A DNA stretch of 62,446 nt from an uncultured Pelagibacteraceae bacterium (GTDB lineage Bacteria > Pseudomonadota > Alphaproteobacteria > Pelagibacterales > Pelagibacteraceae). Numbering within the stretch: the first letter of the stretch is position 1; every line of letters begins with the position of its first letter. The translations under genes and the position numbers were made by a program. Shown here one piece after another: positions 1-62,446 of the stretch. The notes under the pieces are model-generated. The model saw nothing but the letters and a program-made list of their open reading frames with translations. It ran no database searches and was not told the origin of the DNA. The stretch covers positions 1-62,446 of the forward strand of contig CACFMO010000007.1 in NCBI GenBank assembly GCA_902567495.1, read 5' to 3'.

Positions 1-2814
<2,814 letters not shown>

Positions 2815-2818
2815 TTTA

Positions 2819-4843
2819 CTATTTAGTTAATTTCTTTTTTAGTCTTGCCCAACCTGGACTTCTATATTCCTCATTATCATCAATTAGATTATCCTGGTTA
2901 AAATCAAAATCATCTGACACCTCATTTACATGCTCCTCATTTTTTTGAACCCCTTCCTCTGGCAGTTCATTTACAAATCTTGAAGGTAAACTATCCATAT
3001 ATTCGCCATGCCATGTTCTTTTCATTGCAAAAGATATATATGCTTTTTTTTGTGCCCTAGTAATACCAACATAAGCTAATCTTCTTTCTTCCTCTAAAGC
3101 AAAGTCACCTTTCTCATCCAAAGATTTTTGATGGGGAAACAAACCCTCTTCCCATCCTGGTAAAAAAACTGTCATAAATTCTAGTCCCTTAGCTGCATGC
3201 ATTGTCATAATATTTACTTTTTCATCTTCCCATTCTTGATCAATGGATGTTGCTAATGCAACATGTTCTAAAAATCCCTGTAAATTATCATAATCATGCA
3301 TAGCTCTTAAAAGTTCTTTTAAATTTTCTATTCTACTTTCATTTTCAACATCTTTTTTATTTTTAAGCATTGATGAGTATCCAGATTCATCAAGGATAAT
3401 TTTTAGTAAATCAAAATGTTTTTTGTTTTTATGATCAGCTCTCCACTTTGAAATTAATTCTAACAACTGCTTTAAAGAAGCTCTCACCTTTGGTTTAAAA
3501 TTATTAAGCTGTAAAAGTTTACGAGCAGAATCTTCAAGACATGTTTTATTTCTAGAGGAATGTTCATGCAACTGTTTCGTAGTAGCTTCACCCAAACCTC
3601 TTCGTGGTATATTTAAAATTCTCTCAAAAGCTAAATCATCGTATTTTTGACTTACAATTCGTAAATAGCAAATAGCATCTTTTACTTCAGCTCTCTCATA
3701 GAATTTTATTCCACCAATAATTCTATAATTTATACCAATTTTTAAAAATCTCTCTTCAAATTCCCTTGTTTGATATATTGCCCTTACAAGGATAGCCACA
3801 TCATTTAAAGACTCCTTTTTTTTAATATCTTCCTCTAAAATTTCACCGATACCCACGGCTTCATCTTTGCCATTTTTATAACAGTTAAGTTTTACATCCT
3901 CACCCTTTTCTCCTTCAGACCAAAGCTTTTTTCCTAATCGATCTTTATTATGAGAAATTAAAAATGAAGCTGCATCCAAAATATTTTTTGTTGATCTATA
4001 ATTTTGTTCAAGTCTGAATATTTTACATTCTGGATACACTTTATCAAAACTTAAAAAATTTTTAATTTCTGCACCTCTCCAGCTATAAATAGATTGATCA
4101 TCATCACCGACACAACAAATATTTTTATTTTTATTTACGATAAGATTAAGCCATTTATTTTGAATAAAATTTGTATCCTGATATTCATCAACTAAAATAT
4201 ATTTAAAATTATTTGAGTAAATATTTCTTATGTCTTGGTTTTTTTCAAAAAGTTTAACGCAATACAGTATCAAATCTCCAAAATCACAAGCATTTAAATC
4301 TCTTATTTTGTTTTGATAAATTTTATAAACTTTGAGGATTTGACTCTCAAATAAATTTTTTTTATTTAGTTTGACTTCATCAGGTAAAAAACCTTTATTT
4401 TTCCATTGATCTATTAAAGCCATAATAAACTGTGGTGAAATTTTTTTTGCATCTATATTTTCTGATTTACAAATATTTTTTATTAACTTTTTTTGATCAT
4501 CAGTGTCTAAAATAGTAAAATTACTTTTCAATCCAATAGCCTCAGCATGTCTTCTCAAAAATTTAACGCTTATAGAATGAAATGTGCCTAACCAGGCAAG
4601 AGAGTCCATCTTTCCTGTAATTTTTATTACCCTTTGCCTCATTTCTCTTGCGGCTTTGTTAGTAAAAGTCACACAAAGAATTTGGTTAGGAAATGCTTTT
4701 TTTTGTTCTAGTATGTAAGCTAATCTTGAGGTCAATACTCTTGTCTTCCCTGAACCAGCACCAGCGACAACTAAACTTGGTCCCTCTGTATTTAATACTG
4801 CGGATTTTTGTTCGTTATTTAATTTTTGTAAAAAATCTCTCAT
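2819..4843 (-). CDS. uvrD: UvrD/PcrA-type superfamily 1 DNA helicase
   Basis: ATP-dependent 3'-5' DNA helicase of nucleotide-excision and mismatch repair. The start chosen is the ATG giving MRDFLQKLNNEQ; a longer frame reaches 4906 but would run into the divergent gene at 4891. That gives 674 residues. Helicase motifs are clear: Walker A in GPSLVVAGAGSGKTRVLTSRL, motif Ia TFTNKAAREMRQR, motif II LVDEYQDTN, motif III GDDDQSIYSWRGA, motif IV LEQNYRS, motif V MTMHAAKGLEF and motif VI VGITRAQKKAYIS. The C-terminal tail is acidic (residues DDFDFNQDNLIDDNEEY). It is the first gene of an apparent operon with the aminopeptidase. Confidence 0.95.
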   Translation of the reverse strand: MRDFLQKLNNEQKSAVLNTEGPSLVVAGAGSGKTRVLTSRLAYILEQKKAFPNQILCVTFTNKAAREMRQRVIKITGKMDSLAWLGTFHSISVKFLRRHAEAIGLKSNFTILDTDDQKKLIKNICKSENIDAKKISPQFIMALIDQWKNKGFLPDEVKLNKKNLFESQILKVYKIYQNKIRDLNACDFGDLILYCVKLFEKNQDIRNIYSNNFKYILVDEYQDTNFIQNKWLNLIVNKNKNICCVGDDDQSIYSWRGAEIKNFLSFDKVYPECKIFRLEQNYRSTKNILDAASFLISHNKDRLGKKLWSEGEKGEDVKLNCYKNGKDEAVGIGEILEEDIKKKESLNDVAILVRAIYQTREFEERFLKIGINYRIIGGIKFYERAEVKDAICYLRIVSQKYDDLAFERILNIPRRGLGEATTKQLHEHSSRNKTCLEDSARKLLQLNNFKPKVRASLKQLLELISKWRADHKNKKHFDLLKIILDESGYSSMLKNKKDVENESRIENLKELLRAMHDYDNLQGFLEHVALATSIDQEWEDEKVNIMTMHAAKGLEFMTVFLPGWEEGLFPHQKSLDEKGDFALEEERRLAYVGITRAQKKAYISFAMKRTWHGEYMDSLPSRFVNELPEEGVQKNEEHVNEVSDDFDFNQDNLIDDNEEYRSPGWARLKKKLTK

Positions 4844-4890
4844 TGTAAAATTCTTTATTTTTAGCTCTATACTGCTTATAAAACAACGTA

Positions 4891-6354
4891 ATGAAAAATT
4901 CAGCAACTAAAATTGTCAGTTCTATTTTAAATAACAAGTATTTTAAAAGTTTAAATAAATACTTAAACAAAAAAACAATTTTATTTGTAGTATTTATATT
5001 CTTTTTTTTTATTTTTGGATATTTTTTAATAAAACCCTTTTTTTACAATTACAATTCAAACATAAAATTAATAGAAAATAAAATTTTTAAACAATTTAAA
5101 GTAAATACGAAAATTTACGGTGATATTGATTATAAAATATTACCATCACCAAGGATTACTATCAAAAAAGTAAATCTAAAATTTGAAAAGAAAAATGAAG
5201 CAATTAATCTTGAGGAAATTAGTATATTTTTACCAACTTTTCATAACAAAAAATTTAAAAATTTAGACTTTGAAGAATTTTTAATTTCCAATACATCAAT
5301 ACAAGTATATCCGAATGACTTTAGAGATTATTTTGAATTTTTTACTATACTTGATAAGAACAAAATAACTTTCAAAAATTGTAACTTGTTTTTTTTAGAC
5401 GAACAAAAAAATAAAGTTTTATTTGAAAATTTCAATTTAAACGAACAATTCGTTAACAAAGTTCACTCTATAAGTATCGAAAGTATATTTTCAAAAAATA
5501 AACTAAAAGTAAAATTCAAAAATGTAATTGATGGCGAAAAAAAATTGGATTTAAAACTTCCACAAATTAATACAACAGTAAATATTTTATTTGATCAAAC
5601 AAGTACTTTAAGTGATATAAAAGGAAAATCAAAAATAAAATTATTTGATAGTATTTTAGTTATAAATTTTACTGGATATAAAGAATTTAAAATTTTTGAT
5701 TCTTTTTTAAGAAATAAATATTTTAATTCAAAAATCGAAGGAGATATTTCATTTATTAAAAATTTTTTCTTCAAATTAAATTTTGATGTAAATCAAATTA
5801 ATTTAAGAAAATTACTTTTTCGCTTTTTTCCTGAAAGTGAGACATCTGTAGTTTTAAACTCAGGTATAAGCAAAAAAATAAACGGTATAATTAAAATTTC
5901 AATGAAACACTCCCAATCTTTTATTGGAAGGATTAAAGATTTAAACATGGTATTAATTTTTGAAAATGGAGATCTAAGAATTAAAAATGGTTCAGCGAAA
6001 CTGCCTAATGATAGTACTGTTAAATTTGACTTATTATTTTCGGACAATTCGAACAGTCCTTTTTTAGACTTTTCATTAAATTTTAATTCACAAAACACAA
6101 AAAATTTTCTAAGAAAGTTCAATATCTATGGGTCTATTGATAAAGAAACATCTTTAACAACGAAAGGAAAAATAAATTTGAGAAATAATAAGATCAAATT
6201 TTTCAGCATAGTTTCTGATAAAAGCGAAAAGTTTGATAAGCAAGATGTGCTTAAAATAGAGAAAAATTTTAATCAAAATGTTTTGAACACAGGTATACTT
6301 GGTGTTACTGATTTCTTTAAATTAAAAAAATTCTTAAAAGAATTGTTCAAATGA
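4891..6354 (+). CDS. AsmA-like inner-membrane-anchored periplasmic protein
   Basis: The protein has 487 residues, a single N-terminal membrane helix (about residues 28-50, TILFVVFIFFFFIFGYFLI) and a long periplasmic part rich in beta-strand patterns. The stretch after the helix (KQFKVNTKIYGDIDYKILPSPRITIKKVNL) matches the start of AsmA-family domains, known from outer-membrane biogenesis and phospholipid transport. It is shorter than E. coli AsmA (about 617 residues). It is divergent from the uvrD homologue, with only 47 bp between start codons, so both promoters must lie in that gap or overlap the genes. The family assignment rests on fold-like pattern rather than a catalytic motif. Confidence 0.7.
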   Translation: MKNSATKIVSSILNNKYFKSLNKYLNKKTILFVVFIFFFFIFGYFLIKPFFYNYNSNIKLIENKIFKQFKVNTKIYGDIDYKILPSPRITIKKVNLKFEKKNEAINLEEISIFLPTFHNKKFKNLDFEEFLISNTSIQVYPNDFRDYFEFFTILDKNKITFKNCNLFFLDEQKNKVLFENFNLNEQFVNKVHSISIESIFSKNKLKVKFKNVIDGEKKLDLKLPQINTTVNILFDQTSTLSDIKGKSKIKLFDSILVINFTGYKEFKIFDSFLRNKYFNSKIEGDISFIKNFFFKLNFDVNQINLRKLLFRFFPESETSVVLNSGISKKINGIIKISMKHSQSFIGRIKDLNMVLIFENGDLRIKNGSAKLPNDSTVKFDLLFSDNSNSPFLDFSLNFNSQNTKNFLRKFNIYGSIDKETSLTTKGKINLRNNKIKFFSIVSDKSEKFDKQDVLKIEKNFNQNVLNTGILGVTDFFKLKKFLKELFK

Positions 6355-6366
6355 CAAATATTATAT

Positions 6367-7755
6367 TTAAGAGGGTCTAACCATTTTTTTTGGATCTACA
6401 ATTTTCATGAATTCTTTTTCATTTATTAAACCTGTCTTTAAAGCTTCTTCTTTTAAAGTAGTTCCATTCTTGTGAGCTCTTTTAGCGACTTTAGCTGCAT
6501 TGTCATAACCAATTTTTGGAGATAAAGCTGTAACCAGCATTAAAGAGTTGTCCAGGAGGTGCTTAATTCTTTTTTTATCAGCTTTAATACCTCTTATACA
6601 ATATTTAGCAAAACCATCCGATGAGTCCGCCATAATATTAATTGATTGTAAAATATTATGAATGATAAGTGGTTTAAAAACATTTAATTCAAAATGTCCA
6701 TGCGAACCTGCCATTGTAATACCATTGTGATTTCCTATAACCTTTACACAAACCATAGTTACAGCTTCACACTGAGTAGGATTTACCTTGCCTGGCATTA
6801 TAGAAGATCCTGGTTCATTCTCAGGTAATATTAATTCACCATAACCAGCTCTAGGACCAGATCCTAAAAATCTTATATCATTTGCAATTTTCATTAAACA
6901 AACCGCCGTAGTATTCATAGTTCCAGAGAAATTTACTATTGCATCATGCGCAGCTAATGCAGCAAATTTATTTTTTGCAGGTTTAAAAGGCAGCTTGGTT
7001 ATTTGTTTTATTTCTTTAACTACTTTTTTGTCGAAATTTTTTCTTGTATTTAAACCTGTCCCAACAGCTGTACCTCCTTGAGCTAAATAATAAATTTCAT
7101 TTAATGCTTTTTCAATTCTCTCAATACATTTTTTGAGCTGAGAATGGTAACCAGAGAATTCCTGACCTAAAGTCAACGGAGTTGCATCTTGCAGATGAGT
7201 TCTACCTAGCTTAACTATTTTGTTAAATTCATTTACTTTTTTACCCAATTCCCTTTCAAGAAGTTTAAGTGATGGTAACAACTTTTTTTTTGATTTAAGT
7301 GCAATAGCAATATGCATAGCTGTAGGAAAGACATCATTAGTAGACTGTGATTTATTAACATGATCATTAGGATGAACTGGCTTTTTTGACCCCATTTTAC
7401 CACCCATTAATTGTATCGCCCTATTTGATATTACTTCATTAACGTTCATATTAGTTTGGGTACCAGATCCTGTTTGCCAAACTTTTAATGGAAAATGATC
7501 AACAAGCTTGCCCTTTATAACTTCGTCAGCTGCTTTGATAATGTATTTACTAATTTTTTTATCAAGATCTTTATTTTTGGTATTTACTATAGCAGCAGCT
7601 TTTTTAATCACTCCTATTGATTGAATTAAAATCGGTCTTACTAAAAAATCGCCAATATCAAAGTATTTATTTGATCTCTGAGTTGACGCACCCCAATACT
7701 TATCACCAGGAACTTTAATTTTTCCAATAGAATCAAATTCAGTTCTATATTTCAT
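6367..7755 (-). CDS. fumC: Class II fumarate hydratase
   Basis: Converts fumarate to L-malate in the citric acid cycle; the class II enzyme is an iron-free homotetramer in the cytosol. The length of 462 residues is usual for FumC. Visible signatures are [57 protein letters not shown] and the superfamily signature [15 protein letters not shown] with its flexible loop. These separate fumarase from aspartase and argininosuccinate lyase. The gene is convergent with the AsmA-like gene, 12 bp apart, and divergent from the MazG-like gene. Confidence 0.96.
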
Positions 7756-7821
7756 TCATATACCAAATTATATTAAACCTAGACAATTGTAAATAATTTA
7801 ACAAATAACTATGGAGATTTT

Positions 7822-8193
7822 ATGACAAATTTTAATAGTGTTAAAAAATTCATGGAAATCTTTGGGCAAGAAGTAAAGACTAAAGCTGAATTTCCATCAG
7901 AAAAAATAATTAGACTAAGATATGATCTAATTAAAGAAGAGCTAGATGAATTCGACCAAGCACTGAAAGACAAAGATTTAAAAGAAGTTGCCGACGCACT
8001 AACCGATATTCTTTATGTTACTTACGGAGCAGGGCATGCTTTTGGAATTGATCTTGATAAATGCTTTGATGAAGTTCAAAGATCAAATATGAGCAAGTTA
8101 GGTGGAGACGGGAAACCAATTTATAACGAACATGGCAAAGTTATGAAAGGACCTAAATATTTTCAACCAGACTTGAGTAAATTTATAAAATAA
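7822..8193 (+). CDS. MazG/PRA-PH-like nucleotide pyrophosphohydrolase
   Basis: A small 123-residue all-alpha protein. KEELDEFDQALKDKDLKEVADALTDILYVTYG carries the EExxE and ExxD pattern that binds Mg2+ in MazG and phosphoribosyl-ATP pyrophosphohydrolases. The C-terminal half (CFDEVQRSNMSKLGGDGKPIYNEHGKVMKGP) fits the family that includes phage and bacterial Cof-like or MazG-like proteins. It probably hydrolyses nucleoside triphosphates or related metabolites to the monophosphate and PPi. A GGAG ribosome-binding site lies just upstream of the ATG. It is not HisE: it is not in a his operon and has the long C-terminal tail. Confidence 0.8.
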   Translation: MTNFNSVKKFMEIFGQEVKTKAEFPSEKIIRLRYDLIKEELDEFDQALKDKDLKEVADALTDILYVTYGAGHAFGIDLDKCFDEVQRSNMSKLGGDGKPIYNEHGKVMKGPKYFQPDLSKFIK

Positions 8194-8204
8194 TTTTTTA
8201 AATA

Positions 8205-9098
8205 TTAGAAAAGCTCTGCACAATTTTTATGAAGTAATGCGTGTAATTCTATTAATTTGTTAAAACTTTTGTTGTACCCACCACCCAAAACACCACACAA
8301 TGGGATTTTTTTAAAAAAAAAATTTTCAATCACAATTCTATCTCTTTCATTTATTCCATCATCTGTAAGCATTAATTTACCTAATTTGTCATCATGATGC
8401 ACATCAACTCCTGCGATATAAAAAACAAAATCAAATTTAATTTTATTTAAATAAACGATATTTTTCTTTAATATTTTCAAATACTCTTTGTCTTCAAGTC
8501 TATCTTTTAATTCAATATCTAAATCGCTTTTTGATTTTTTTGCTGGATAGTTAGATTTACAATGCATACTAAAAGTAAATATATTTTTATCATTTTTAAA
8601 AATTTCTGAATTTCCATTTCCTTGATGAACATCCAAATCTAAAATCAAAATATTTTTGATTTGCTTTTTATACTTTAAATAATTTGCTGCTACCGCAACA
8701 TCATTAAAGACACAATAACCTGCACCGTAATCATATGATGCATGATGACTGCCACCTGCAGTGTTACAAGCAAGTTTATGGTCTAAGGCAAGTTTACTTG
8801 CTAAAACTGTTCCCCCAGTAGCTAAAAATGATCTTTTTACAACGCTATTGTTAATTGGAAATCCTATTTTAATCTCAGATTTTTTATCTAATGTTTTATT
8901 TTTAATATGATTAATATATTCTAATGAATGAGATGTACTCAATGTTTTAATAGAACATTCTTTTGGAACATGAAAATTTTCAACGACCTTATTTTGCAAG
9001 AGATAATTTGCCAAAGATGAAAATTTTTTAATTGGAAAAACACTATTCTCATTAATCTTCGCAACATATTCAGGATGATTTACAATTGGTAATTCCAT
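8205..9098 (-). CDS. Histone deacetylase / acetoin-utilisation (APAH) superfamily hydrolase
   Basis: Zinc-dependent amidohydrolase of the arginase/deacetylase fold, 297 residues. The catalytic signatures are present: GGSHHASYDYGAGYCVFND (tandem His), DLDVHQGNGN (Asp and His zinc ligands) and GVDVHHDDKLGKLMLTDDGI (third zinc ligand Asp). Bacterial members deacetylate polyamines, acetoin-pathway proteins or other acetyl-amides; the substrate cannot be read from sequence. There is no signal peptide, so it is cytosolic. It is convergent with the MazG-like gene 11 bp away and divergent from the SGNH gene 49 bp away. Confidence 0.88.
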   Translation of the reverse strand: MELPIVNHPEYVAKINENSVFPIKKFSSLANYLLQNKVVENFHVPKECSIKTLSTSHSLEYINHIKNKTLDKKSEIKIGFPINNSVVKRSFLATGGTVLASKLALDHKLACNTAGGSHHASYDYGAGYCVFNDVAVAANYLKYKKQIKNILILDLDVHQGNGNSEIFKNDKNIFTFSMHCKSNYPAKKSKSDLDIELKDRLEDKEYLKILKKNIVYLNKIKFDFVFYIAGVDVHHDDKLGKLMLTDDGINERDRIVIENFFFKKIPLCGVLGGGYNKSFNKLIELHALLHKNCAELF

Positions 9099-9147
9099 TT
9101 TATAAAATAGTATATTTGTCTGAAAAATAATAGTAAAAACTAAGCTA

Positions 9148-10341
9148 ATGAGAAGTTTTTTTATATTTTTTTCTATTTTAATTATTTTAGATTTTATTTT
9201 ATCACAATTATTTTTCTTAGATATAATTTATAAAAAAAATTTATTACTTTTTAAAAATGACATAGATTTTAGAGTTCCCGATAAAGATTATAAGTATACA
9301 TTTAAAAAAAGTTCAACATTCGAGACCAGATATAATTATGGATCTTCATATATTGATTATATAATACATACAAATAATCTTGGTTTCAGAGACTCTTATG
9401 TAAAAGATGTCAATAAAAACAAGAGTTATTCAATAATAATAGGTGATAGTTTTGTAGAGGGTATAGCACTTGAAAATAAGGACACTTTGGTAGCACTTTT
9501 AAACCAAGAACTAGGATCTAAAAATTTTGAAAATTTTGAATTTTTAAATGCTGGAGTGTCCTCATATTCACCATATCTATATAATAAAAAAATTAAAAGT
9601 ATAATTAATAATAATGAATGGCTAAAAATAAAGTCTGTAATTATTTTATACGATAAATCAGATGTGGGTGACAATCTCCAATATTTTGATAGACCTAAAG
9701 ATTTTCCAATTACCAAAAAGATTTACAAAAATCCTAAAAGGGAGAAACTTTTGAAGGATTTAAAAAGTCTTAAATTTGGATCTATATTAACTGAACAAAC
9801 AATGATTGGAATAGTTTATCGAGAGGTTATAGGTGCTTATTTGGAAAAATTAATAAAAGATTTAAAATTTCGTCGGGAAATAGCTAAACAAAATAAAATA
9901 AGTTTTTTCAAAGTAAAAGAAAAAGAACTTAACAGAATGTATGCAATTGATCAGTATGATTGGTTACAAAAATACTTTTACGGAGATACTTGGGAGAACG
10001 AGGGAAAGCAATCTATTGATTTTGCATTTGAAAATTTTTTGGAACTAAAAAGTTTTTTAGACAAAAAAAATATAAATCTACATGTAGTTCTTTATCCTTG
10101 GCCATTTGAATTAATAGACAATAGTGTTCGAAAAAAGTATCTTGATTACTTAGATCTAAAGTTTTCAGAAAGTAATATAAATAATTTAATAATATATGAG
10201 GAATTTTTAAATGGAGATATTGATCAAAATATTTTTACTTATTACTTACCAAAAGATGTCCATTTTAACAAAGAAGGTAATTTAATTTTAAAAGATAAGA
10301 TTTACAATTCCTTGTTAAAGGATGGATTGTTTAATAATTAG
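9148..10341 (+). CDS. Membrane-anchored SGNH/GDSL-like hydrolase
   Basis: 397 residues with an N-terminal hydrophobic segment (FFIFFSILIILDFILSQLFF) that acts as signal peptide or anchor. SGNH block I is SIIIGDSFVEGIALENK with the nucleophile Ser in GDSF. A second block is FLNAGVSSYSPY, and the C-terminal catalytic Asp/His pair sits in LPKDVHFNKEG. This pattern fits periplasmic esterases or acyltransferases such as those that acetylate or deacetylate polysaccharides, but the substrate is unknown. The gene stands alone, divergent from the deacetylase and convergent with the methyltransferase. Confidence 0.75.
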   Translation: MRSFFIFFSILIILDFILSQLFFLDIIYKKNLLLFKNDIDFRVPDKDYKYTFKKSSTFETRYNYGSSYIDYIIHTNNLGFRDSYVKDVNKNKSYSIIIGDSFVEGIALENKDTLVALLNQELGSKNFENFEFLNAGVSSYSPYLYNKKIKSIINNNEWLKIKSVIILYDKSDVGDNLQYFDRPKDFPITKKIYKNPKREKLLKDLKSLKFGSILTEQTMIGIVYREVIGAYLEKLIKDLKFRREIAKQNKISFFKVKEKELNRMYAIDQYDWLQKYFYGDTWENEGKQSIDFAFENFLELKSFLDKKNINLHVVLYPWPFELIDNSVRKKYLDYLDLKFSESNINNLIIYEEFLNGDIDQNIFTYYLPKDVHFNKEGNLILKDKIYNSLLKDGLFNN

Positions 10342-10354
10342 TAAACAGTATATG

Positions 10355-10380
10355 CATTTAAAAAATTTAATTTTTAAATG
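10355..10380. terminator. AT-only inverted repeat between convergent genes
   Basis: CATTTAAAAA, six loop bases, then TTTTTAAATG form a perfect 10-bp stem between the SGNH gene and the convergent methyltransferase gene; the methyltransferase stop codon lies in the right arm. The position suits a bidirectional terminator, but the stem contains a single G-C pair, so its strength is doubtful. Confidence 0.4.
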
Positions 10381-11174
10381 TTTATTTTATTTAGAATTTT
10401 ATAAAATAAAGTTGTAAATTTTTTCTTTTTTAGAAAGTTATGACCTTCAAGTACAAATGTTTCTATTAAATCTTTAGACCCGTTGTTCTCAAAACTAGCT
10501 AATACAGAGGTTTCAGAAGTTCCTGTTTCTTTCAAATACAAAGATCTTTCCAAAAATCTTTTGTTATAACCTCCAAGAACTGTATAAGACCTATTAATTT
10601 TTATAAACTTTAATCCAAGTTTCTTTAAATTATTTAAAAATTCATCATAATTTAGAACTATATAAGGAACCCAATATTCTCCTTTAATTAATTGACAAGA
10701 GTTTCGAACATCCAAAAGCGTGGCACCTTTGTCTCTGGTTCTCAATCTTAAAATTAAATTCTTTTTTGTCTTTGAAGCCAATTGCTCTATAAATTTCCAA
10801 GGATCAATTTGATGTAAGATCGTATCTCTTGAATAAACCAAATCATATTTTTTTTTTGGTAATGCAGATAAATCATCAAAGAAATTATTTTCACCATATT
10901 TTTCTTTTGCTATTTTAATTGATTTTTCGGATATATCGAAACCTGTATAATTTATTTTTTTTTTGTTTTTTAAATTTAAATATCTTTTTAAATATCCGCT
11001 AGAACAACCGTAGTCTAATAAAGACTCTTCTTTATTACCTATGGTTTCTAAGAGATATTTATTTTCCTCGAAGCTAGAAAATATATACTTAAATTGACTT
11101 TTTGACATTTTGTTCCATACATCAAATGTAATTTTATGTTCCTCTGATTTCCAACCTTCGAAATGTTTATTCAT
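10374..11174 (-). CDS. Class I SAM-dependent methyltransferase
   Basis: 266 residues. Motif I is LLDYGCSSGYLKRYL, followed by the acidic residue of motif II in YTGFDISEKSIKIAKEKYG and motif IV in YDLVYSRDTILHQID. The fold is a small-molecule or macromolecule methyltransferase of the Methyltransf_11/25 type; the acceptor is unknown. The start codon lies only 30 bp from the outermost copy of the tmRNA-derived repeat (11205), on the minus strand. That is the same placement as the minus-strand genes inside the arm-less cassettes further right, so the gene may be cargo of an older cassette whose left repeat has been lost. Confidence 0.85.
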   Translation of the reverse strand: MNKHFEGWKSEEHKITFDVWNKMSKSQFKYIFSSFEENKYLLETIGNKEESLLDYGCSSGYLKRYLNLKNKKKINYTGFDISEKSIKIAKEKYGENNFFDDLSALPKKKYDLVYSRDTILHQIDPWKFIEQLASKTKKNLILRLRTRDKGATLLDVRNSCQLIKGEYWVPYIVLNYDEFLNNLKKLGLKFIKINRSYTVLGGYNKRFLERSLYLKETGTSETSVLASFENNGSKDLIETFVLEGHNFLKKKKFTTLFYKILNKINI

Positions 11175-11204
11175 AACTTAAATTTTTTAGATCCATATTT
11201 TACA

Positions 11205-11227
11205 GGGGTGTTCTGTTGCCCGGTGCC
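11205..11227 (-). repeat. tmRNA-derived core repeat R1 (outermost)
   Basis: Plus-strand sequence starts GGGGTGTTCTGTTGCC and ends CGGTGCC. It is the same segment as in the 3' hairpin of ssrA (R8), with one C-to-T change at base 5. It marks the left end of the array. Direct orientation with all other copies. Confidence 0.9.
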
Positions 11228-11299
11228 CTGAACCTCATTTCGTTAATCCTTGTTATATAATAATTATTTTACAACCTAAAGCCCAAAACTGGTTCTTCA

Positions 11300-11330
11300 G
11301 TGCATCGGTATTGCGTCAGAAATTACGTCC
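11300..11330. repeat. Iteron triplet A1 (three-iteron arm right of R1)
   Basis: Three related heptamers in direct order: GTGCATC (11300), TTGCGTC (11311) and TTACGTC (11323), spaced 11 then 12 bp. The first begins 95 bp after the start of core R1. The spacing pattern matches the triplets right of R2 and R7. This is the most diverged copy. Likely arm-type integrase binding sites. Confidence 0.65.
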
Positions 11331-11383
11331 GTATATTAATAAATAAACCTCAATTCTGCCCAAGTTTTTAGTTTAAATTTATT

Positions 11384-11674
11384 ATGAAAAAAATATTCAA
11401 ATATTTTTTCTTATTTCTTATCTCTTTATTAGGTTTAATTTTAATAGCTCCAGAAGATCGTGAATGGGTTAAATGTTCAGATGAAAAAGATTTATACCGA
11501 TATGTTTATAACGGTTGGAAGGTGGATAAAGTTTTAAAAGATTATAAACGTGAATATCCTCAAATATTCCTATCAAAAAATGATAGAATTAAAGCATTGA
11601 ACTTCGGATGGAGATGTTATTATCTTGAAGGTGCTGAATTAAATTTTAAGATAAATGAAATTAGACCACACTAG
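11384..11674 (+). CDS. Small secreted or membrane-anchored protein (cassette R1-R2)
   Basis: 96 residues. An N-terminal hydrophobic segment (YFFLFLISLLGLILIAP) acts as signal or anchor, followed by about 70 residues with three Cys and an aromatic-rich centre (LYRYVYNGWKVDKVLKDYKREYP, C-terminal GWRCYYLEG). I do not recognise the family. It is the first of four tightly spaced genes in cassette R1-R2. It begins 54 bp after the last iteron of the arm and overlaps the next gene by 20 bp. Confidence 0.7.
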   Translation: MKKIFKYFFLFLISLLGLILIAPEDREWVKCSDEKDLYRYVYNGWKVDKVLKDYKREYPQIFLSKNDRIKALNFGWRCYYLEGAELNFKINEIRPH

Positions 11675-12077
11675 TTTATATAAAGAATTCAAGAATAAAA
11701 ATGGTGGTATCTGGTGGCCTAAACTAGATTTATTAATTCTCAAGAATATCGATACATCTAAAAAATTAGAAAAAAAATACGAAAAAGCTATATACCTTAA
11801 AATTAATAAAGAATTAAAATCAAAAAAACTCGATCCAGCAACTGAAACGAAAGCACTAAGAATTTCGGGAGACCCTAAACTATTAAAAGCTAAATATATT
11901 GATTTAAGATTTGAAGACTTATGGGAAGAAGAACTGGAAAACAAAATTATACCTGAATTAAATAAAATTTTTTTATCCTTTATGAAATATTATCAAAATA
12001 ATTTAGACAAAGCTAACGAGGAAAAAAATAAGCAAATGGAAAAAGAAATTCAGGCTGAAAAGGATAGGTGGGGTTAA
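11655..12077 (+). CDS. Charged cytosolic protein of unknown function (cassette R1-R2)
   Basis: 140 residues, no signal peptide, strongly charged. An early motif is KNKNGGIWWPKLDLLILKNID; the last third is helical and coiled-coil-like (YYQNNLDKANEEKNKQMEKE). No family recognised. It overlaps the preceding small secreted gene by 20 bp and is followed 19 bp later by the next gene, so the four genes of this cassette look like one operon reading toward ssrA. Confidence 0.65.
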   Translation: MKLDHTSLYKEFKNKNGGIWWPKLDLLILKNIDTSKKLEKKYEKAIYLKINKELKSKKLDPATETKALRISGDPKLLKAKYIDLRFEDLWEEELENKIIPELNKIFLSFMKYYQNNLDKANEEKNKQMEKEIQAEKDRWG

Positions 12078-12096
12078 CTATAATTCATGAGAAATT

Positions 12097-12531
12097 ATGA
12101 TTTTTGATTTTTTTAAAGTTAAACCAGAAAAAAAAATAACGAGAAAATTTTTAAAATTTTCTAATATCGAGAAAAATAATAAAAAAAACTTTGGCAAACA
12201 CATAAAAGAAATAAAGAATAATTTTCATGTAGACGAACTTCAGGAAATAGGAGCAGACTTTCTTTCAAAAACTCACAGACAAATCGATGGGAATTTTGGA
12301 TCTATAGCTGGAAATTGGTGGGAAACTAATAGGATGATATTAGGTGATGAAATTAAAAAAAAGACAGTTGGAGAAATGTACAAAACTGTTCAAATTTTTT
12401 TTAAAATGAAATTGGATAAAAGTTTAAATAAAAAAACATTAATTGATAACACTTTTAAGGCTTTGATGTTCAATATTGCTATAACAGCAACAAAAAATGC
12501 TGAACTTAGAAGAGAATTAAATATAAATTAA
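12097..12531 (+). CDS. Unknown cytosolic protein, homologous to the next gene
   Basis: 144 residues, basic, without membrane segments. The central part has GADFLSKTHRQIDGNFGSIAGNWWETNR. The C-terminal region (SLNKKTLIDNTFKALMFNIA, ending NAELRREL) lines up by eye with the C-terminus of the next protein (PLDKKSLDSLFYLHVYDLAL, ending KREVRKLL), so the pair look like an old tandem duplication. No known domain recognised. Possibly a two-component cytosolic complex; that is inference from adjacency only. Confidence 0.6.
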   Translation: MIFDFFKVKPEKKITRKFLKFSNIEKNNKKNFGKHIKEIKNNFHVDELQEIGADFLSKTHRQIDGNFGSIAGNWWETNRMILGDEIKKKTVGEMYKTVQIFFKMKLDKSLNKKTLIDNTFKALMFNIAITATKNAELRRELNIN

Positions 12532-12533
12532 TT

Positions 12534-12956
12534 ATGCACAAAACTTTGGTTAAAGTTAAAAATAAAAGACTAGCAGAATTAATTGAAAATATAATTAAAA
12601 AAATGAACAAGAATGAAATTATTCAAAGTGTTCAGGCAGAGTCTTCGCTTTTAGCTCCGCAATTTAGGAGTCCTGATTTGGTAGAAGCATTAAACAATAG
12701 AATGTTAGAATTTCTTTCTATTCCTATCCCAACAGGCAAACATCAAGGTGAAATGTCAGGAGCTGTTGCTACTGTTGATGGTGCTTACAAGGTTTTAAAA
12801 AATATTATTAAAAAAAACGTTAAATTAAAAAAACCTTTAGATAAAAAAAGTTTAGATTCATTATTTTATCTACATGTTTACGATTTAGCTTTAATTGCCT
12901 CTGAAAAAAGAGAAGTCAGGAAATTATTGAAAATAAAAAAAGGTTTTTTTGGTTAA
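12534..12956 (+). CDS. Unknown cytosolic protein, homologous to the previous gene
   Basis: 140 residues beginning MHKTLVKVKNKRLAEL, 2 bp after the stop of the preceding gene. Notable segments are SSLLAPQFRSPDLVEALNNR and IPTGKHQGEMSGAVATVDGA. The C-terminal 35 residues resemble those of its neighbour. No family recognised. It is the last gene of cassette R1-R2; its stop codon is 20 bp before the paired iterons of the right arm. Confidence 0.6.
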   Translation: MHKTLVKVKNKRLAELIENIIKKMNKNEIIQSVQAESSLLAPQFRSPDLVEALNNRMLEFLSIPIPTGKHQGEMSGAVATVDGAYKVLKNIIKKNVKLKKPLDKKSLDSLFYLHVYDLALIASEKREVRKLLKIKKGFFG

Positions 12957-12976
12957 AGAGAAAATTTCCTTTCTCA

Positions 12977-12995
12977 CTGCGTCCATAGTGCGTCA
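12977..12995. repeat. Iteron pair A2L (two-iteron arm left of R2)
   Basis: CTGCGTCC (12977) and GTGCGTCA (12988), 11 bp apart; the first starts 64 bp before core R2. The flanking 68 bp up to the core are nearly identical to the stretch before R6. Likely arm-type integrase sites. Confidence 0.75.
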
Positions 12996-13040
12996 CAAAA
13001 TTTTTAATTGTTGATATTAAAGAAGAATAAGAGATTTAAA

Positions 13041-13063
13041 GGGGCGTTCTGTTGCCAGGTGCC
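13041..13063 (-). repeat. tmRNA-derived core repeat R2
   Basis: GGGGCGTTCTGTTGCC followed by AGGTGCC, identical over 23 bases to the segment in ssrA. It separates the four-gene cassette from the two-paralogue cassette and has iterons on both sides, the full attP-like arrangement. Confidence 0.95.
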
Positions 13064-13124
13064 GTTAACCTTTTAACGTTATACAACAATTCTAGATCAT
13101 AAAAAACGGCTATTTCTTTGCTGG

Positions 13125-13155
13125 GTGAGTCCGTATTGTGCCCGCCAGTGAGTCC
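13125..13155. repeat. Iteron triplet A2R (three-iteron arm right of R2)
   Basis: GTGAGTCC (13125), TTGTGCCC (13136) and GTGAGTCC (13148), spaced 11 and 12 bp, starting 84 bp after core R2. The block from the core to the next start codon is almost the same as the block right of R7. The last iteron ends 16 bp before the next ATG. Confidence 0.8.
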
Positions 13156-13171
13156 AGATAAGATAAGTCTC

Positions 13172-13771
13172 ATGAAAAAACTTTTAGCCATCATCATTCT
13201 GAGCTTATGCTTTATAACTTCGTCAAAGGCAGATGATATCCGAGACTTTCAAATCGAAGGGATAAGTATAGGCGATAGTTTATTAAAATTTGTTGATAAA
13301 AATACTATTCTTTCTTCACGCAAATATACTTATAAAGATGATAAATTTTATAGTTTAGATATTTGGAGTGAAAAATTTCAGAATTATCAAGTTATTCAAT
13401 TCCATTTAAAAAAAAATGATAATAATTATAAGATACATGGTTTAAGTGGAGCATTGCTATTCGGTAAATCATCTAGATATTATCCTGAGTCAGAAAAATT
13501 ATGTAAAGAGAAAAAAAATTCTATTGAGATTGAAATTGACAAATTATTTGAGAACGCAAAAAAATATAGTAAGAATTTTGTTGGTCAAGGAAGCTATGAC
13601 CCGGAAGTAATAAGACAAGAAACTTATTTTCTTATGGATAGTGGTCAAGTTTGGTTACAGTGTGCTACTTGGGGCAAAAAAGCAAAAGTAAAGCATAACA
13701 TTATAGATAATTTAAGAATTTCAATTCTATCAAATGAGTTTGATAAATGGATGACTAACGAAGCTTATTAG
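13172..13771 (+). CDS. Secreted DFQIEGIS-family protein (cassette R2-R3)
   Basis: 199 residues from the ATG chosen; an upstream start at 13118 would translate the iteron arm and is rejected. A clear signal peptide (KKLLAIIILSLCFITSSKADD) precedes the family motif RDFQIEGISIGDSLLKF. Later conserved features are a DNNYKIHGLSGALLF strand, a Cys (EKLCKEK), a C-terminal CATWGKKAK segment and DNLRISILSNEFDKW at the end. The function is unknown; the protein is predicted periplasmic. It is followed 1 bp later by a paralogue with a nearly identical signal peptide. Confidence 0.8.
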   Translation: MKKLLAIIILSLCFITSSKADDIRDFQIEGISIGDSLLKFVDKNTILSSRKYTYKDDKFYSLDIWSEKFQNYQVIQFHLKKNDNNYKIHGLSGALLFGKSSRYYPESEKLCKEKKNSIEIEIDKLFENAKKYSKNFVGQGSYDPEVIRQETYFLMDSGQVWLQCATWGKKAKVKHNIIDNLRISILSNEFDKWMTNEAY

Positions 13772-13772
13772 A

Positions 13773-14345
13773 ATGAAAAAACTTTTAACCATCATCATTT
13801 TAAGTCTATGCTTCGTAACTTCGTCAAAGGCAGATGATATTAGAGATTTTCAAATTGAAGGGATGAGTGTAGGAGATAGTTTATTAAATTTTTACGATAA
13901 GAAAACTATTAAAAAACATCATCAAAATTATTATAAAGATAAAAAGTTCTCTACGTTTGAAATTGATCTTAACAAATCTGAAACTTACGATGGTCTACAA
14001 GTTGTTTATAAATCAAAAGATTCAAAATATATTATACATTCAATCTCTGGCTCAGTAGATTGTCCTTACAAATTTTCAAAATGTGAAAAAGCTTGGCAAA
14101 AAATATTGCCTGAACTAGATGGAATGTTTAAAAAAAATTCCAAGAGGATTGATAAAGGAACCTTTAATCATAGCGCAGATAAATCGAAAAAAAGTAAAGT
14201 TACCATGATTGTTTATGAATTCTACTCTAAAAATAGAGTTAGTATCGAAATGACTAATTGGTCTAAAGAGATTGGTTATATAGATAATTTAAGAATTAGT
14301 GTTGATACAAAAGAATTTGTTGAGTGGCTGTTTACAGCTTATTAA
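13773..14345 (+). CDS. Secreted DFQIEGIS-family protein, tandem paralogue (cassette R2-R3)
   Basis: 190 residues. The signal peptide (MKKLLTIIILSLCFVTSSKA) differs from its upstream neighbour at only two positions, while the mature parts have diverged much more, apart from the RDFQIEGMSVGDSLL motif. Also present are KYIIHSISGSVDCP with paired Cys (CPYKFSKCEKAW) and the C-terminal DNLRISVDTKEFVEWL. Unknown function, predicted periplasmic. It starts 1 bp after the preceding stop, so the two are co-translated. Confidence 0.8.
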   Translation: MKKLLTIIILSLCFVTSSKADDIRDFQIEGMSVGDSLLNFYDKKTIKKHHQNYYKDKKFSTFEIDLNKSETYDGLQVVYKSKDSKYIIHSISGSVDCPYKFSKCEKAWQKILPELDGMFKKNSKRIDKGTFNHSADKSKKSKVTMIVYEFYSKNRVSIEMTNWSKEIGYIDNLRISVDTKEFVEWLFTAY

Positions 14346-14358
14346 AACTCTATCATCA

Positions 14359-14377
14359 CTGTGCCCTATGTGTGCCC
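14359..14377. repeat. Iteron pair A3L (two-iteron arm left of R3)
   Basis: CTGTGCCC (14359) and GTGTGCCC (14370), 11 bp apart; the first starts 65 bp before core R3. The bases between arm and core are unlike those before R2, R6 and R8, so the conserved spacing is not just shared ancestry of a long block. Confidence 0.75.
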
Positions 14378-14423
14378 AAAAGAAAAAAAGTTGTGAATTA
14401 ATAAGTGTTAACGCCATTACGCA

Positions 14424-14443
14424 GGGGCGTTCTGTTGCCCGGC
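14424..14443 (-). repeat. tmRNA-derived core repeat R3 (shortened right edge)
   Basis: GGGGCGTTCTGTTGCC followed by CGGC; the match to ssrA stops a few bases earlier than in the other copies. Iterons lie on its left side only. To its right begins a run of two cassettes without iterons. Confidence 0.88.
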
Positions 14444-14579
14444 ATTAGATTAGAAAATAGCATATTTACTTACTTATTAAAACCACTTCGTTGTAAACTT
14501 CTTTGTCAGAATGACTTATTTTCTTTTCAGTTGGTTTTTTAGTTATAGAACTTCATTGTGAATTTGATTAAACTTAATT

Positions 14580-14924
14580 ATGCAAAAAGTTAAAGATTTA
14601 AAATCGTTAGAAAAATTTTCTACATTGTACAAAGATTATAAAATCTTGAATTTTGATAGTGGAAATATAAAAAAGGAAGATTTTGAAAATAATACAAAAC
14701 TAATACTTTCTTCATTAAAGCATCTTGTGCCAATAATTGAAGAATTTGATAATACGACCCCAACAACTCAAATTACATTTCAAGTTATAACCGAAGGTTT
14801 TATTACCGAGAAGAAATTTACTGAAGTTCAGTTAAATATTAAGAAGTGGCAGGAAGTCACAAAATTGTCTGGTGGTTCTGATCAACTTAATCGAATTCTT
14901 TCAATGTTAACTGGTTCTCACTAG
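14580..14924 (+). CDS. Small cytosolic protein of unknown function (cassette R3-R4)
   Basis: 114 residues beginning MQKVKDLKSLEKFSTLYKDY, without signal peptide or membrane segment. It ends KLSGGSDQLNRILSMLTGSH. No family recognised. The start is preceded by 136 bp after the R3 core in which I see no iterons. It is convergent with the secreted-protein gene at 14950, and the two share one cassette. Confidence 0.55.
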   Translation: MQKVKDLKSLEKFSTLYKDYKILNFDSGNIKKEDFENNTKLILSSLKHLVPIIEEFDNTTPTTQITFQVITEGFITEKKFTEVQLNIKKWQEVTKLSGGSDQLNRILSMLTGSH

Positions 14925-14949
14925 GTCGTTATATTGATAGGTAGTATGA

Positions 14950-15297
14950 TTATCTTTTTACACAAGGAAAAGTAATATATTCTAAATTAAGTTTTCTGTA
15001 TGTACCATCGCTTTGCCGCTCATAGAAATTTTGATTTCTAAAAAAATTAAGAACCTTACCAATTTGACCTAATCTCGTATCAATCCAGCATCTTCCGTTT
15101 TTATAATCAGAAACTTTTTTATAAACTTTTTGTAAATTATAAAGATCTCCTATTTTGCCTACAGCATCAACGTTGACTATTTCTATTGCGAAACCCATAA
15201 ATTTTTTGTGACCACCTGTTATTTTACCTGTCACATAATAATCAGCAAAAGAATTTGTAGAAAAAAATATAAGAGTAATAAAAACCAGTTTTTTCAT
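14950..15297 (-). CDS. Small secreted protein (cassette R3-R4)
   Basis: 115 residues from the ATG at 15297. A signal peptide (KKLVFITLIFFSTNSFADYY) is followed by a short mature domain with two Cys (NGRCWIDTR and TFPCVKR) and GGHKKFMGFAIEIVNVDAVG. An upstream start at 15330 would translate the repeat itself and is rejected. The ATG lies only 8 bp from core repeat R4, so the repeat forms the 5' leader. Family unknown; predicted periplasmic. Confidence 0.7.
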   Translation of the reverse strand: MKKLVFITLIFFSTNSFADYYVTGKITGGHKKFMGFAIEIVNVDAVGKIGDLYNLQKVYKKVSDYKNGRCWIDTRLGQIGKVLNFFRNQNFYERQSDGTYRKLNLEYITFPCVKR

Positions 15298-15305
15298 AAT
15301 TATAG

Positions 15306-15328
15306 GGGGCGTTCTGTTGCCAGGTGCC
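15306..15328 (-). repeat. tmRNA-derived core repeat R4
   Basis: GGGGCGTTCTGTTGCC plus AGGTGCC, identical to the ssrA segment. There are no iterons on either side; it separates two arm-less cassettes whose minus-strand genes begin next to the core at their right edge. Confidence 0.93.
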
Positions 15329-15340
15329 ATTAACTTTGTA

Positions 15341-15703
15341 CTATTTTTTAATTTTGATTGGTTTACCGTGAGGATTATTTTTTTTAGTTCCTTCTGCTGC
15401 CCACCAAAAAATCAAAGGAATAATTCCAACAATTGTGATTATAAGTAATTGTAACCAACCAGATTTATTTAAGTCGTGAAGTCTCCTCGCGCCAACCGAT
15501 AGCGAAGGAGTTATAGTTGCTGCAAAAACAATCCAAATATAAAATCCATTTTCCCCATATCCGGTTGAAGCATCCCATATATCAGCACCAAACTCTAATA
15601 TAGTGACAAATAAGAAGAACCACCAAAATTCAGAGCGACTTGCTCTACCATTAAAATTTGCATAATTGCTAAAACAATGACTTATTGATTGAGTAAAGTT
15701 CAC
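15341..15703 (-). CDS. DUF805 membrane protein (cassette R4-R5)
   Basis: 120 residues with about three membrane helices. It has the DUF805 hallmarks: N-terminal FNGRASRSEFWWFFLF, central SVGARRLHDLNKSGWLQLL, and a basic tail (GTKKNNPHGKPIKIKK). DUF805 proteins are small inner-membrane proteins common on mobile elements and phages, of unknown function. It is the only gene of a 436-bp cassette, with its stop 12 bp from R4 and its start 38 bp from R5. Cassette without iterons, on the minus strand. Confidence 0.88.
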   Translation of the reverse strand: MNFTQSISHCFSNYANFNGRASRSEFWWFFLFVTILEFGADIWDASTGYGENGFYIWIVFAATITPSLSVGARRLHDLNKSGWLQLLIITIVGIIPLIFWWAAEGTKKNNPHGKPIKIKK

Positions 15704-15741
15704 AATTATTAATAGTAATTTTTTTTTATTCTAAAGTCAAA

Positions 15742-15764
15742 GGGGCGTTCTGTTGCCAGGTGCC
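15742..15764 (-). repeat. tmRNA-derived core repeat R5
   Basis: GGGGCGTTCTGTTGCC plus AGGTGCC, continuing to GCCCC so that the GGGGC/GCCCC stem of the ssrA hairpin is complete, as in R8. Iterons follow on its right side; the left side is an arm-less cassette. A perfect 16-bp palindrome ATTGTTATATAACAAT lies at 15786-15801. Confidence 0.95.
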
Positions 15765-15836
15765 CCGGACCTTTTAACGTTATTTATTGTTATATAACAA
15801 TTCTAATACAACCAGAAGCGTTGATTTCTTTAGTAG

Positions 15837-15866
15837 GTGAGTCGTATTGAGTCCAACGGTGTGACA
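15837..15866. repeat. Iteron triplet A5R (three-iteron arm right of R5)
   Basis: GTGAGTCG (15837), TTGAGTCC (15847) and GTGTGACA (15859), spaced 10 and 12 bp. The first starts 95 bp after the core start, 11 bp further out than in R2 and R7, about one helical turn. The last iteron ends 14 bp before the next ATG. Confidence 0.7.
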
Positions 15867-15880
15867 AGTTATGATGTGTC

Positions 15881-16381
15881 ATGAAAATTAGCTTTTTCAA
15901 AACAGAAGGTTTTATAATTGGAGCTTATTTAGTTTCAGCTTTCTTAGTTTCAGCAATCTCAACTAGTTTAATTTTAGAGTCTAATTATGTTTTTGGTGAT
16001 AATTTGCCAAAATATTATTTGTTTGAAAATCCATTTAATGACAGATACGGAAATGTTATTGAACGGTATTTATTTTTCATTCTTTTTACGCCATTATTTT
16101 TATTCGTTTGCTATATATTCACAATCATAGATAGTTCTAGAAAAAAAGTTTTTAAAAATTCTGTTTTAAAAGAAGTTAAAAAAGACACTGGTTTGTGGAT
16201 GTTCACTATTCTTTTCATTATGTTCATAGTTCCATTGTTTTTGCTATTAGGAGACTATATTACTGTTTCTGTAGGTTATATGGGGTGGAGATCTGACTCT
16301 TATTTTCCAACAGGTCATCTTGCAATTTTGGGTTTATGGATTTTGTTACAAATTGTTATTGGGCTTAATTCTAAGAAATGA
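15881..16381 (+). CDS. Four-helix membrane protein of unknown function (cassette R5-R6)
   Basis: 166 residues with four predicted membrane helices: around residues 10-32, 60-82, 103-125 and the C-terminal LAILGLWILLQIVIGL. A hydrophilic loop (ENPFNDRYGNVIERY) follows the first helix. No family recognised. It begins 14 bp after the iteron arm. Its TGA stop overlaps the next start codon as ATGA, indicating translational coupling with the small membrane gene that follows. Confidence 0.65.
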   Translation: MKISFFKTEGFIIGAYLVSAFLVSAISTSLILESNYVFGDNLPKYYLFENPFNDRYGNVIERYLFFILFTPLFLFVCYIFTIIDSSRKKVFKNSVLKEVKKDTGLWMFTILFIMFIVPLFLLLGDYITVSVGYMGWRSDSYFPTGHLAILGLWILLQIVIGLNSKK

Positions 16382-16551
16382 AAAAAGAAGATATATTAGG
16401 AGCAATCGCTGGTGGAGTTCTTGGAGTTATTGTTTGGTTGTTGCATAAGGGACCTTATGACTCTTTTGGGATAGGCCCTCTAATTTTTATTGCTGTTATG
16501 GCTTGGGGTGGAGTTTTAAAAGGAGCCAGAGAAAACATGGCTTGTGACTAA
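16378..16551 (+). CDS. 57-residue membrane protein (cassette R5-R6)
   Basis: Begins MKKEDILGAIAGGVLGVIVW and has two hydrophobic helices separated by HKGPYDSFGIG; the second (PLIFIAVMAWGGVL) is followed by a short basic tail. It starts inside the stop codon of the preceding gene (ATGA) and its end abuts the next gene, so it sits in the middle of a three-gene operon. The two-helix, Gly-rich form is like small holin- or toxin-like membrane proteins, but nothing specific supports either. Confidence 0.6.
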   Translation: MKKEDILGAIAGGVLGVIVWLLHKGPYDSFGIGPLIFIAVMAWGGVLKGARENMACD

Positions 16552-16552
16552 T

Positions 16553-16981
16553 ATGAAAAAACTTTTAACGATCGTGGTTCTGGGTTTGTTATGGGGTGGT
16601 AACGCTTATGCAGAAGAAATGTATTTACATTGCAAGAGAATAAAGGGAATTGAATGGCATGATTATTATACGATAGATCCAGATAAAAATTTAGCTATTT
16701 CAACTGCTTATGGAACTCCAAATGAAATGGAAAAAAACGATAAAATTTATAAGATAGCTTATACAAAAGGTAAATTTTTTATTTGGGGAGAATCTTGGAA
16801 AGATAAAGGTATAGATTTTTATCACTACTATCAACTTGACTTAAAAACTTTTAAAAAGAAAAACAAAGCAAATATGGTCAATGTTTATAATAACGACATA
16901 GGAGTTGACGGCATGATTAAAGAAAAAACCAGACCCTTTAAATGTATTCGAGTTGACTCACCACCACAATTTTATAATTAA
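16553..16981 (+). CDS. Secreted protein of unknown function (cassette R5-R6)
   Basis: 142 residues from the ATG at 16553; a GTG nine bases earlier is possible. The signal peptide (KKLLTIVVLGLLWGGNAYA) resembles those of the DFQIEGIS proteins in cassette R2-R3, but the mature part is different. That part has two Cys (MYLHCKRIKG and PFKCIRVDS) and alternating aromatic strands (WHDYYTIDPD, FIWGESWKD). It looks like a small beta-sheet periplasmic protein. Last gene of its cassette, ending 16 bp before the iteron pair. Confidence 0.65.
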   Translation: MKKLLTIVVLGLLWGGNAYAEEMYLHCKRIKGIEWHDYYTIDPDKNLAISTAYGTPNEMEKNDKIYKIAYTKGKFFIWGESWKDKGIDFYHYYQLDLKTFKKKNKANMVNVYNNDIGVDGMIKEKTRPFKCIRVDSPPQFYN

Positions 16982-16997
16982 TGAAAATACTTTCTCA

Positions 16998-17016
16998 CTG
17001 CGTCCACAGTGCGTCA
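16998..17016. repeat. Iteron pair A6L (two-iteron arm left of R6)
   Basis: CTGCGTCC (16998) and GTGCGTCA (17009), 11 bp apart; the first starts 64 bp before core R6. It is part of a roughly 70-bp block nearly identical to that before R2, although the genes upstream are unrelated. Confidence 0.78.
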
Positions 17017-17061
17017 CAAAATTTTTAATTGTTGGTATTAAAGAAGAATCAGAGATTTAAA

Positions 17062-17084
17062 GGGGCGTTCTGTTGCCCGGTGCC
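17062..17084 (-). repeat. tmRNA-derived core repeat R6
   Basis: GGGGCGTTCTGTTGCC plus CGGTGCC. The last base is also the first base of the stop codon (read on the minus strand) of the small membrane gene in cassette R6-R7. Iterons lie on its left only. Confidence 0.93.
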
Positions 17085-17314
17085 TAATCTTCATCCTCTC
17101 CCGCTAAACTTAAACAAATCCCTAAAGTTATTAAACCAGCAAGAATTCCAAGTAATATAAAAAAACCATTCCAACCTATAACATCTGGTATCCAATATAA
17201 AATTATGGGTATGGGATAACTTTCTTGAGGATTGTTTATTAACCAAAAATAAGCATATCCACCAACTACAATAGAGATTGGGAATTTTGCAATACTAAAA
17301 AATTTTTTAATCAT
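17084..17314 (-). CDS. 76-residue membrane protein (cassette R6-R7)
   Basis: Start chosen at MIKKFFSIAKFP, with an AGGAAAA Shine-Dalgarno-like stretch upstream on the minus strand; a longer frame to 17374 would translate repeat R7. Two predicted helices: SIAKFPISIVVGGYAYFWLI and the C-terminal GFFILLGILAGLITLGICL, then an acidic tail. Function unknown. It fills nearly the whole 274-bp cassette, the smallest in the array; its stop codon touches R6 and its start is 21 bp from R7. Confidence 0.62.
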   Translation of the reverse strand: MIKKFFSIAKFPISIVVGGYAYFWLINNPQESYPIPIILYWIPDVIGWNGFFILLGILAGLITLGICLSLAGEDED

Positions 17315-17335
17315 AAAATTTTCCTTTTTTTTAAA

Positions 17336-17358
17336 GGGGCGTTCTGTTGCCAGGTGCC
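17336..17358 (-). repeat. tmRNA-derived core repeat R7
   Basis: GGGGCGTTCTGTTGCC plus AGGTGCC, identical to ssrA over 23 bases. Iterons lie on its right; the left side is the smallest, arm-less cassette. Confidence 0.95.
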
Positions 17359-17419
17359 CTGAACCGTTTAACATTATACAACAATTCTAGATCATAAAAA
17401 ACGGCTATTTCTTTGCTAG

Positions 17420-17450
17420 GTGAGTCCGTATTGTGCCCGCCAGTGAGTCC
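17420..17450. repeat. Iteron triplet A7R (three-iteron arm right of R7)
   Basis: GTGAGTCC (17420), TTGTGCCC (17431) and GTGAGTCC (17443), spaced 11 and 12 bp, starting 84 bp after core R7. The roughly 110-bp block from core to start codon matches the one right of R2 with only a few differences. Last iteron ends 16 bp before the next ATG. Confidence 0.8.
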
Positions 17451-17466
17451 AGATATGATAAGTCCA

Positions 17467-17766
17467 ATGATTAAACTTTATTTTTATATAAAAGCTTTAT
17501 TTGACTCAAGGTTCATGAAGTGGGTAGCAAATGATGGTTATTTTAATTATCCTCTTTATTTTATTTTTGCTTGTTTGCCTGCCGCAATGATAATTTATTT
17601 TAACAATTTATATAATGATTTTGATGTTGTTAAAGCAATTTTATTTAGTTTAATCTTTGTAGCAACATTCGTTAACATTTTTAAAAAATACTTTAATTAT
17701 TTTGTTTTTTTTAATTTCTTTTTTTGGCTCCTATTTCAAAGCTTCATTTTATTATTTAATTTATGA
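17467..17766 (+). CDS. Small membrane protein (cassette R7-R8)
   Basis: 99 residues from the ATG at 17467; the in-frame start at 17413 would translate the iterons. About three hydrophobic helices (PLYFIFACLPAAMIIYF, AILFSLIFVATFVNIF, FFFWLLFQSFILLF). The N-terminal stretch DSRFMKWVANDGY resembles the C-terminal end of the DFQIEGIS protein at 13172 (SNEFDKWMTNEAY), which begins in the same way after an almost identical arm; this may be a recombination scar or chance. It overlaps the next start as ATGA. Confidence 0.6.
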   Translation: MIKLYFYIKALFDSRFMKWVANDGYFNYPLYFIFACLPAAMIIYFNNLYNDFDVVKAILFSLIFVATFVNIFKKYFNYFVFFNFFFWLLFQSFILLFNL

Positions 17767-18047
17767 TACAAATGTTAACTCTTTTGCCAGGATTAATACT
17801 TATAGGTATAGGTGTATATTTTCTTTACCCCGTTTTATTATCTTTTATGGCACTTGGAGCAGTTATTGTTCTACTTTTTTTTGTCGTGTTTATTCCATTA
17901 ATTATCTTAATAAAAATATTTGGTTTCAATCCAGATAACGACAAACATGCAAAAACAGCAAAATATATATTTATTTATACAACAGCAATTGGCACGTATT
18001 TGGGTATTGCTTATTTTATTTTTTCCTGGATAAGAGTTTTAATTTAA
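17763..18047 (+). CDS. Small membrane protein (cassette R7-R8)
   Basis: 94 residues with three predicted helices: LLPGLILIGIGVYFLYPVLL, then ALGAVIVLLFFVVFIPLIIL, then the C-terminal GTYLGIAYFIFSWI after a hydrophilic loop (NPDNDKHAKTAKY). No family recognised. It starts in the ATGA overlap with the preceding membrane gene, so the pair is probably translationally coupled and may form one complex. It ends 37 bp before the iteron pair and 103 bp before the ssrA core. Confidence 0.62.
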   Translation: MIQMLTLLPGLILIGIGVYFLYPVLLSFMALGAVIVLLFFVVFIPLIILIKIFGFNPDNDKHAKTAKYIFIYTTAIGTYLGIAYFIFSWIRVLI

Positions 18048-18084
18048 AGAACAATTCCCCCGCACACTAAAATTTCTTTTCTCA

Positions 18085-18103
18085 CTGTGACACCAGTGTG
18101 GCC
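18085..18103. repeat. Iteron pair A8L (two-iteron arm left of R8/ssrA)
   Basis: CTGTGACA (18085) and GTGTGGCC (18096), 11 bp apart; the first starts 65 bp before the core inside ssrA, the same spacing as at R2, R3 and R6. Confidence 0.7.
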
Positions 18104-18149
18104 ACTTTTTTAAAAATTATTGTTTAACGGGAGTTTTGAGTCTTTGGAA

Positions 18150-18172
18150 GGGGCGTTCTGTTGCCAGGTGCC
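18150..18172 (-). repeat. Core repeat R8 within ssrA (presumed native integration site)
   Basis: GGGGCGTTCTGTTGCC plus AGGTGCC; with two more C it closes the GGGGC/GCCCC stem of the terminal hairpin of the tmRNA coding piece. Only this copy is joined to a complete ssrA, so it is taken as the original target and R1-R7 as copies displaced by successive insertions. Confidence 0.92.
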
Positions 18173-18204
18173 CCAAACCCCGTTTACCTAATTAACAAAG
18201 TTAA

Positions 18205-18234
18205 TTAAGCAGCAAGTGCAAATTTATCATTTGC
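18205..18234 (-). other. tmRNA tag-peptide reading frame
   Basis: Codons GCA AAT GAT AAA TTT GCA then CTT GCT GCT TAA give ANDKFALAA and a stop. The AND start and the ALAA-type C-terminus (ClpXP/ClpAP degron) match proteobacterial tags. At nine residues it is short for an alphaproteobacterium. The resume codon is assumed to be the first GCA. Confidence 0.85.
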
Positions 18235-18393
18235 ATTTATAATTAGCCCGTTACGTCGGAACCATCTCGAACGAAAGAATAGCCTTTAGACACTCGTCGA
18301 TTCTGATTCACCCCCATAAGTTGTAAATGGTGGAGGTGGTGGGTACTGCCCCCACGTCCGCAATGTTTATTACGAAACTCGTTTATCGTCATA

Positions 18394-18419
18394 GTTGGAA
18401 AACCAACAGATATAATATA
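18394..18419 (-). promoter_or_regulatory. Probable ssrA -10 region and 5' leader hairpin
   Basis: On the minus strand a TATATTATA stretch (18419-18411) lies just before a GTTGG/CCAAC hairpin (18407-18394) and the tmRNA acceptor piece. The spacing suits a -10 box and transcript start; no convincing -35 box is visible. Confidence 0.35.
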
Positions 18420-18453
18420 AAATCAAAAAATAAAGATTCAATAAATATTTCAA

Positions 18454-19401
18454 ATGAAACTTACAAAAGAGCAAAAACAGGAAATTCTAGACCAACAATC
18501 ACAAAAAAATATTACTAAAAGAGTGACCTCGCCAGAGTTAGAAAAAGTTCTTTACGAGGCGATGCCCGTGTTAGACCATGGTTTTGTAAGAGTAGTCGAT
18601 TACATGGGTGATGATACATCAATAGTTCAGTCAGCAAGGGTTTCGTACGGAAAAGGGACTAAAAAAGTCTCAACTGATAGTGGTTTAATAAAATATTTAA
18701 TGAGACATAGACACAGCACTCCCTTTGAGATGTGTGAAATAAAATATCATATAAAGCTTCCAATATTTATAGCAAGACAATGGATTAGACATCGAACTGC
18801 AAACGTAAATGAATATTCCGCTAGATATTCTATAATGGATAAAGAATTTTATGTGCCAGAAAGGGAAAATCTTGCCGCTCAATCTACCAATAATAGACAA
18901 GGTCGTGGCGAACTCATAAATGGAAAACAAGCTGATAATATTTTAAAAATTTTAAAAGAAGATGCAGAGAGAAATTACCAACATTATGAAGAAATGCTTA
19001 ATGAGAAATATGATGGAAGTGTTATTGATGATAAAAAGCAGGGTCTAGCTAGAGAGTTAGCCCGAATGAACCTTACATTAAATTCTTACACTCAGTGGTA
19101 TTGGAAAACAGATCTATTAAATCTTCTTAATTTTTTAGCATTAAGAGCAGATAGTCACGCGCAATTTGAAATTAGAGAGTATGCAGATGTAATGTTAAAC
19201 ACTGTTAAAAAATGGGTTCCCACAACTTATGATGCTTTTATCGATTATAGAGTTGGTGGCATGGAGCTTTCTGCTAAAGGAAAAATAGTAATACAAAAAA
19301 TGATAAAAGGCGAAAAATGCAATATGGAGTCTTCAGGACTTTCCAAAAGAGAGTGGAATGAGTTAATGGACTCTTTTGGTTTTAAGCAACATCTCGCATA
19401 A
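18454..19401 (+). CDS. thyX: Flavin-dependent thymidylate synthase
   Basis: Makes dTMP from dUMP using FAD and methylene-tetrahydrofolate, releasing tetrahydrofolate. 315 residues, longer than typical ThyX (about 220-250) because of an N-terminal extension and a C-terminal tail. The ThyX signature is present: [15 protein letters not shown] (RHRx7S). Substrate-site segments include [30 protein letters not shown] and [13 protein letters not shown]. It is divergent from ssrA. The 3' end overlaps the convergent mrp gene by 20 bp. ThyX in place of ThyA is usual in small-genome marine Alphaproteobacteria. Confidence 0.95.
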
Positions 19402-20206
19402 CTTTATCTGCAATCTCTAAAAATACTTTTGAAATTTCATCATCAGGTTCTTTATAAATTAATGGCAACCCTAAATCTGCTGACTCTCTTAACTTTGTGC
19501 TTATAGGAATTTTTCCTAAAAAGTTTTTTTTAAATTCTATTGCGGTCTTTTCAACACCACCCTCACCAAATATGTTGTGTTTTTTACCATCTTCAGTTTT
19601 AAAAAAACTCATATTGTCTACCAATCCAACTATTTTAATTTTAGTTTTATCAAACATTTGAATACCTCTTTGTACATCCATTAAAGCCAATTCTTGTGGA
19701 GTGGAAACAATGATTGCTCCGTCAATCTTAACATCCTGGGCAAAAGTAAGCTGAGTATCACCTGTTCCAGGAGGCATATCTACTATAAGGTAGTCTAAAT
19801 CTTTCCATGCTATTTTCTCAGTTAAAGTTTTGATAGCACTTATTACCATTGGACCTCGCCAAATCATTGGAGTTTTTTCATCCACTAAAAATCCTAAAGA
19901 CATAAATTGAGCACCGTATTTCTCTAATGGAAAAAGAAATTTTCCGTCAGTCTTAGGTTTATCATTTAGTCCAATCATTTTAGGTAATGAAGGCCCATGT
20001 ATATCGGCATCTAACAATCCTACTTTTTTACCTTTTTTTTGAAGTGCAAATGTTAAATTTATTGCAAATGTAGATTTTCCAACCCCACCCTTTGCACTGG
20101 AAACCATTATTGTGAATTTTGTTCCCTTTATCGGATTTTTCTTAAAATTTTTTGGAGCAACATTCTTTTTGAGATTATCACTTAATTTTGCTTTGTTTTC
20201 GGACAT
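19382..20206 (-). CDS. mrp: Mrp/ApbC-family iron-sulfur cluster carrier ATPase
   Basis: P-loop ATPase of the Mrp/NBP35 group, expected to carry 4Fe-4S clusters to target enzymes. 274 residues. The deviant Walker A is [15 protein letters not shown]. Other family marks are [30 protein letters not shown] and [17 protein letters not shown]. The usual N-terminal MIP18/DUF59 domain of longer Mrp proteins is absent. The C-terminal CxxC of some family members is not seen: the corresponding stretch reads [21 protein letters not shown], so cluster binding may differ. Convergent with thyX and divergent from hflK. Confidence 0.9.
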
Positions 20207-20260
20207 TATATCGCTTTATCATAACTTGTTTTTATTCAAAAAGTCACTATATAAAGTGTC

Positions 20261-21370
20261 ATGTCAGTAGACGACACTACATTTAAAAGAGAGTCACCGT
20301 GGGGATCTCCTCCAGGAGGTGGAAATGATAACGGCAATGGTAATGGTTCAGGCCAAAGAAGGCAGCCTCCAAACATAGATGATTTAATTAGGAAAGCTCA
20401 AGGTTCAGTTGGAAGAATATTTCCAGGTGGACGGTCAAGTGGAAATAAACCAATTTATATTGGTTTAGTAGTTCTGTTAGTTCTTTGGGCACTTAGTGGT
20501 CTTTACAGAGTATTGCCAGATGAACAAGGAGTAGTTTTAAGATTTGGAAAATTTACAAAAACAACCCAGCCAGGATTAAACTATCACATACCATTTCCTA
20601 TTGAGAGAGTTTTTACCCCAAAGGTCACAAAGGTTAATAGAATTGATGTTGGATTTAGATCTGCAAGTGATAGCGGAAGATCTTCTGGTATAGGAGATGT
20701 TTCAGAGGAAAGTCTAATGTTAACTGGAGACGAAAATATAGTTGATATTGACTACTCAGTTTTTTGGGTAATAAAAGATGCAGGAAAATTTTTATTTAAT
20801 ATTCAAAGTCCTTTAGAAACAGTTAAAGCTGCTTCGGAAACTGCTATGAGAGAAGTTATAGCTAAAAGCAAAATTCAATCTATCCTAACAGAAGGTAGAT
20901 CTAAAATTGAAGTAGAAGTTCAAGAAATTACACAAGGGATTTTAGACGAATATGGTTCAGGTATTCAGGTAACCCAAGTTCAAACACAAAAAGCTGATCC
21001 ACCTGATCAAGTAATCGATGCATTTAGAGATGTACAGGCTGCAAGAGCTGATAGAGAAAGATCTAAAAACGAAGCAGAAGCTTATGCTAACGATGTTATA
21101 CCGAGAGCACGAGGGGAAGCAGAAAAGATTCTACAACAAGCTGAAGCTTACAAAAAAGAAGTGGTTGCTAAAGCTGAGGGTGAAGCAAGTAGGTTTCTAG
21201 CTATATACACCGAGTATTCAAAAGCAAAAAAAGTTACACAAGAGAGAATGTATTTAGAAACAATGGAAAAAGTTTTAGCTGATATTGACAAAGTTATTAT
21301 AGATAAAGAATCAGGATCAGGAGTGGTACCTTATTTACCTCTTCCAGAAATTAAGAAGAAAGCGAACTAA
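20261..21370 (+). CDS. hflK: HflK, prohibitin-like regulator of FtsH
   Basis: Membrane protein that with HflC encloses the FtsH protease and modulates its turnover of membrane proteins. 369 residues: a Gly/Asn-rich cytosolic N-terminus (GGGNDNGNGNGSG), one membrane helix (PIYIGLVVLLVLWALSGLY), an SPFH/prohibitin domain (RVLPDEQGVVLRFGKF, PGLNYHIPFPIERV) and a long helical region rich in Ala/Glu (RGEAEKILQQAEAYKKEVVA). The Gly-rich start is typical of HflK. The stop overlaps the hflC start by one base. Confidence 0.95.
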   Translation: MSVDDTTFKRESPWGSPPGGGNDNGNGNGSGQRRQPPNIDDLIRKAQGSVGRIFPGGRSSGNKPIYIGLVVLLVLWALSGLYRVLPDEQGVVLRFGKFTKTTQPGLNYHIPFPIERVFTPKVTKVNRIDVGFRSASDSGRSSGIGDVSEESLMLTGDENIVDIDYSVFWVIKDAGKFLFNIQSPLETVKAASETAMREVIAKSKIQSILTEGRSKIEVEVQEITQGILDEYGSGIQVTQVQTQKADPPDQVIDAFRDVQAARADRERSKNEAEAYANDVIPRARGEAEKILQQAEAYKKEVVAKAEGEASRFLAIYTEYSKAKKVTQERMYLETMEKVLADIDKVIIDKESGSGVVPYLPLPEIKKKAN

Positions 21371-22236
21371 TGAAAAAATTTTTAATACCATTAATAGTAG
21401 TTTTAGCGGTAACTGGCTACCAAAGTCTTTTTATCGTTCAAGAAATTAATCAGGCTATAGTTTTACAATTTGGTGACCCAAAAAAAATTATTACCAAACC
21501 TGGATTGAATTTTAAATTACCCTTTATTCAAAACGTTGCTTATCTTGATAGAAGAGTACTAAACTTAGACACCCCACCGGAAGAAGTTATTGCTGCTGAT
21601 CAAAAAAGACTTATAGTTGATGCATTTGCACGTTTCAGAATTGTTGATCCATTAAAATTTTATATTTCTGTAGGTAATGAGAATGTTGCAAGATCAAGGC
21701 TAGCTACAATTATAAATTCAAGAATAAGAGGTGTATTGGGTACCCAAAACCTAGCTACACTTTTATCGATAGATAGATCTAAACATATGGCAACAATTCA
21801 AAATGATGTGAACATCGAAGCCCAAAACTTTGGAATTACAATCGTTGATGTTAGAATTAAAAGAGCCGACTTACCTCAAGCAAATAGTGAAGCGATTTTT
21901 AAAAGAATGCAAACAGAAAGAGAAAGAGAAGCAAAGGAATTTAGAGCGCAAGGTGCCGAGATAGCTGCAAAAATTACATCAACAGCTGATAAAGAAGTAA
22001 CCGTAATCTTAGCTACAGCAAACAAACAATCTGAGATTATGAAAGGGGAAGGTGACGGTGCAAGAAACAGAATTTTTGCTGAAGCTTTTGGCCGTGACCC
22101 AGAGTTCTTCGGGTTTTACAGAGCAATGCAGTCTTACGAAAAAGCTTTAATTGGTGGAGATACTTCACTAATCCTATCACCTGATAGCGATTTCTTTAAA
22201 TTCTTCGGTAAAGCAGGAGTTTCAAAAAAACAATAA
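21370..22236 (+). CDS. hflC: HflC, prohibitin-like regulator of FtsH
   Basis: Partner of HflK, 288 residues. The N-terminal helix LIPLIVVLAVTGYQSLFIV is followed by the SPFH domain (EINQAIVLQFGDPKKIITKPGLNFKLPF), the segment VDAFARFRIVDP and the helical part (ERAREAKEFRAQGAEIAAKI-like; seen as EREREAKEFRAQGAEIAAKI). DPEFFGFYRAMQSYEKAL near the C-terminus is characteristic of HflC. Same operon as hflK, the small DUF2065 gene and the HtrA protease, a common arrangement that groups membrane-protein quality control. Confidence 0.95.
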   Translation: MKKFLIPLIVVLAVTGYQSLFIVQEINQAIVLQFGDPKKIITKPGLNFKLPFIQNVAYLDRRVLNLDTPPEEVIAADQKRLIVDAFARFRIVDPLKFYISVGNENVARSRLATIINSRIRGVLGTQNLATLLSIDRSKHMATIQNDVNIEAQNFGITIVDVRIKRADLPQANSEAIFKRMQTEREREAKEFRAQGAEIAAKITSTADKEVTVILATANKQSEIMKGEGDGARNRIFAEAFGRDPEFFGFYRAMQSYEKALIGGDTSLILSPDSDFFKFFGKAGVSKKQ

Positions 22237-22243
22237 TCAAGGC

Positions 22244-22432
22244 GTGAAGGAATTCATTATTGCCATTGGTTTAATACTATTCGTCGAGGGGCTGATATGC
22301 GCCTTGTTTCCGTCAAAAATCAAGAATATGTCTAAATTAATTGAGGCTATGCCAGCTAATAATTTAAGAATTCTAGGAGTAGTATTTACGATAATTGGAT
22401 TTATAATTATTTGGTATATTAAAAGACAATGA
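22244..22432 (+). CDS. DUF2065 (YjeT-like) small membrane protein
   Basis: 62 residues, GTG start, two membrane helices: EFIIAIGLILFVEGLICALF and ILGVVFTIIGFIIIWYI, joined by a loop with KNMSKLIEAMPANNLR. This matches the DUF2065/YjeT family, which is often encoded next to hflKC, as here. Its role is unknown. It lies 7 bp after hflC and overlaps the start of the protease gene by 4 bp. Confidence 0.85.
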   Translation: MKEFIIAIGLILFVEGLICALFPSKIKNMSKLIEAMPANNLRILGVVFTIIGFIIIWYIKRQ

Positions 22433-23517
22433 AATTTTTAAAACAAATCACGACTAAAGTTTTAATATTAGTTTTTTTTATAAACACTAATCTTTGGTCA
22501 AAGACAGCACCAGAATCTTTTGCAGATCTCGCTGAGGAACTGATGCCGTCTGTAGTAAATATTTCAACAACTCAAACTGTTAAAACTCAAGCAAATCCAT
22601 TTCCATTTCAGTTTCCACCTGGATCTCCATTTGGAGAAATGTTTAAAGAATTTGACAAACCAACCGAAAGAAAAGCTACATCACTTGGCTCAGGTTTTGT
22701 TATCAAAAAAAATGGAACAGTAATTACAAACAACCATGTAATAGCTAATGCTGAGGACATTATCGTTAGAATTAATAATAAAGAATATAAAGCTAAAGTC
22801 GTTGGTGCTGATCCTTATTCTGATTTAGCTGTTTTAAAAATTGATACTAAAGAAAGTTTTAAGATAGTAGAGTTTGGGAACTCAGATAAAGCAAGAGTAG
22901 GTGACTGGGTTATGGCAATAGGAAATCCATTTGGTTTAGGAGGAACAGTTACCTCAGGAATAATTTCTGCAAGAAACCGTGACATAAATTTAACTCGTTA
23001 CGATGATTTTATTCAAACAGATGCATCTATTAATCAAGGTAATTCCGGTGGACCACTTTTTGATATGAATGGAAATGTAATTGGGATTAACACAGCAATC
23101 ATAAGTCCCTCAGGAGCAAGTAGTGGAATTGGTTTTGCAATACCTTCGAATTACGCTTCAACAATAATTGATCAACTAATTGAGTTTGGTGAAACTAAAA
23201 GAGGATGGCTAGGAGTAAGAATACAAGAAGTTACAAAAGAAATAGCATCTGTTGCTGGTCTAGACGAACCCAAGGGTGCTTTTATTGGTGGTGTTTCAGA
23301 AAATGGTCCTGCAGATAAAGGCGGAATAAAGTCTGGAGATATTATTTTAGAATTTGACGGGGAAAAGATTAAGACTATGAGAAATCTTCCGAGAGTTGTA
23401 GCAAATACAAAACCAAACAAACGAGTTACTGTTAAAATTTGGAGAGAAAAGAAGCTGATATCAAAAAAATTTACCCTAGGAAGAATGGAGTCGGCAAAAG
23501 AATTTAAAGACAAATAA
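22429..23517 (+). CDS. degQ: Periplasmic HtrA/DegQ-type serine protease
   Basis: 362 residues. Signal peptide (VLILVFFINTNLWSKTAPE), then a trypsin-like domain with all three catalytic residues: His in TNNHVI, Asp in DPYSDLAVLKI and Ser in QGNSGGPL. A single PDZ domain follows (RGWLGVRIQEVTKEIASVAGL, SENGPADKGGIKSGDIILEF). DegP/DegQ normally have two PDZ domains and about 450-470 residues, so this is the one-PDZ form, as in DegS, but with a cleavable-looking signal and a linker loop (FPFQFPPGSPFGEM). It degrades or refolds damaged periplasmic proteins. Fourth gene after hflKC. Confidence 0.92.
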   Translation: MKFLKQITTKVLILVFFINTNLWSKTAPESFADLAEELMPSVVNISTTQTVKTQANPFPFQFPPGSPFGEMFKEFDKPTERKATSLGSGFVIKKNGTVITNNHVIANAEDIIVRINNKEYKAKVVGADPYSDLAVLKIDTKESFKIVEFGNSDKARVGDWVMAIGNPFGLGGTVTSGIISARNRDINLTRYDDFIQTDASINQGNSGGPLFDMNGNVIGINTAIISPSGASSGIGFAIPSNYASTIIDQLIEFGETKRGWLGVRIQEVTKEIASVAGLDEPKGAFIGGVSENGPADKGGIKSGDIILEFDGEKIKTMRNLPRVVANTKPNKRVTVKIWREKKLISKKFTLGRMESAKEFKDK

Positions 23518-23518
23518 C

Positions 23519-24412
23519 TTGCCTAAAAATATTAAAAAAAAGATAATACTTTTATTTGGACCAACTGCTTCAGGAAAATCAAGACTAGCGGATGACATAG
23601 CATCAGAAATAAATGCTGAAATTGTAAATGCTGACAGCATGCAGGTCTATAAAGAAATTAAAATTTTGTCTGCAAGACCTCTAAAAAAAAATAAAAAACA
23701 TCATCTATATGGTTTTACTTCGGTAAAAAAAATTTTTTCAACCGGCTCATGGTATAAAATTGCATCAAAAAAAATAAAACAAATAAATAAAAAAGGAAAA
23801 ATTGCGTTAGTCGTAGGGGGAACAGGTCTTTATTTTAAAACATTAACAGATGGCTTTTCAGAGATACCGAACGTTCCAAAAAGATATAAAAATATAAAAA
23901 TAAATAGAAATTTCATATTAAAGAACCCAAAAATATTTAAGGGAATTTCATTGAATGACAATCAAAGATTACAAAGAGCTTATTCAGTTTATAAACATAC
24001 AAAAAAACCATTATGGTATTGGCAAAAATCAAATAAAAAAGAATTTGAAAAATCTGAAATTACTAAAATTTTTCTTTCTCCACCAAAACCAGAAACACTA
24101 AAAAGAATAAACACAAGATTTGAATTGATGTTACAACAAGGTGCAATAAAAGAAGTACAAAAATTTATCAAAAAGAAAGTAAATTCTTCTCACTCATCTA
24201 ATTTTATAATAGGTATTAATGAGATAACTCAATTTCTGAGAAAAAAAATTTCATTAGAGGAAGTTAAAGAGAGAGTGTTTATAAGAACCAGGCAGTATGC
24301 TAAAAGACAGCATACATGGCAACGAGGTCAGATGAAGGATTGGAAGGGCTTTTACGATACTAATTATCTCGATTTAAGAAAAAAAATTCTAACTTATTTA
24401 TCTAAAACTTGA
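23519..24412 (+). CDS. miaA: tRNA dimethylallyltransferase
   Basis: Transfers a dimethylallyl group to N6 of A37 in tRNAs that read UNN codons. 297 residues with a TTG start 1 bp after the protease stop. The Walker-A-like P-loop is LLFGPTASGKSRLADDIA; NADSMQVYKEIKILSARP and VGGTGLYFKTLTDG are the substrate-site motifs; RTRQYAKRQHTWQRGQ is the C-terminal tRNA-binding signature. An internal stretch usual in MiaA is shorter here. Confidence 0.94.
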   Translation: MPKNIKKKIILLFGPTASGKSRLADDIASEINAEIVNADSMQVYKEIKILSARPLKKNKKHHLYGFTSVKKIFSTGSWYKIASKKIKQINKKGKIALVVGGTGLYFKTLTDGFSEIPNVPKRYKNIKINRNFILKNPKIFKGISLNDNQRLQRAYSVYKHTKKPLWYWQKSNKKEFEKSEITKIFLSPPKPETLKRINTRFELMLQQGAIKEVQKFIKKKVNSSHSSNFIIGINEITQFLRKKISLEEVKERVFIRTRQYAKRQHTWQRGQMKDWKGFYDTNYLDLRKKILTYLSKT

Positions 24413-24442
24413 CCCAAAATTTTCCTAAGATAGATTATATTA

Positions 24443-26215
24443 ATGGGAAAATTAATATCAGGCGCTGAAATAGTTTTTAAGGTTTTAGAGCATCATAATG
24501 TTGAACATATTTTTGGTTATCCAGGTGGTGCTGTTCTACCCATTTACGATGAATTAAAAAATCATAAAACTATAAAACATATTTTAGCTCGTCACGAACA
24601 AGGAGCGGGACATGCAGCAGAGGGATATGCACGTTCATCTGGAAAGCCTGGAGTTTTGTTAGTTACATCTGGACCTGGAGCTACAAACGCTGTAACTGCT
24701 CTTACAGATGCTTATATGGATTCAGTTCCCTTGGTTTGTATCAGCGGTCAAGTCCCAACTCATTTAATTGGAACAGATGCATTTCAAGAATGTGACACGA
24801 CTGGAATTACGCGACCTTGTACAAAACATAATTGGTTAGTTAAAGACGTAAACGATTTGGCCAAAGTAATGGATTTAGCATTTGAAGTTGCAACAACCGG
24901 AAGGCCTGGACCAGTTTTAGTTGACATACCAAAAGATATTCAATTTAAAAAAACAAATTTTGTTTTAAAAAGTTCAAATAAGAAAAAACTTAACGGAAAA
25001 TCAAAACCAAATGGAAAAATAAACTCTAGTGATTTAGACAAAGTTATAAATTTGATGAAGAAGTCATTAAAACCAATTTTTTATACTGGAGGAGGTGTAA
25101 TTAATTCAGGTCCTGAGGCAAGCAAGTCATTACGAGAACTTGTTTCAATAACTGGTTTCCCAATAACTTCTACCTTACAAGGTCTTGGCGCTTATCCTGG
25201 AGACGATCCTTTATTTTTGGGGATGCTAGGAATGCACGGCACATACGAGGCAAACAATTCTATGTATAGTTGCGATCTGATGATAAACATCGGAGCAAGG
25301 TTTGATGATAGAATAACTGGAAAAGTAGATGAGTTTTCACCTAAGTCAAAAAAAATTCATGTAGATATTGATCCATCGTCTATTGGTAAAAATATTAAAG
25401 TAGATTTAGCAGTTATCAGTGATGTTGGCAGTTTTTTAAAAGCTTTAAATAAAAGAATAAAAGAAAAACATAAAGATTTTTTAAACTCCAATAAACAAAA
25501 CATCTCTAAATGGTGGAAGGATATAGATAAGTGGAGACAAAAAAAATCTTTAAGCTTTAAGAATAGCAAAGAGGTTATCAAACCACAATATGCGGTACAG
25601 AGACTTTATGAATTATCAAAAAACAAAGATACTTTTATAACAACCGAAGTAGGACAACATCAAATGTGGGCTGCCCAACATTATAAATTTAATAAACCAA
25701 ACAGATGGATGACTTCAGGTGGACTAGGTACAATGGGATATGGCTTACCAGCTGCAGTGGGTGTTCAAATTGCTCACCCAGATAAACTAGTTGTCGATAT
25801 TGCAGGTGAAGCATCTGTTTTGATGACTATGCAAGAAATGTCAACTGCTGTGCAATATAAACTACCAATTAAAATATTTATCTTAAATAATCAGTACATG
25901 GGAATGGTTAGACAATGGCAAGAACTTTTACACGAAAAAAATTATTCTGAAAGTTACACCGCAGCTTTACCTGACTTTGTAAAGCTAGCCGAAGCATACG
26001 GTTGTGTAGGAATTCAAGCTACAAAGCCAGATGAATTAGATGAAAAAATAAATGAAATGATTAATATAAATGAACCAGTTATTTTTGATTGTAGAGTAGA
26101 TCCTACAGAAAATTGCTTTCCGATGATACCTTCGGGAAAACCACATAACCAAATGCTTTTAGGTCCTGAGGATGAGAAAGAGGAAGTTTCAGATGAAGGT
26201 AAAACTTTAGTATAA
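24443..26215 (+). CDS. ilvB: Acetolactate synthase, large catalytic subunit
   Basis: First common step of valine, leucine and isoleucine synthesis: condenses two pyruvates, or pyruvate and 2-ketobutyrate, using thiamine diphosphate. 590 residues. N-terminal ThDP Pyr domain (FGYPGGAVLPIYDEL, catalytic Glu in LARHEQGAGHAAEGYAR), central FAD-binding domain (GARFDDRITGKVDEF) and C-terminal PP domain (MTSGGLGTMGYGLPAAVG, with the ThDP Mg site in DIAGEASVLM and NNQYMGMVRQWQ). The DIAGE/DIAGD variation is conservative. It starts a four-gene branched-chain run; its stop shares a base with the ilvN start. Confidence 0.97.
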   Translation: MGKLISGAEIVFKVLEHHNVEHIFGYPGGAVLPIYDELKNHKTIKHILARHEQGAGHAAEGYARSSGKPGVLLVTSGPGATNAVTALTDAYMDSVPLVCISGQVPTHLIGTDAFQECDTTGITRPCTKHNWLVKDVNDLAKVMDLAFEVATTGRPGPVLVDIPKDIQFKKTNFVLKSSNKKKLNGKSKPNGKINSSDLDKVINLMKKSLKPIFYTGGGVINSGPEASKSLRELVSITGFPITSTLQGLGAYPGDDPLFLGMLGMHGTYEANNSMYSCDLMINIGARFDDRITGKVDEFSPKSKKIHVDIDPSSIGKNIKVDLAVISDVGSFLKALNKRIKEKHKDFLNSNKQNISKWWKDIDKWRQKKSLSFKNSKEVIKPQYAVQRLYELSKNKDTFITTEVGQHQMWAAQHYKFNKPNRWMTSGGLGTMGYGLPAAVGVQIAHPDKLVVDIAGEASVLMTMQEMSTAVQYKLPIKIFILNNQYMGMVRQWQELLHEKNYSESYTAALPDFVKLAEAYGCVGIQATKPDELDEKINEMININEPVIFDCRVDPTENCFPMIPSGKPHNQMLLGPEDEKEEVSDEGKTLV

Positions 26216-26763
26216 TGGCAAAATCAAAATCAGCATATAGTGAACCTGGAAAACTAGGAAAATCTGAGCACCACATAATTGTAGTATGGGTTGATAACGA
26301 GGCTGGAGTATTAGCAAGAGTTGTTGGTCTATTTTCTGGTAGAGGTTACAACATAGAATCTTTAGCTGTTGCAGAAGTTGATAAAAAAAAACATATATCT
26401 AGAATAACTATTGTTACTTCTGGTACACCTTCAGTTGTTGAACAAATTAAACTTCAACTAAAAAAGCTGATACCAGTTCATAAAGTTGCTGATTTTAAAC
26501 GAAATGATCCAAATATTTTGTTTAAAGAGTTAGCCTTGTTTAAGGTTGTTTCATCCAAGAAAAATAGGGAGAAAGCTCAAAAATTATGCAAAAAATATAA
26601 TTCTTTTATATTAGATAAATCAAAAAACTCTTTTGTTATTCAAGTAACTGCTTTAAGAAGAGAGATTGATAAACTAATCGAGACACTAAGCCCGCTTGGA
26701 TTAGTTAGCACGTCAAGAACTGGTGCCGTTGCAATGACAAGAGGCTCTGAAATATTTAAATAG
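26215..26763 (+). CDS. ilvN: Acetolactate synthase, small regulatory subunit
   Basis: Regulatory partner of IlvB that confers valine feedback inhibition. 182 residues. An N-terminal ACT domain (IIVVWVDNEAGVLARVVGLF, then SGRGYNIESLAVAEV) and a C-terminal regulatory domain (ELALFKVVSSKKNREK, ALRREIDKLIETLSPLG). An extra basic segment of about 18 residues precedes the ACT domain. It starts in the last base of ilvB. Confidence 0.96.
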   Translation: MAKSKSAYSEPGKLGKSEHHIIVVWVDNEAGVLARVVGLFSGRGYNIESLAVAEVDKKKHISRITIVTSGTPSVVEQIKLQLKKLIPVHKVADFKRNDPNILFKELALFKVVSSKKNREKAQKLCKKYNSFILDKSKNSFVIQVTALRREIDKLIETLSPLGLVSTSRTGAVAMTRGSEIFK

Positions 26764-26766
26764 TAA

Positions 26767-27798
<1,032 letters not shown>

Positions 27799-27865
27799 GC
27801 CGATCTGGTTCGTAATTTTTAATTTTTTAAATAATTATTTTGCAAATTAACGCATAAATTGTATT

Positions 27866-30491
<2,626 letters not shown>

Positions 30492-30509
30492 GATTATCGA
30501 ATTTAAAAC

Positions 30510-31367
30510 ATGTCTACAAGCCGAGATGATTTTGGTATAGTTATTCGTTCGGCTCTTTTACAAAGAGGAGCAAAACAAAAGTTTTCTTTATTCGTTTTAA
30601 TTTTACTTTCTTTATTTATTTTTATTTTAGATAATTCAAATCTAAAGCCTATTAAAATTTTACGTAGTCTTATTAACGACGGTATATATAGACTATCAGC
30701 TGTTTCATCTTCTCCTATTAAATTTTCAGGCGCATCAAAAGATTTTTTTGTAAAACATATTTTTACTTACCAAGAGAATGAAAGATTAAAAAAGGAATTA
30801 GAGGATTTAAAAAGCAAAGACTTTCAAGCTTCTTTCTTAGCGGCTGAAAATAATAAGTTGCAGGATGTTTTAGAGTTAGAAAAAAAATCTCCTTATTCTG
30901 TTGTAAACGCAAAAGTAATTTTAGACAAAAATAGCCCTTATTTAAATTCTGTAATAATAAACAAAGGGAGTAATTCAGGAATCAAATTAGGTATGCCTGT
31001 TCTTAATGAGGGTTATCTTGCAGGTAGAATTGTAGAAGTAAATTTTGTGTCCTCAAGAATTTTACTTCTTAATGATCTTAACAGTAGGATACCAGTAACA
31101 ATTTCTCCATCTGGTACACAAGCTATATTATCAGGAGTTGGCAAAAAAGAACCAAGCTTAGAATACTTACCAGATAATTTTATGTTAGGCGAAAAAGAAA
31201 GTTTGGTTTTTACTTCTGGAAAAGATGGTGTTCTTTTTCCAGGTATTGCTGTAGGCAAAGTAGTTATTGATGACAACAAAAAACTAGTGAATCTCTTTGC
31301 AGATCCTGATCAAATTAACTTTGTAAGCGTTGCTTTAAAGCAGCAAGAAGATAGTGGAGCAAGATAA
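30510..31367 (+). CDS. mreC: Rod-shape-determining protein MreC
   Basis: Single-pass membrane protein that links MreB filaments to PBP2 in the periplasm. 285 residues: cytosolic N-terminus, membrane helix (FSLFVLILLSLFIFIL), coiled coil (ENERLKKELEDLKSKDFQ, ENNKLQDVLELEKK) and beta domains (NKGSNSGIKLGMPVLNEGYL, SRILLLNDLNSRIPVTI). Second gene of the elongasome cluster. Confidence 0.93.
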   Translation: MSTSRDDFGIVIRSALLQRGAKQKFSLFVLILLSLFIFILDNSNLKPIKILRSLINDGIYRLSAVSSSPIKFSGASKDFFVKHIFTYQENERLKKELEDLKSKDFQASFLAAENNKLQDVLELEKKSPYSVVNAKVILDKNSPYLNSVIINKGSNSGIKLGMPVLNEGYLAGRIVEVNFVSSRILLLNDLNSRIPVTISPSGTQAILSGVGKKEPSLEYLPDNFMLGEKESLVFTSGKDGVLFPGIAVGKVVIDDNKKLVNLFADPDQINFVSVALKQQEDSGAR

Positions 31368-31368
31368 A

Positions 31369-31884
31369 ATGGCACTTGTACTATCAAAATTTAAAGACTC
31401 ATTATTTAGGCTTGGTCCTCTAATTCTATTAATTTATGTTTGTATTTCGGAATTTCATACTCAATTTTATTATTGGGGAATATTTTCTTTCAATTTACAA
31501 TTCATAGTAATTTATTATTGGATTTTAAGAGATCCAGATATTTTAGGTTATGGTTTTGTCTTTATATGTGGATTTATAAATGATGTTGTACTTAGTTTAC
31601 CTCTTGGCACAAGTGCTTTGTCTTATTTATTTGTTTCATTAGTTGCTGCATATGTAAGAAATGCAACTGTCAGAACTTCTTTATTCACTGACTGGTTTAC
31701 CTTTGTTATTGCAGTATTTATTGGTAATTTTATTTATTTTTTTTTAATGAATAAATTTGCTGATGCAGGAATTGAATACGCAACATTATTTTATAATTCA
31801 CTTTTCACTTTTATTTTGTATCCTTTATTTTGGTCAATCTTTGAGGTTTATAAAAAAATGACTTTCGTGAGGAGAAATGATTAG
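31369..31884 (+). CDS. mreD: Rod-shape-determining protein MreD
   Basis: Integral membrane partner of MreC, 171 residues from the ATG at 31369 (a GTG at 31354 would overlap mreC). About five membrane helices. Family features: RDPDILGYGFVFICGFINDVVLSLPLGTSAL, with the NDVV/PLG segment typical of MreD. It overlaps the start of the PBP2 gene by 8 bp. Confidence 0.9.
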   Translation: MALVLSKFKDSLFRLGPLILLIYVCISEFHTQFYYWGIFSFNLQFIVIYYWILRDPDILGYGFVFICGFINDVVLSLPLGTSALSYLFVSLVAAYVRNATVRTSLFTDWFTFVIAVFIGNFIYFFLMNKFADAGIEYATLFYNSLFTFILYPLFWSIFEVYKKMTFVRRND

Positions 31885-33829
31885 CGATTCTGGTGGTGGA
31901 AGTAAAATAAGGTTAATAGGAAGAAGAATGTTTATTCTAACTGCTGCCAAAGCAGTAGTTGTCTTTGGAGTTGTTGGAAGATTGATCTCTTTACAAATCA
32001 ATGAAAGCAAAAAATATAAAACACTTTCCGATAAAAATAGATTTAGAGAATGGAAATTTGCTCCTCCACGTGGTGTTATTAAAGATTATTTTGGCCAGGA
32101 AATTGCATCTAATGAAAAGGTTTTCCAACTTCATTTAATTCCAGAAAACGCAGAGAATCTTTCAGCATTAATTTTTAGATTGAAAAATATTTTGAAAATG
32201 TCTGATAATAATGTTTCTAAAATTCAGAAAAAAATAAAATCTCAAAAACCTTGGGATCCAGTTATTATTTCAGATAATTTAACTTGGGCAGAATTTTCAA
32301 GAATAAATTTATTTTTACATGAATTACAGGGTGTTGAACCAATAATATCAGTAGCTAGAGTTTATCGTGAGCAATCTTCATCACATGTAATTGGATATGT
32401 GTCTAAAATAAGCAAAAGAGATTTGCAGCAAAAAAATTATTTAGTAAACATGAAAGCTGCAGGTATGAGAGTTGGAAAAACTGGTTTAGAAAACAAATTA
32501 GACTCCGAAATTATTGGTGATGTAGGGCACAAAAGATACGAAGTAAATGCTTTTGGAAAACGAATTAAAGAGGTTTCTATAGATCAAGGAAAAAATGGAA
32601 AGAGCTATAAAACAACACTTGATTTAGAACTTCAAAGTCTTTCTGCAAATTTATTAAAAGATAAGGCAGGAGCAATATGTGTAATGGATATTTATAGAGG
32701 CGATATTATTACAATGGTTTCCTCACCAACTTTTGATCCTAATAAATTTGTACATGGTATTAATACAAAAGATTGGAAAGAGTTAATTAATCACAGAGAT
32801 AAACCCTTAGTAAACAAAGCTATATCTGGATTGTACCCACCTGGATCTACCATAAAAGGATTGGTCGCGATTAGCGCATTGGAGAATGATGTTGTAAACA
32901 CAAAAATGGTTCAACAATGTAGCGGTAGTATAGAACTTTATGGAGAAAAATTTCATTGCTGGAAGAAAAAAGGTCATGGGTTTGTTGATATGCGAAAAGC
33001 AATAAAGGAGTCGTGCGATGTATATTTTTATGAAGTAGCAAGAAGATTAGGTATTGATAGACTCTCGGAAACTGCAAGAGCATATGGATTAGGAGATACA
33101 ATGGTCAAAGGTTTTCACGAGGAAAAAACAGGCGTTGTACCAAATACAAAATGGAAAAAACAAAGAATAGGAAAGTCTTGGTATTTAGGTGAAACACTTC
33201 ACAGCGGTATCGGCCAAGGTTATTGGCAAACAACACCAATGCAACTTTGTTTGATGACAGCTAGAATTGCTAACGGTGGTTATGACGTAGAACCTAGAAT
33301 AGTTTTAGGTGAGAAAAGTAAATTTAGTATATTTGCCGAAAAAAAGAAGAATCCAAAATCACTTGAAGATTTTTTCAATAGTGAGGTATCAAATGAATTT
33401 GATGATACAACAATTGATTTAGGCTACAAACCTTTATTTAAAAATCAAGAAAATATAAATTTCGTAAAAGATGCATTCTTTGGAGCCACAAATGAACCTG
33501 GAGGAACATCTTACGGATCAAGATTGAGCAAAAAAGAATTCATGTTTGCAGGTAAAACAGGGACATCGCAGGTTAGAAGAATTACTGAAAAACAAAGAGA
33601 ACTTGAAATAAAAAATGAGGATTTACCTTATGAGCAGAGAGATCATGCACTCTTTGTTGCTTTTGCTCCATATAATGAACCACAATATTCGATTAGCGTA
33701 GTTGTGGAACATGGAGGTTCAGGAAGTAAAAGTGCAGCGCCAATCGCAAAGAAAGTTATTAAAAAATTATTAGAGAGACATCCTTTAAGACAACAAATTC
33801 ATGATAATTATAAAGGCGAAGATGTTTAG
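31877..33829 (+). CDS. mrdA: Penicillin-binding protein 2 (elongation transpeptidase)
   Basis: Cross-links peptidoglycan during cell elongation. 650 residues: N-terminal membrane helix (AKAVVVFGVVGRLISL), dimerisation/pedestal domain (APPRGVIKDYFGQEIASNEK) and transpeptidase domain with the three active-site motifs: SxxK as PPGSTIKG, SxN-type as KESCDVYFYE (Ser-Cys-Asp) and KTG as FAGKTGTSQV. HSGIGQGYWQTTPMQL is a typical PBP2 segment. It overlaps mreD and rodA at its ends. Confidence 0.95.
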   Translation: MISDSGGGSKIRLIGRRMFILTAAKAVVVFGVVGRLISLQINESKKYKTLSDKNRFREWKFAPPRGVIKDYFGQEIASNEKVFQLHLIPENAENLSALIFRLKNILKMSDNNVSKIQKKIKSQKPWDPVIISDNLTWAEFSRINLFLHELQGVEPIISVARVYREQSSSHVIGYVSKISKRDLQQKNYLVNMKAAGMRVGKTGLENKLDSEIIGDVGHKRYEVNAFGKRIKEVSIDQGKNGKSYKTTLDLELQSLSANLLKDKAGAICVMDIYRGDIITMVSSPTFDPNKFVHGINTKDWKELINHRDKPLVNKAISGLYPPGSTIKGLVAISALENDVVNTKMVQQCSGSIELYGEKFHCWKKKGHGFVDMRKAIKESCDVYFYEVARRLGIDRLSETARAYGLGDTMVKGFHEEKTGVVPNTKWKKQRIGKSWYLGETLHSGIGQGYWQTTPMQLCLMTARIANGGYDVEPRIVLGEKSKFSIFAEKKKNPKSLEDFFNSEVSNEFDDTTIDLGYKPLFKNQENINFVKDAFFGATNEPGGTSYGSRLSKKEFMFAGKTGTSQVRRITEKQRELEIKNEDLPYEQRDHALFVAFAPYNEPQYSISVVVEHGGSGSKSAAPIAKKVIKKLLERHPLRQQIHDNYKGEDV

Positions 33830-34946
33830 ATCTGGCTCAATACAATCTCATTTGACCTTAAGAGACAAAATATTTTCTTTGGATTTAACTTTGACTATTT
33901 GTATCTTTTTAATCGGTTTAATTAGTTTCTTTGCAATGTATTCTACTGACGGAGGTCAGTTTGCCTATCATACCAAGAGCCATATAATTCGATTTATAAT
34001 ATTCTTTACATTATTTTTTGTTATATCTTTTATAAAAACAAGTTTTTGGTACAGTTCTGCTACACTTTTTTATCTAGGGGTTTTATTTTTATTAATTTTA
34101 GTTAAATATGTTGGTTTAACATCATCAGGTTCTCAAAGATGGTTAGATCTCTATTTCTTAAATCTGCAGCCATCTGAACTAATGAAAATTGGACTTATAC
34201 TATTTTTAGCTAAGTATTATCATAAGATTTCTTCGGGTGATGTGAATAAATTTAGATACCTAGCTCAACCTTTATTAGCACTTTTATTCCCAGTAATATT
34301 AGTGATAACACAACCAGACCTCGGAACATCTTTTTTAATTGCAGTTGGTGGCGTAATAGTTGTTTGGTTAGCTGGTGTAAAAATGAAATTTTTTGCTTAT
34401 CTTGGTGGACTTTTTTTACTTTCAGCACCAGTAGCTATTTCATTTCTAAAACCATATCAAAAATCCAGAATTTTAACTTTCCTAGATCCATCCAGAGACC
34501 CTTTAGGTGCAGGATATCAAATTACACAATCTAAAATAGCCATTGGTTCTGGCGGCCTGTTTGGAAAAGGTTTTTTAGATGGTTCGCAGAGTTATCTTGA
34601 TTACTTACCAGAGAAACATACAGATTTTATATTTACATTATTTTCTGAAGAGTTTGGTTTTTTCGGTTCAATGGTAATATTACTAATTTATATTTTAATA
34701 ACTTGGAGAATTGTAAACATAGGCCACTCCCTAAGAACAAGTTTTGGTAGATTATATTGTTATAGTTTTGCTACAGCTTTCTTTATTTATGTTGCTGTGA
34801 ACATGGGCATGGTTTTAGGATTAATACCAATTGTAGGCGCTCCGTTACCAATCATGTCCTACGGAGGATCCTCAATGATGGCAATTATGATAGGCCTTGG
34901 TATTGTGATGAGTTGTAAAATACACAAAGATCAATCTTTAGGTTAA
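33822..34946 (+). CDS. rodA: SEDS peptidoglycan glycosyltransferase RodA
   Basis: Polymerises glycan strands from lipid II together with PBP2. The start at 33822 overlaps the mrdA stop by 8 bp and gives 374 residues with about ten membrane helices; a start at 33801 is also possible. SEDS signatures: SGSQRWLDLYFLNLQPSELMKIGLI, VITQPDLGTSFLIAVGG, the catalytic Asp region LPEKHTDFIFTLFSEEFGFFGS and the C-terminal VGAPLPIMSYGGSSM. Last of the elongasome operon. Confidence 0.95.
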   Translation: MFRSGSIQSHLTLRDKIFSLDLTLTICIFLIGLISFFAMYSTDGGQFAYHTKSHIIRFIIFFTLFFVISFIKTSFWYSSATLFYLGVLFLLILVKYVGLTSSGSQRWLDLYFLNLQPSELMKIGLILFLAKYYHKISSGDVNKFRYLAQPLLALLFPVILVITQPDLGTSFLIAVGGVIVVWLAGVKMKFFAYLGGLFLLSAPVAISFLKPYQKSRILTFLDPSRDPLGAGYQITQSKIAIGSGGLFGKGFLDGSQSYLDYLPEKHTDFIFTLFSEEFGFFGSMVILLIYILITWRIVNIGHSLRTSFGRLYCYSFATAFFIYVAVNMGMVLGLIPIVGAPLPIMSYGGSSMMAIMIGLGIVMSCKIHKDQSLG

Positions 34947-35032
34947 TACAACTAGAGATATACAATATATGACCCAAAATAGTACATTTCTCTAGTTGCA
35001 ATCGTCACAATAATTTGGTGATATACGCAACT

Positions 35033-35509
35033 ATGTTTGGATCAAAAAAAACAAATGCACCAAGACCTTTAAATGACACAGGTCGTTCATTAATAAGTGA
35101 AACCTTCTCACTAGAAGGAACTTTAAGAACTTCTGGCGCAATAGATATAGCCGGACTGATTAAAGGTCCAGTTTACACAAACGATCTTGTAATAAAAGAA
35201 ACAGGTTCAATTGTAGGACCAGTTGAAACCGATAAAATAGAAATTTACGGACATTTAGAAGGAAAAGTTGTTGCTAAAACAATCGTAATAGGAAACACAG
35301 CTGTTGTTAAAGGCGATATTTTATTTAGCGAAACTTTAAAAACTGAAGAAGGTGCTGATATAAATGGTTATATTAAAAAAACTGAAAGTACTAGCCTAGA
35401 GGCAGCCCAAGATGAATTTAAGCTTGAAGAAATTGAAGCTAAAGAAAATAAAGAAAAAGAAAAAGTTGCTAAAAAAGGCCGTCCTAAAATAGTTGCTAGC
35501 AACGCGTAA
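35033..35509 (+). CDS. Bactofilin-family cytoskeletal protein
   Basis: 158 residues from the ATG at 35033 (an in-frame TTG lies 18 bases earlier). A right-handed beta-helix core is visible as short repeated strands: SLEGTLRTSGAIDIAGLIKG, VIKETGSIVGPVETDKIEIY, GHLEGKVVAKTIVIGNTAVV. The C-terminal tail is charged and disordered (EEIEAKENKEKEKVAKKGRP). Bactofilins polymerise without nucleotide and scaffold cell-wall or shape functions; the location just after the elongasome cluster supports a role in cell shape. Confidence 0.9.
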   Translation: MFGSKKTNAPRPLNDTGRSLISETFSLEGTLRTSGAIDIAGLIKGPVYTNDLVIKETGSIVGPVETDKIEIYGHLEGKVVAKTIVIGNTAVVKGDILFSETLKTEEGADINGYIKKTESTSLEAAQDEFKLEEIEAKENKEKEKVAKKGRPKIVASNA

Positions 35510-35567
35510 AAAGAAGTACAATTCACCACATTTAATAAAGCAAGAATTAGCATAAAAACTATTTTAT

Positions 35568-36815
35568 ATGTCATCAAACGCTTGTAAATCAGTTGGTATA
35601 GTTGGCGCTGGTATACAAGGCGTTTGTATTGGACTTCAGCTTTTAAAAAAAAATATTCCAACAACTATTTTTGATCCTAAAGATCCAGGAAGCATGGCTT
35701 CATATGGTAATGCTGGACATTTTTCACCATATGCAATTTTACAATTAAATAGACCGGATGTTTTATATGATATACCAAAAATGTTATTTAGTTCCTATGG
35801 ACCTTTAGCTCTCAAATGGAATTACGTACCAAAAATGATCCCCTGGTTTCTTGGATATTTAAAAAACTGTAATAAAAAATCAATGATGCATACCGCTAAA
35901 TACATGCATCAAATTTTAAATTTATCTTTAGATGCATACGATGAAATTTTTCAAGAAATTGACATTACAAACTTAGTTGAAAAAAAAGGTATCATTTATG
36001 TTTGGACTAATCAAAATATGAAAAGTAGAGATTTAGAGATTAAAGTTAGATCAGATTTTGGAGTTAAACAAAAATTATTGAATACTAGAGAAATTTTAGA
36101 TTTAGAGCCCAATTTGAAACCAGTTTTTGATGGTGGAGCATATTACGATTACGCCTATCACGCTAAAGATCCCGGGGGTATTGTAAAAAAGTTATTTGAA
36201 TTATTTATAGAAATGGGCGGGAAGTATATTAAAGAAAATGTTCAAACAGTAAAACAATCTACAAATAATGAAACCATAATCAAAACAGAAAATAATGATC
36301 ATAAATTTGAAAAATCAGTAATTGCATGCGGAGCCTTTTCAAAAAAATTTACTGATCAGCTTGATGAAAAAATTCCTCTAGATACTGAGCGAGGCTATCA
36401 TGTTCACTTTAAAGGTATGGAAAATCTTTTAACGAGACCGGTTATTTTTTTAGATCGCGGATTTGGTTTGACTCCGATGAATCAGGGTCTTCGAGCTGTA
36501 GGAACGGTAGAACTTGGTGGACTAGAAAACCCTATTTCAAAAAAAAGAATTGACTATATCGTTAAATGTGCAAAAGAACTTTTGCCTCAATTAAAAGAAC
36601 ATAAAGATGAATGGTTAGGCTTTAGACCAACATTACCAGATTTCCTTCCAGTGATTGGACCTTCAAAGAATTATAAAAACATTGTTTACGCTTTCGGTCA
36701 CCAGCATCTAGGCTGGACCTTGGGTGCTATAACTGGCAAGGTGGTCTCTGGTATTTTAGCAAATGAAAAAACAAATTTAGACTTATTGCCCTATAGCTCA
36801 TCGAGATTTAATTAA
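35568..36815 (+). CDS. DadA-like FAD-dependent D-amino acid dehydrogenase
   Basis: 415 residues of the DAO (D-amino acid oxidase) fold. The N-terminal dinucleotide motif is VGIVGAGIQGVCIGLQLLKK; then GSMASYGNAGHFSPYAIL, as in DadA; the C-terminal FAD segment is GFRPTLPDFLPVIGPSKNYKNI with GHQHLGWTLGAITGK. It probably oxidises a D-amino acid or related secondary amine and passes electrons to the respiratory chain. Directly followed, without a gap, by a 2-hydroxyacid dehydrogenase, so the two may handle one substrate in sequence (amine to keto to hydroxy acid). Confidence 0.85.
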   Translation: MSSNACKSVGIVGAGIQGVCIGLQLLKKNIPTTIFDPKDPGSMASYGNAGHFSPYAILQLNRPDVLYDIPKMLFSSYGPLALKWNYVPKMIPWFLGYLKNCNKKSMMHTAKYMHQILNLSLDAYDEIFQEIDITNLVEKKGIIYVWTNQNMKSRDLEIKVRSDFGVKQKLLNTREILDLEPNLKPVFDGGAYYDYAYHAKDPGGIVKKLFELFIEMGGKYIKENVQTVKQSTNNETIIKTENNDHKFEKSVIACGAFSKKFTDQLDEKIPLDTERGYHVHFKGMENLLTRPVIFLDRGFGLTPMNQGLRAVGTVELGGLENPISKKRIDYIVKCAKELLPQLKEHKDEWLGFRPTLPDFLPVIGPSKNYKNIVYAFGHQHLGWTLGAITGKVVSGILANEKTNLDLLPYSSSRFN

Positions 36816-37766
36816 ATGATAAAAATTGCAGTTTTGGACGACTACCAAAATATTTTTAAGGAATTTGTTGATATAGAGAACCACAAAGATAAATTTGAGT
36901 TTACGATTTTTAGCGAACCTTTTCAAAGTGAAGCCGAGGCTACTTTAGCCCTAGAGAAGTTCGAGGCCCTTTTTGTGATGAGGGAAAGAACTCCTCTCAC
37001 TAAGTCGTTATTAGAAGGGTTAAAAAACTTAAAATACATTTTTACAAGTGGAATGAGAAATAAATCAATCGATTTAGAATATACAAAAAGTAGAAAAATT
37101 ATTGTTTGTGGAACTGAGATAAACTCTAATCCAACTGCTGAAATAACCTGGACTTTAATCCTTGGTTTGATGAGAAATATGAAGCAGGAAATTGATAATA
37201 TGTTCCAAGGTTATTGGCAAACAACTATTGGATTTGAATTAAAGGGGAAAATTTTAGGATTAATTGGACTAGGAAAAATTGGTTCTCAAGTTGCCAAAAT
37301 TGGAAAAGCGTTTGGCATGCAGGTTGTTGCATGGAGTGAAAATTTAAACTTAGCAGAAGCAGATAAACTTGGAGTGTTACCAATGAGTAAGGAAGAATTA
37401 TTAAGACAATCAGATATTATATCTCTTCATGTTGTATTAGGTGAAAGATATAAAAATTTAATTACTGAAAATGAATTAAAAATGATGAAGAAGACTTGTT
37501 TTTTAATCAATACATCAAGAGGACCAATAATAAATGAAAAAGATTTAATACAAGCATTAGAGGACGATGTTATCGCTGGTGCAGGCCTCGATGTTTATGA
37601 TAAAGAACCTTTACCTCAGGATCACAAATTAAGATTTTTACCTAACGCATTGTTAACTCCTCATCTTGGTTATGTTACAGAAGAAAATTACTCTATTTTC
37701 TTTAACCAGATGATTGAAAACTTAAATTCTTGCATTGAAGGAAAACCAAAAAGACTAGTAAATTAG
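36816..37766 (+). CDS. D-isomer-specific 2-hydroxyacid dehydrogenase
   Basis: 316 residues. Rossmann motif LIGLGKIGSQVAKIGKAFGM. The catalytic triad of the family is visible: Arg in INTSRGPIINEKDLIQAL, Glu in LDVYDKEPLP and His in LTPHLGYVTEENY. It interconverts a D-2-hydroxyacid and 2-ketoacid with NAD(P)H; the substrate is not deducible. The start codon directly follows the stop of the DadA-like gene. Confidence 0.9.
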   Translation: MIKIAVLDDYQNIFKEFVDIENHKDKFEFTIFSEPFQSEAEATLALEKFEALFVMRERTPLTKSLLEGLKNLKYIFTSGMRNKSIDLEYTKSRKIIVCGTEINSNPTAEITWTLILGLMRNMKQEIDNMFQGYWQTTIGFELKGKILGLIGLGKIGSQVAKIGKAFGMQVVAWSENLNLAEADKLGVLPMSKEELLRQSDIISLHVVLGERYKNLITENELKMMKKTCFLINTSRGPIINEKDLIQALEDDVIAGAGLDVYDKEPLPQDHKLRFLPNALLTPHLGYVTEENYSIFFNQMIENLNSCIEGKPKRLVN

Positions 37767-37850
37767 CCTAAACTATAAGTTGTATTTATAACTTAAAATT
37801 CTGTATATTTATCCACAGTTTTGTGATTGATTCGTTATTGGAGATAAGGA

Positions 37851-38225
37851 ATGAATAAAATTTTCGGACTGCTATTTTTTGGGATTTTCTTAACTGGTTG
37901 TTATACCAATTCGTTAACTATGGTTGGTCCTGCAACAGGTGTCGCATCTGGTAAATTAAGTGAAACAGCAACATCAACAACAATTAATCACATAGTTAAG
38001 AAAAAAACTGGAAAAACCCCCTTCGAACACGTTTTAAGTGAAAAACAAATAAAAACATTAGATAGCACTAAATCTAAAATCAATCCATGCATCAAGAAAC
38101 CTGAATTTTGTTCTATGATAAATAAAAGGATAGAAAAAACTAGAAAACAACTTTTGGGACTAAATCTTCAAGCAAGAATAGAAAAAAACCACAAGCAGCT
38201 TTTTGGAAAACAGAAAAAAGATTAA
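37851..38225 (+). CDS. Small lipoprotein, paralogue 1
   Basis: 124 residues with a type II signal peptide and lipobox FLTGC (Cys17), so predicted lipid-anchored. The mature part has MVGPATGVASGKLSETATST and KKKTGKTPFEHVL, both shared in form with the next gene, and a basic helical C-terminus. A GGAGATAAGGA Shine-Dalgarno region precedes the ATG. Function unknown. The pair stands between metabolic genes with its own upstream gap of 84 bp. Confidence 0.75.
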   Translation: MNKIFGLLFFGIFLTGCYTNSLTMVGPATGVASGKLSETATSTTINHIVKKKTGKTPFEHVLSEKQIKTLDSTKSKINPCIKKPEFCSMINKRIEKTRKQLLGLNLQARIEKNHKQLFGKQKKD

Positions 38226-38324
38226 CACAACTTTAAGTTTACTTTCTAATCACAGTAATATCCTGTAACGAAATATCACTCATAATTTTCTTTCAAAATT
38301 AAAACACTGTGTTACTGACAAGCA

Positions 38325-38744
38325 GTGAAAATTTTTTTTGGAATTATATCCTTATTTTTTTTGTCAGGATGTTATCAAGCATCTTTAGCTCCTATGATTG
38401 GGCCTGCAGCTACTGCATCTCAAGGAAATCTTGCATACTCTGCAGCAACCACTGGGTTAAGTTATGGGGTAAAACACAAAACAGGCAAGTTCCCAGTTGA
38501 ACACTTTTTTCAAAGTAAAAAACAAAAAATTGTAAAAAAAATTGATGTAATAGAAACTTTTGTTGAAGATAAATCAAATTCGGTCAGGACCAATATTATT
38601 GAACAAAAAAATACTTTACAGTCTAAAGGTGCCAAAGCAAAAACACGATGGGTTTTACACTTAAAAGATATCAAAAACGTTAAAGAGAAAGATGCGTTCC
38701 CAGCAAGTAAACCTCGTTATTCTTATTGGTCTAAGGCAAAATAG
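38325..38744 (+). CDS. Small lipoprotein, paralogue 2
   Basis: 139 residues, GTG start (VKIFFGIISLFFLSGCYQ) with lipobox FLSGC. The segments MIGPAATASQGNLAYSAATT and KHKTGKFPVEHFF line up with the preceding lipoprotein, so this is a tandem duplication followed by divergence of the basic C-terminal half (ending KPRYSYWSKAK). Function unknown. Another frame over its 5' end (38309-38500) is not coding. Confidence 0.72.
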   Translation: MKIFFGIISLFFLSGCYQASLAPMIGPAATASQGNLAYSAATTGLSYGVKHKTGKFPVEHFFQSKKQKIVKKIDVIETFVEDKSNSVRTNIIEQKNTLQSKGAKAKTRWVLHLKDIKNVKEKDAFPASKPRYSYWSKAK

Positions 38745-38792
38745 CCAATTTTAATCATTTAAATCTATTCCAACATATCATATTCTCAATTC

Positions 38793-41225
38793 ATGAAATC
38801 TAAAGCCAAAGTCGTAGTTGTTGGAGGCGGTGCTGTAGGCGTAAGTACGCTTTATCATTTAGCTAAAAAAGGTTGGTCGGATGTTGTTTTAGTTGAAAGA
38901 AAAGAATTAACCTCAGGTTCAACTTGGCATGCAGCAGGATTACTTCCTCTTTTTAATATGAGTTATTCTGTCGGACAACTACACCGGTACGCAGTTCAGC
39001 TTTATAAATCTTTAGAAAAAGAAACAGGTAAAAAGGTTGGTTTCAGTGTCGTGTCAAATATACGTTTAGCTCAAACAAAAGATAGAATGGACGAGTATCA
39101 TCAGTACGCGGGCGTTGCAAAAACAATTGGAGTAAAAGTAAAATTCTTAAAACCAGAACAAGTAAAAGAAATTTGGCCGCTATGTAACATTGAGGGACTT
39201 GAAGGTGCAATCCAACATCCAGAAGATGGTTACATTCAACCCGCAGATTTAACTCAAGCCTTAGCAACAGGAGCAAGAAATCACGGAGCAGAAATTTATA
39301 GAAACACAACAGTTGTGGGAATTAAACAAACAAAAGACGGTTGGACAGTTGAAACAGACAAAGGATCTATTTCTTGCGAACACGTAGTATCTTGTAGTGG
39401 AAATTTCGCACGACAAACTGGAGAGATGGTTGGGATAGAAATTCCAGCGATACCAGTTGAACATCAATATATTGTTACAGAACCACATCCAGAAGTTCTA
39501 AAAAGACAAAAAGAAAAAAAACCAGAGATGGGAGTATTAAGAGATAGTGATAACGCATGGTACATGAGAGAGGAAGCTGGTGGATTTATTTTAGGTCCAT
39601 ATGAAAAAGGTGCACCGTGTTGTTATGTAGATGGACCATCAAAAGATAGCGAATATGAGTTATTCCAAGAAGATTTAGATAGGTTAGCTCCTCACATTGA
39701 AGGAGCAATTAAAAGAGTACCTGCCTTTGGTGAGGTTGGGGTTAAAAAAGTTTATAACGGTGCAATTTGTTACACACCTGATGGAAGTCCATTAGTAGGA
39801 CCAGCTTGGGGATTAAAAAATTTTTGGATTAATGATGGACATAGTTTTGGAATTACCGCAGCAGGAGGTGCTGGTTGGCAATTAGCAGAATGGATTATAG
39901 ATGGCGAGCCAACAATAGATATGCTTGGTGTGGATCCAAGAAGATTTGGATCATACGTTACAAAATCTTACCTAATGGAAAAAAATGAAGAAGCTTACGC
40001 AAATGTTTTCACAGTGCATTACCCAGATGAAGAACGTGAAGCTGGAAGACCTCTAAGACAAGCTCCTTGCTACGATCGAATGAAAAAACTTGGAGCAGTC
40101 TTTGGACAAAAGTTTGGCTGGGAAAGACCAAATTTCTTTGCAACTGATGGAGAAAAGCAAGAAGATGATTGGTCATTTAGAAGATCAAATTGGTTTAAAA
40201 GTGTCGAGAAAGAATGCAAGAACGTAAAAGAAAATGTAGGACTATTAGACATGTCTGCATTTGGTAAGTGCAGAATAAAAGGGCCGGGAGCCGAAGAATT
40301 TTTAGACAAACTAGTAGCAAATAAACTTCCTAAAAAAATTGGTAGAATTAATTTATGTCACGCACTTAATACAAAAGGTGGTGTACATTCTGAATTTACA
40401 ATAATGAGAGAAGCCAAGGATAGTTTTTATCTTGTTTCGGCTGGTGCTTACCAAAGATTAGATCATGATTGGATTCATAAATGGATGCCAAAAGATGGTT
40501 CAGTTCAATATGAAAATTTAACTAATAGCATGGGAGTACTTGTTGTATCAGGTCCAAAAGCAAGACAACTAATGCAAAAAGTATCTAAAACAGATTTTTC
40601 AAATGAAAAATTTAAATGGCTGAGTGCACAAAATATTAACATTGGTTTAGCACCTTGTAATGCTATGAGAGTAAATTTTGTTGGCGAACTTGGTTGGGAA
40701 TTACATCATCCAATTGAATATCAAAATCATATTTTTGATAAACTTATGGAAGCTGGAAAAGAATTTAATCTTAAACCATATGGTATAAGAGCCATGAACA
40801 GTTTGAGAGTTGAAAAATCTTATAAGTTAGTGGGAACAGAACTTTCAATTGAGTACGCACCATACGAGTCAGGTTTAGATAGATTTATCCATCCAAATAA
40901 AGGAGATTTTATTGGACGTGCGGCACTGGATCAATGGAGAGCAAAAGGTTTTTCAAATAAATTGGTAACCATGGAAATTCATGGAGTTTCAGACGCAGAC
41001 GTGCTTGGGAACAATCCTATTTACGAAAATGGATCTGTAATTGGTAGAGCAACTGGAGGAGATTATGGTTTTAGATTAAACAAATCTATTGCACTTGGAA
41101 TGGTTAAACCAGAATACGCAAAAGTAGGACAAAAGCTTAAAATTGATATTCTTGGTAAGATGCATGAAGTTTCTATTATCGAGGACTCCCCTTACGATTC
41201 TGAAAATAAATTATTAAGAGCTTAA
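38793..41225 (+). CDS. Dimethylglycine dehydrogenase-like FAD/GcvT-fold demethylase
   Basis: 810 residues. N-terminal FAD-binding DAO domain (VVVVGGGAVGVSTLYHLAKKG; GSTWHAAGLLP with the His that carries covalent FAD in relatives), an FAO-M linker, and a C-terminal aminomethyltransferase (GcvT-like) folate domain (MGVLVVSGPKARQLM, FVGELGWELHHPIEY, GLDRFIHPNKGDFIGRAAL). This architecture fits dimethylglycine or sarcosine dehydrogenases that pass the methyl carbon to tetrahydrofolate and electrons to ETF. The etfBA genes lie downstream in the same run, and sarcosine oxidase is at 58-62 kb. Substrate is inferred. Confidence 0.88.
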   Translation: MKSKAKVVVVGGGAVGVSTLYHLAKKGWSDVVLVERKELTSGSTWHAAGLLPLFNMSYSVGQLHRYAVQLYKSLEKETGKKVGFSVVSNIRLAQTKDRMDEYHQYAGVAKTIGVKVKFLKPEQVKEIWPLCNIEGLEGAIQHPEDGYIQPADLTQALATGARNHGAEIYRNTTVVGIKQTKDGWTVETDKGSISCEHVVSCSGNFARQTGEMVGIEIPAIPVEHQYIVTEPHPEVLKRQKEKKPEMGVLRDSDNAWYMREEAGGFILGPYEKGAPCCYVDGPSKDSEYELFQEDLDRLAPHIEGAIKRVPAFGEVGVKKVYNGAICYTPDGSPLVGPAWGLKNFWINDGHSFGITAAGGAGWQLAEWIIDGEPTIDMLGVDPRRFGSYVTKSYLMEKNEEAYANVFTVHYPDEEREAGRPLRQAPCYDRMKKLGAVFGQKFGWERPNFFATDGEKQEDDWSFRRSNWFKSVEKECKNVKENVGLLDMSAFGKCRIKGPGAEEFLDKLVANKLPKKIGRINLCHALNTKGGVHSEFTIMREAKDSFYLVSAGAYQRLDHDWIHKWMPKDGSVQYENLTNSMGVLVVSGPKARQLMQKVSKTDFSNEKFKWLSAQNINIGLAPCNAMRVNFVGELGWELHHPIEYQNHIFDKLMEAGKEFNLKPYGIRAMNSLRVEKSYKLVGTELSIEYAPYESGLDRFIHPNKGDFIGRAALDQWRAKGFSNKLVTMEIHGVSDADVLGNNPIYENGSVIGRATGGDYGFRLNKSIALGMVKPEYAKVGQKLKIDILGKMHEVSIIEDSPYDSENKLLRA

Positions 41226-41815
41226 TGAAAAAGTTAATATTTATTTGTATAATATTGGCTTTACCAAAAATATCTTTTGCAAACGAAAGATCAATTCCAC
41301 TAGAATTATTTACCGCAAAGGAAAGACAACACAGTGGTAAACTTAAAGTCACCGGTCCTATGGATTGGAAAAATAAAAGAACTGGTGAAGTACATCAAGT
41401 TTACGAGAGAAAAAGAGGTTCAAAAATCCAATTATTTGCAAAAACAAATAATGGTCAGTGTTTAGGAAGGGTAATGGACAGCAGATATGAAAAAAGAGGA
41501 TTAGTTTATATAAAAAATGGCTGCAAATTTCCTTTAGGCAATTGGAAAGAGGGTGAGAAAAGAGAATTTATATCGACATATTTTTATAATAATAGAAATA
41601 GAGACTATAAGAAGACTATTACAATTAAAAAAATTGGTAATGAAAAAAAATGCTTAACATTTAGATGGTCAAAAGCTAGATTAGATGGAACAATGATTGA
41701 TGATAATAGCTATACTTATTGTCCCAAAAAAGGCTTTACAAAAATAGTATCGCATAAATCTGGAAAAATGAGCATGACAATATCAGGAAATATAAAAGCC
41801 ACAGGCACCAAATGA
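41225..41815 (+). CDS. Secreted protein of unknown function
   Basis: 196 residues with signal peptide (KKLIFICIILALPKISFANE). The mature protein is beta-rich with paired Cys (NGQCLGRVMD, KNGCKFPLG, EKKCLTFRW and YTYCPKKGF, possibly two disulfides). No family recognised. Its ATG shares a base with the stop of the dehydrogenase gene (TAATG), and its stop overlaps the next start, so it belongs to the dehydrogenase-etfBA transcript although the sequence suggests a periplasmic protein. Confidence 0.75.
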   Translation: MKKLIFICIILALPKISFANERSIPLELFTAKERQHSGKLKVTGPMDWKNKRTGEVHQVYERKRGSKIQLFAKTNNGQCLGRVMDSRYEKRGLVYIKNGCKFPLGNWKEGEKREFISTYFYNNRNRDYKKTITIKKIGNEKKCLTFRWSKARLDGTMIDDNSYTYCPKKGFTKIVSHKSGKMSMTISGNIKATGTK

Positions 41816-42444
41816 AAAAAATATTTTTAATTTTTAGTATCTTATTTCTCTCAACCAACTTAGTTGCAGATGAAATTGAAAATTTTGAAATTGAAGGTAT
41901 CACCATAGAAGAAAGTCTACTTAAGCACTTTAGTAAAAAAGATATCGAAACTGAGATAAATAGTATTTATTCTTATAAATACGAAAATGGCAAATATATT
42001 CAATTAGGTGTTGGAGACAACAAAGATTATTCTATGAAAAAAAAAATGAATTTGTTTGATTCAATGTCTATTGTGGTTAAAGGAGATGATAAAAAATATA
42101 TAATAAAATCATTAAGTGGAAAAATTCTTTGTCACAATAATATTAACAGATGTAATTCAAAGTATGATGAAATTGTCGCTGATTTGAAAAATTATTTTGA
42201 AGATAGTATAGATGAGGTAACTGATAGAAAAGAACCTCATAATGTTGATAAAAAAAAAGAAAGCTGGGTAACCAGCACTTATTTTTATCTTAAAAATAGA
42301 AAACACGCTAATATTATGGCTGAAATTTACGATTGGAGTAAAAGAGTCGAAAAAGAACAGAATTGGGGAGATAATTTAAAACTTTCAATTCAGTCAGATG
42401 AGTTTATAGAATTCCTTCAAAAAAACCCACCAGATAAGTTATAA
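41812..42444 (+). CDS. Secreted DFQIEGIS-family protein (backbone, etf operon)
   Basis: 210 residues. Signal peptide (KKIFLIFSILFLSTNLVADE), then the family motif ENFEIEGITIEESLLKHF, KYIIKSLSGKILCHNNINRC and the C-terminal DNLKLSIQSDEFIEFL. Predicted periplasmic, function unknown. It overlaps the preceding gene by 4 bp and ends 6 bp before etfB, so this member sits inside a core catabolic operon, unlike those in the cassettes. Confidence 0.8.
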   Translation: MKKIFLIFSILFLSTNLVADEIENFEIEGITIEESLLKHFSKKDIETEINSIYSYKYENGKYIQLGVGDNKDYSMKKKMNLFDSMSIVVKGDDKKYIIKSLSGKILCHNNINRCNSKYDEIVADLKNYFEDSIDEVTDRKEPHNVDKKKESWVTSTYFYLKNRKHANIMAEIYDWSKRVEKEQNWGDNLKLSIQSDEFIEFLQKNPPDKL

Positions 42445-42450
42445 TTAATT

Positions 42451-43200
42451 ATGAAAATATTAGTCGCTGTTAAAAGAGTTATTGATTACAACGTTCAGAT
42501 AAGAGTTAAAGAGGATGGCTCAGGAGTTCATACTGACAATGTGAAAATGTCAACCAATCCTCCAGATGATAATGCAACAGAGGAGTCTGTTAAATTAAAA
42601 GAGTCTGGAAAAGTAAAAGAAATTGTTGCAGTTACAATAGGCGATGACAAAGCACAGGAAACAGTTAGAAAAGCTTTAGCAGTTGGAGCAGATAGAGGAA
42701 TTCACGTTAAGTCTGATACATATATTGAACCGTTAGCTATCGCCAAAATTTTAAAAAAAGTAGTTGAGAAAGAAAAACCAGATATGGTTTTCTTAGGTAA
42801 ACAAGCAATCGATGATGATTGTAATCAAACAGGACAAATGCTTGCAGCGATGTTGAATTGGCCTCAAGCAACTTTTTCTTCAAAAGTAACTCTAAAAGAT
42901 AAAAGCATGGAAATTGTAAGAGAGATAGACGAAGGTTTAGAAACTGTTGAGGTAAATTTACCAGCAGTTGTAACTTGTGACCTTAGATTAAACGAACCAC
43001 GTTATGCATCGCTACCAAATATAATGAAAGCTAAGAAAAAACCAATTGATCAAATGGTTGCTAAAGACTTAGGTGTAGATATTACAAACAGAGTTCAGCA
43101 ATTGAAAGTAGAGGAGCCACCAAAAAGAAAAGCAGGAATTAAAGTTGCAAATGTTGCAGAATTAGTAAGCAAGCTTAAAAATGAGGCGAAGGTAATTTAA
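42451..43200 (+). CDS. etfB: Electron transfer flavoprotein, beta subunit
   Basis: EtfB, 249 residues, binds AMP and shares the FAD pocket with EtfA. N-terminal [20 protein letters not shown] and the family signature [20 protein letters not shown] with [10 protein letters not shown] are clear. It accepts electrons from dehydrogenases such as the dimethylglycine dehydrogenase-like enzyme upstream. It ends where etfA begins. Confidence 0.96.
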
Positions 43201-44153
43201 TGTCAGTATTATTAATAGCGGAACACAATAATAAAAATCTTAAACCATTTACTTTAAATGCAATAACTGCAGCATCTAAAATTGATGCAGAAGTTCATGT
43301 TTTAGTAGCGGGTAGTGGATCAGAAAGCGTAGCTAAAGAAGCTGCGGCAATACCTCTAGTTAAAAAAGTTTTACACTGCGATTCTCCTAATTATCAAAAT
43401 TATTTACCAGAAAATTTAGCCCCACTTGTAACAAAACATTCTGAAAAATATGATCATATTGTTGCATCAGCAAATACTTTTGGAAAAAACTTCATGCCAA
43501 GGGTTGCGGCTGCATTAGATACTTCTCAAGTGAGTGATATAATAAAAGTAAACTCACCAGATACTTTTGTAAGACCAATTTATGCTGGGAATGCATTTGC
43601 GACTGTAAAAAGTAACGACAAAAAAAGATGTGTAACAATTAGACCAACATCATTTGAACCTGCACCTAAAACAGGAGGTTCCGCACAAATTGATAAAGTA
43701 GATGCAGCTGATGTTCCTAACTTTTCTAAATTTGTAAAAAGGGAAGAAACAAAATCAGAAAGACCTGAACTTGGAACTGCAAGAATAGTTGTATCTGGCG
43801 GCAGAGGACTAGAAAGTGGAGAAAACTTTAAACTCATAAATGATATCGCTGATAAATTAAACGCAGCAGTTGGTGCATCACGCGCAGCTGTTGATGCCGG
43901 TTATATAAGCAACGATCATCAAGTAGGTCAAACAGGAAAAGTAGTTGTCCCAGATTTATATATTGCAGTTGGAATTTCAGGGGCCATTCAACATTTAGCT
44001 GGAATGAAAGAGAGCAAAATAATTGTTGCAATCAACAAAGATGGAGAAGCTCCAATATTTAGTATTGCTGATTATGGTTTAGAGGCAGATTTATTCAAAG
44101 CTCTTCCGGAATTGTTATCTGAATTAAACAAACTCAACACTATTCAAAAATAA
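43200..44153 (+). CDS. etfA: Electron transfer flavoprotein, alpha subunit
   Basis: EtfA, 317 residues. The C-terminal FAD domain is intact: ARIVVSGGRGLESGENF, GASRAAVDAGYI, QVGQTGKVVVPDLYIAVGIS, GAIQHLAGMKESKIIVAINK and DGEAPIFSIADYGLEADLF. It passes electrons to ETF-quinone oxidoreductase, encoded at 51906. Convergent with the secreted-protein gene at 44177. Confidence 0.97.
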   Translation: MSVLLIAEHNNKNLKPFTLNAITAASKIDAEVHVLVAGSGSESVAKEAAAIPLVKKVLHCDSPNYQNYLPENLAPLVTKHSEKYDHIVASANTFGKNFMPRVAAALDTSQVSDIIKVNSPDTFVRPIYAGNAFATVKSNDKKRCVTIRPTSFEPAPKTGGSAQIDKVDAADVPNFSKFVKREETKSERPELGTARIVVSGGRGLESGENFKLINDIADKLNAAVGASRAAVDAGYISNDHQVGQTGKVVVPDLYIAVGISGAIQHLAGMKESKIIVAINKDGEAPIFSIADYGLEADLFKALPELLSELNKLNTIQK

Positions 44154-44176
44154 AAGTTATTGCACAGTGTAAAAGC

Positions 44177-44791
44177 CTAATTAGACTTAAACTCTAAAAA
44201 CTTGACAAACACTTCTGAGTCAACTGCTACGTATAGAGAGTTATATTTAAACCCATTTCTATTTATATCGTAACACACAAGTTGAAAAGGCCTTCTATTT
44301 CCTGCAAACAAATCTATATACTTAACGCTTAATTGATGTTTTTTTAGTCTTTCTTTTTCAAACCATACATTTCTTCTTAATTTGCCATCAATTGTTTCTT
44401 GTATATAATTGGCTACTTCGGTTTGTTTTTTGTAACAGTCTTTTATATCTCCGTTTTTCCAAATCAAAGTTCCTTCCAAAGCATATATTTCATAATTAGT
44501 AGAGTTAGAGTCTATAATGACACCTATACTATCGTAAACTTCAAATTTTTTTGGTATTTTTAGATCCCTGGGTTTTACTCCAATTGATGAAAATTTTTTA
44601 TTTCTATATTTTTTTGGATAGTGAAAAGTAGTAGTACTTTTTAATTGTTTTTTAATTTGATCAACACTCATATAATCTAACAGACTATCTCCTACGCTTA
44701 TACCTTCTATTTGAAAATCAGTGATATCATCTGCCTTCAAGGGGTTTATCAAAAGTAAACTGAGAAACAATATTGTTAAAAATTTTTTCAT
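44177..44791 (-). CDS. Secreted DFQIEGIS-family protein (backbone pair, second gene)
   Basis: 204 residues. Signal peptide (KKFLTILFLSLLLINPLKADD), motif TDFQIEGISVGDSLLDYM, NYEIYALEGTLIWKNGDIKDC, and the C-terminal NSLYVAVDSEVFVKFL. Predicted periplasmic, unknown function. Its start overlaps the stop of the upstream paralogue by 4 bp (ATGA), so the two are coupled. Confidence 0.8.
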   Translation of the reverse strand: MKKFLTILFLSLLLINPLKADDITDFQIEGISVGDSLLDYMSVDQIKKQLKSTTTFHYPKKYRNKKFSSIGVKPRDLKIPKKFEVYDSIGVIIDSNSTNYEIYALEGTLIWKNGDIKDCYKKQTEVANYIQETIDGKLRRNVWFEKERLKKHQLSVKYIDLFAGNRRPFQLVCYDINRNGFKYNSLYVAVDSEVFVKFLEFKSN

Positions 44792-45345
44792 TTTCTAAAG
44801 AATTTTACATAATCTTCAGAACCAATGCTAACAGATCCCTCGTCAGTAAATCTAGTATTTTTATCATATTGGGTGCACCATAGTCTCACAACTCCCTTTT
44901 CAGATGGAAAAAAATACTCACTTACATGAGCTTTAGAATTTTTCATTTTTTTATCTTGGTAACCAACAGTATCATGATCAAAATTTGCATCAGGTAGAAT
45001 TGTAGATATCTCTTTTATTACCTCTTCTTTAAATCTCATACATCTTTGAAATCTATTTTCAAATTTTTTTATACCTTTTATAGAGTGAATAATATATTTT
45101 TTATCATTGATCTTTACATGAAATCCTAATTCCTCATAAATTCCATTACTTTTACTGTACAGAACATTAAAAACTCCTCTGTCATAGGTAGTTTTTGGAA
45201 AGTTTAAAATTTCAGATTTAGAATAAAAATCTAATAAGCTATCACCAATACTTATCCCCTCAATTTCTAAATCTTTTATGCTTTCAGCCTTTAATTGTAT
45301 TTGAGTAAAACTTATTAAAATAATAATAATAATAATTTTTTTCAC
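44788..45345 (-). CDS. Secreted DFQIEGIS-family protein (backbone pair, first gene)
   Basis: 185 residues. Signal peptide (KKIIIIIILISFTQIQLKAES), motif KDLEIEGISIGDSLLDFY, KYIIHSIKGIKKFENRFQRC and the C-terminal VSIGSEDYVKFFRK. Same layout as the other members: one Cys after the central strand and one in the RLWCTQYDK segment. First of a two-gene operon on the minus strand, divergent from the caspase gene with a 92-bp gap that holds both promoters. Confidence 0.8.
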   Translation of the reverse strand: MKKIIIIIILISFTQIQLKAESIKDLEIEGISIGDSLLDFYSKSEILNFPKTTYDRGVFNVLYSKSNGIYEELGFHVKINDKKYIIHSIKGIKKFENRFQRCMRFKEEVIKEISTILPDANFDHDTVGYQDKKMKNSKAHVSEYFFPSEKGVVRLWCTQYDKNTRFTDEGSVSIGSEDYVKFFRK

Positions 45346-45437
45346 TAAAAAATTGTAACTAATTAGTTGGTTTTTTCAAATAAAATGATGATAATTAATA
45401 AGTTATCAAAATAACATATTTCGGCTATAATTTATTT

Positions 45438-47327
45438 ATGAAAAGATTCTTAGTATATCTTTTTTTTACAGTTATATTGAGTATATTGAGCAATCAGGTT
45501 GCTTCAGCATCATGGATTACTAAAAAATCTGATACTTCTGAAAAGGTAGAAAAAATAGAAAAAGAATATGCGGATGGTTTAATTACAAAATCAGAATGTA
45601 ATAAACAAAAGTCCAAAGTTCTTAAATTATCAAAAACATCAGAAACTATCTGTGATAATGTTGAGGTAAAGGTAGCAAAATCAGAATGGATTAAAAAGAA
45701 GTCAAAAGAAGAAGTAAAAAAAGAGAAATCAAATTACCTCCAAAAAAAAGAAAAAGAGACAAAAAAAGAATTTGTAAAGAAAAAAAAGAATTTGTCAAAA
45801 TCAATTAAAAAATGGATTTCAAAGAAAAAAACCAAAGAAAAACAGCATTATAATTCTATAGCACAACTACCTAAATCTGATTTTTATTTTACTGCTGTTG
45901 ATGGAACTGGAAACACATTCATTGGTTATTTAAACGGAAATGAAAATGAAGGTATCATAAAAGTAAGCGGCCAAAGTATGCTCAAAATATCAGATGGTAA
46001 AGCTTTTCAAGATAATGGAAAAACACAATGTGACGTTAGATCAGAAATTTTAAAAGCAGATAAAGTAATATTTAATGGCGTAGTAATTATTAAGTGTCCA
46101 ACAAAAGAATTTATAGGTAGTTGGACTCAATCAGGATCTGAAGGTTTTGGTATCGCTACTTCTGAAAAAACTAGACTAGATTTCAATTTTTCTAAAAGCA
46201 GAAATGATGTTTATGCATCTTTAAGTAAAAATAAAAAGAATAAAAAACTAGTATTAAAAGATAAAAAGAGTGACAAAATAAAAGATAGTATTTGTCCAGA
46301 GATAAAATTAGTAGATAATAAGCAAGTTTATAGTAGCTCAGATTGTAAGACCACAGAAGCAAAAATTCAGGCAAAGGATGGTAATTTTTCTTTAATTGGT
46401 TTTGCAACAGACAATGAAGAAGTCCAACGTTTTTCTATTGATGGTAGACCAATTAAACTAAAATCTGATGGAAGTTTTAAATACAGCGGAAAAACTAATT
46501 CCTCAAAAGATGTTTATCTTGTTGCTACAGATAAATTTGGAAAAATAACTGAATTAAAAGTTAATATAGAAGTTTTGGCAGCTTCAAAAAAATTTGTTAA
46601 TAACAAAAAATATTATGCTTTAATAATAGGCAATAGTGAATACAAACATTGGGACAATCTTGTTTCCCCAACTAACGATATAGATGTAATTGCAGCGGTT
46701 CTAAAAGATAAATACAATTTTGAAGTTCCGATTCTTTTAAAAAATGCAGACAAAGCCTCTATTGAAGAAGCATTTTTTAAAATGAACAAAATACTAACAG
46801 AGGATGATTATTTATTAATTTATTATGCTGGCCACGGTGACAAAAATCCAAGTATTCAAAAAGCATATTGGATACCAACAAATGCAGGAAGTAGTTTTGA
46901 TAGAAATTGGATAAGCACATCTTTTGTAACTGAGATGATAGGAACTTTTAAAGCAAAACATGTTCTACTCATGGTAGACAGTTGTTACTCTGGTTTGCTT
47001 AAAGGATCAAACACCAACCTAACAGTTGTTGATGGAGACACAAATGATGCTGTTTTTCTTACAAAATTATTAAATAGAAAGACAAGACTATTTATATCAT
47101 CTGGCTCTGACGAACCTGTTTTGGATACTAGCGATGATAAACATTCTTGGTTTGCAAAAAAATTTCTTGAATTATTAGAAAATAATCAAAATACTTTGAC
47201 TTCAATAGAAATATACATGAAAATAAATCGATATGTTCACGTTAATGCAAGTCAAAGACCAAAATATGATGTTATTAAAGAAACAGGACATAACGAAGGC
47301 ATGTTTTTATTTACAGCAAAAAATTAA
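45438..47327 (+). CDS. Secreted caspase-fold (metacaspase-like) cysteine protease with accessory domains
   Basis: 629 residues. Signal peptide (residues 1-24). A short SHOCT-like helix pair (EKVEKIEKEYADGLITKSEC) and a Lys-rich region (80-140) with WITKKS, WIKKKSK and WISKKK motifs. A beta domain (145-260) has turns resembling MORN repeats (FIGYLNGNENEGIIKV). An Ig-like segment (285-380) follows. The C-terminal caspase domain (391-629) has KYYALIIGNSEYKHW, the catalytic His466 in YYAGHG and Cys516 in VDSCYSG. Substrate unknown. Periplasmic by signal peptide. The next gene, a trypsin-like protease, shares the WIxKKSK motif. Confidence 0.85.
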   Translation: MKRFLVYLFFTVILSILSNQVASASWITKKSDTSEKVEKIEKEYADGLITKSECNKQKSKVLKLSKTSETICDNVEVKVAKSEWIKKKSKEEVKKEKSNYLQKKEKETKKEFVKKKKNLSKSIKKWISKKKTKEKQHYNSIAQLPKSDFYFTAVDGTGNTFIGYLNGNENEGIIKVSGQSMLKISDGKAFQDNGKTQCDVRSEILKADKVIFNGVVIIKCPTKEFIGSWTQSGSEGFGIATSEKTRLDFNFSKSRNDVYASLSKNKKNKKLVLKDKKSDKIKDSICPEIKLVDNKQVYSSSDCKTTEAKIQAKDGNFSLIGFATDNEEVQRFSIDGRPIKLKSDGSFKYSGKTNSSKDVYLVATDKFGKITELKVNIEVLAASKKFVNNKKYYALIIGNSEYKHWDNLVSPTNDIDVIAAVLKDKYNFEVPILLKNADKASIEEAFFKMNKILTEDDYLLIYYAGHGDKNPSIQKAYWIPTNAGSSFDRNWISTSFVTEMIGTFKAKHVLLMVDSCYSGLLKGSNTNLTVVDGDTNDAVFLTKLLNRKTRLFISSGSDEPVLDTSDDKHSWFAKKFLELLENNQNTLTSIEIYMKINRYVHVNASQRPKYDVIKETGHNEGMFLFTAKN

Positions 47328-47333
47328 ATTTTA

Positions 47334-48611
47334 ATGAGAAAACTTGTTCTATTAACTTCTATTGTATTTTTTTTACTTCCTGTCCAAGCAGCAGATAATA
47401 AATTTAAAAGAATGTATAAAATGGATTATACAAAAAAAGAGAATATTAATGTTGGTTTCACAAATATGGTAAATAATGAAAAAATCGAAACTTTAAATAG
47501 TGAATTATCTAAATATCAAAAAATTAAAAATTATGTTACAAGCAAGGAAAAACCAGGGACAAAAAGAAAAAAATATAAAGGATTAAGTCAAAATATTTAT
47601 AAAAATAATGCAGGCAGCGTGGTTTACATTGGTAACCCATCAGCAAAAGGAACGGGGTCTGGTTTTTTGATAAATAAAGAAGAAGGATTGATTTTAACGA
47701 ATTGGCATGTAATTGAAGGTGCTAAAAAAGTATATGTCTGGTTCAAACCAGAAGATCCAAGCAAAATGGACGAGGATTTATTAGTCAATGAACCAAGAAT
47801 AGATGGAACTGTAATTAAGAAAAACAAAAGCAAAGATTTAGGTTTAATTAAAGTTTTGCGTGTTCCTAAAAATGCAAAGGCTCTTAAAATAAACAAAAAA
47901 ATATATGTCGATGTGGGATCAACAGCATATTCAATTGGTCATCCGAGTGGTCTAACCTGGACTTTTAATTCTGGAATGGTGACTCAAGTTAGGAAAGGTT
48001 TTAAATGGAGATATAAAAACTCTAGACATTTAGCAAATGTAATTCAGCATGAAGTTCCAACAAACCCAGGTAATTCAGGTGGACCATTATTTAATGATAA
48101 GGGAAATGTGATTGGAGTAAATTCTTTTAAAGACTCAAAAGGTGAGGTGATAAACTTTTCAGTATCAACAGACGAGATTGATAAATTCTTAAAAGAAAAA
48201 ATAGTTGAGAAAAAGAAAAGTCAATACATACAAAAAAAATCCAAGCAAACTTGGATACAAAAAAAATCTAAGAAAAAAAATTCTTTAACAGATGGAATAA
48301 AAAAAAACTTTCCTGACGCAAAACCCCATGACGAAAATAAAAATGGAATTTACGATACCTGGTGGATAGATGAAAATAAAAATGGAATAATAGATACGGC
48401 ATTTGTTGATGATAATGAAGATGGACTAATAGAAGCTGTATTAGTTGATGATGATGAGAATGGAAAATGGGACTTTCTATTTGTTGATAAGGACCTTGAT
48501 GGAAATCCAGATATTGCATACATTGACAGGGATCAAGATGGAAACCATGATGTAGTTGCTTATGATTATGATCAGGATGGTGAGTGGGACAAATTTGAAA
48601 ACGCAGGTTAG
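47334..48611 (+). CDS. Secreted trypsin-like serine protease with seven 13-residue calcium-loop repeats
   Basis: 425 residues. Signal peptide ending PVQAA; HtrA-like protease domain (residues 90-290) with His125 in LTNWHVIEG, Asp168 in SKDLGLIKV and Ser248 in NPGNSGGPLFN. There is no PDZ domain. A Lys-rich linker contains YIQKKSK and WIQKKSKKK, the motif seen in the caspase protein upstream. The C-terminus (333-423) is seven unbroken 13-residue units of form DxDxDGxxDxxxx, like EF-hand or thrombospondin type 3 calcium loops. It follows the caspase gene by 6 bp, so the two proteases are one operon. Confidence 0.85.
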   Translation: MRKLVLLTSIVFFLLPVQAADNKFKRMYKMDYTKKENINVGFTNMVNNEKIETLNSELSKYQKIKNYVTSKEKPGTKRKKYKGLSQNIYKNNAGSVVYIGNPSAKGTGSGFLINKEEGLILTNWHVIEGAKKVYVWFKPEDPSKMDEDLLVNEPRIDGTVIKKNKSKDLGLIKVLRVPKNAKALKINKKIYVDVGSTAYSIGHPSGLTWTFNSGMVTQVRKGFKWRYKNSRHLANVIQHEVPTNPGNSGGPLFNDKGNVIGVNSFKDSKGEVINFSVSTDEIDKFLKEKIVEKKKSQYIQKKSKQTWIQKKSKKKNSLTDGIKKNFPDAKPHDENKNGIYDTWWIDENKNGIIDTAFVDDNEDGLIEAVLVDDDENGKWDFLFVDKDLDGNPDIAYIDRDQDGNHDVVAYDYDQDGEWDKFENAG

Positions 48612-48641
48612 ATTTTCATAAAATCAGTATCATATTATAAA

Positions 48642-50039
48642 ATGTTTTTAAGAAAATTATTTATATACTTAAAGTACTTATTTATAATAACCTTTTTTTT
48701 ATCCAGTCATATTAAAGCCGGTATTGATAATTGTGACATGTTTATCCAATCTATAGAGGATAAAAAAGAATTTGATTATCCTACTAAAACCTTGAACGAC
48801 CTTGGTATCTTTTTTCAAAAAAAACTAGGCAAGAATGGAAACGAAGAAATTATAAGAGATAAAAATAATTACCCGAAAGTATATTTTTCGGTTTTTGAAA
48901 AAGAAAAATTAAAAAATGGCACTGTAATAAAGTCAATAAACAAAAATAACTTATCAAAAATTTCAGATAGTCAATTAACTAGTTTAATTAAAAAAATTAG
49001 TATGGGAACTATAGAATATTCAAATTCTTTAAACGAAACCTATAATACTAAAGTTTATGCAAGAGAATATGAAAGTATTATTTTTTTAGTAGATGAACTT
49101 TTTATTAATACAATCGGAGAAGTTGACGCTAAAAAAGGTTTTTTCGCAATGAATTATAATTTTAAATTGATATACGAACGACCAGATCTAAAATCTGAGG
49201 GAGTTTTATTAAAAAACGACGAATGTAGAATCAAAACTAAAGTTTATGAGGCAAAATTTAATGATATTTATCGACCCGATAAGGAAATATTTATTACACA
49301 GTTTGATAAAGATAGAGATAAAATCGAAGAAAGTTTTGGTTTTTACCAAAATAATGGCAACACATTTTTATCTCAATTTATTAATGGCACATCTAAAATT
49401 AGATCAAAATTTAACTTTAGTAAATTCCCGTTTGATACCCAGCCTCTAGAAATTAACATTATTTCAGGTTTAAAAATAAATGCAGGAAATGAGATAACTC
49501 AAATTTATTCAACACCAAATCTATTTAAAAATATAAAAAATTTTAAAGAGAATAATTTTCTTGAGGAATGGAAAGTTCAAAACTTTGAAATTAAAAATAA
49601 TTTAATTAATATAGATAATTCAAATTACGACTCCTTAAAAATTTCAATAAATATAAAAAGGAATTCAAATTATTATATTTTTAAAATTATAATCCCGGTA
49701 TTATTAATCTTGTTGGTAGCATGGAGTGTTCTATGGATCCCGCCTAAAGAGGAATGGGTTGAATCAAGGCTTACAACTTCAATTGTAGCTTTATTATCTT
49801 TGATTGCCTACAACTTTGTTTTTTTGGATGATATTCCAAAATTAGATATCTTAACAAGTTTAGATTTGTTTGTACTCTTATCCTATCTATTCTGTGCAAT
49901 ACCAATATTTACAACGATTTTTTTAAGTAGATTGTTAGATAGAAATCCGAAAAGAGCATACAAAAGAAACAAAGCCATTAGATTTTATGGTGGAGCAATT
50001 TATATTGTTTTTAATTTATTCATTTTTCTGCCGATATAA
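48642..50039 (+). CDS. Pentameric ligand-gated ion channel (Cys-loop receptor) homologue
   Basis: 465 residues. Signal peptide (about 1-27), an extracellular beta domain with the prokaryotic counterpart of the Cys-loop (FSKFPFDTQPLEINI, around residue 262), and four membrane helices at the end: M1 from about 343 (YYIFKIIIPVLLILLVAWSV), M2 with ESRLTTSIVALLSLIAYNFV, M3 with YLFCAIPIFTTIF after LDILTSLDLFVL, and a final helix. This matches GLIC/ELIC-type channels. The extracellular domain is longer than in GLIC. Ligand and ion selectivity are unknown. It lies 31 bp after the protease gene on the same strand. Confidence 0.82.
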   Translation: MFLRKLFIYLKYLFIITFFLSSHIKAGIDNCDMFIQSIEDKKEFDYPTKTLNDLGIFFQKKLGKNGNEEIIRDKNNYPKVYFSVFEKEKLKNGTVIKSINKNNLSKISDSQLTSLIKKISMGTIEYSNSLNETYNTKVYAREYESIIFLVDELFINTIGEVDAKKGFFAMNYNFKLIYERPDLKSEGVLLKNDECRIKTKVYEAKFNDIYRPDKEIFITQFDKDRDKIEESFGFYQNNGNTFLSQFINGTSKIRSKFNFSKFPFDTQPLEINIISGLKINAGNEITQIYSTPNLFKNIKNFKENNFLEEWKVQNFEIKNNLINIDNSNYDSLKISINIKRNSNYYIFKIIIPVLLILLVAWSVLWIPPKEEWVESRLTTSIVALLSLIAYNFVFLDDIPKLDILTSLDLFVLLSYLFCAIPIFTTIFLSRLLDRNPKRAYKRNKAIRFYGGAIYIVFNLFIFLPI

Positions 50040-50044
50040 ATATA

Positions 50045-50710
50045 TTAATTTTGCATTTTATTTATTTTTTCAAGCCAAAGTTCGTATTTTTCACTTGTCA
50101 CAGTAATCCTCATTTCATCTGGATAACCAACTTTTTCTGACCAATCGTAACAACTGACAGTTATAAAATTTAATGGTTTAAGATCTTTTTCACGAAATTT
50201 AAAAGCAAAAATGGACTGATCTACAGGAGAGTCTTTATACATAAAATGTGGTGCTGATTGTTCATAAAAAATTATCTTCCTATTTACATTTTTACGATTC
50301 CCGTCCCACTTAATTACATTTTCAAAAAGACCTTGTATCTCTCTAGCTATTTCCACCCTTTTTTTGTTACATCCTTTAAAGTCGTTTGTATAATCTATAA
50401 TACCCTCAATATTTAAAATTTTAAAATCTTTATTCTTGTATGCATAACTCAACATAACTGCGTCATAGTCTTTAGGAACTAAATTTGGTTTTACTTCGTA
50501 TCTTATCATTTCCTTATTACTTCCTTGGTCTGGTGGAAAATAACTTGCACTCTCAATTTCAGACTTTTTTACTAATTTTGTTAATTTTTCGTTTATTCCA
50601 AACGGTCCAATTGTGAAATCAGAGATAGTATTTGAAAAAACTTTATTATTTATAAGAAATGTAAAAAAAATTATTATTAAAATATTTCTAATTTTAATTG
50701 TATGCTTCAT
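50045..50710 (-). CDS. Secreted DFQIEGIS-family protein, divergent member
   Basis: 221 residues from MKHTIKIRNILI at 50710 (an upstream start at 50725 is possible). Signal peptide, then a variant of the motif (SDFTIGPFGINEKLTKLV) in which IEGIS is replaced. The rest follows the family: YKNKDFKILNIEGIID, FKGCNKKRVEI, TVSCYDWSEKVGYPDEMRIT and the C-terminal SEKYELWLEKI. Predicted periplasmic. It overlaps the preceding gene on the same strand by 17 bp. Confidence 0.75.
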   Translation of the reverse strand: MKHTIKIRNILIIIFFTFLINNKVFSNTISDFTIGPFGINEKLTKLVKKSEIESASYFPPDQGSNKEMIRYEVKPNLVPKDYDAVMLSYAYKNKDFKILNIEGIIDYTNDFKGCNKKRVEIAREIQGLFENVIKWDGNRKNVNRKIIFYEQSAPHFMYKDSPVDQSIFAFKFREKDLKPLNFITVSCYDWSEKVGYPDEMRITVTSEKYELWLEKINKMQN

Positions 50711-51263
50711 CAAGTAAAAAATCATTATGTTCTAGTGTATGAACTGTTACTGATAAAAAATCCCACTGAGGTGGTTCATAATCATAACAAGTAACCGCCA
50801 CCCTCCCTCTATCTGAAAAAAAACTCTCTGACACGTAAGTCCCAGATCTTTTTTTATTCGGATGTTTTAAATTTTTTCTTCCTGTTTTTCGAAAATCTTT
50901 CATTAATTCATCTAAACTAGAAATTATTTCATCCATTTTTTTATAACAATCTGACATTTTTTTATTTCTCCAATCAATCACCCCTGAAACTGAATGAATA
51001 ATGTATTTACTATCGTTACTCTTATATTCAAAATCAACAGCATCATATGTTTTAAAAAAATCTAATTTATCATTATAAACTGGTGTAAACCTTTTGTTAC
51101 CTGGATAAGATTTTGATCTGCTTTTAATTTCGTCCTCAGTAAAAAAGTCTAAAGCACTATCACCAACACTTATACCTTCAATCTTTAAGTCTTCAATATC
51201 ATTAGCAAAAACTATCTGTTTACAGAAACAAGTGACAAAAAGCACTATAAGTAATTTTTTCAT
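50694..51263 (-). CDS. Secreted DFQIEGIS-family protein (backbone)
   Basis: 189 residues. Signal peptide (KKLLIVLFVTCFCKQIVFAND), motif EDLKIEGISVGDSALDFF, KYIIHSVSGVIDWRNKKMSDC and VAVTCYDYEPPQW, and an EAYN C-terminus. Predicted periplasmic. It follows the Sel1-repeat gene by 1 bp, whose signal peptide (KKLLVVLFVTSISLNSIFAN) is similar, and overlaps the next family member. Confidence 0.78.
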   Translation of the reverse strand: MKKLLIVLFVTCFCKQIVFANDIEDLKIEGISVGDSALDFFTEDEIKSRSKSYPGNKRFTPVYNDKLDFFKTYDAVDFEYKSNDSKYIIHSVSGVIDWRNKKMSDCYKKMDEIISSLDELMKDFRKTGRKNLKHPNKKRSGTYVSESFFSDRGRVAVTCYDYEPPQWDFLSVTVHTLEHNDFLLDEAYN

Positions 51264-51264
51264 A

Positions 51265-51876
51265 TCAAGACTCTATTGAGTTTAAAATTCCAATATACCA
51301 ATCTCTCAATTTTATCATTTCATTAGTAGGATTTTTATTATATTCGTTAATCTCATCTAATAATTCCTCGGGCATAGTGCCACCTCTGTTCGTAGACGTT
51401 ATCCACTGCGATGCGCTTAACTCCCAATACTGTTTTGCTTTTACAAGGTCTTTTTTGACACCACCTAATCCTGAATAATAGAAAAAACCAATATTATAAC
51501 TTGCAATTGTAAATCCTAAATCCGAAGCTTTTTTATTCCAATCAAATGCCTCTTTATCATTCTTATTCATAATTTTTCCGGTAAAACTCTCCCAGCCTAA
51601 AGTTGTCATAGCGTTGACCTGACCTTGCCATGCTGCCTTGTATAAATAATCAATCCCTATACCTATATTTTTTTCATCTGGAAAAATACCGGCCCTGGGC
51701 ATTCCATATAAAAAAATATGTCCTATATCATTTTGTGAAACTGCATCACCCGAATCTGCTTTTTGTTTCATTTTAAGTAAGTATTCAGGCAAGCTATCAT
51801 CCGCTTTTATATTATTTGCAAAAATACTATTAAGGCTTATTGAAGTGACAAAAAGCACTACAAGTAACTTTTTCAT
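51265..51876 (-). CDS. Secreted Sel1-like repeat protein
   Basis: 203 residues with signal peptide (KKLLVVLFVTSISLNSIFAN). Helical Sel1/TPR-like repeats: QKADSGDAVSQNDIGHIFLY, GIDYLYKAAWQGQVNAMTTLG, AFDWNKKASDLGFTIASYNIG, FFYYSGLGGVKKDLVKAKQYW. Such repeats are usually protein-binding scaffolds. First gene of a three-gene minus-strand operon with two DFQIEGIS-family members; divergent from ETF-QO by 29 bp. Confidence 0.8.
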   Translation of the reverse strand: MKKLLVVLFVTSISLNSIFANNIKADDSLPEYLLKMKQKADSGDAVSQNDIGHIFLYGMPRAGIFPDEKNIGIGIDYLYKAAWQGQVNAMTTLGWESFTGKIMNKNDKEAFDWNKKASDLGFTIASYNIGFFYYSGLGGVKKDLVKAKQYWELSASQWITSTNRGGTMPEELLDEINEYNKNPTNEMIKLRDWYIGILNSIES

Positions 51877-51905
51877 AACAGAAATTTTATGTTATAGTTT
51901 TTTTA

Positions 51906-53513
51906 ATGTCCAGAGAGACAATGCAATACGATGTGGTTATAGTTGGTGCTGGTCCAGCAGGGCTATCAACAGCCATCAAACTTAAACAATTAAATCAAAA
52001 GTTGAATATTTGTATTTTAGAGAAGGGTTCTGAAGTTGGGGCTCATATATTAAGCGGCAATGTTCTTGAAACCAGAGCTCTTGATGAACTATTACCTAAA
52101 TGGAAGGAAGAAGGAGCACCTGTAAAAACTAAAGTTACAAAAGAAAAATTTTTATTTTTAGGAAAAAATTCATCTCTTAGTTGGCCAACTTGGCTTTTAC
52201 CAGCAGTTCAAAAAAATCATAATAATTACATAGTTAGTCTTGCCAACCTTTGTCGTTGGCTTGCGGAACAAGCTGAGAAGTTAGGAGTAGAAATTTTTCC
52301 AGGATTTCCAGCAAGCGAAGTTCTTTTTAATGAAGATGGTTCTGTAAAAGGAGTAGCAACTCTAGATATGGGATTAGATAAAGAGGGAAATAAAAAAGAT
52401 GGATACCAAGAAGGAATGGAACTCCATGCAAAAGTTACAGTTTTTTCAGAAGGATGTAGAGGACATTTAGGCAAACAATTAATTAAAAAATTTAATTTAG
52501 ATGAGGGAAAAAATCCTCAGCAATACGGTATTGGACTGAAAGAAATTTGGGAAGTTAGTGAAGAACAACATCAGGAAGGATTAGTAATGCATACTGCAGG
52601 CTGGCCTTTAGATAACAAAACATACGGTGGAAGTTTTATTTATCACGCTGAAAACAAACAAATTTACCTTGGTTATGTAATTGGACTTGATTACCAAAAC
52701 CCACACTTATCCCCATTCGATGAGTTTCAAAGATTTAAAACACACAAAGCAATAAGAAAAATGTTTGAGGGAGGAAAAAGAATTTCTTTTGGTGCTAGAG
52801 CTTTAATTGAGGGTGGTCTTCAAAGTTTACCAAAAATGTATATGCCAGGAGCATTATTAGTTGGTTGTGATGCAGGAACTTTAAATATGCCAAAGATTAA
52901 AGGAACCCACACAGCAATGAAAAGCGGAATGATAGCTGCAGAAACTATTGTTGAACATATTAAAAATAAAAGAAAATTATCTTTATACGAAGAATTATTT
53001 AAAAAAAGCTGGGTGTATAAAGAACTTCATACAGCTAGAAATGTTAAACCAAGTTTTAGTTGGGGATTATTACTTGGAATTATCTTTACAGGAATCGATC
53101 AAATTTTATTTAGAGGCAAACTACCTTTCACGTTGAAGCACAAACATGCAGACCACGAAGCTTTAAAGCCTGCAAGTAAAATGCCTAAAATAGAATATCC
53201 GAAACCTGATGGCAAACTTACTTTTGATAAAACAAGTTCAGTATATTTAACAGGTACAAATCACACTGAAAATCAACCAGTACATCTTCAATTAAAAAAT
53301 AAATATTTGCCCATACAATATACTTTAAAAGAATATGACGAACCTGCTCAAAGATATTGTCCAGTTGGTGTTTACGAGATTCAAAAAAATGAATTTGTAA
53401 TTAATTCACAAAATTGTATCCATTGCAAAACTTGCGATATCAAAGAACCTTCACAGAATATTAATTGGGTAGCTCCAGAAGGTGGCGGCGGACCTAAATA
53501 CGGCAATATGTAA
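51906..53513 (+). CDS. Electron transfer flavoprotein-ubiquinone oxidoreductase
   Basis: Membrane-associated enzyme that moves electrons from reduced ETF into the quinone pool. 535 residues: FAD motif YDVVIVGAGPAGLSTAIKL, ILEKGSEVGAHILSGNVLE, LVGCDAGTLNMPKIKGTHTAM, and a C-terminal 4Fe-4S site (CPVGVYEI, NCIHCKTCDIKEPSQNI, WVAPEGGGGPKYGNM). The length and order match bacterial and mitochondrial ETF-QO. Together with EtfAB (42.4-44.2 kb) it forms the electron outlet for the amine dehydrogenase in the window. Stop overlaps the start of the next gene by 1 bp. Confidence 0.96.
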   Translation: MSRETMQYDVVIVGAGPAGLSTAIKLKQLNQKLNICILEKGSEVGAHILSGNVLETRALDELLPKWKEEGAPVKTKVTKEKFLFLGKNSSLSWPTWLLPAVQKNHNNYIVSLANLCRWLAEQAEKLGVEIFPGFPASEVLFNEDGSVKGVATLDMGLDKEGNKKDGYQEGMELHAKVTVFSEGCRGHLGKQLIKKFNLDEGKNPQQYGIGLKEIWEVSEEQHQEGLVMHTAGWPLDNKTYGGSFIYHAENKQIYLGYVIGLDYQNPHLSPFDEFQRFKTHKAIRKMFEGGKRISFGARALIEGGLQSLPKMYMPGALLVGCDAGTLNMPKIKGTHTAMKSGMIAAETIVEHIKNKRKLSLYEELFKKSWVYKELHTARNVKPSFSWGLLLGIIFTGIDQILFRGKLPFTLKHKHADHEALKPASKMPKIEYPKPDGKLTFDKTSSVYLTGTNHTENQPVHLQLKNKYLPIQYTLKEYDEPAQRYCPVGVYEIQKNEFVINSQNCIHCKTCDIKEPSQNINWVAPEGGGGPKYGNM

Positions 53514-54406
53514 TGTCAAAAAATAAAATTAGCTCGGCTATGTTTTTTGTTTTGCTAGCCGGGTTAATCTGGTCTTTTGGCCCATTAGTAGTAAGAAACA
53601 TGGACAATGCCGAACTAGTTCCATGGCAGTATTCATTAATAAGAGGATCAGCAATTTTTATAATCCTAAATATTTATTTATTTTTAACTGAAGGTAACAA
53701 GTTTATAAATAACTATAATAAGATTGGTTTATCAGGAATAATTGGAGGAATAAGTCTTGGTATTGCTAATTTAACTTTTATTCTTTCATTAACATCAACT
53801 TCAGCTGCAGTCACACTTTTAATGTTGGGCGCGTTACCTTTTTTAGCTGCAATCATAGCTTATATTTTTTTAAATGAAAAAATATCCAAAACAACTTTTA
53901 TAGCCATAATAATTGCTGCTGCTGGAATAATATTTATGTGTTTTGATAGTATTAAAACTGGAACGCTTTTTGGTCTCGTTAATGGTTTGATATCTTCCTT
54001 AGGATTTGCTGTATTTACAGTTACTTTAAGATGGAAAAAAAATACTCCTAAACTTACAACCGTATCTATAGCGGGAATTTTTGCAGCCATTATTTCTTTA
54101 TTAGTTATATTTTATAATGATAGTAATGTTTTAATGTCTTTAAAAAATACTTCACTTTCTTCACTACATGGATTTATAGTTTGTTCAGCACTAATTTTAT
54201 ATTCATCAAAATCAAAATATTTACCAGCTGCAGACTTAACTTTATTATCTCTTACAGAAATTTTAGGTGGAATTTTTTGGGTTTGGCTTCCTCTATTTGG
54301 AATTAATGAGGTTCCAAATAATAATATAATTATTGGCGGGGTTATAATTACTTTGGCAATTATCTTTTACGGATTTAATACTAGAAGATATGTTTTTAGA
54401 TATTAA
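53513..54406 (+). CDS. EamA/DMT-superfamily transporter
   Basis: 297 residues with ten hydrophobic segments in two EamA halves, e.g. AMFFVLLAGLIWSFGPLVVR at the start and TLLSLTEILGGIFWVWLPLF in the second half. The WxFGP and E-x-P features fit metabolite exporters of the drug/metabolite family. Substrate unknown. It begins in the last base of the ETF-QO gene and is convergent with the protease gene. Confidence 0.88.
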   Translation: MSKNKISSAMFFVLLAGLIWSFGPLVVRNMDNAELVPWQYSLIRGSAIFIILNIYLFLTEGNKFINNYNKIGLSGIIGGISLGIANLTFILSLTSTSAAVTLLMLGALPFLAAIIAYIFLNEKISKTTFIAIIIAAAGIIFMCFDSIKTGTLFGLVNGLISSLGFAVFTVTLRWKKNTPKLTTVSIAGIFAAIISLLVIFYNDSNVLMSLKNTSLSSLHGFIVCSALILYSSKSKYLPAADLTLLSLTEILGGIFWVWLPLFGINEVPNNNIIIGGVIITLAIIFYGFNTRRYVFRY

Positions 54407-54420
54407 TCTGATTTAAATTT

Positions 54421-55143
54421 TTATATTTCCCAGTCAAATCTTGGAAATGTATCGAATAGTTTAACAACTTTATCTGACCACTGATTACAGACCTTGTAAT
54501 AGTCCTCATCCGAAGTATTTAAACATTTTAATGACGCAATCTTATTTGTGTCCTTTTTGTAAATAGCAAAATCAATCGGCGGCCCAACGGTTAAATCACT
54601 TTTTAAAGTTGAATCCATTGAAATTAAAGCACACCTTGCAGCATCACCAATTTTTACACTTGGCGTAATAACTCTATCGAGAATAGGCTTTCCATACTTG
54701 ACCTCACCAATTACTAAATAAGGTTTACTATCTGCTGGTCTAATAAAATTCCCTTGCGGATAAACTAAATAAATTTCTTGAGGTTGACCTTTAATTTGCC
54801 CTCCTACAATGAATGTTGCTCCAAGAGTAAGTATATCTGTATTCACCCCATCTGGTGATGAATGTTTTATATTTAATTTACCTAAATAATTTGCGACCTG
54901 TTCAAAATCTTTACAGGTATTGAGATTCGGTCCTGACTTACTTTTTAAATCTTTTTCTATAGACTTATACACAGCCTGAGATGTACCTAAGTTTCCTGAA
55001 GTAACTATAACTATTGTTCTATCACCAACATCGTGTGTAAACATCTTTGAATAGATATTAACGTTATCCATTCCAGCATTTGTCCTGGAGTCTGATGCAA
55101 AAACCAAACCCTCTTTTGTCTTGATTCCGATACAATATGTCAT
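54421..55143 (-). CDS. Proteasome-type (Ntn-fold) peptidase
   Basis: 240 residues from MTYCIGIKTKEGLVFASDSR at 55143; an upstream start at 55179 is less likely. The Thr after Met is the expected N-terminal nucleophile, and ASDSRTNAGMDNV is the family motif. This is the bacterial 'proteasome-type protease' family, normally encoded with a circularly permuted ATP-grasp, an alpha-E protein and a transglutaminase-like protein, proposed to act on a peptide tag system. Here the ATP-grasp gene is divergent next door. Confidence 0.88.
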   Translation of the reverse strand: MTYCIGIKTKEGLVFASDSRTNAGMDNVNIYSKMFTHDVGDRTIVIVTSGNLGTSQAVYKSIEKDLKSKSGPNLNTCKDFEQVANYLGKLNIKHSSPDGVNTDILTLGATFIVGGQIKGQPQEIYLVYPQGNFIRPADSKPYLVIGEVKYGKPILDRVITPSVKIGDAARCALISMDSTLKSDLTVGPPIDFAIYKKDTNKIASLKCLNTSDEDYYKVCNQWSDKVVKLFDTFPRFDWEI

Positions 55144-55255
55144 GTACGAATACTTAATTAAAAAATTATAAATATACAAATTAATAATAGCATGCCAGCT
55201 ATCTAATTAATGCAATTGCTTGTTTTGCATAATTGTTAACAATGAAAGAATGTTT

Positions 55256-56698
55256 ATGGGATCACTTTGGGATAAATACGACTCAGACACCACTTATGAT
55301 GAATATCTTGGTGAGAACAATAAGCTTAGGAAGCAAGCTAAGGTAATCTCAAATATTCTTGAAAAAATCGGTAGTAAAAAACTACAAGAAATTGAAAGGA
55401 ACTGCGCAAGCACTATTAACGCAAGAGGTATAAATTTTCGTGTTTATTCATCAGGAAAAAAAGCTCAAGAAAAAAAATGGCCACTAGATATTATTCCAAG
55501 AATTATTCCTAAGAAAGATTGGTCAAAAGTTTCAAAAGGTTTGCTACAAAGGGTAAAAGCTTTAAATCTTTTTATTGACGATGTTTACAACGATAAAAAA
55601 ATATTTAAAGACAATGTAATACCAAAGGAGTTAGTTTTTAAATCCCCTTATTATTTAAAAGAGTGTGACGGTTTTTCCCCAAAGCATAAAGCGTGGTCAA
55701 ATATTTCTGGTATTGATTTAATAAGAAATATTAAAGGGGACTTTTTAGTTCTGGAAGATAACTTGCGAGTCCCTTCAGGGATCTCTTACATGTTAGAAAA
55801 CCGAATGGTTATGCGAGATGTATTCCCTGAATTATTTACTAGATATAAAGTTTCAGATATTCATCAATACCCAAACAAACTTTATAACTGCATGCTTGAG
55901 TGCATTCCAAAAAAAACTAAAGATCCTCATATGTGTGTTTTAACTCCAGGAAGAGCAAACTCTGCATATTTTGAGCATAGATTTTTGTCTGAGCAAATGG
56001 GTATCGCGCTAGTCGAAGGAAAAGATTTATTTGTAGAAAAAGATATTGTTTATATGAAAACAGTTAGAGGAAAATTAAAAGTTGATTGTATTTATAGAAG
56101 ACTTGATGATACTTTTCTAGATCCTAAAGCCTTTTTCAAAGGTTCATTGATTGGAGTTCCAGGATTATTTAAAGCCTGGAGAAAAGGTAATGTTGGTATT
56201 TTAAATGCCCCAGGAACAGGTATAGCAGATGACAAAGCAATTTATTCTTACGTCGATAAAATGATTGTTTATTATTTAGGAGAGCAACCAAAAATACAAC
56301 AAGTTGAAACTTTACTTTGTAGTGAAAAAATTCACAGAGAACATGTAATAGAAAATATTTCTAAGTTCGTTGTAAAACCAACAAATGGCTCGGGTGGTAA
56401 TGGTATATTAATTGGCCCACATGCTTCTAAAAAAAATAGAGAAGCAATGAAAAAAAATATTTTAAAAAATCCAAGGAATTATATTGCTCAACCTTTAGAA
56501 ATACTTTCTACCACGCCAACTATTACCGATAATAGCATTGAGCCAAGACACTTAGACTTAAGACCATTTATATTAAGTGGAAAATCAACCTGGGTTACAA
56601 CAGGTGGATTAACAAGAGTGGCTTTAAAAAAAGGAAGTACGATTGTAAATAGTTCACAAGGTGGTGGATCTAAAGATACAATGATAATTGATATGTAG
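55256..56698 (+). CDS. Circularly permuted ATP-grasp type 2 protein
   Basis: 480 residues from MGSLWDKYDSDTTYDEYLG at 55256; a GAAAG ribosome-binding site lies 8 bp upstream, and ATG at 55250 is also possible. Family motifs: INARGINFRVYSSGKKA, DFLVLEDNLRVPSGISYMLENR, VLTPGRANSAYFEHRFL, VDCIYRRLDD, KPTNGSGGNGILIG and the end VNSSQGGGSKDT. It is full length. Such enzymes probably make amide bonds using ATP, and usually precede an alpha-E (DUF403) gene. That gene is absent here: accessory DNA with iterons follows within 90 bp. Confidence 0.88.
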   Translation: MGSLWDKYDSDTTYDEYLGENNKLRKQAKVISNILEKIGSKKLQEIERNCASTINARGINFRVYSSGKKAQEKKWPLDIIPRIIPKKDWSKVSKGLLQRVKALNLFIDDVYNDKKIFKDNVIPKELVFKSPYYLKECDGFSPKHKAWSNISGIDLIRNIKGDFLVLEDNLRVPSGISYMLENRMVMRDVFPELFTRYKVSDIHQYPNKLYNCMLECIPKKTKDPHMCVLTPGRANSAYFEHRFLSEQMGIALVEGKDLFVEKDIVYMKTVRGKLKVDCIYRRLDDTFLDPKAFFKGSLIGVPGLFKAWRKGNVGILNAPGTGIADDKAIYSYVDKMIVYYLGEQPKIQQVETLLCSEKIHREHVIENISKFVVKPTNGSGGNGILIGPHASKKNREAMKKNILKNPRNYIAQPLEILSTTPTITDNSIEPRHLDLRPFILSGKSTWVTTGGLTRVALKKGSTIVNSSQGGGSKDTMIIDM

Positions 56699-56788
56699 AT
56701 CTAAGAATCCCGGTCAGCAAACTCTCTCCTTCACTTTTAAAGTAATACAATGCTTTTTTTTCAACCTTAAACTATATTTTGCCTCTGA

Positions 56789-56807
56789 GTGAGTCCAATT
56801 TGTGACC
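56789..56807. repeat. Iteron pair left of the 56.8-kb accessory gene
   Basis: GTGAGTCC (56789) and TTGTGACC (56800), 11 bp apart. The 24 bases from TCTGAGTGAG to TGTGACCA recur exactly at 57416-57439, so they form direct repeats around one gene. The same iteron type as in the ssrA array. No core repeat is recognisable to its left. Confidence 0.72.
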
Positions 56808-56828
56808 AGAATATTGTATGATTATTTG

Positions 56829-57407
56829 ATGAAAAAACTTTTAATGTTTATTGTCTTTAACTTTTATTTAATAACTCCTTCTTATGGAAATCAAATTGAG
56901 GATTTTCAGATTGAAGGTATTAGTATGTGGGATAGTGCCCTTAAACATTTTTCTAAAGCGGAAATTATAAATAATAAAAAACTTTATTATCAATATATTA
57001 AAAAAAATAAAGACATGTTCTCTACATCTGAAATTTCAGGAAATTATGAAAACTATGATGTTCTACAATTTTCGTATAAGACTAATGACCCTAAATTTAA
57101 GATTTATTATATAGCTGGTATTATCGACTTTGATAACGATGTTGAGAGTTGTTATGAAAAAAAAAAAGAGGTAGAAAAAGATCTAAAAATTTTATTTCCT
57201 AATCTTAAGAACTCTGAGTCTAATATAAAACTTCGTGCAGACCCGACTGGACAATCATTTGTAAAATCTAAAGTATTTTGGTTTCCTAATAATGCTTATA
57301 ATGTAGGAATAAGATGCTACGATTGGTCCCCACAATCTCAAAGAACTGACCATTTAAGAATAAACATTAAATCTAAACAATTTAATGATTGGATAGGAGA
57401 AAAATAA
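56829..57407 (+). CDS. Secreted DFQIEGIS-family protein (accessory unit at tRNA-Met fragment)
   Basis: 192 residues from MKKLLMFIVFNFYLITPSYG at 56829; an earlier in-frame start at 56802 lies in the iteron arm. Motif EDFQIEGISMWDSALKHF, KFKIYYIAGIIDFDNDVESC, VGIRCYDWSPQSQRTDHLRI and the end KSKQFNDWIGEK. Predicted periplasmic. It is bounded on both sides by identical iteron pairs, like the genes in the ssrA cassettes, and starts 22 bp after the left pair. Confidence 0.8.
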   Translation: MKKLLMFIVFNFYLITPSYGNQIEDFQIEGISMWDSALKHFSKAEIINNKKLYYQYIKKNKDMFSTSEISGNYENYDVLQFSYKTNDPKFKIYYIAGIIDFDNDVESCYEKKKEVEKDLKILFPNLKNSESNIKLRADPTGQSFVKSKVFWFPNNAYNVGIRCYDWSPQSQRTDHLRINIKSKQFNDWIGEK

Positions 57408-57419
57408 TTTCTCTTCTGA

Positions 57420-57438
57420 GTGAGTCCAATTTGTGACC
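57420..57438. repeat. Iteron pair right of the 56.8-kb accessory gene
   Basis: GTGAGTCC (57420) and TTGTGACC (57431), 11 bp apart, an exact repeat of the pair at 56789. The first starts 43 bp before the CCA end of the tRNA-Met fragment, closer than the 64-65 bp seen in the ssrA array. Confidence 0.72.
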
Positions 57439-57462
57439 AAAAATACTCTAACGTCTTTTTTT

Positions 57463-57507
57463 TGGTAGCGAGGTGCAGTTTCGAACCTCCGACCCCAGGC
57501 TTATGAG
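57463..57507 (-). other. 3'-half fragment of a tRNA-Met(CAU) gene, probable attachment site
   Basis: On the minus strand it reads CTCATAA (anticodon loop, CAU), GCCTGGGGTCGGAGG, TTCGAAA (T loop), CTGCACCTCGCTACCA with an encoded CCA. The 5' half is missing: upstream bases are the end of the DUF2237 gene, whose stop codon TAA is the last three bases of the anticodon-loop sequence. The expected T stem pairs poorly, so the fragment has decayed. A fragment running from anticodon loop to CCA is the usual scar of tRNA-targeted integration. By eye it is nearer to initiator tRNA. Confidence 0.7.
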
Positions 57508-57872
57508 AGATCTACTGCAAACTCTTTTAATTTTTCTATTTTTACTAATTCTAAAGTTTTTTCGTGTGTGGCTTTTAAATAAATCGGACAACCTTTTCCT
57601 GCTTCAAGTGCTCTTGCATACCAACTCGCACAAACACACCACTTGTCTCCATCTTTAAGTCCTGGAAAACCAAACTCTGGATGAGGTGTAATTAAGTCGT
57701 TACCTGCCTCTTTGCACCATTTCAAAAACTCATCATTTACTTTTACGCAAACTGTATGAAGTCCACGGTCATTTTCGTCTGTATTACAACAACCATCTCT
57801 ATACCAACCAGTCATTGGATCAGTTGAACAGTTTTCTAAAATTTCTCCTAATACGTTTTTTTGTTTTTTCAT
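57501..57872 (-). CDS. DUF2237 family protein
   Basis: 123 residues with the DUF2237 pattern: NVLGEILENCSTDPMTGWYRDGCC, ENDRGLHTVCVKVNDEFL, GNDLITPHPEFGFPGLKDGD, KWCVCASWYARALEAG and the end LKEFAVDLS. Cys-rich small cytosolic protein of unknown function. It is the last gene of the sarcosine oxidase run on the minus strand, and its start touches the soxG stop. Its stop codon lies in the tRNA-Met fragment, yet the protein looks complete. Confidence 0.9.
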   Translation of the reverse strand: MKKQKNVLGEILENCSTDPMTGWYRDGCCNTDENDRGLHTVCVKVNDEFLKWCKEAGNDLITPHPEFGFPGLKDGDKWCVCASWYARALEAGKGCPIYLKATHEKTLELVKIEKLKEFAVDLS

Positions 57873-58393
57873 TATAAATTTACCGAGTCTAACAAACGGT
57901 CTCTTAAATAATCTTCAAAAGATTTACCACAAGTTATTAAATATTTATCTTCAAGTTTATATATACAGCAATCAATTCTGGCTACTAAGGTTTGAACCAT
58001 TGTAGACACTGGAAACTTTTTATCTCTAAAATCAAAGTGAGTTAATTTATTTAAATAGCGGTCTTTATCTTCACCACTAATTTCAAAATAAGACTGACCT
58101 TCTGAGTAATTAGAAGCTAGCATTGCCTCATTTTTATTAATCTCCGAAACCATTCTTAAAATTTCTTGATCATCCTCTTTATTTTTTGCAATCAATACCC
58201 ACTGGTCAAAAGATTGTTTAGCAAAGATAAAACGATCATTATCAACCATCCTTAAGTTATCCGAAGGTGGAAGAAGTGAGACTTCTTTATTAACAGTAAA
58301 TGCAAACGCTCCATCGCCTTTACCTCTTAAAGTAATTTGCTGACGTGTAACTTGGTTTATTTCAATACCATCTTTGTAGGTTAATGTTGTCAT
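57872..58393 (-). CDS. soxG: Sarcosine oxidase, gamma subunit
   Basis: 173 residues, the small GcvT-fold-related subunit of heterotetrameric sarcosine oxidase. Visible features: INQVTRQQITLRGKGDGAF near the start, FIFAKQSFDQWVLIA, FDFRDKKFPVSTMVQTLVARI and the C-terminal LITCGKSFEDYLRDRLLDS. The stop shares a base with the DUF2237 start and the gene start overlaps the soxA stop by 4 bp. Confidence 0.9.
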   Translation of the reverse strand: MTTLTYKDGIEINQVTRQQITLRGKGDGAFAFTVNKEVSLLPPSDNLRMVDNDRFIFAKQSFDQWVLIAKNKEDDQEILRMVSEINKNEAMLASNYSEGQSYFEISGEDKDRYLNKLTHFDFRDKKFPVSTMVQTLVARIDCCIYKLEDKYLITCGKSFEDYLRDRLLDSVNL

Positions 58394-61344
58394 AACATCA
58401 TCCTTTCATTTTTAGGGTCAATAAAATTAGGTTCGACCACTTCAACAGCAATGGTATTTAAATTCTCTGTTGAAACAAAAAGACGGCTACCAATTTTTCT
58501 TTTACCACTTCTTATGAGAGCCATAGCTACTGAATGATTTAAATTAGGACTAAAATAACTTGATGTTACATGACCAAGCATATCTACAGGGTCTTTAATT
58601 GGTAAGGATAAATCTTTATGTTCGATTACATGCTGACCTTCTTCAATTCCTAAAGTTTTATCAATAGGAACAAGTCCAACAAGTTGTTTTCTATTTTCTC
58701 TAACAATATCACTTCTGGTTAAAGATCTTTTACCAATAAAGTCCTTTTTCTTTTTACCAATCATCCAGTTCAAATGTAGATCAATTGGAGTTACAGTTCC
58801 GTCAGTATCTTGACCAACGATGATGTAACCTTTTTCGGCTCGTAAAAGATGCATAGTTTCTGTTCCGTAAGGGACTAAATCAAAATCTCTACTATATATA
58901 AAAAATTTCTGCCAAAGTTTTAAAGCATGACTTGGTGGAACGTAGATTTCATATCCTAATTCTCCTGTAAAACTTGCTCGTAAAATTCTAATTTCTGTAT
59001 CTAAATATTTAAAATTATCAAAACTCATGAATGGAAACTGATCATTCGAAAAATCGATATCATTAAAAACTCTACTCATTATTACTCTTGATTTTGGTCC
59101 ACTAAGATTAAACGTAGCAAATTGTTCTGTAATTGAATTCATATACACATTTAAATTCGGCCACTCGGTTTGTGCGTATTCTTCCATGTGAGCTAAAACA
59201 CTTGCAGCATTACCGGTTGTTGTTGTGACTATAAAATGTTGATCATTTATTTTACAAACAATTCCATCATCTTTAACCATTCCATCTTCTCCCAACATAA
59301 GAGCGTATCTTCCCGTCTTAGGTTTCATTTTTGTAAAACTATTTGTGTACATTAGATTTACAAAAGTCAGAGCATCCTTGCCTTTGATTTCAATTTTACC
59401 AAGTGTAGATCCATCTAAAATACCAGCCGTTTTTCTAACTTGCTCAGCCTCTCTTTGAACAGACTGATGCATAGTTTCATCTTCAGATTTTTTGAAGTAC
59501 CAAGGTCTTTTCCACTGTCCAACATTTTCAAAAACAGCGTTCTGTTTCACATGCCAAGAATGTAAAGGTGTTTTTCTCTCAGGATCATAAAATTCATATG
59601 TACTTCTTCCAGCTATAGCAGAAAAATTAACGGGACTGTAAGGAGGTCTATAAGTTGTTGTTCCAACTTCAGAAATATCTTTCTTCAATATTTTTGAGAC
59701 AATTCCAAGTGCATTAATACTACTAATTTTTCCTTGATCGGTTCCCATACTATTTGTTGTAAATCTTTTTAAATGTTCAATTCTATTAAAGCCTTCATTA
59801 ACTGCTTGTCTTAAGTCTTTTGTAGTTACATCGTTTTGAAGATCGATAAATGATTTAGACCATAGTGATTTTTTTTCGTGTTTAGTTTCCCAAAGCTCTT
59901 TAATTTGAAATTTTTCAGGCCCGTTAAGTTCAAACTTTACTTCGAGTTCATTTAGACCTTCAAATTCACTTAATTTTTTTTCAACTTCTACTAAAAGTTT
60001 TTCGTAGCTAAAGTTACCGCTTACAGATCCTAGAGTAATTGTTTTTTGGAAAATCCTATCTGGTTTAAAGGTCAAATGGTCCTTATCCCATTTTAAAAGA
60101 CCTTTAGATTGAGTAAACAAATGAATATCTGGATTAAAACCACCTGATACACAGAGCATGGATGTTTTAATTTTAGTAATTTGATTTTTTTTAGTTCTTA
60201 TAGAAACTTTTTTAACTTCTTTTTGTCCTTCACAACCTTCAATTTCAGATTTGGGGTAAAAAGGAATACTAAACTTTTCTAGTAGTTCTACTGTTTCTTT
60301 TTCAATATTTTTTTGATCTCTAATATCAATATAAGCTTTTGGCTTATGACCTAGATCTGTAAGAGACTTTAACAGACTATAGGTCGATGAATTATTTGTA
60401 AAAACAACAGGGCTTTCATCAGGAACAACACCGTATCTATTTAAATATTTTTCAAAAGATGCTGCAAGCATTACTCCAGGTAAATCATTATTTCTAAAAG
60501 TAATAAATCTTTCAATATGTCCGTTAGCTAAAATCGTGTGATTAGTTCTAATTTTGTGTAAAACTAACTCTGGTTTTTCGTTATCTTGAGGCTTTCCAAC
60601 ATTTTTATCCTCTAGTGCAATTAGATGATCACTAAAATTATATGTGGTAACCAAAGTATTTTTTAATGTTTTAATATTATTCGAATTCCTAATTAATCTT
60701 TCAGTTTTTTCTAACCATTCATCTGTAGGTTGATCGTTGATAGATTTTATTTTATCAGCATTTTTTAAAACACCGCCCAAAGCATCTTCTCTTTCAACTA
60801 ATAATACATCATAATTTGTACCTGCAAATTTTCTGGCCGCTAAAAGACCACTTAAACCTCCACCAACGATAATAACTTCGACGTTATGATGTTGATGGAT
60901 ACTTTTTGATTTAAATTCTTTTGGAGGCTTTCCTAACCCAGCTGTTCTTCTGATTAAAGGCTCATATACATTTTTCCAAAATCCTTTAGGTCCCATAAAC
61001 GTTTTGTAATAAAAACCCGCAGAGAATATTGGTGATAAAATATTATTTATTGAGCCTAAATCTGTTTTTAATGAAGGCCAACGGTTTTGGCTTTTAACAA
61101 TCATTCCTTCATAGATTTTTTTTACTGTTGCTCTTACGTTAGGTTCATTATGTTCGTTTATAATTTGAACTAATGCATTAGGCTCTTCAATTCCACATGT
61201 ATAAATACCTCTTGGTCTATGATATTTAAAACTTCGCCCAATTAATCTTACGTTATTTCTTAATAAAGCAGCGGCAATAGTATCTCCCTCATTACCAGCA
61301 TATTTTTTTCCATCAAATTTAAAATATATTTTACTCTCAGTCAT
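58390..61344 (-). CDS. soxA: Sarcosine oxidase, alpha subunit
   Basis: Large subunit of the four-subunit enzyme that demethylates sarcosine to glycine, passing the carbon to tetrahydrofolate. 984 residues: an N-terminal ferredoxin-like domain (FKFDGKKYAGNEGDTIAAAL, FKYHRPRGIYTCGIEEPNAL), an NAD-binding Rossmann domain (VIIVGGGLSGLLAARKF), and a C-terminal GcvT-like folate domain (FNLSGPKSRVIMSRV, FTGELGYEIYVPPSHAL, LHLNWMIGKKKKDFIGKRSL). The length is right for SoxA (about 960-1000). Confidence 0.96.
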   Translation of the reverse strand: MTESKIYFKFDGKKYAGNEGDTIAAALLRNNVRLIGRSFKYHRPRGIYTCGIEEPNALVQIINEHNEPNVRATVKKIYEGMIVKSQNRWPSLKTDLGSINNILSPIFSAGFYYKTFMGPKGFWKNVYEPLIRRTAGLGKPPKEFKSKSIHQHHNVEVIIVGGGLSGLLAARKFAGTNYDVLLVEREDALGGVLKNADKIKSINDQPTDEWLEKTERLIRNSNNIKTLKNTLVTTYNFSDHLIALEDKNVGKPQDNEKPELVLHKIRTNHTILANGHIERFITFRNNDLPGVMLAASFEKYLNRYGVVPDESPVVFTNNSSTYSLLKSLTDLGHKPKAYIDIRDQKNIEKETVELLEKFSIPFYPKSEIEGCEGQKEVKKVSIRTKKNQITKIKTSMLCVSGGFNPDIHLFTQSKGLLKWDKDHLTFKPDRIFQKTITLGSVSGNFSYEKLLVEVEKKLSEFEGLNELEVKFELNGPEKFQIKELWETKHEKKSLWSKSFIDLQNDVTTKDLRQAVNEGFNRIEHLKRFTTNSMGTDQGKISSINALGIVSKILKKDISEVGTTTYRPPYSPVNFSAIAGRSTYEFYDPERKTPLHSWHVKQNAVFENVGQWKRPWYFKKSEDETMHQSVQREAEQVRKTAGILDGSTLGKIEIKGKDALTFVNLMYTNSFTKMKPKTGRYALMLGEDGMVKDDGIVCKINDQHFIVTTTTGNAASVLAHMEEYAQTEWPNLNVYMNSITEQFATFNLSGPKSRVIMSRVFNDIDFSNDQFPFMSFDNFKYLDTEIRILRASFTGELGYEIYVPPSHALKLWQKFFIYSRDFDLVPYGTETMHLLRAEKGYIIVGQDTDGTVTPIDLHLNWMIGKKKKDFIGKRSLTRSDIVRENRKQLVGLVPIDKTLGIEEGQHVIEHKDLSLPIKDPVDMLGHVTSSYFSPNLNHSVAMALIRSGKRKIGSRLFVSTENLNTIAVEVVEPNFIDPKNERMML

Positions 61345-61349
61345 ATTTT

Positions 61350-61559
61350 CTAATTAAGTAATTTCTTTTTTTCCCTCTCATATTCATATCCGCTGATTAC
61401 GCCATCTTTATAAAGGTCCAAAAGCTTTTTTAATTGATCAGAAACTTCATCACTTGTTACTTTATTAGTTCCTATTTTATTAGATTTTTCTGCGCTTATA
61501 TTTTCAGAGAATAAAGAGAAAAAAAATGTGATTAAAAAAAGAGTTATAATTTTTTTCAT
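61350..61559 (-). CDS. Small secreted SHOCT-like protein inserted in the sox operon
   Basis: 69 residues. Signal peptide (KKIITLFLITFFFSLFSEN), a spacer, then a SHOCT-like helix pair: VSDQLKKLLDLYKDGVISGYEYEREKKKLL. SHOCT motifs commonly end small or multi-domain proteins and may mediate oligomerisation. It lies between soxD and soxA with a 4-bp overlap on one side and a 5-bp gap on the other, so it is co-transcribed with a cytosolic enzyme though predicted to be exported. A similar motif occurs near the N-terminus of the caspase protein at 45438. Confidence 0.75.
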   Translation of the reverse strand: MKKIITLFLITFFFSLFSENISAEKSNKIGTNKVTSDEVSDQLKKLLDLYKDGVISGYEYEREKKKLLN

Positions 61560-61909
61560 GGTTTTTTCACCGAAAAGTTACCTGAACCAACATCTGGTTC
61601 TCCAGATGGTGTTTTTATTGTATTTTTAAATTCTTTTAATGGAGGAGGGGTCTCTCCCATTTTATAAACTTTTAATATTTCATCTGTTGAAGTGTTTCTA
61701 ACTGCGTTAAACCATTTTTTACATCCATGAGTATGAACCCAGCGTTCGTAATAAATTCCTTTTGGATTTGCACGAATGAAAACATATTCAGACCATTCTC
61801 TATCACTTATTTGTTCAGGATCTTTGGGTCTTGCTACGTGAGCCTCGCCACCATTAGAGAATTCAGATTGATCTCTTTCTCCACAATAAGGGCATCTTAT
61901 AGTAAACAT
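61556..61909 (-). CDS. soxD: Sarcosine oxidase, delta subunit
   Basis: 117 residues, the small zinc-binding subunit. The zinc ligands are visible: FTIRCPYCGERDQSEFSNGG, EAHVARP, and HTHGCKKWFNAVRNT. SoxD is usually about 90-110 residues; the extra length is a C-terminal tail (KNTIKTPSGEPDVGSGNF). It lies directly after soxB with no gap and overlaps the small SHOCT gene by 4 bp. Confidence 0.93.
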   Translation of the reverse strand: MFTIRCPYCGERDQSEFSNGGEAHVARPKDPEQISDREWSEYVFIRANPKGIYYERWVHTHGCKKWFNAVRNTSTDEILKVYKMGETPPPLKEFKNTIKTPSGEPDVGSGNFSVKKP

Positions 61910-62446
61910 TTAATGTGCTACAGCTGCAGCTCCGTGCTCATCAACTAATCGACCACTTACAAATCTATCAACACTAAATGGCGCATTAATTTTGTGAGCT
62001 TTATTTTTTGCTATTGTATGTGCAAAAACATTTGCACTTCCTGGTGTTGCTTTAAAACCGCCTGTGCCCCATCCACAATTAAAATACAATCCTTCTACTT
62101 CACACTTGCTAAGTATTGGACTTGCATCTGGAGTTATATCTACAATGCCACCCCATTGTCTGAGCATTTTCATTTTTCCAAAGATCGGATAGAGCTCAAC
62201 TATTGCTCTGATCGTGTCTTCAATAATATTATAACCACCTCTTTGTGTATAAGAATTATATCCGTCAGTTCCTGCACCAATAACAAGTTCACCTTTATCA
62301 GATTGACTTACATAAGCGTGTACAGCATTCGACATTACAACTGTATTGATCACAGGCTTAATTGGTTCTGACACTAATGCTTGCAGAGCTTTACTTTGAA
62401 GTGGTAATTTAATTCCTGCAGTTGCTGCTAAAACACTTGTGTGACC
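61910..62446 (-). CDS. soxB: Sarcosine oxidase, beta subunit (5' part outside window)
   Basis: C-terminal 178 residues of SoxB, open through the window edge. It carries the catalytic flavin-containing DAO fold; the part seen includes [60 protein letters not shown] and FAHTIAKNK. The gene order soxB-D-(small)-A-G is the usual one with one extra gene. Confidence 0.95.

Follow-up and report, generated by a model that had tools for sequence, protein, structure and literature searches.

The three genes and their insertion site

Positions 45438-50039 of the window (the whole 62,446-nucleotide stretch of Pelagibacteraceae DNA analysed) carry three intact open reading frames (ORFs), all on the plus strand. 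They encode a 629-residue, apparently secreted caspase-fold protease resembling the C14 orthocaspases (45438-47327), a 425-residue, apparently secreted HtrA-like trypsin-like serine protease without a PDZ domain (47334-48611), and a 465-residue Pro-loop receptor, a pentameric ligand-gated ion channel (pLGIC) homologue with an N-terminal PDZ-like domain (48642-50039). A preliminary description had listed these products as consecutive plus-strand genes 6 and 31 bp apart, with an intact His-Cys pair in the caspase and an intact triad and putative calcium-loop tail in the trypsin. ORF coordinates and Pfam agree with the arrangement, the alignments below bear out the residues and the tail, and the first gap is 6 bp as described; the second measures 30 bp.

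The caspase matches Pfam Peptidase_C14 above cut-off (2.8e-23), with its catalytic domain at residues 393-610 (46614-47267), and its closest PDB sequences have the MALT1/GSU0716 caspase fold (about 5e-4). His466, Cys516, Asp414 and Asp514 are kept in 30 of 31 relatives, the remaining one being cut off there; we take Asp414 and Asp514 to form the acidic S1 pocket. Orthocaspases cleave after Lys or Arg. With the orthocaspases and metacaspases (C14B) the protein shares the caspase domain, the His-Cys dyad and the conserved Asp positions, as Pfam and the alignment indicate; it differs from them in its N-terminal W-I-x-K-K repeats and in its apparent secretion, the signal having been recognised by eye.

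The trypsin matches Pfam Trypsin_2 above cut-off (1.5e-26), and its closest PDB sequence is HtrA (2.1e-18). Its catalytic triad, His125/Asp168/Ser248, is kept in 38, 40 and 40 of 40 sequences, the two missing His residues being gaps. While its protease domain is closest to that of HtrA, the protein differs from the HtrA, DegS and DegP proteases in having no Pfam PDZ match, and the full HtrA model gives 106 of 416 bits, far under cut-off. In place of a PDZ domain it has a tagged linker and a tail of DxDxDG-like repeats (48330-48593, plus strand), putative calcium loops of a type seen in all eight aligned trypsins; the PDZ domain sits instead on the channel encoded next door. When viral contigs were scanned with the trypsin, the best match among the 80 listed loci of 169 relatives covered residues 106-283 at 36% identity, and no listed match extended past residue 333, where the tail starts.

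Comparison with same-genus genomes places the whole insert at 44154-51905, between etfA (43200-44153) and ETF-QO (51906-53513). Six of these genomes have nothing at the site, which the cassette occupies in the window; in a sister genome the insert also holds type I restriction-modification genes. Also within the insert, on the minus strand, are four secreted paralogues of a family that we call DUF0 (44177-44791, 44788-45345, 50045-50725 and 50694-51263, the third divergent) and, at the island edge, a secreted Sel1-repeat protein (51265-51876; Pfam Sel1 1.7e-13).

Such a setting could suit anti-phage defence, in which infection sensed at the envelope would activate the caspase and, through it, the trypsin and channel, depolarising and stopping the cell. 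Caspases in defence act with gasdermin pores or canu nucleases. To our knowledge, protease-activated defence systems are cytoplasmic, whereas the proteins of this cassette look periplasmic or membrane-facing, judging by eye from their signal sequences. Gasdermin and canu loci resemble ours in placing a caspase and/or trypsin beside an effector, a known theme of protease plus toxic effector in the portions of PMC9079055 and PMC12799240 that we draw on; here, by contrast, the effector would be a pLGIC and the proteins are predicted outside the cytoplasm. Of the ten proteins encoded between 43200 and 53513 that were scanned, none matched a gasdermin or a nuclease such as the MBL-type nuclease of canu. 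PADLOC models for caspase (8e-13) and RT-protease (5e-17) hit the window's proteases, matches that we think reflect shared protease domains; no PADLOC model reached E 0.01 with the channel, CII-like or PrsW proteins tried. A virus origin of the cassette was rejected: searched with the channel, viral contigs yielded 76 pattern matches, none encoding a channel relative, which also speaks against defence. The patchy accessory distribution, the variable site and the restriction-modification genes speak for it, and on balance we consider a defence role unlikely.

The channel and its modelled PDZ domain

The preliminary identification of a pLGIC homologue is supported by Pfam (Neur_chan_memb 1.2e-6, above cut-off; Neur_chan_LBD 2.9e-4, below cut-off), by the closest PDB sequences, GLIC-type channels (1.7e-13), and by an AlphaFold2 model (mean pLDDT 89.2) that matches GABA-A, DeCLIC and GLIC. 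Pfam and the model together provide the ligand-binding beta domain and the transmembrane domain, with helices M1-M4 at 49662-50036 (plus strand). In the FPFDxQ Pro-loop, Phe262, Pro263, Phe264 and Asp265 are invariant in 52 sequences and Gln267 is kept in at least 90% of them. The protein may form a pentamer with ligand-gated current, and an acidic residue at what we take, by alignment, to be M2 position -2' predicts cation selectivity.

The ligand-binding domain, FPFD Pro-loop and four transmembrane helices are shared with GLIC, ELIC and DeCLIC, but the N-terminal PDZ domain and the protease neighbours are not. DeCLIC has N-terminal domains that are beta-rich and of another kind, according to part of its description (PMC9897478). 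Tasneem et al. (PMC549065) describe PBP, Cache and MCP-N domains fused to, or encoded next to, other bacterial pLGICs, and associations of that type were found in our analysis too.

The PDZ domain comprises residues of about 49-147 (48786-49082, plus strand) and was modelled with a mean pLDDT of 90.9. The model adopts a PDZ fold and superimposes on the PDZ region of CtpA with a VIA Z of 11.1 and an rmsd of 1.8 over 86 residues; in Foldseek the best match had E 2.9e-3, with none at E 0.001 or better. The window channel's own sequence has no Pfam PDZ match, and among its relatives Pfam PDZ rises above cut-off only in L218 and L228. A glycine in an LGI stretch of the domain is nearly invariant. 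In Ctp and HtrA proteases, such PDZ domains serve to recruit substrates, and this one may bind peptide C-termini. Among the openly licensed papers searched, we found no report of a PDZ-bearing or protease-linked bacterial pLGIC, and none that mentions SAR11 together with 'pentameric ligand-gated ion channel'.

Arg180 and other conserved basic sites mark the channels of caspase-trypsin loci. As candidate protease cut sites they were rejected: since Arg180 precedes a Pro and the window's channel departs from most of the basic sites, we claim no cut site.

Gene order, exchangeable proteases and a shared tag

The preliminary description had treated the three genes as one unit and proposed a check of their co-conservation in SAR11. 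As a unit they do recur: every one of the 31 SAR11 loci found to hold the complete set has it in identical order and orientation, and 35 of the 40 tree rows in the window's channel clade adjoin a caspase and/or trypsin. For the description's own counter-case, the genes lying apart in most relatives, the outcome is mixed: co-conservation does not extend to the channel genomes at large, of which 4 of 27 hold the whole set. That count comes from an even sample of 297 genomes, with a channel in 27, a caspase in 9 and the window's trypsin subtype in 7, the full set being present in 4 of the 9 caspase and 4 of the 7 trypsin-subtype genomes. Partial sets comprise caspase and trypsin with no channel hit (G096, G293), channel and trypsin without caspase (G124), and caspase with neither partner (G241, G278, G254). 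The three-gene set is accessory in SAR11.

We further compared 80 channel loci that were chosen by likeness to the window's channel, are related and overlap with the even-sample genomes, so that their counts are not independent events. In 76 of them the channel has a protease gene no more than 4.5 kb away: caspase and trypsin in 31, trypsin only in 4, the intramembrane protease PrsW in 36, and PrsW with trypsin in 5. PrsW adjoins the same channel family and takes the caspase/trypsin slot. In L162, L163, L187 and L194 it precedes a reversed CII-like gene and a channel, and the channels of these four loci fall with the caspase-trypsin channels in a supported clade of 40, whose internal branching has no resolved order. 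A CII-like gene is a frequent companion at the PrsW loci and is found near the channel in 62 of the 80 loci, across all types. Only 8 label changes are needed on the channel tree. In the even sample PrsW scores above cut-off in 15 of 27 pLGIC genomes versus 17 of 270 others; it is also present without a pLGIC. In 10 of the 27, no caspase, trypsin or PrsW was seen in the fetched DNA, some of which ended at contig ends. Neither L207 nor L210, whose channels are of the PDZ type, has a protease within 4.5 kb of the channel, which adjoins AMP-binding and FTHFS genes there; none of 13 pLGIC loci outside the order has caspase, trypsin or PrsW partners.

Divergent pLGICs beside lone PrsW genes were also sought and dismissed, none of 18 regions (L100-L117) having one that adjoins PrsW; in L106 a single channel, of the short type, lies at a distance of about 6 kb. 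In nine of these 18 regions we noted, by our own reading, pairs of proteins of ~280 residues with two predicted transmembrane segments each.

These data bear on a second alternative, namely that the channel senses small molecules as an ordinary chemoreceptor, like other bacterial pLGICs, and that the proteases, occupied with a separate job such as peptide scavenging or quality control, merely share its variable island. The island is indeed variable, the full set occurs in few genomes, and the fusions and neighbours of other bacterial pLGICs (PBP, Cache, MCP-N; PMC549065, as cited in part above) are of a chemoreceptor kind. Hitch-hiking of this kind would not, however, predict that order is fixed in all 31 loci, that 76 of 80 channels have a protease nearby, that PrsW appears in the caspase/trypsin slot, or that the channel is modelled with a PDZ domain, and we regard it as improbable.

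The two proteases have in common a W-I-x-K-K tag that is almost absent from other ORFs. A pattern scan places the first caspase copy, W-I-T-K-K-S, at 45513-45530 and further copies at 45687-45704 and 45813-45830; a tandem YIQKKS/WIQKKS (48225-48269) lies in the trypsin linker between protease domain and tail, all on the plus strand. All 25 caspases longer than 440 residues carry the W form, as do 32 of 35 trypsins whose loci have a caspase or lack PrsW; none of the five trypsins of PrsW loci does. The trypsins of L160, L177 and L200 lack it. Elsewhere in the channel loci it is present in one other ORF, a broken-off caspase N-terminus. Two small secreted ORFs within DUF0 arrays (L087, L088), neither caspase nor trypsin, also carry the tag. 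A looser pattern is found in 21 of 1,199 proteins, where shuffled sequences would give 5.85; of those 21 proteins, six are neither caspase nor the window's trypsin type. A DNA-level pattern count in the window's own genome yields 16, compared with 9 for the reverse, which is weak alone. The tag may be a caspase cut site or a docking tag, joining caspase and trypsin in one pathway.

Among 34 chosen genomes, the nine that carry DUF0 are the very nine with a tagged caspase; a further set of 31, taken later, contributed one case that fits this pattern and one that departs from it. In G320, a single divergent DUF0 gene is present and the 20 kb fetched contain no caspase. The paralogues thus appear tied to the tagged-caspase version and are perhaps tag receptors, inhibitors or substrates. 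The DUF0 family, the tag, the PrsW exchange, the channel PDZ domain and the variable insertion site are all additions to the preliminary description.

A proposed coupling of proteolysis to ion flow

The preliminary description proposed that a ligand or calcium signal at the envelope may gate ion flow and set off a protease cascade; this is supported in part, in that the three genes make up a recurring unit. We propose, with somewhat less than even confidence, that the locus serves as an accessory cassette of the envelope, linking periplasmic proteolysis to the passage of ions through the inner membrane. Both secreted proteases, the caspase and the HtrA-like trypsin that lacks a PDZ domain, would act in one pathway, and the periplasmic PDZ domain of the channel would read their action, most simply by binding in its groove the fresh C-termini left by cleavage; alternatively, the channel itself may be trimmed by the proteases. 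The channel would then open and cations enter. In related loci without caspase and trypsin, PrsW would replace them.

The relation of channel to protease could also run the other way, with the proteases setting the amount of channel by turnover or maturation, the PDZ domain delivering it, and the channel being a substrate and not a reader. The substrate-recruiting role of such domains in Ctp and HtrA proteases, together with the fold match, the absence of a PDZ domain from the trypsin and the occurrence of two unrelated protease types in one slot would all be consistent with this. Taken alone, however, it leaves unexplained the tag, which both proteases carry and the channel lacks, and the DUF0 family, and we rate it the least probable of the alternatives.

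A bolder form of the coupling proposal, which we regard as possible but rather unlikely, is that these genes represent a new signalling class: a receptor channel gated through its own PDZ domain, whose ligand would be the free C-terminus of a cleaved protein; an exchangeable protease module, either tagged caspase plus trypsin or PrsW; and the lineage-specific secreted DUF0 proteins as tag-recognising sensors or holders that would restrain the proteases until the envelope is attacked.

What bacterial homologues of the nicotinic and GABA receptors do in the cell is still open; as of 2016 no microbial pLGIC protein had been studied in vivo, according to a passage of PMC4795631. A PDZ-bearing channel that is mostly encoded with proteases offers a testable idea, with proteolysis as the input and ion flux as the output. 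If true, it would amount to a pathway from protease to membrane permeability operating outside the cytoplasm, encoded by genomes that rank among the smallest of free-living organisms.

The etfA/ETF-QO insertion site

ORF calling, Pfam and PDB sequence comparison gave three ORFs whose spacing and domains match the preliminary description of a secreted caspase (45438-47327), a secreted trypsin-like protease (47334-48611) and a pentameric ligand-gated ion channel (pLGIC, 48642-50039), all on the plus strand. The genome comprises 0.97 Mb in 25 contigs. Together with four minus-strand genes of a secreted paralogue family, here labelled DUF0, and one Sel1 gene, the three ORFs form an insert (44154-51905) between etfA (43200-44153) and ETF-QO (51906-53513). 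DUF0 has no Pfam match; further paralogues lie at 13118-14345, 41812-42444 and 56802-57407, and a genome-wide search found 8 DUF0 genes, every one inside the window. A tmRNA gene with the tag ANDKFALAA, starred by ARAGORN, lies on the minus strand at 18114-18423.

Ten other genomes of the genus were compared at this site, and the comparison identifies it as an insertion hotspot. It is empty in six (G164, G306, G317, G264, G217, G090), with 21 bp from etfA to ETF-QO, and occupied by other genes in G305, G281 and G279, among them two genes with SHOCT matches, one just under the cut-off, in G281 (locus L138:7744-9790) and a lone trypsin-like gene in G279 (L142:10377-11474). The nearest same-genus relative, G314, has at this site the same three genes together with six DUF0 genes and a type I restriction-modification set coding for a methylase, a specificity protein and a 338-aa C-terminal part of the R subunit (L132:1301-3819 and L133:2974-3990). 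The contig of G304 ends exactly at the site, with a DUF0 gene adjoining etfA.

Protease partners of the channel family

Among 297 Pelagibacterales genomes, the channel query matched in 27, the caspase query in 9 and the trypsin subtype (E below 1e-80) in 7; within the genus the subtype occurs in 2 of 31 genomes. All trypsin-query matches, weaker ones included (best of these 1.4e-19), extend to 271 of the 297, the weaker ones presumably being DegP-like. The complete set is present in four (the window's genome, G113, G173, G229). G096 and G293 have caspase and trypsin subtype with no channel match, G124 has channel, trypsin and the intramembrane protease PrsW without a caspase match, and G241, G278 and G254 have a caspase without channel or trypsin partner.

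Caspase plus trypsin, or PrsW, was found within the fetched neighbourhood in 17 of the 27 pLGIC genomes, and neither in 10. Six of these 10 have short channels (413-423 aa, two near contig ends). In two the channel adjoins genes for AMP-binding and FTHFS proteins, identified in one case by Pfam and in the other by similarity; in G021 a long channel has a CII-like gene and a gene for acetyl-CoA synthetase as neighbours, and the last genome has a channel fragment at a contig end. The short pLGICs (414-417 aa) of L124, L126 and L128 adjoin mutually related proteins of 958-972 aa, that of L128 being an autotransporter with Big_5 domains (Pfam).

A channel-alignment scan of 84,980 species genomes, which seeks SAR11-like peptide patterns and under-represents non-SAR11 organisms, supplied the best 80 of 94 relatives as 79 loci, nearly all Pelagibacteraceae or Pelagibacterales, plus one SAR86, one alphaproteobacterial and one proteobacterial record; the window makes 80, and some genomes overlap with the 297. 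Caspase and trypsin occur in 31 of these 80 loci, trypsin without caspase in 4, PrsW in 36 and PrsW with trypsin in 5; 4 lack these proteases within 4.5 kb (L195, at a contig edge, L207, L210, L228). In the trypsin-only loci the trypsin lies near a contig end, which may have cut off the caspase. Order (caspase, trypsin, channel) and strand are constant in all 31 full sets, and 29 of them, the window and L159 being the exceptions, have a reversed CII-like gene between trypsin and channel. Three proteins of this family were compared with Phage_CP76, and two of them matched it just under the cut-off; the family has no match anywhere in the window's genome.

Two unrelated kinds of protease module, a soluble secreted one and a membrane-bound one, accompany one channel family; the channel is shared by both, and so in many cases is the CII-like gene. 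In four loci (L162, L163, L187, L194) the modules share a gene slot, PrsW occupying the place held elsewhere by caspase and trypsin. A quick tree was built from 89 channel sequences, with SH-aLRT support only, inner branching partly open and some long branches; the protease label requires 8 changes on it, against 34.2 when shuffled. A supported clade of 40 channels contains the 35 caspase-trypsin or trypsin rows, the same four loci and L161. The SAR86 record (L223) and the alphaproteobacterial one (L231) both have PrsW and channel, which may reflect transfer or contamination. Regions L100-L117 have PrsW genes without an adjoining pLGIC; pairs of two-TM proteins of about 280 aa, possibly an alternative sensor module, occur in 9 of these 18, and L109 and L110 also have a CII-like gene.

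PF02932 matched in 13 of 398 Pseudomonadota genomes, including the window's own. The remaining 12 genomes supplied 13 loci, and these gave no PrsW, caspase, trypsin-subtype or CII match with SAR11-built models, which distant forms may escape and which failed to detect the channel itself in 2 of the 13. Ten of their proteins were checked against Pfam: both channels are fused to a periplasmic binding domain, the neighbours include three MCP-type matches (one at cut-off) and one phosphonate-binding match, and none is a protease. These fusions and neighbours agree with Tasneem et al. (PMC549065).

The W-I-x-K-K tag and the DUF0 family

The caspase has W-I-T-K-K-S behind its presumed signal cleavage site, and more copies, and tandem Y/W-I-x-K-K links the trypsin's protease domain to its tail. 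In the channel loci (best 80 of 94 relatives, plus the window), W[IL]xKK is present in every one of the 25 caspases longer than 440 aa, a count that leaves out six shorter sequences, truncated at contig ends or broken. The motif also lies in the second half of the protein in 32 of 35 trypsins from loci with caspase or without PrsW, and in none of five trypsins from PrsW loci, one of which (L161) has Y forms. Beyond these proteases, WIxKK[SDKT] occurred in one ORF among the 1,578 in these loci, a broken-off caspase N-terminus. A set of 1,199 proteins yielded the W form in two further ORFs, both small, secreted and part of DUF0 arrays (L087:6992-7255, L088:499-816). In G293 and G124 the trypsins are untagged; G293 has three caspase genes, all untagged, and G124 no caspase match. 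The tag would be either a caspase cut site or a docking motif; C14B enzymes are described as cleaving after basic residues (PMC6426788).

DUF0 occurs in 9 of 34 chosen genomes, in 6 to 13 copies each, and these are exactly the nine with a tagged caspase, G241 by the Y form; G293 is among the 25 without DUF0. Within the genus it is found in 4 of 31: the window's genome, G314, G304 (site severed by the contig end, no trypsin-subtype match) and G320 (a lone, divergent DUF0 gene, and 20 kb of DNA free of caspase). Among the channel loci (again the best 80 of 94 relatives, plus the window), 30 of the 35 that have trypsin and no PrsW, with or without a caspase, also have DUF0; contig ends truncate the remaining five, which span 3-14 kb. 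DUF0 is present in 1 of 5 PrsW-trypsin loci and absent from all 36 loci with PrsW alone, which together span 622 kb. In G241, G278 and G254, whose genomes gave no pLGIC match, larger tagged caspases (701-816 aa) lie within or at the end of DUF0 arrays of about ten genes (L086-L088).

A PDZ-like domain on the channel

The window's channel owes its greater length relative to GLIC to an extra domain ahead of the ligand-binding domain. It has no Pfam PDZ match; its relatives L218 and L228 pass the PDZ cut-off, and the others tried fell under it or were matchless. Modelled alone (residues 25-150, 49 sequences), the domain reached a mean pLDDT of 90.9. Foldseek returned nothing at 0.001 or better, its best match being the protease CtpA (E 2.9e-3), and VIA aligned the model with the CtpA PDZ region at Z 11.1 and rmsd 1.8 over 86 residues; the 50 VIA matches listed all bear titles of PDZ proteins, Ctp/Prc and HtrA/DegS among them.

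The M2 -2' place, read by eye, holds Glu or Asp in 51 of 52 channel sequences. Under pLGIC rules an acidic residue here confers cation selectivity, which predicts from sequence a cation-selective channel.

HtrA proteases normally bear a peptide-binding domain of this kind themselves. Since the protease modules share a channel that carries such a domain, they may belong to a pathway in which proteolysis would feed in and ion flux through the channel would come out, with defence, death or signalling as possible ends, a reading that we hold tentatively; gating by the PDZ domain as such seems less likely still.
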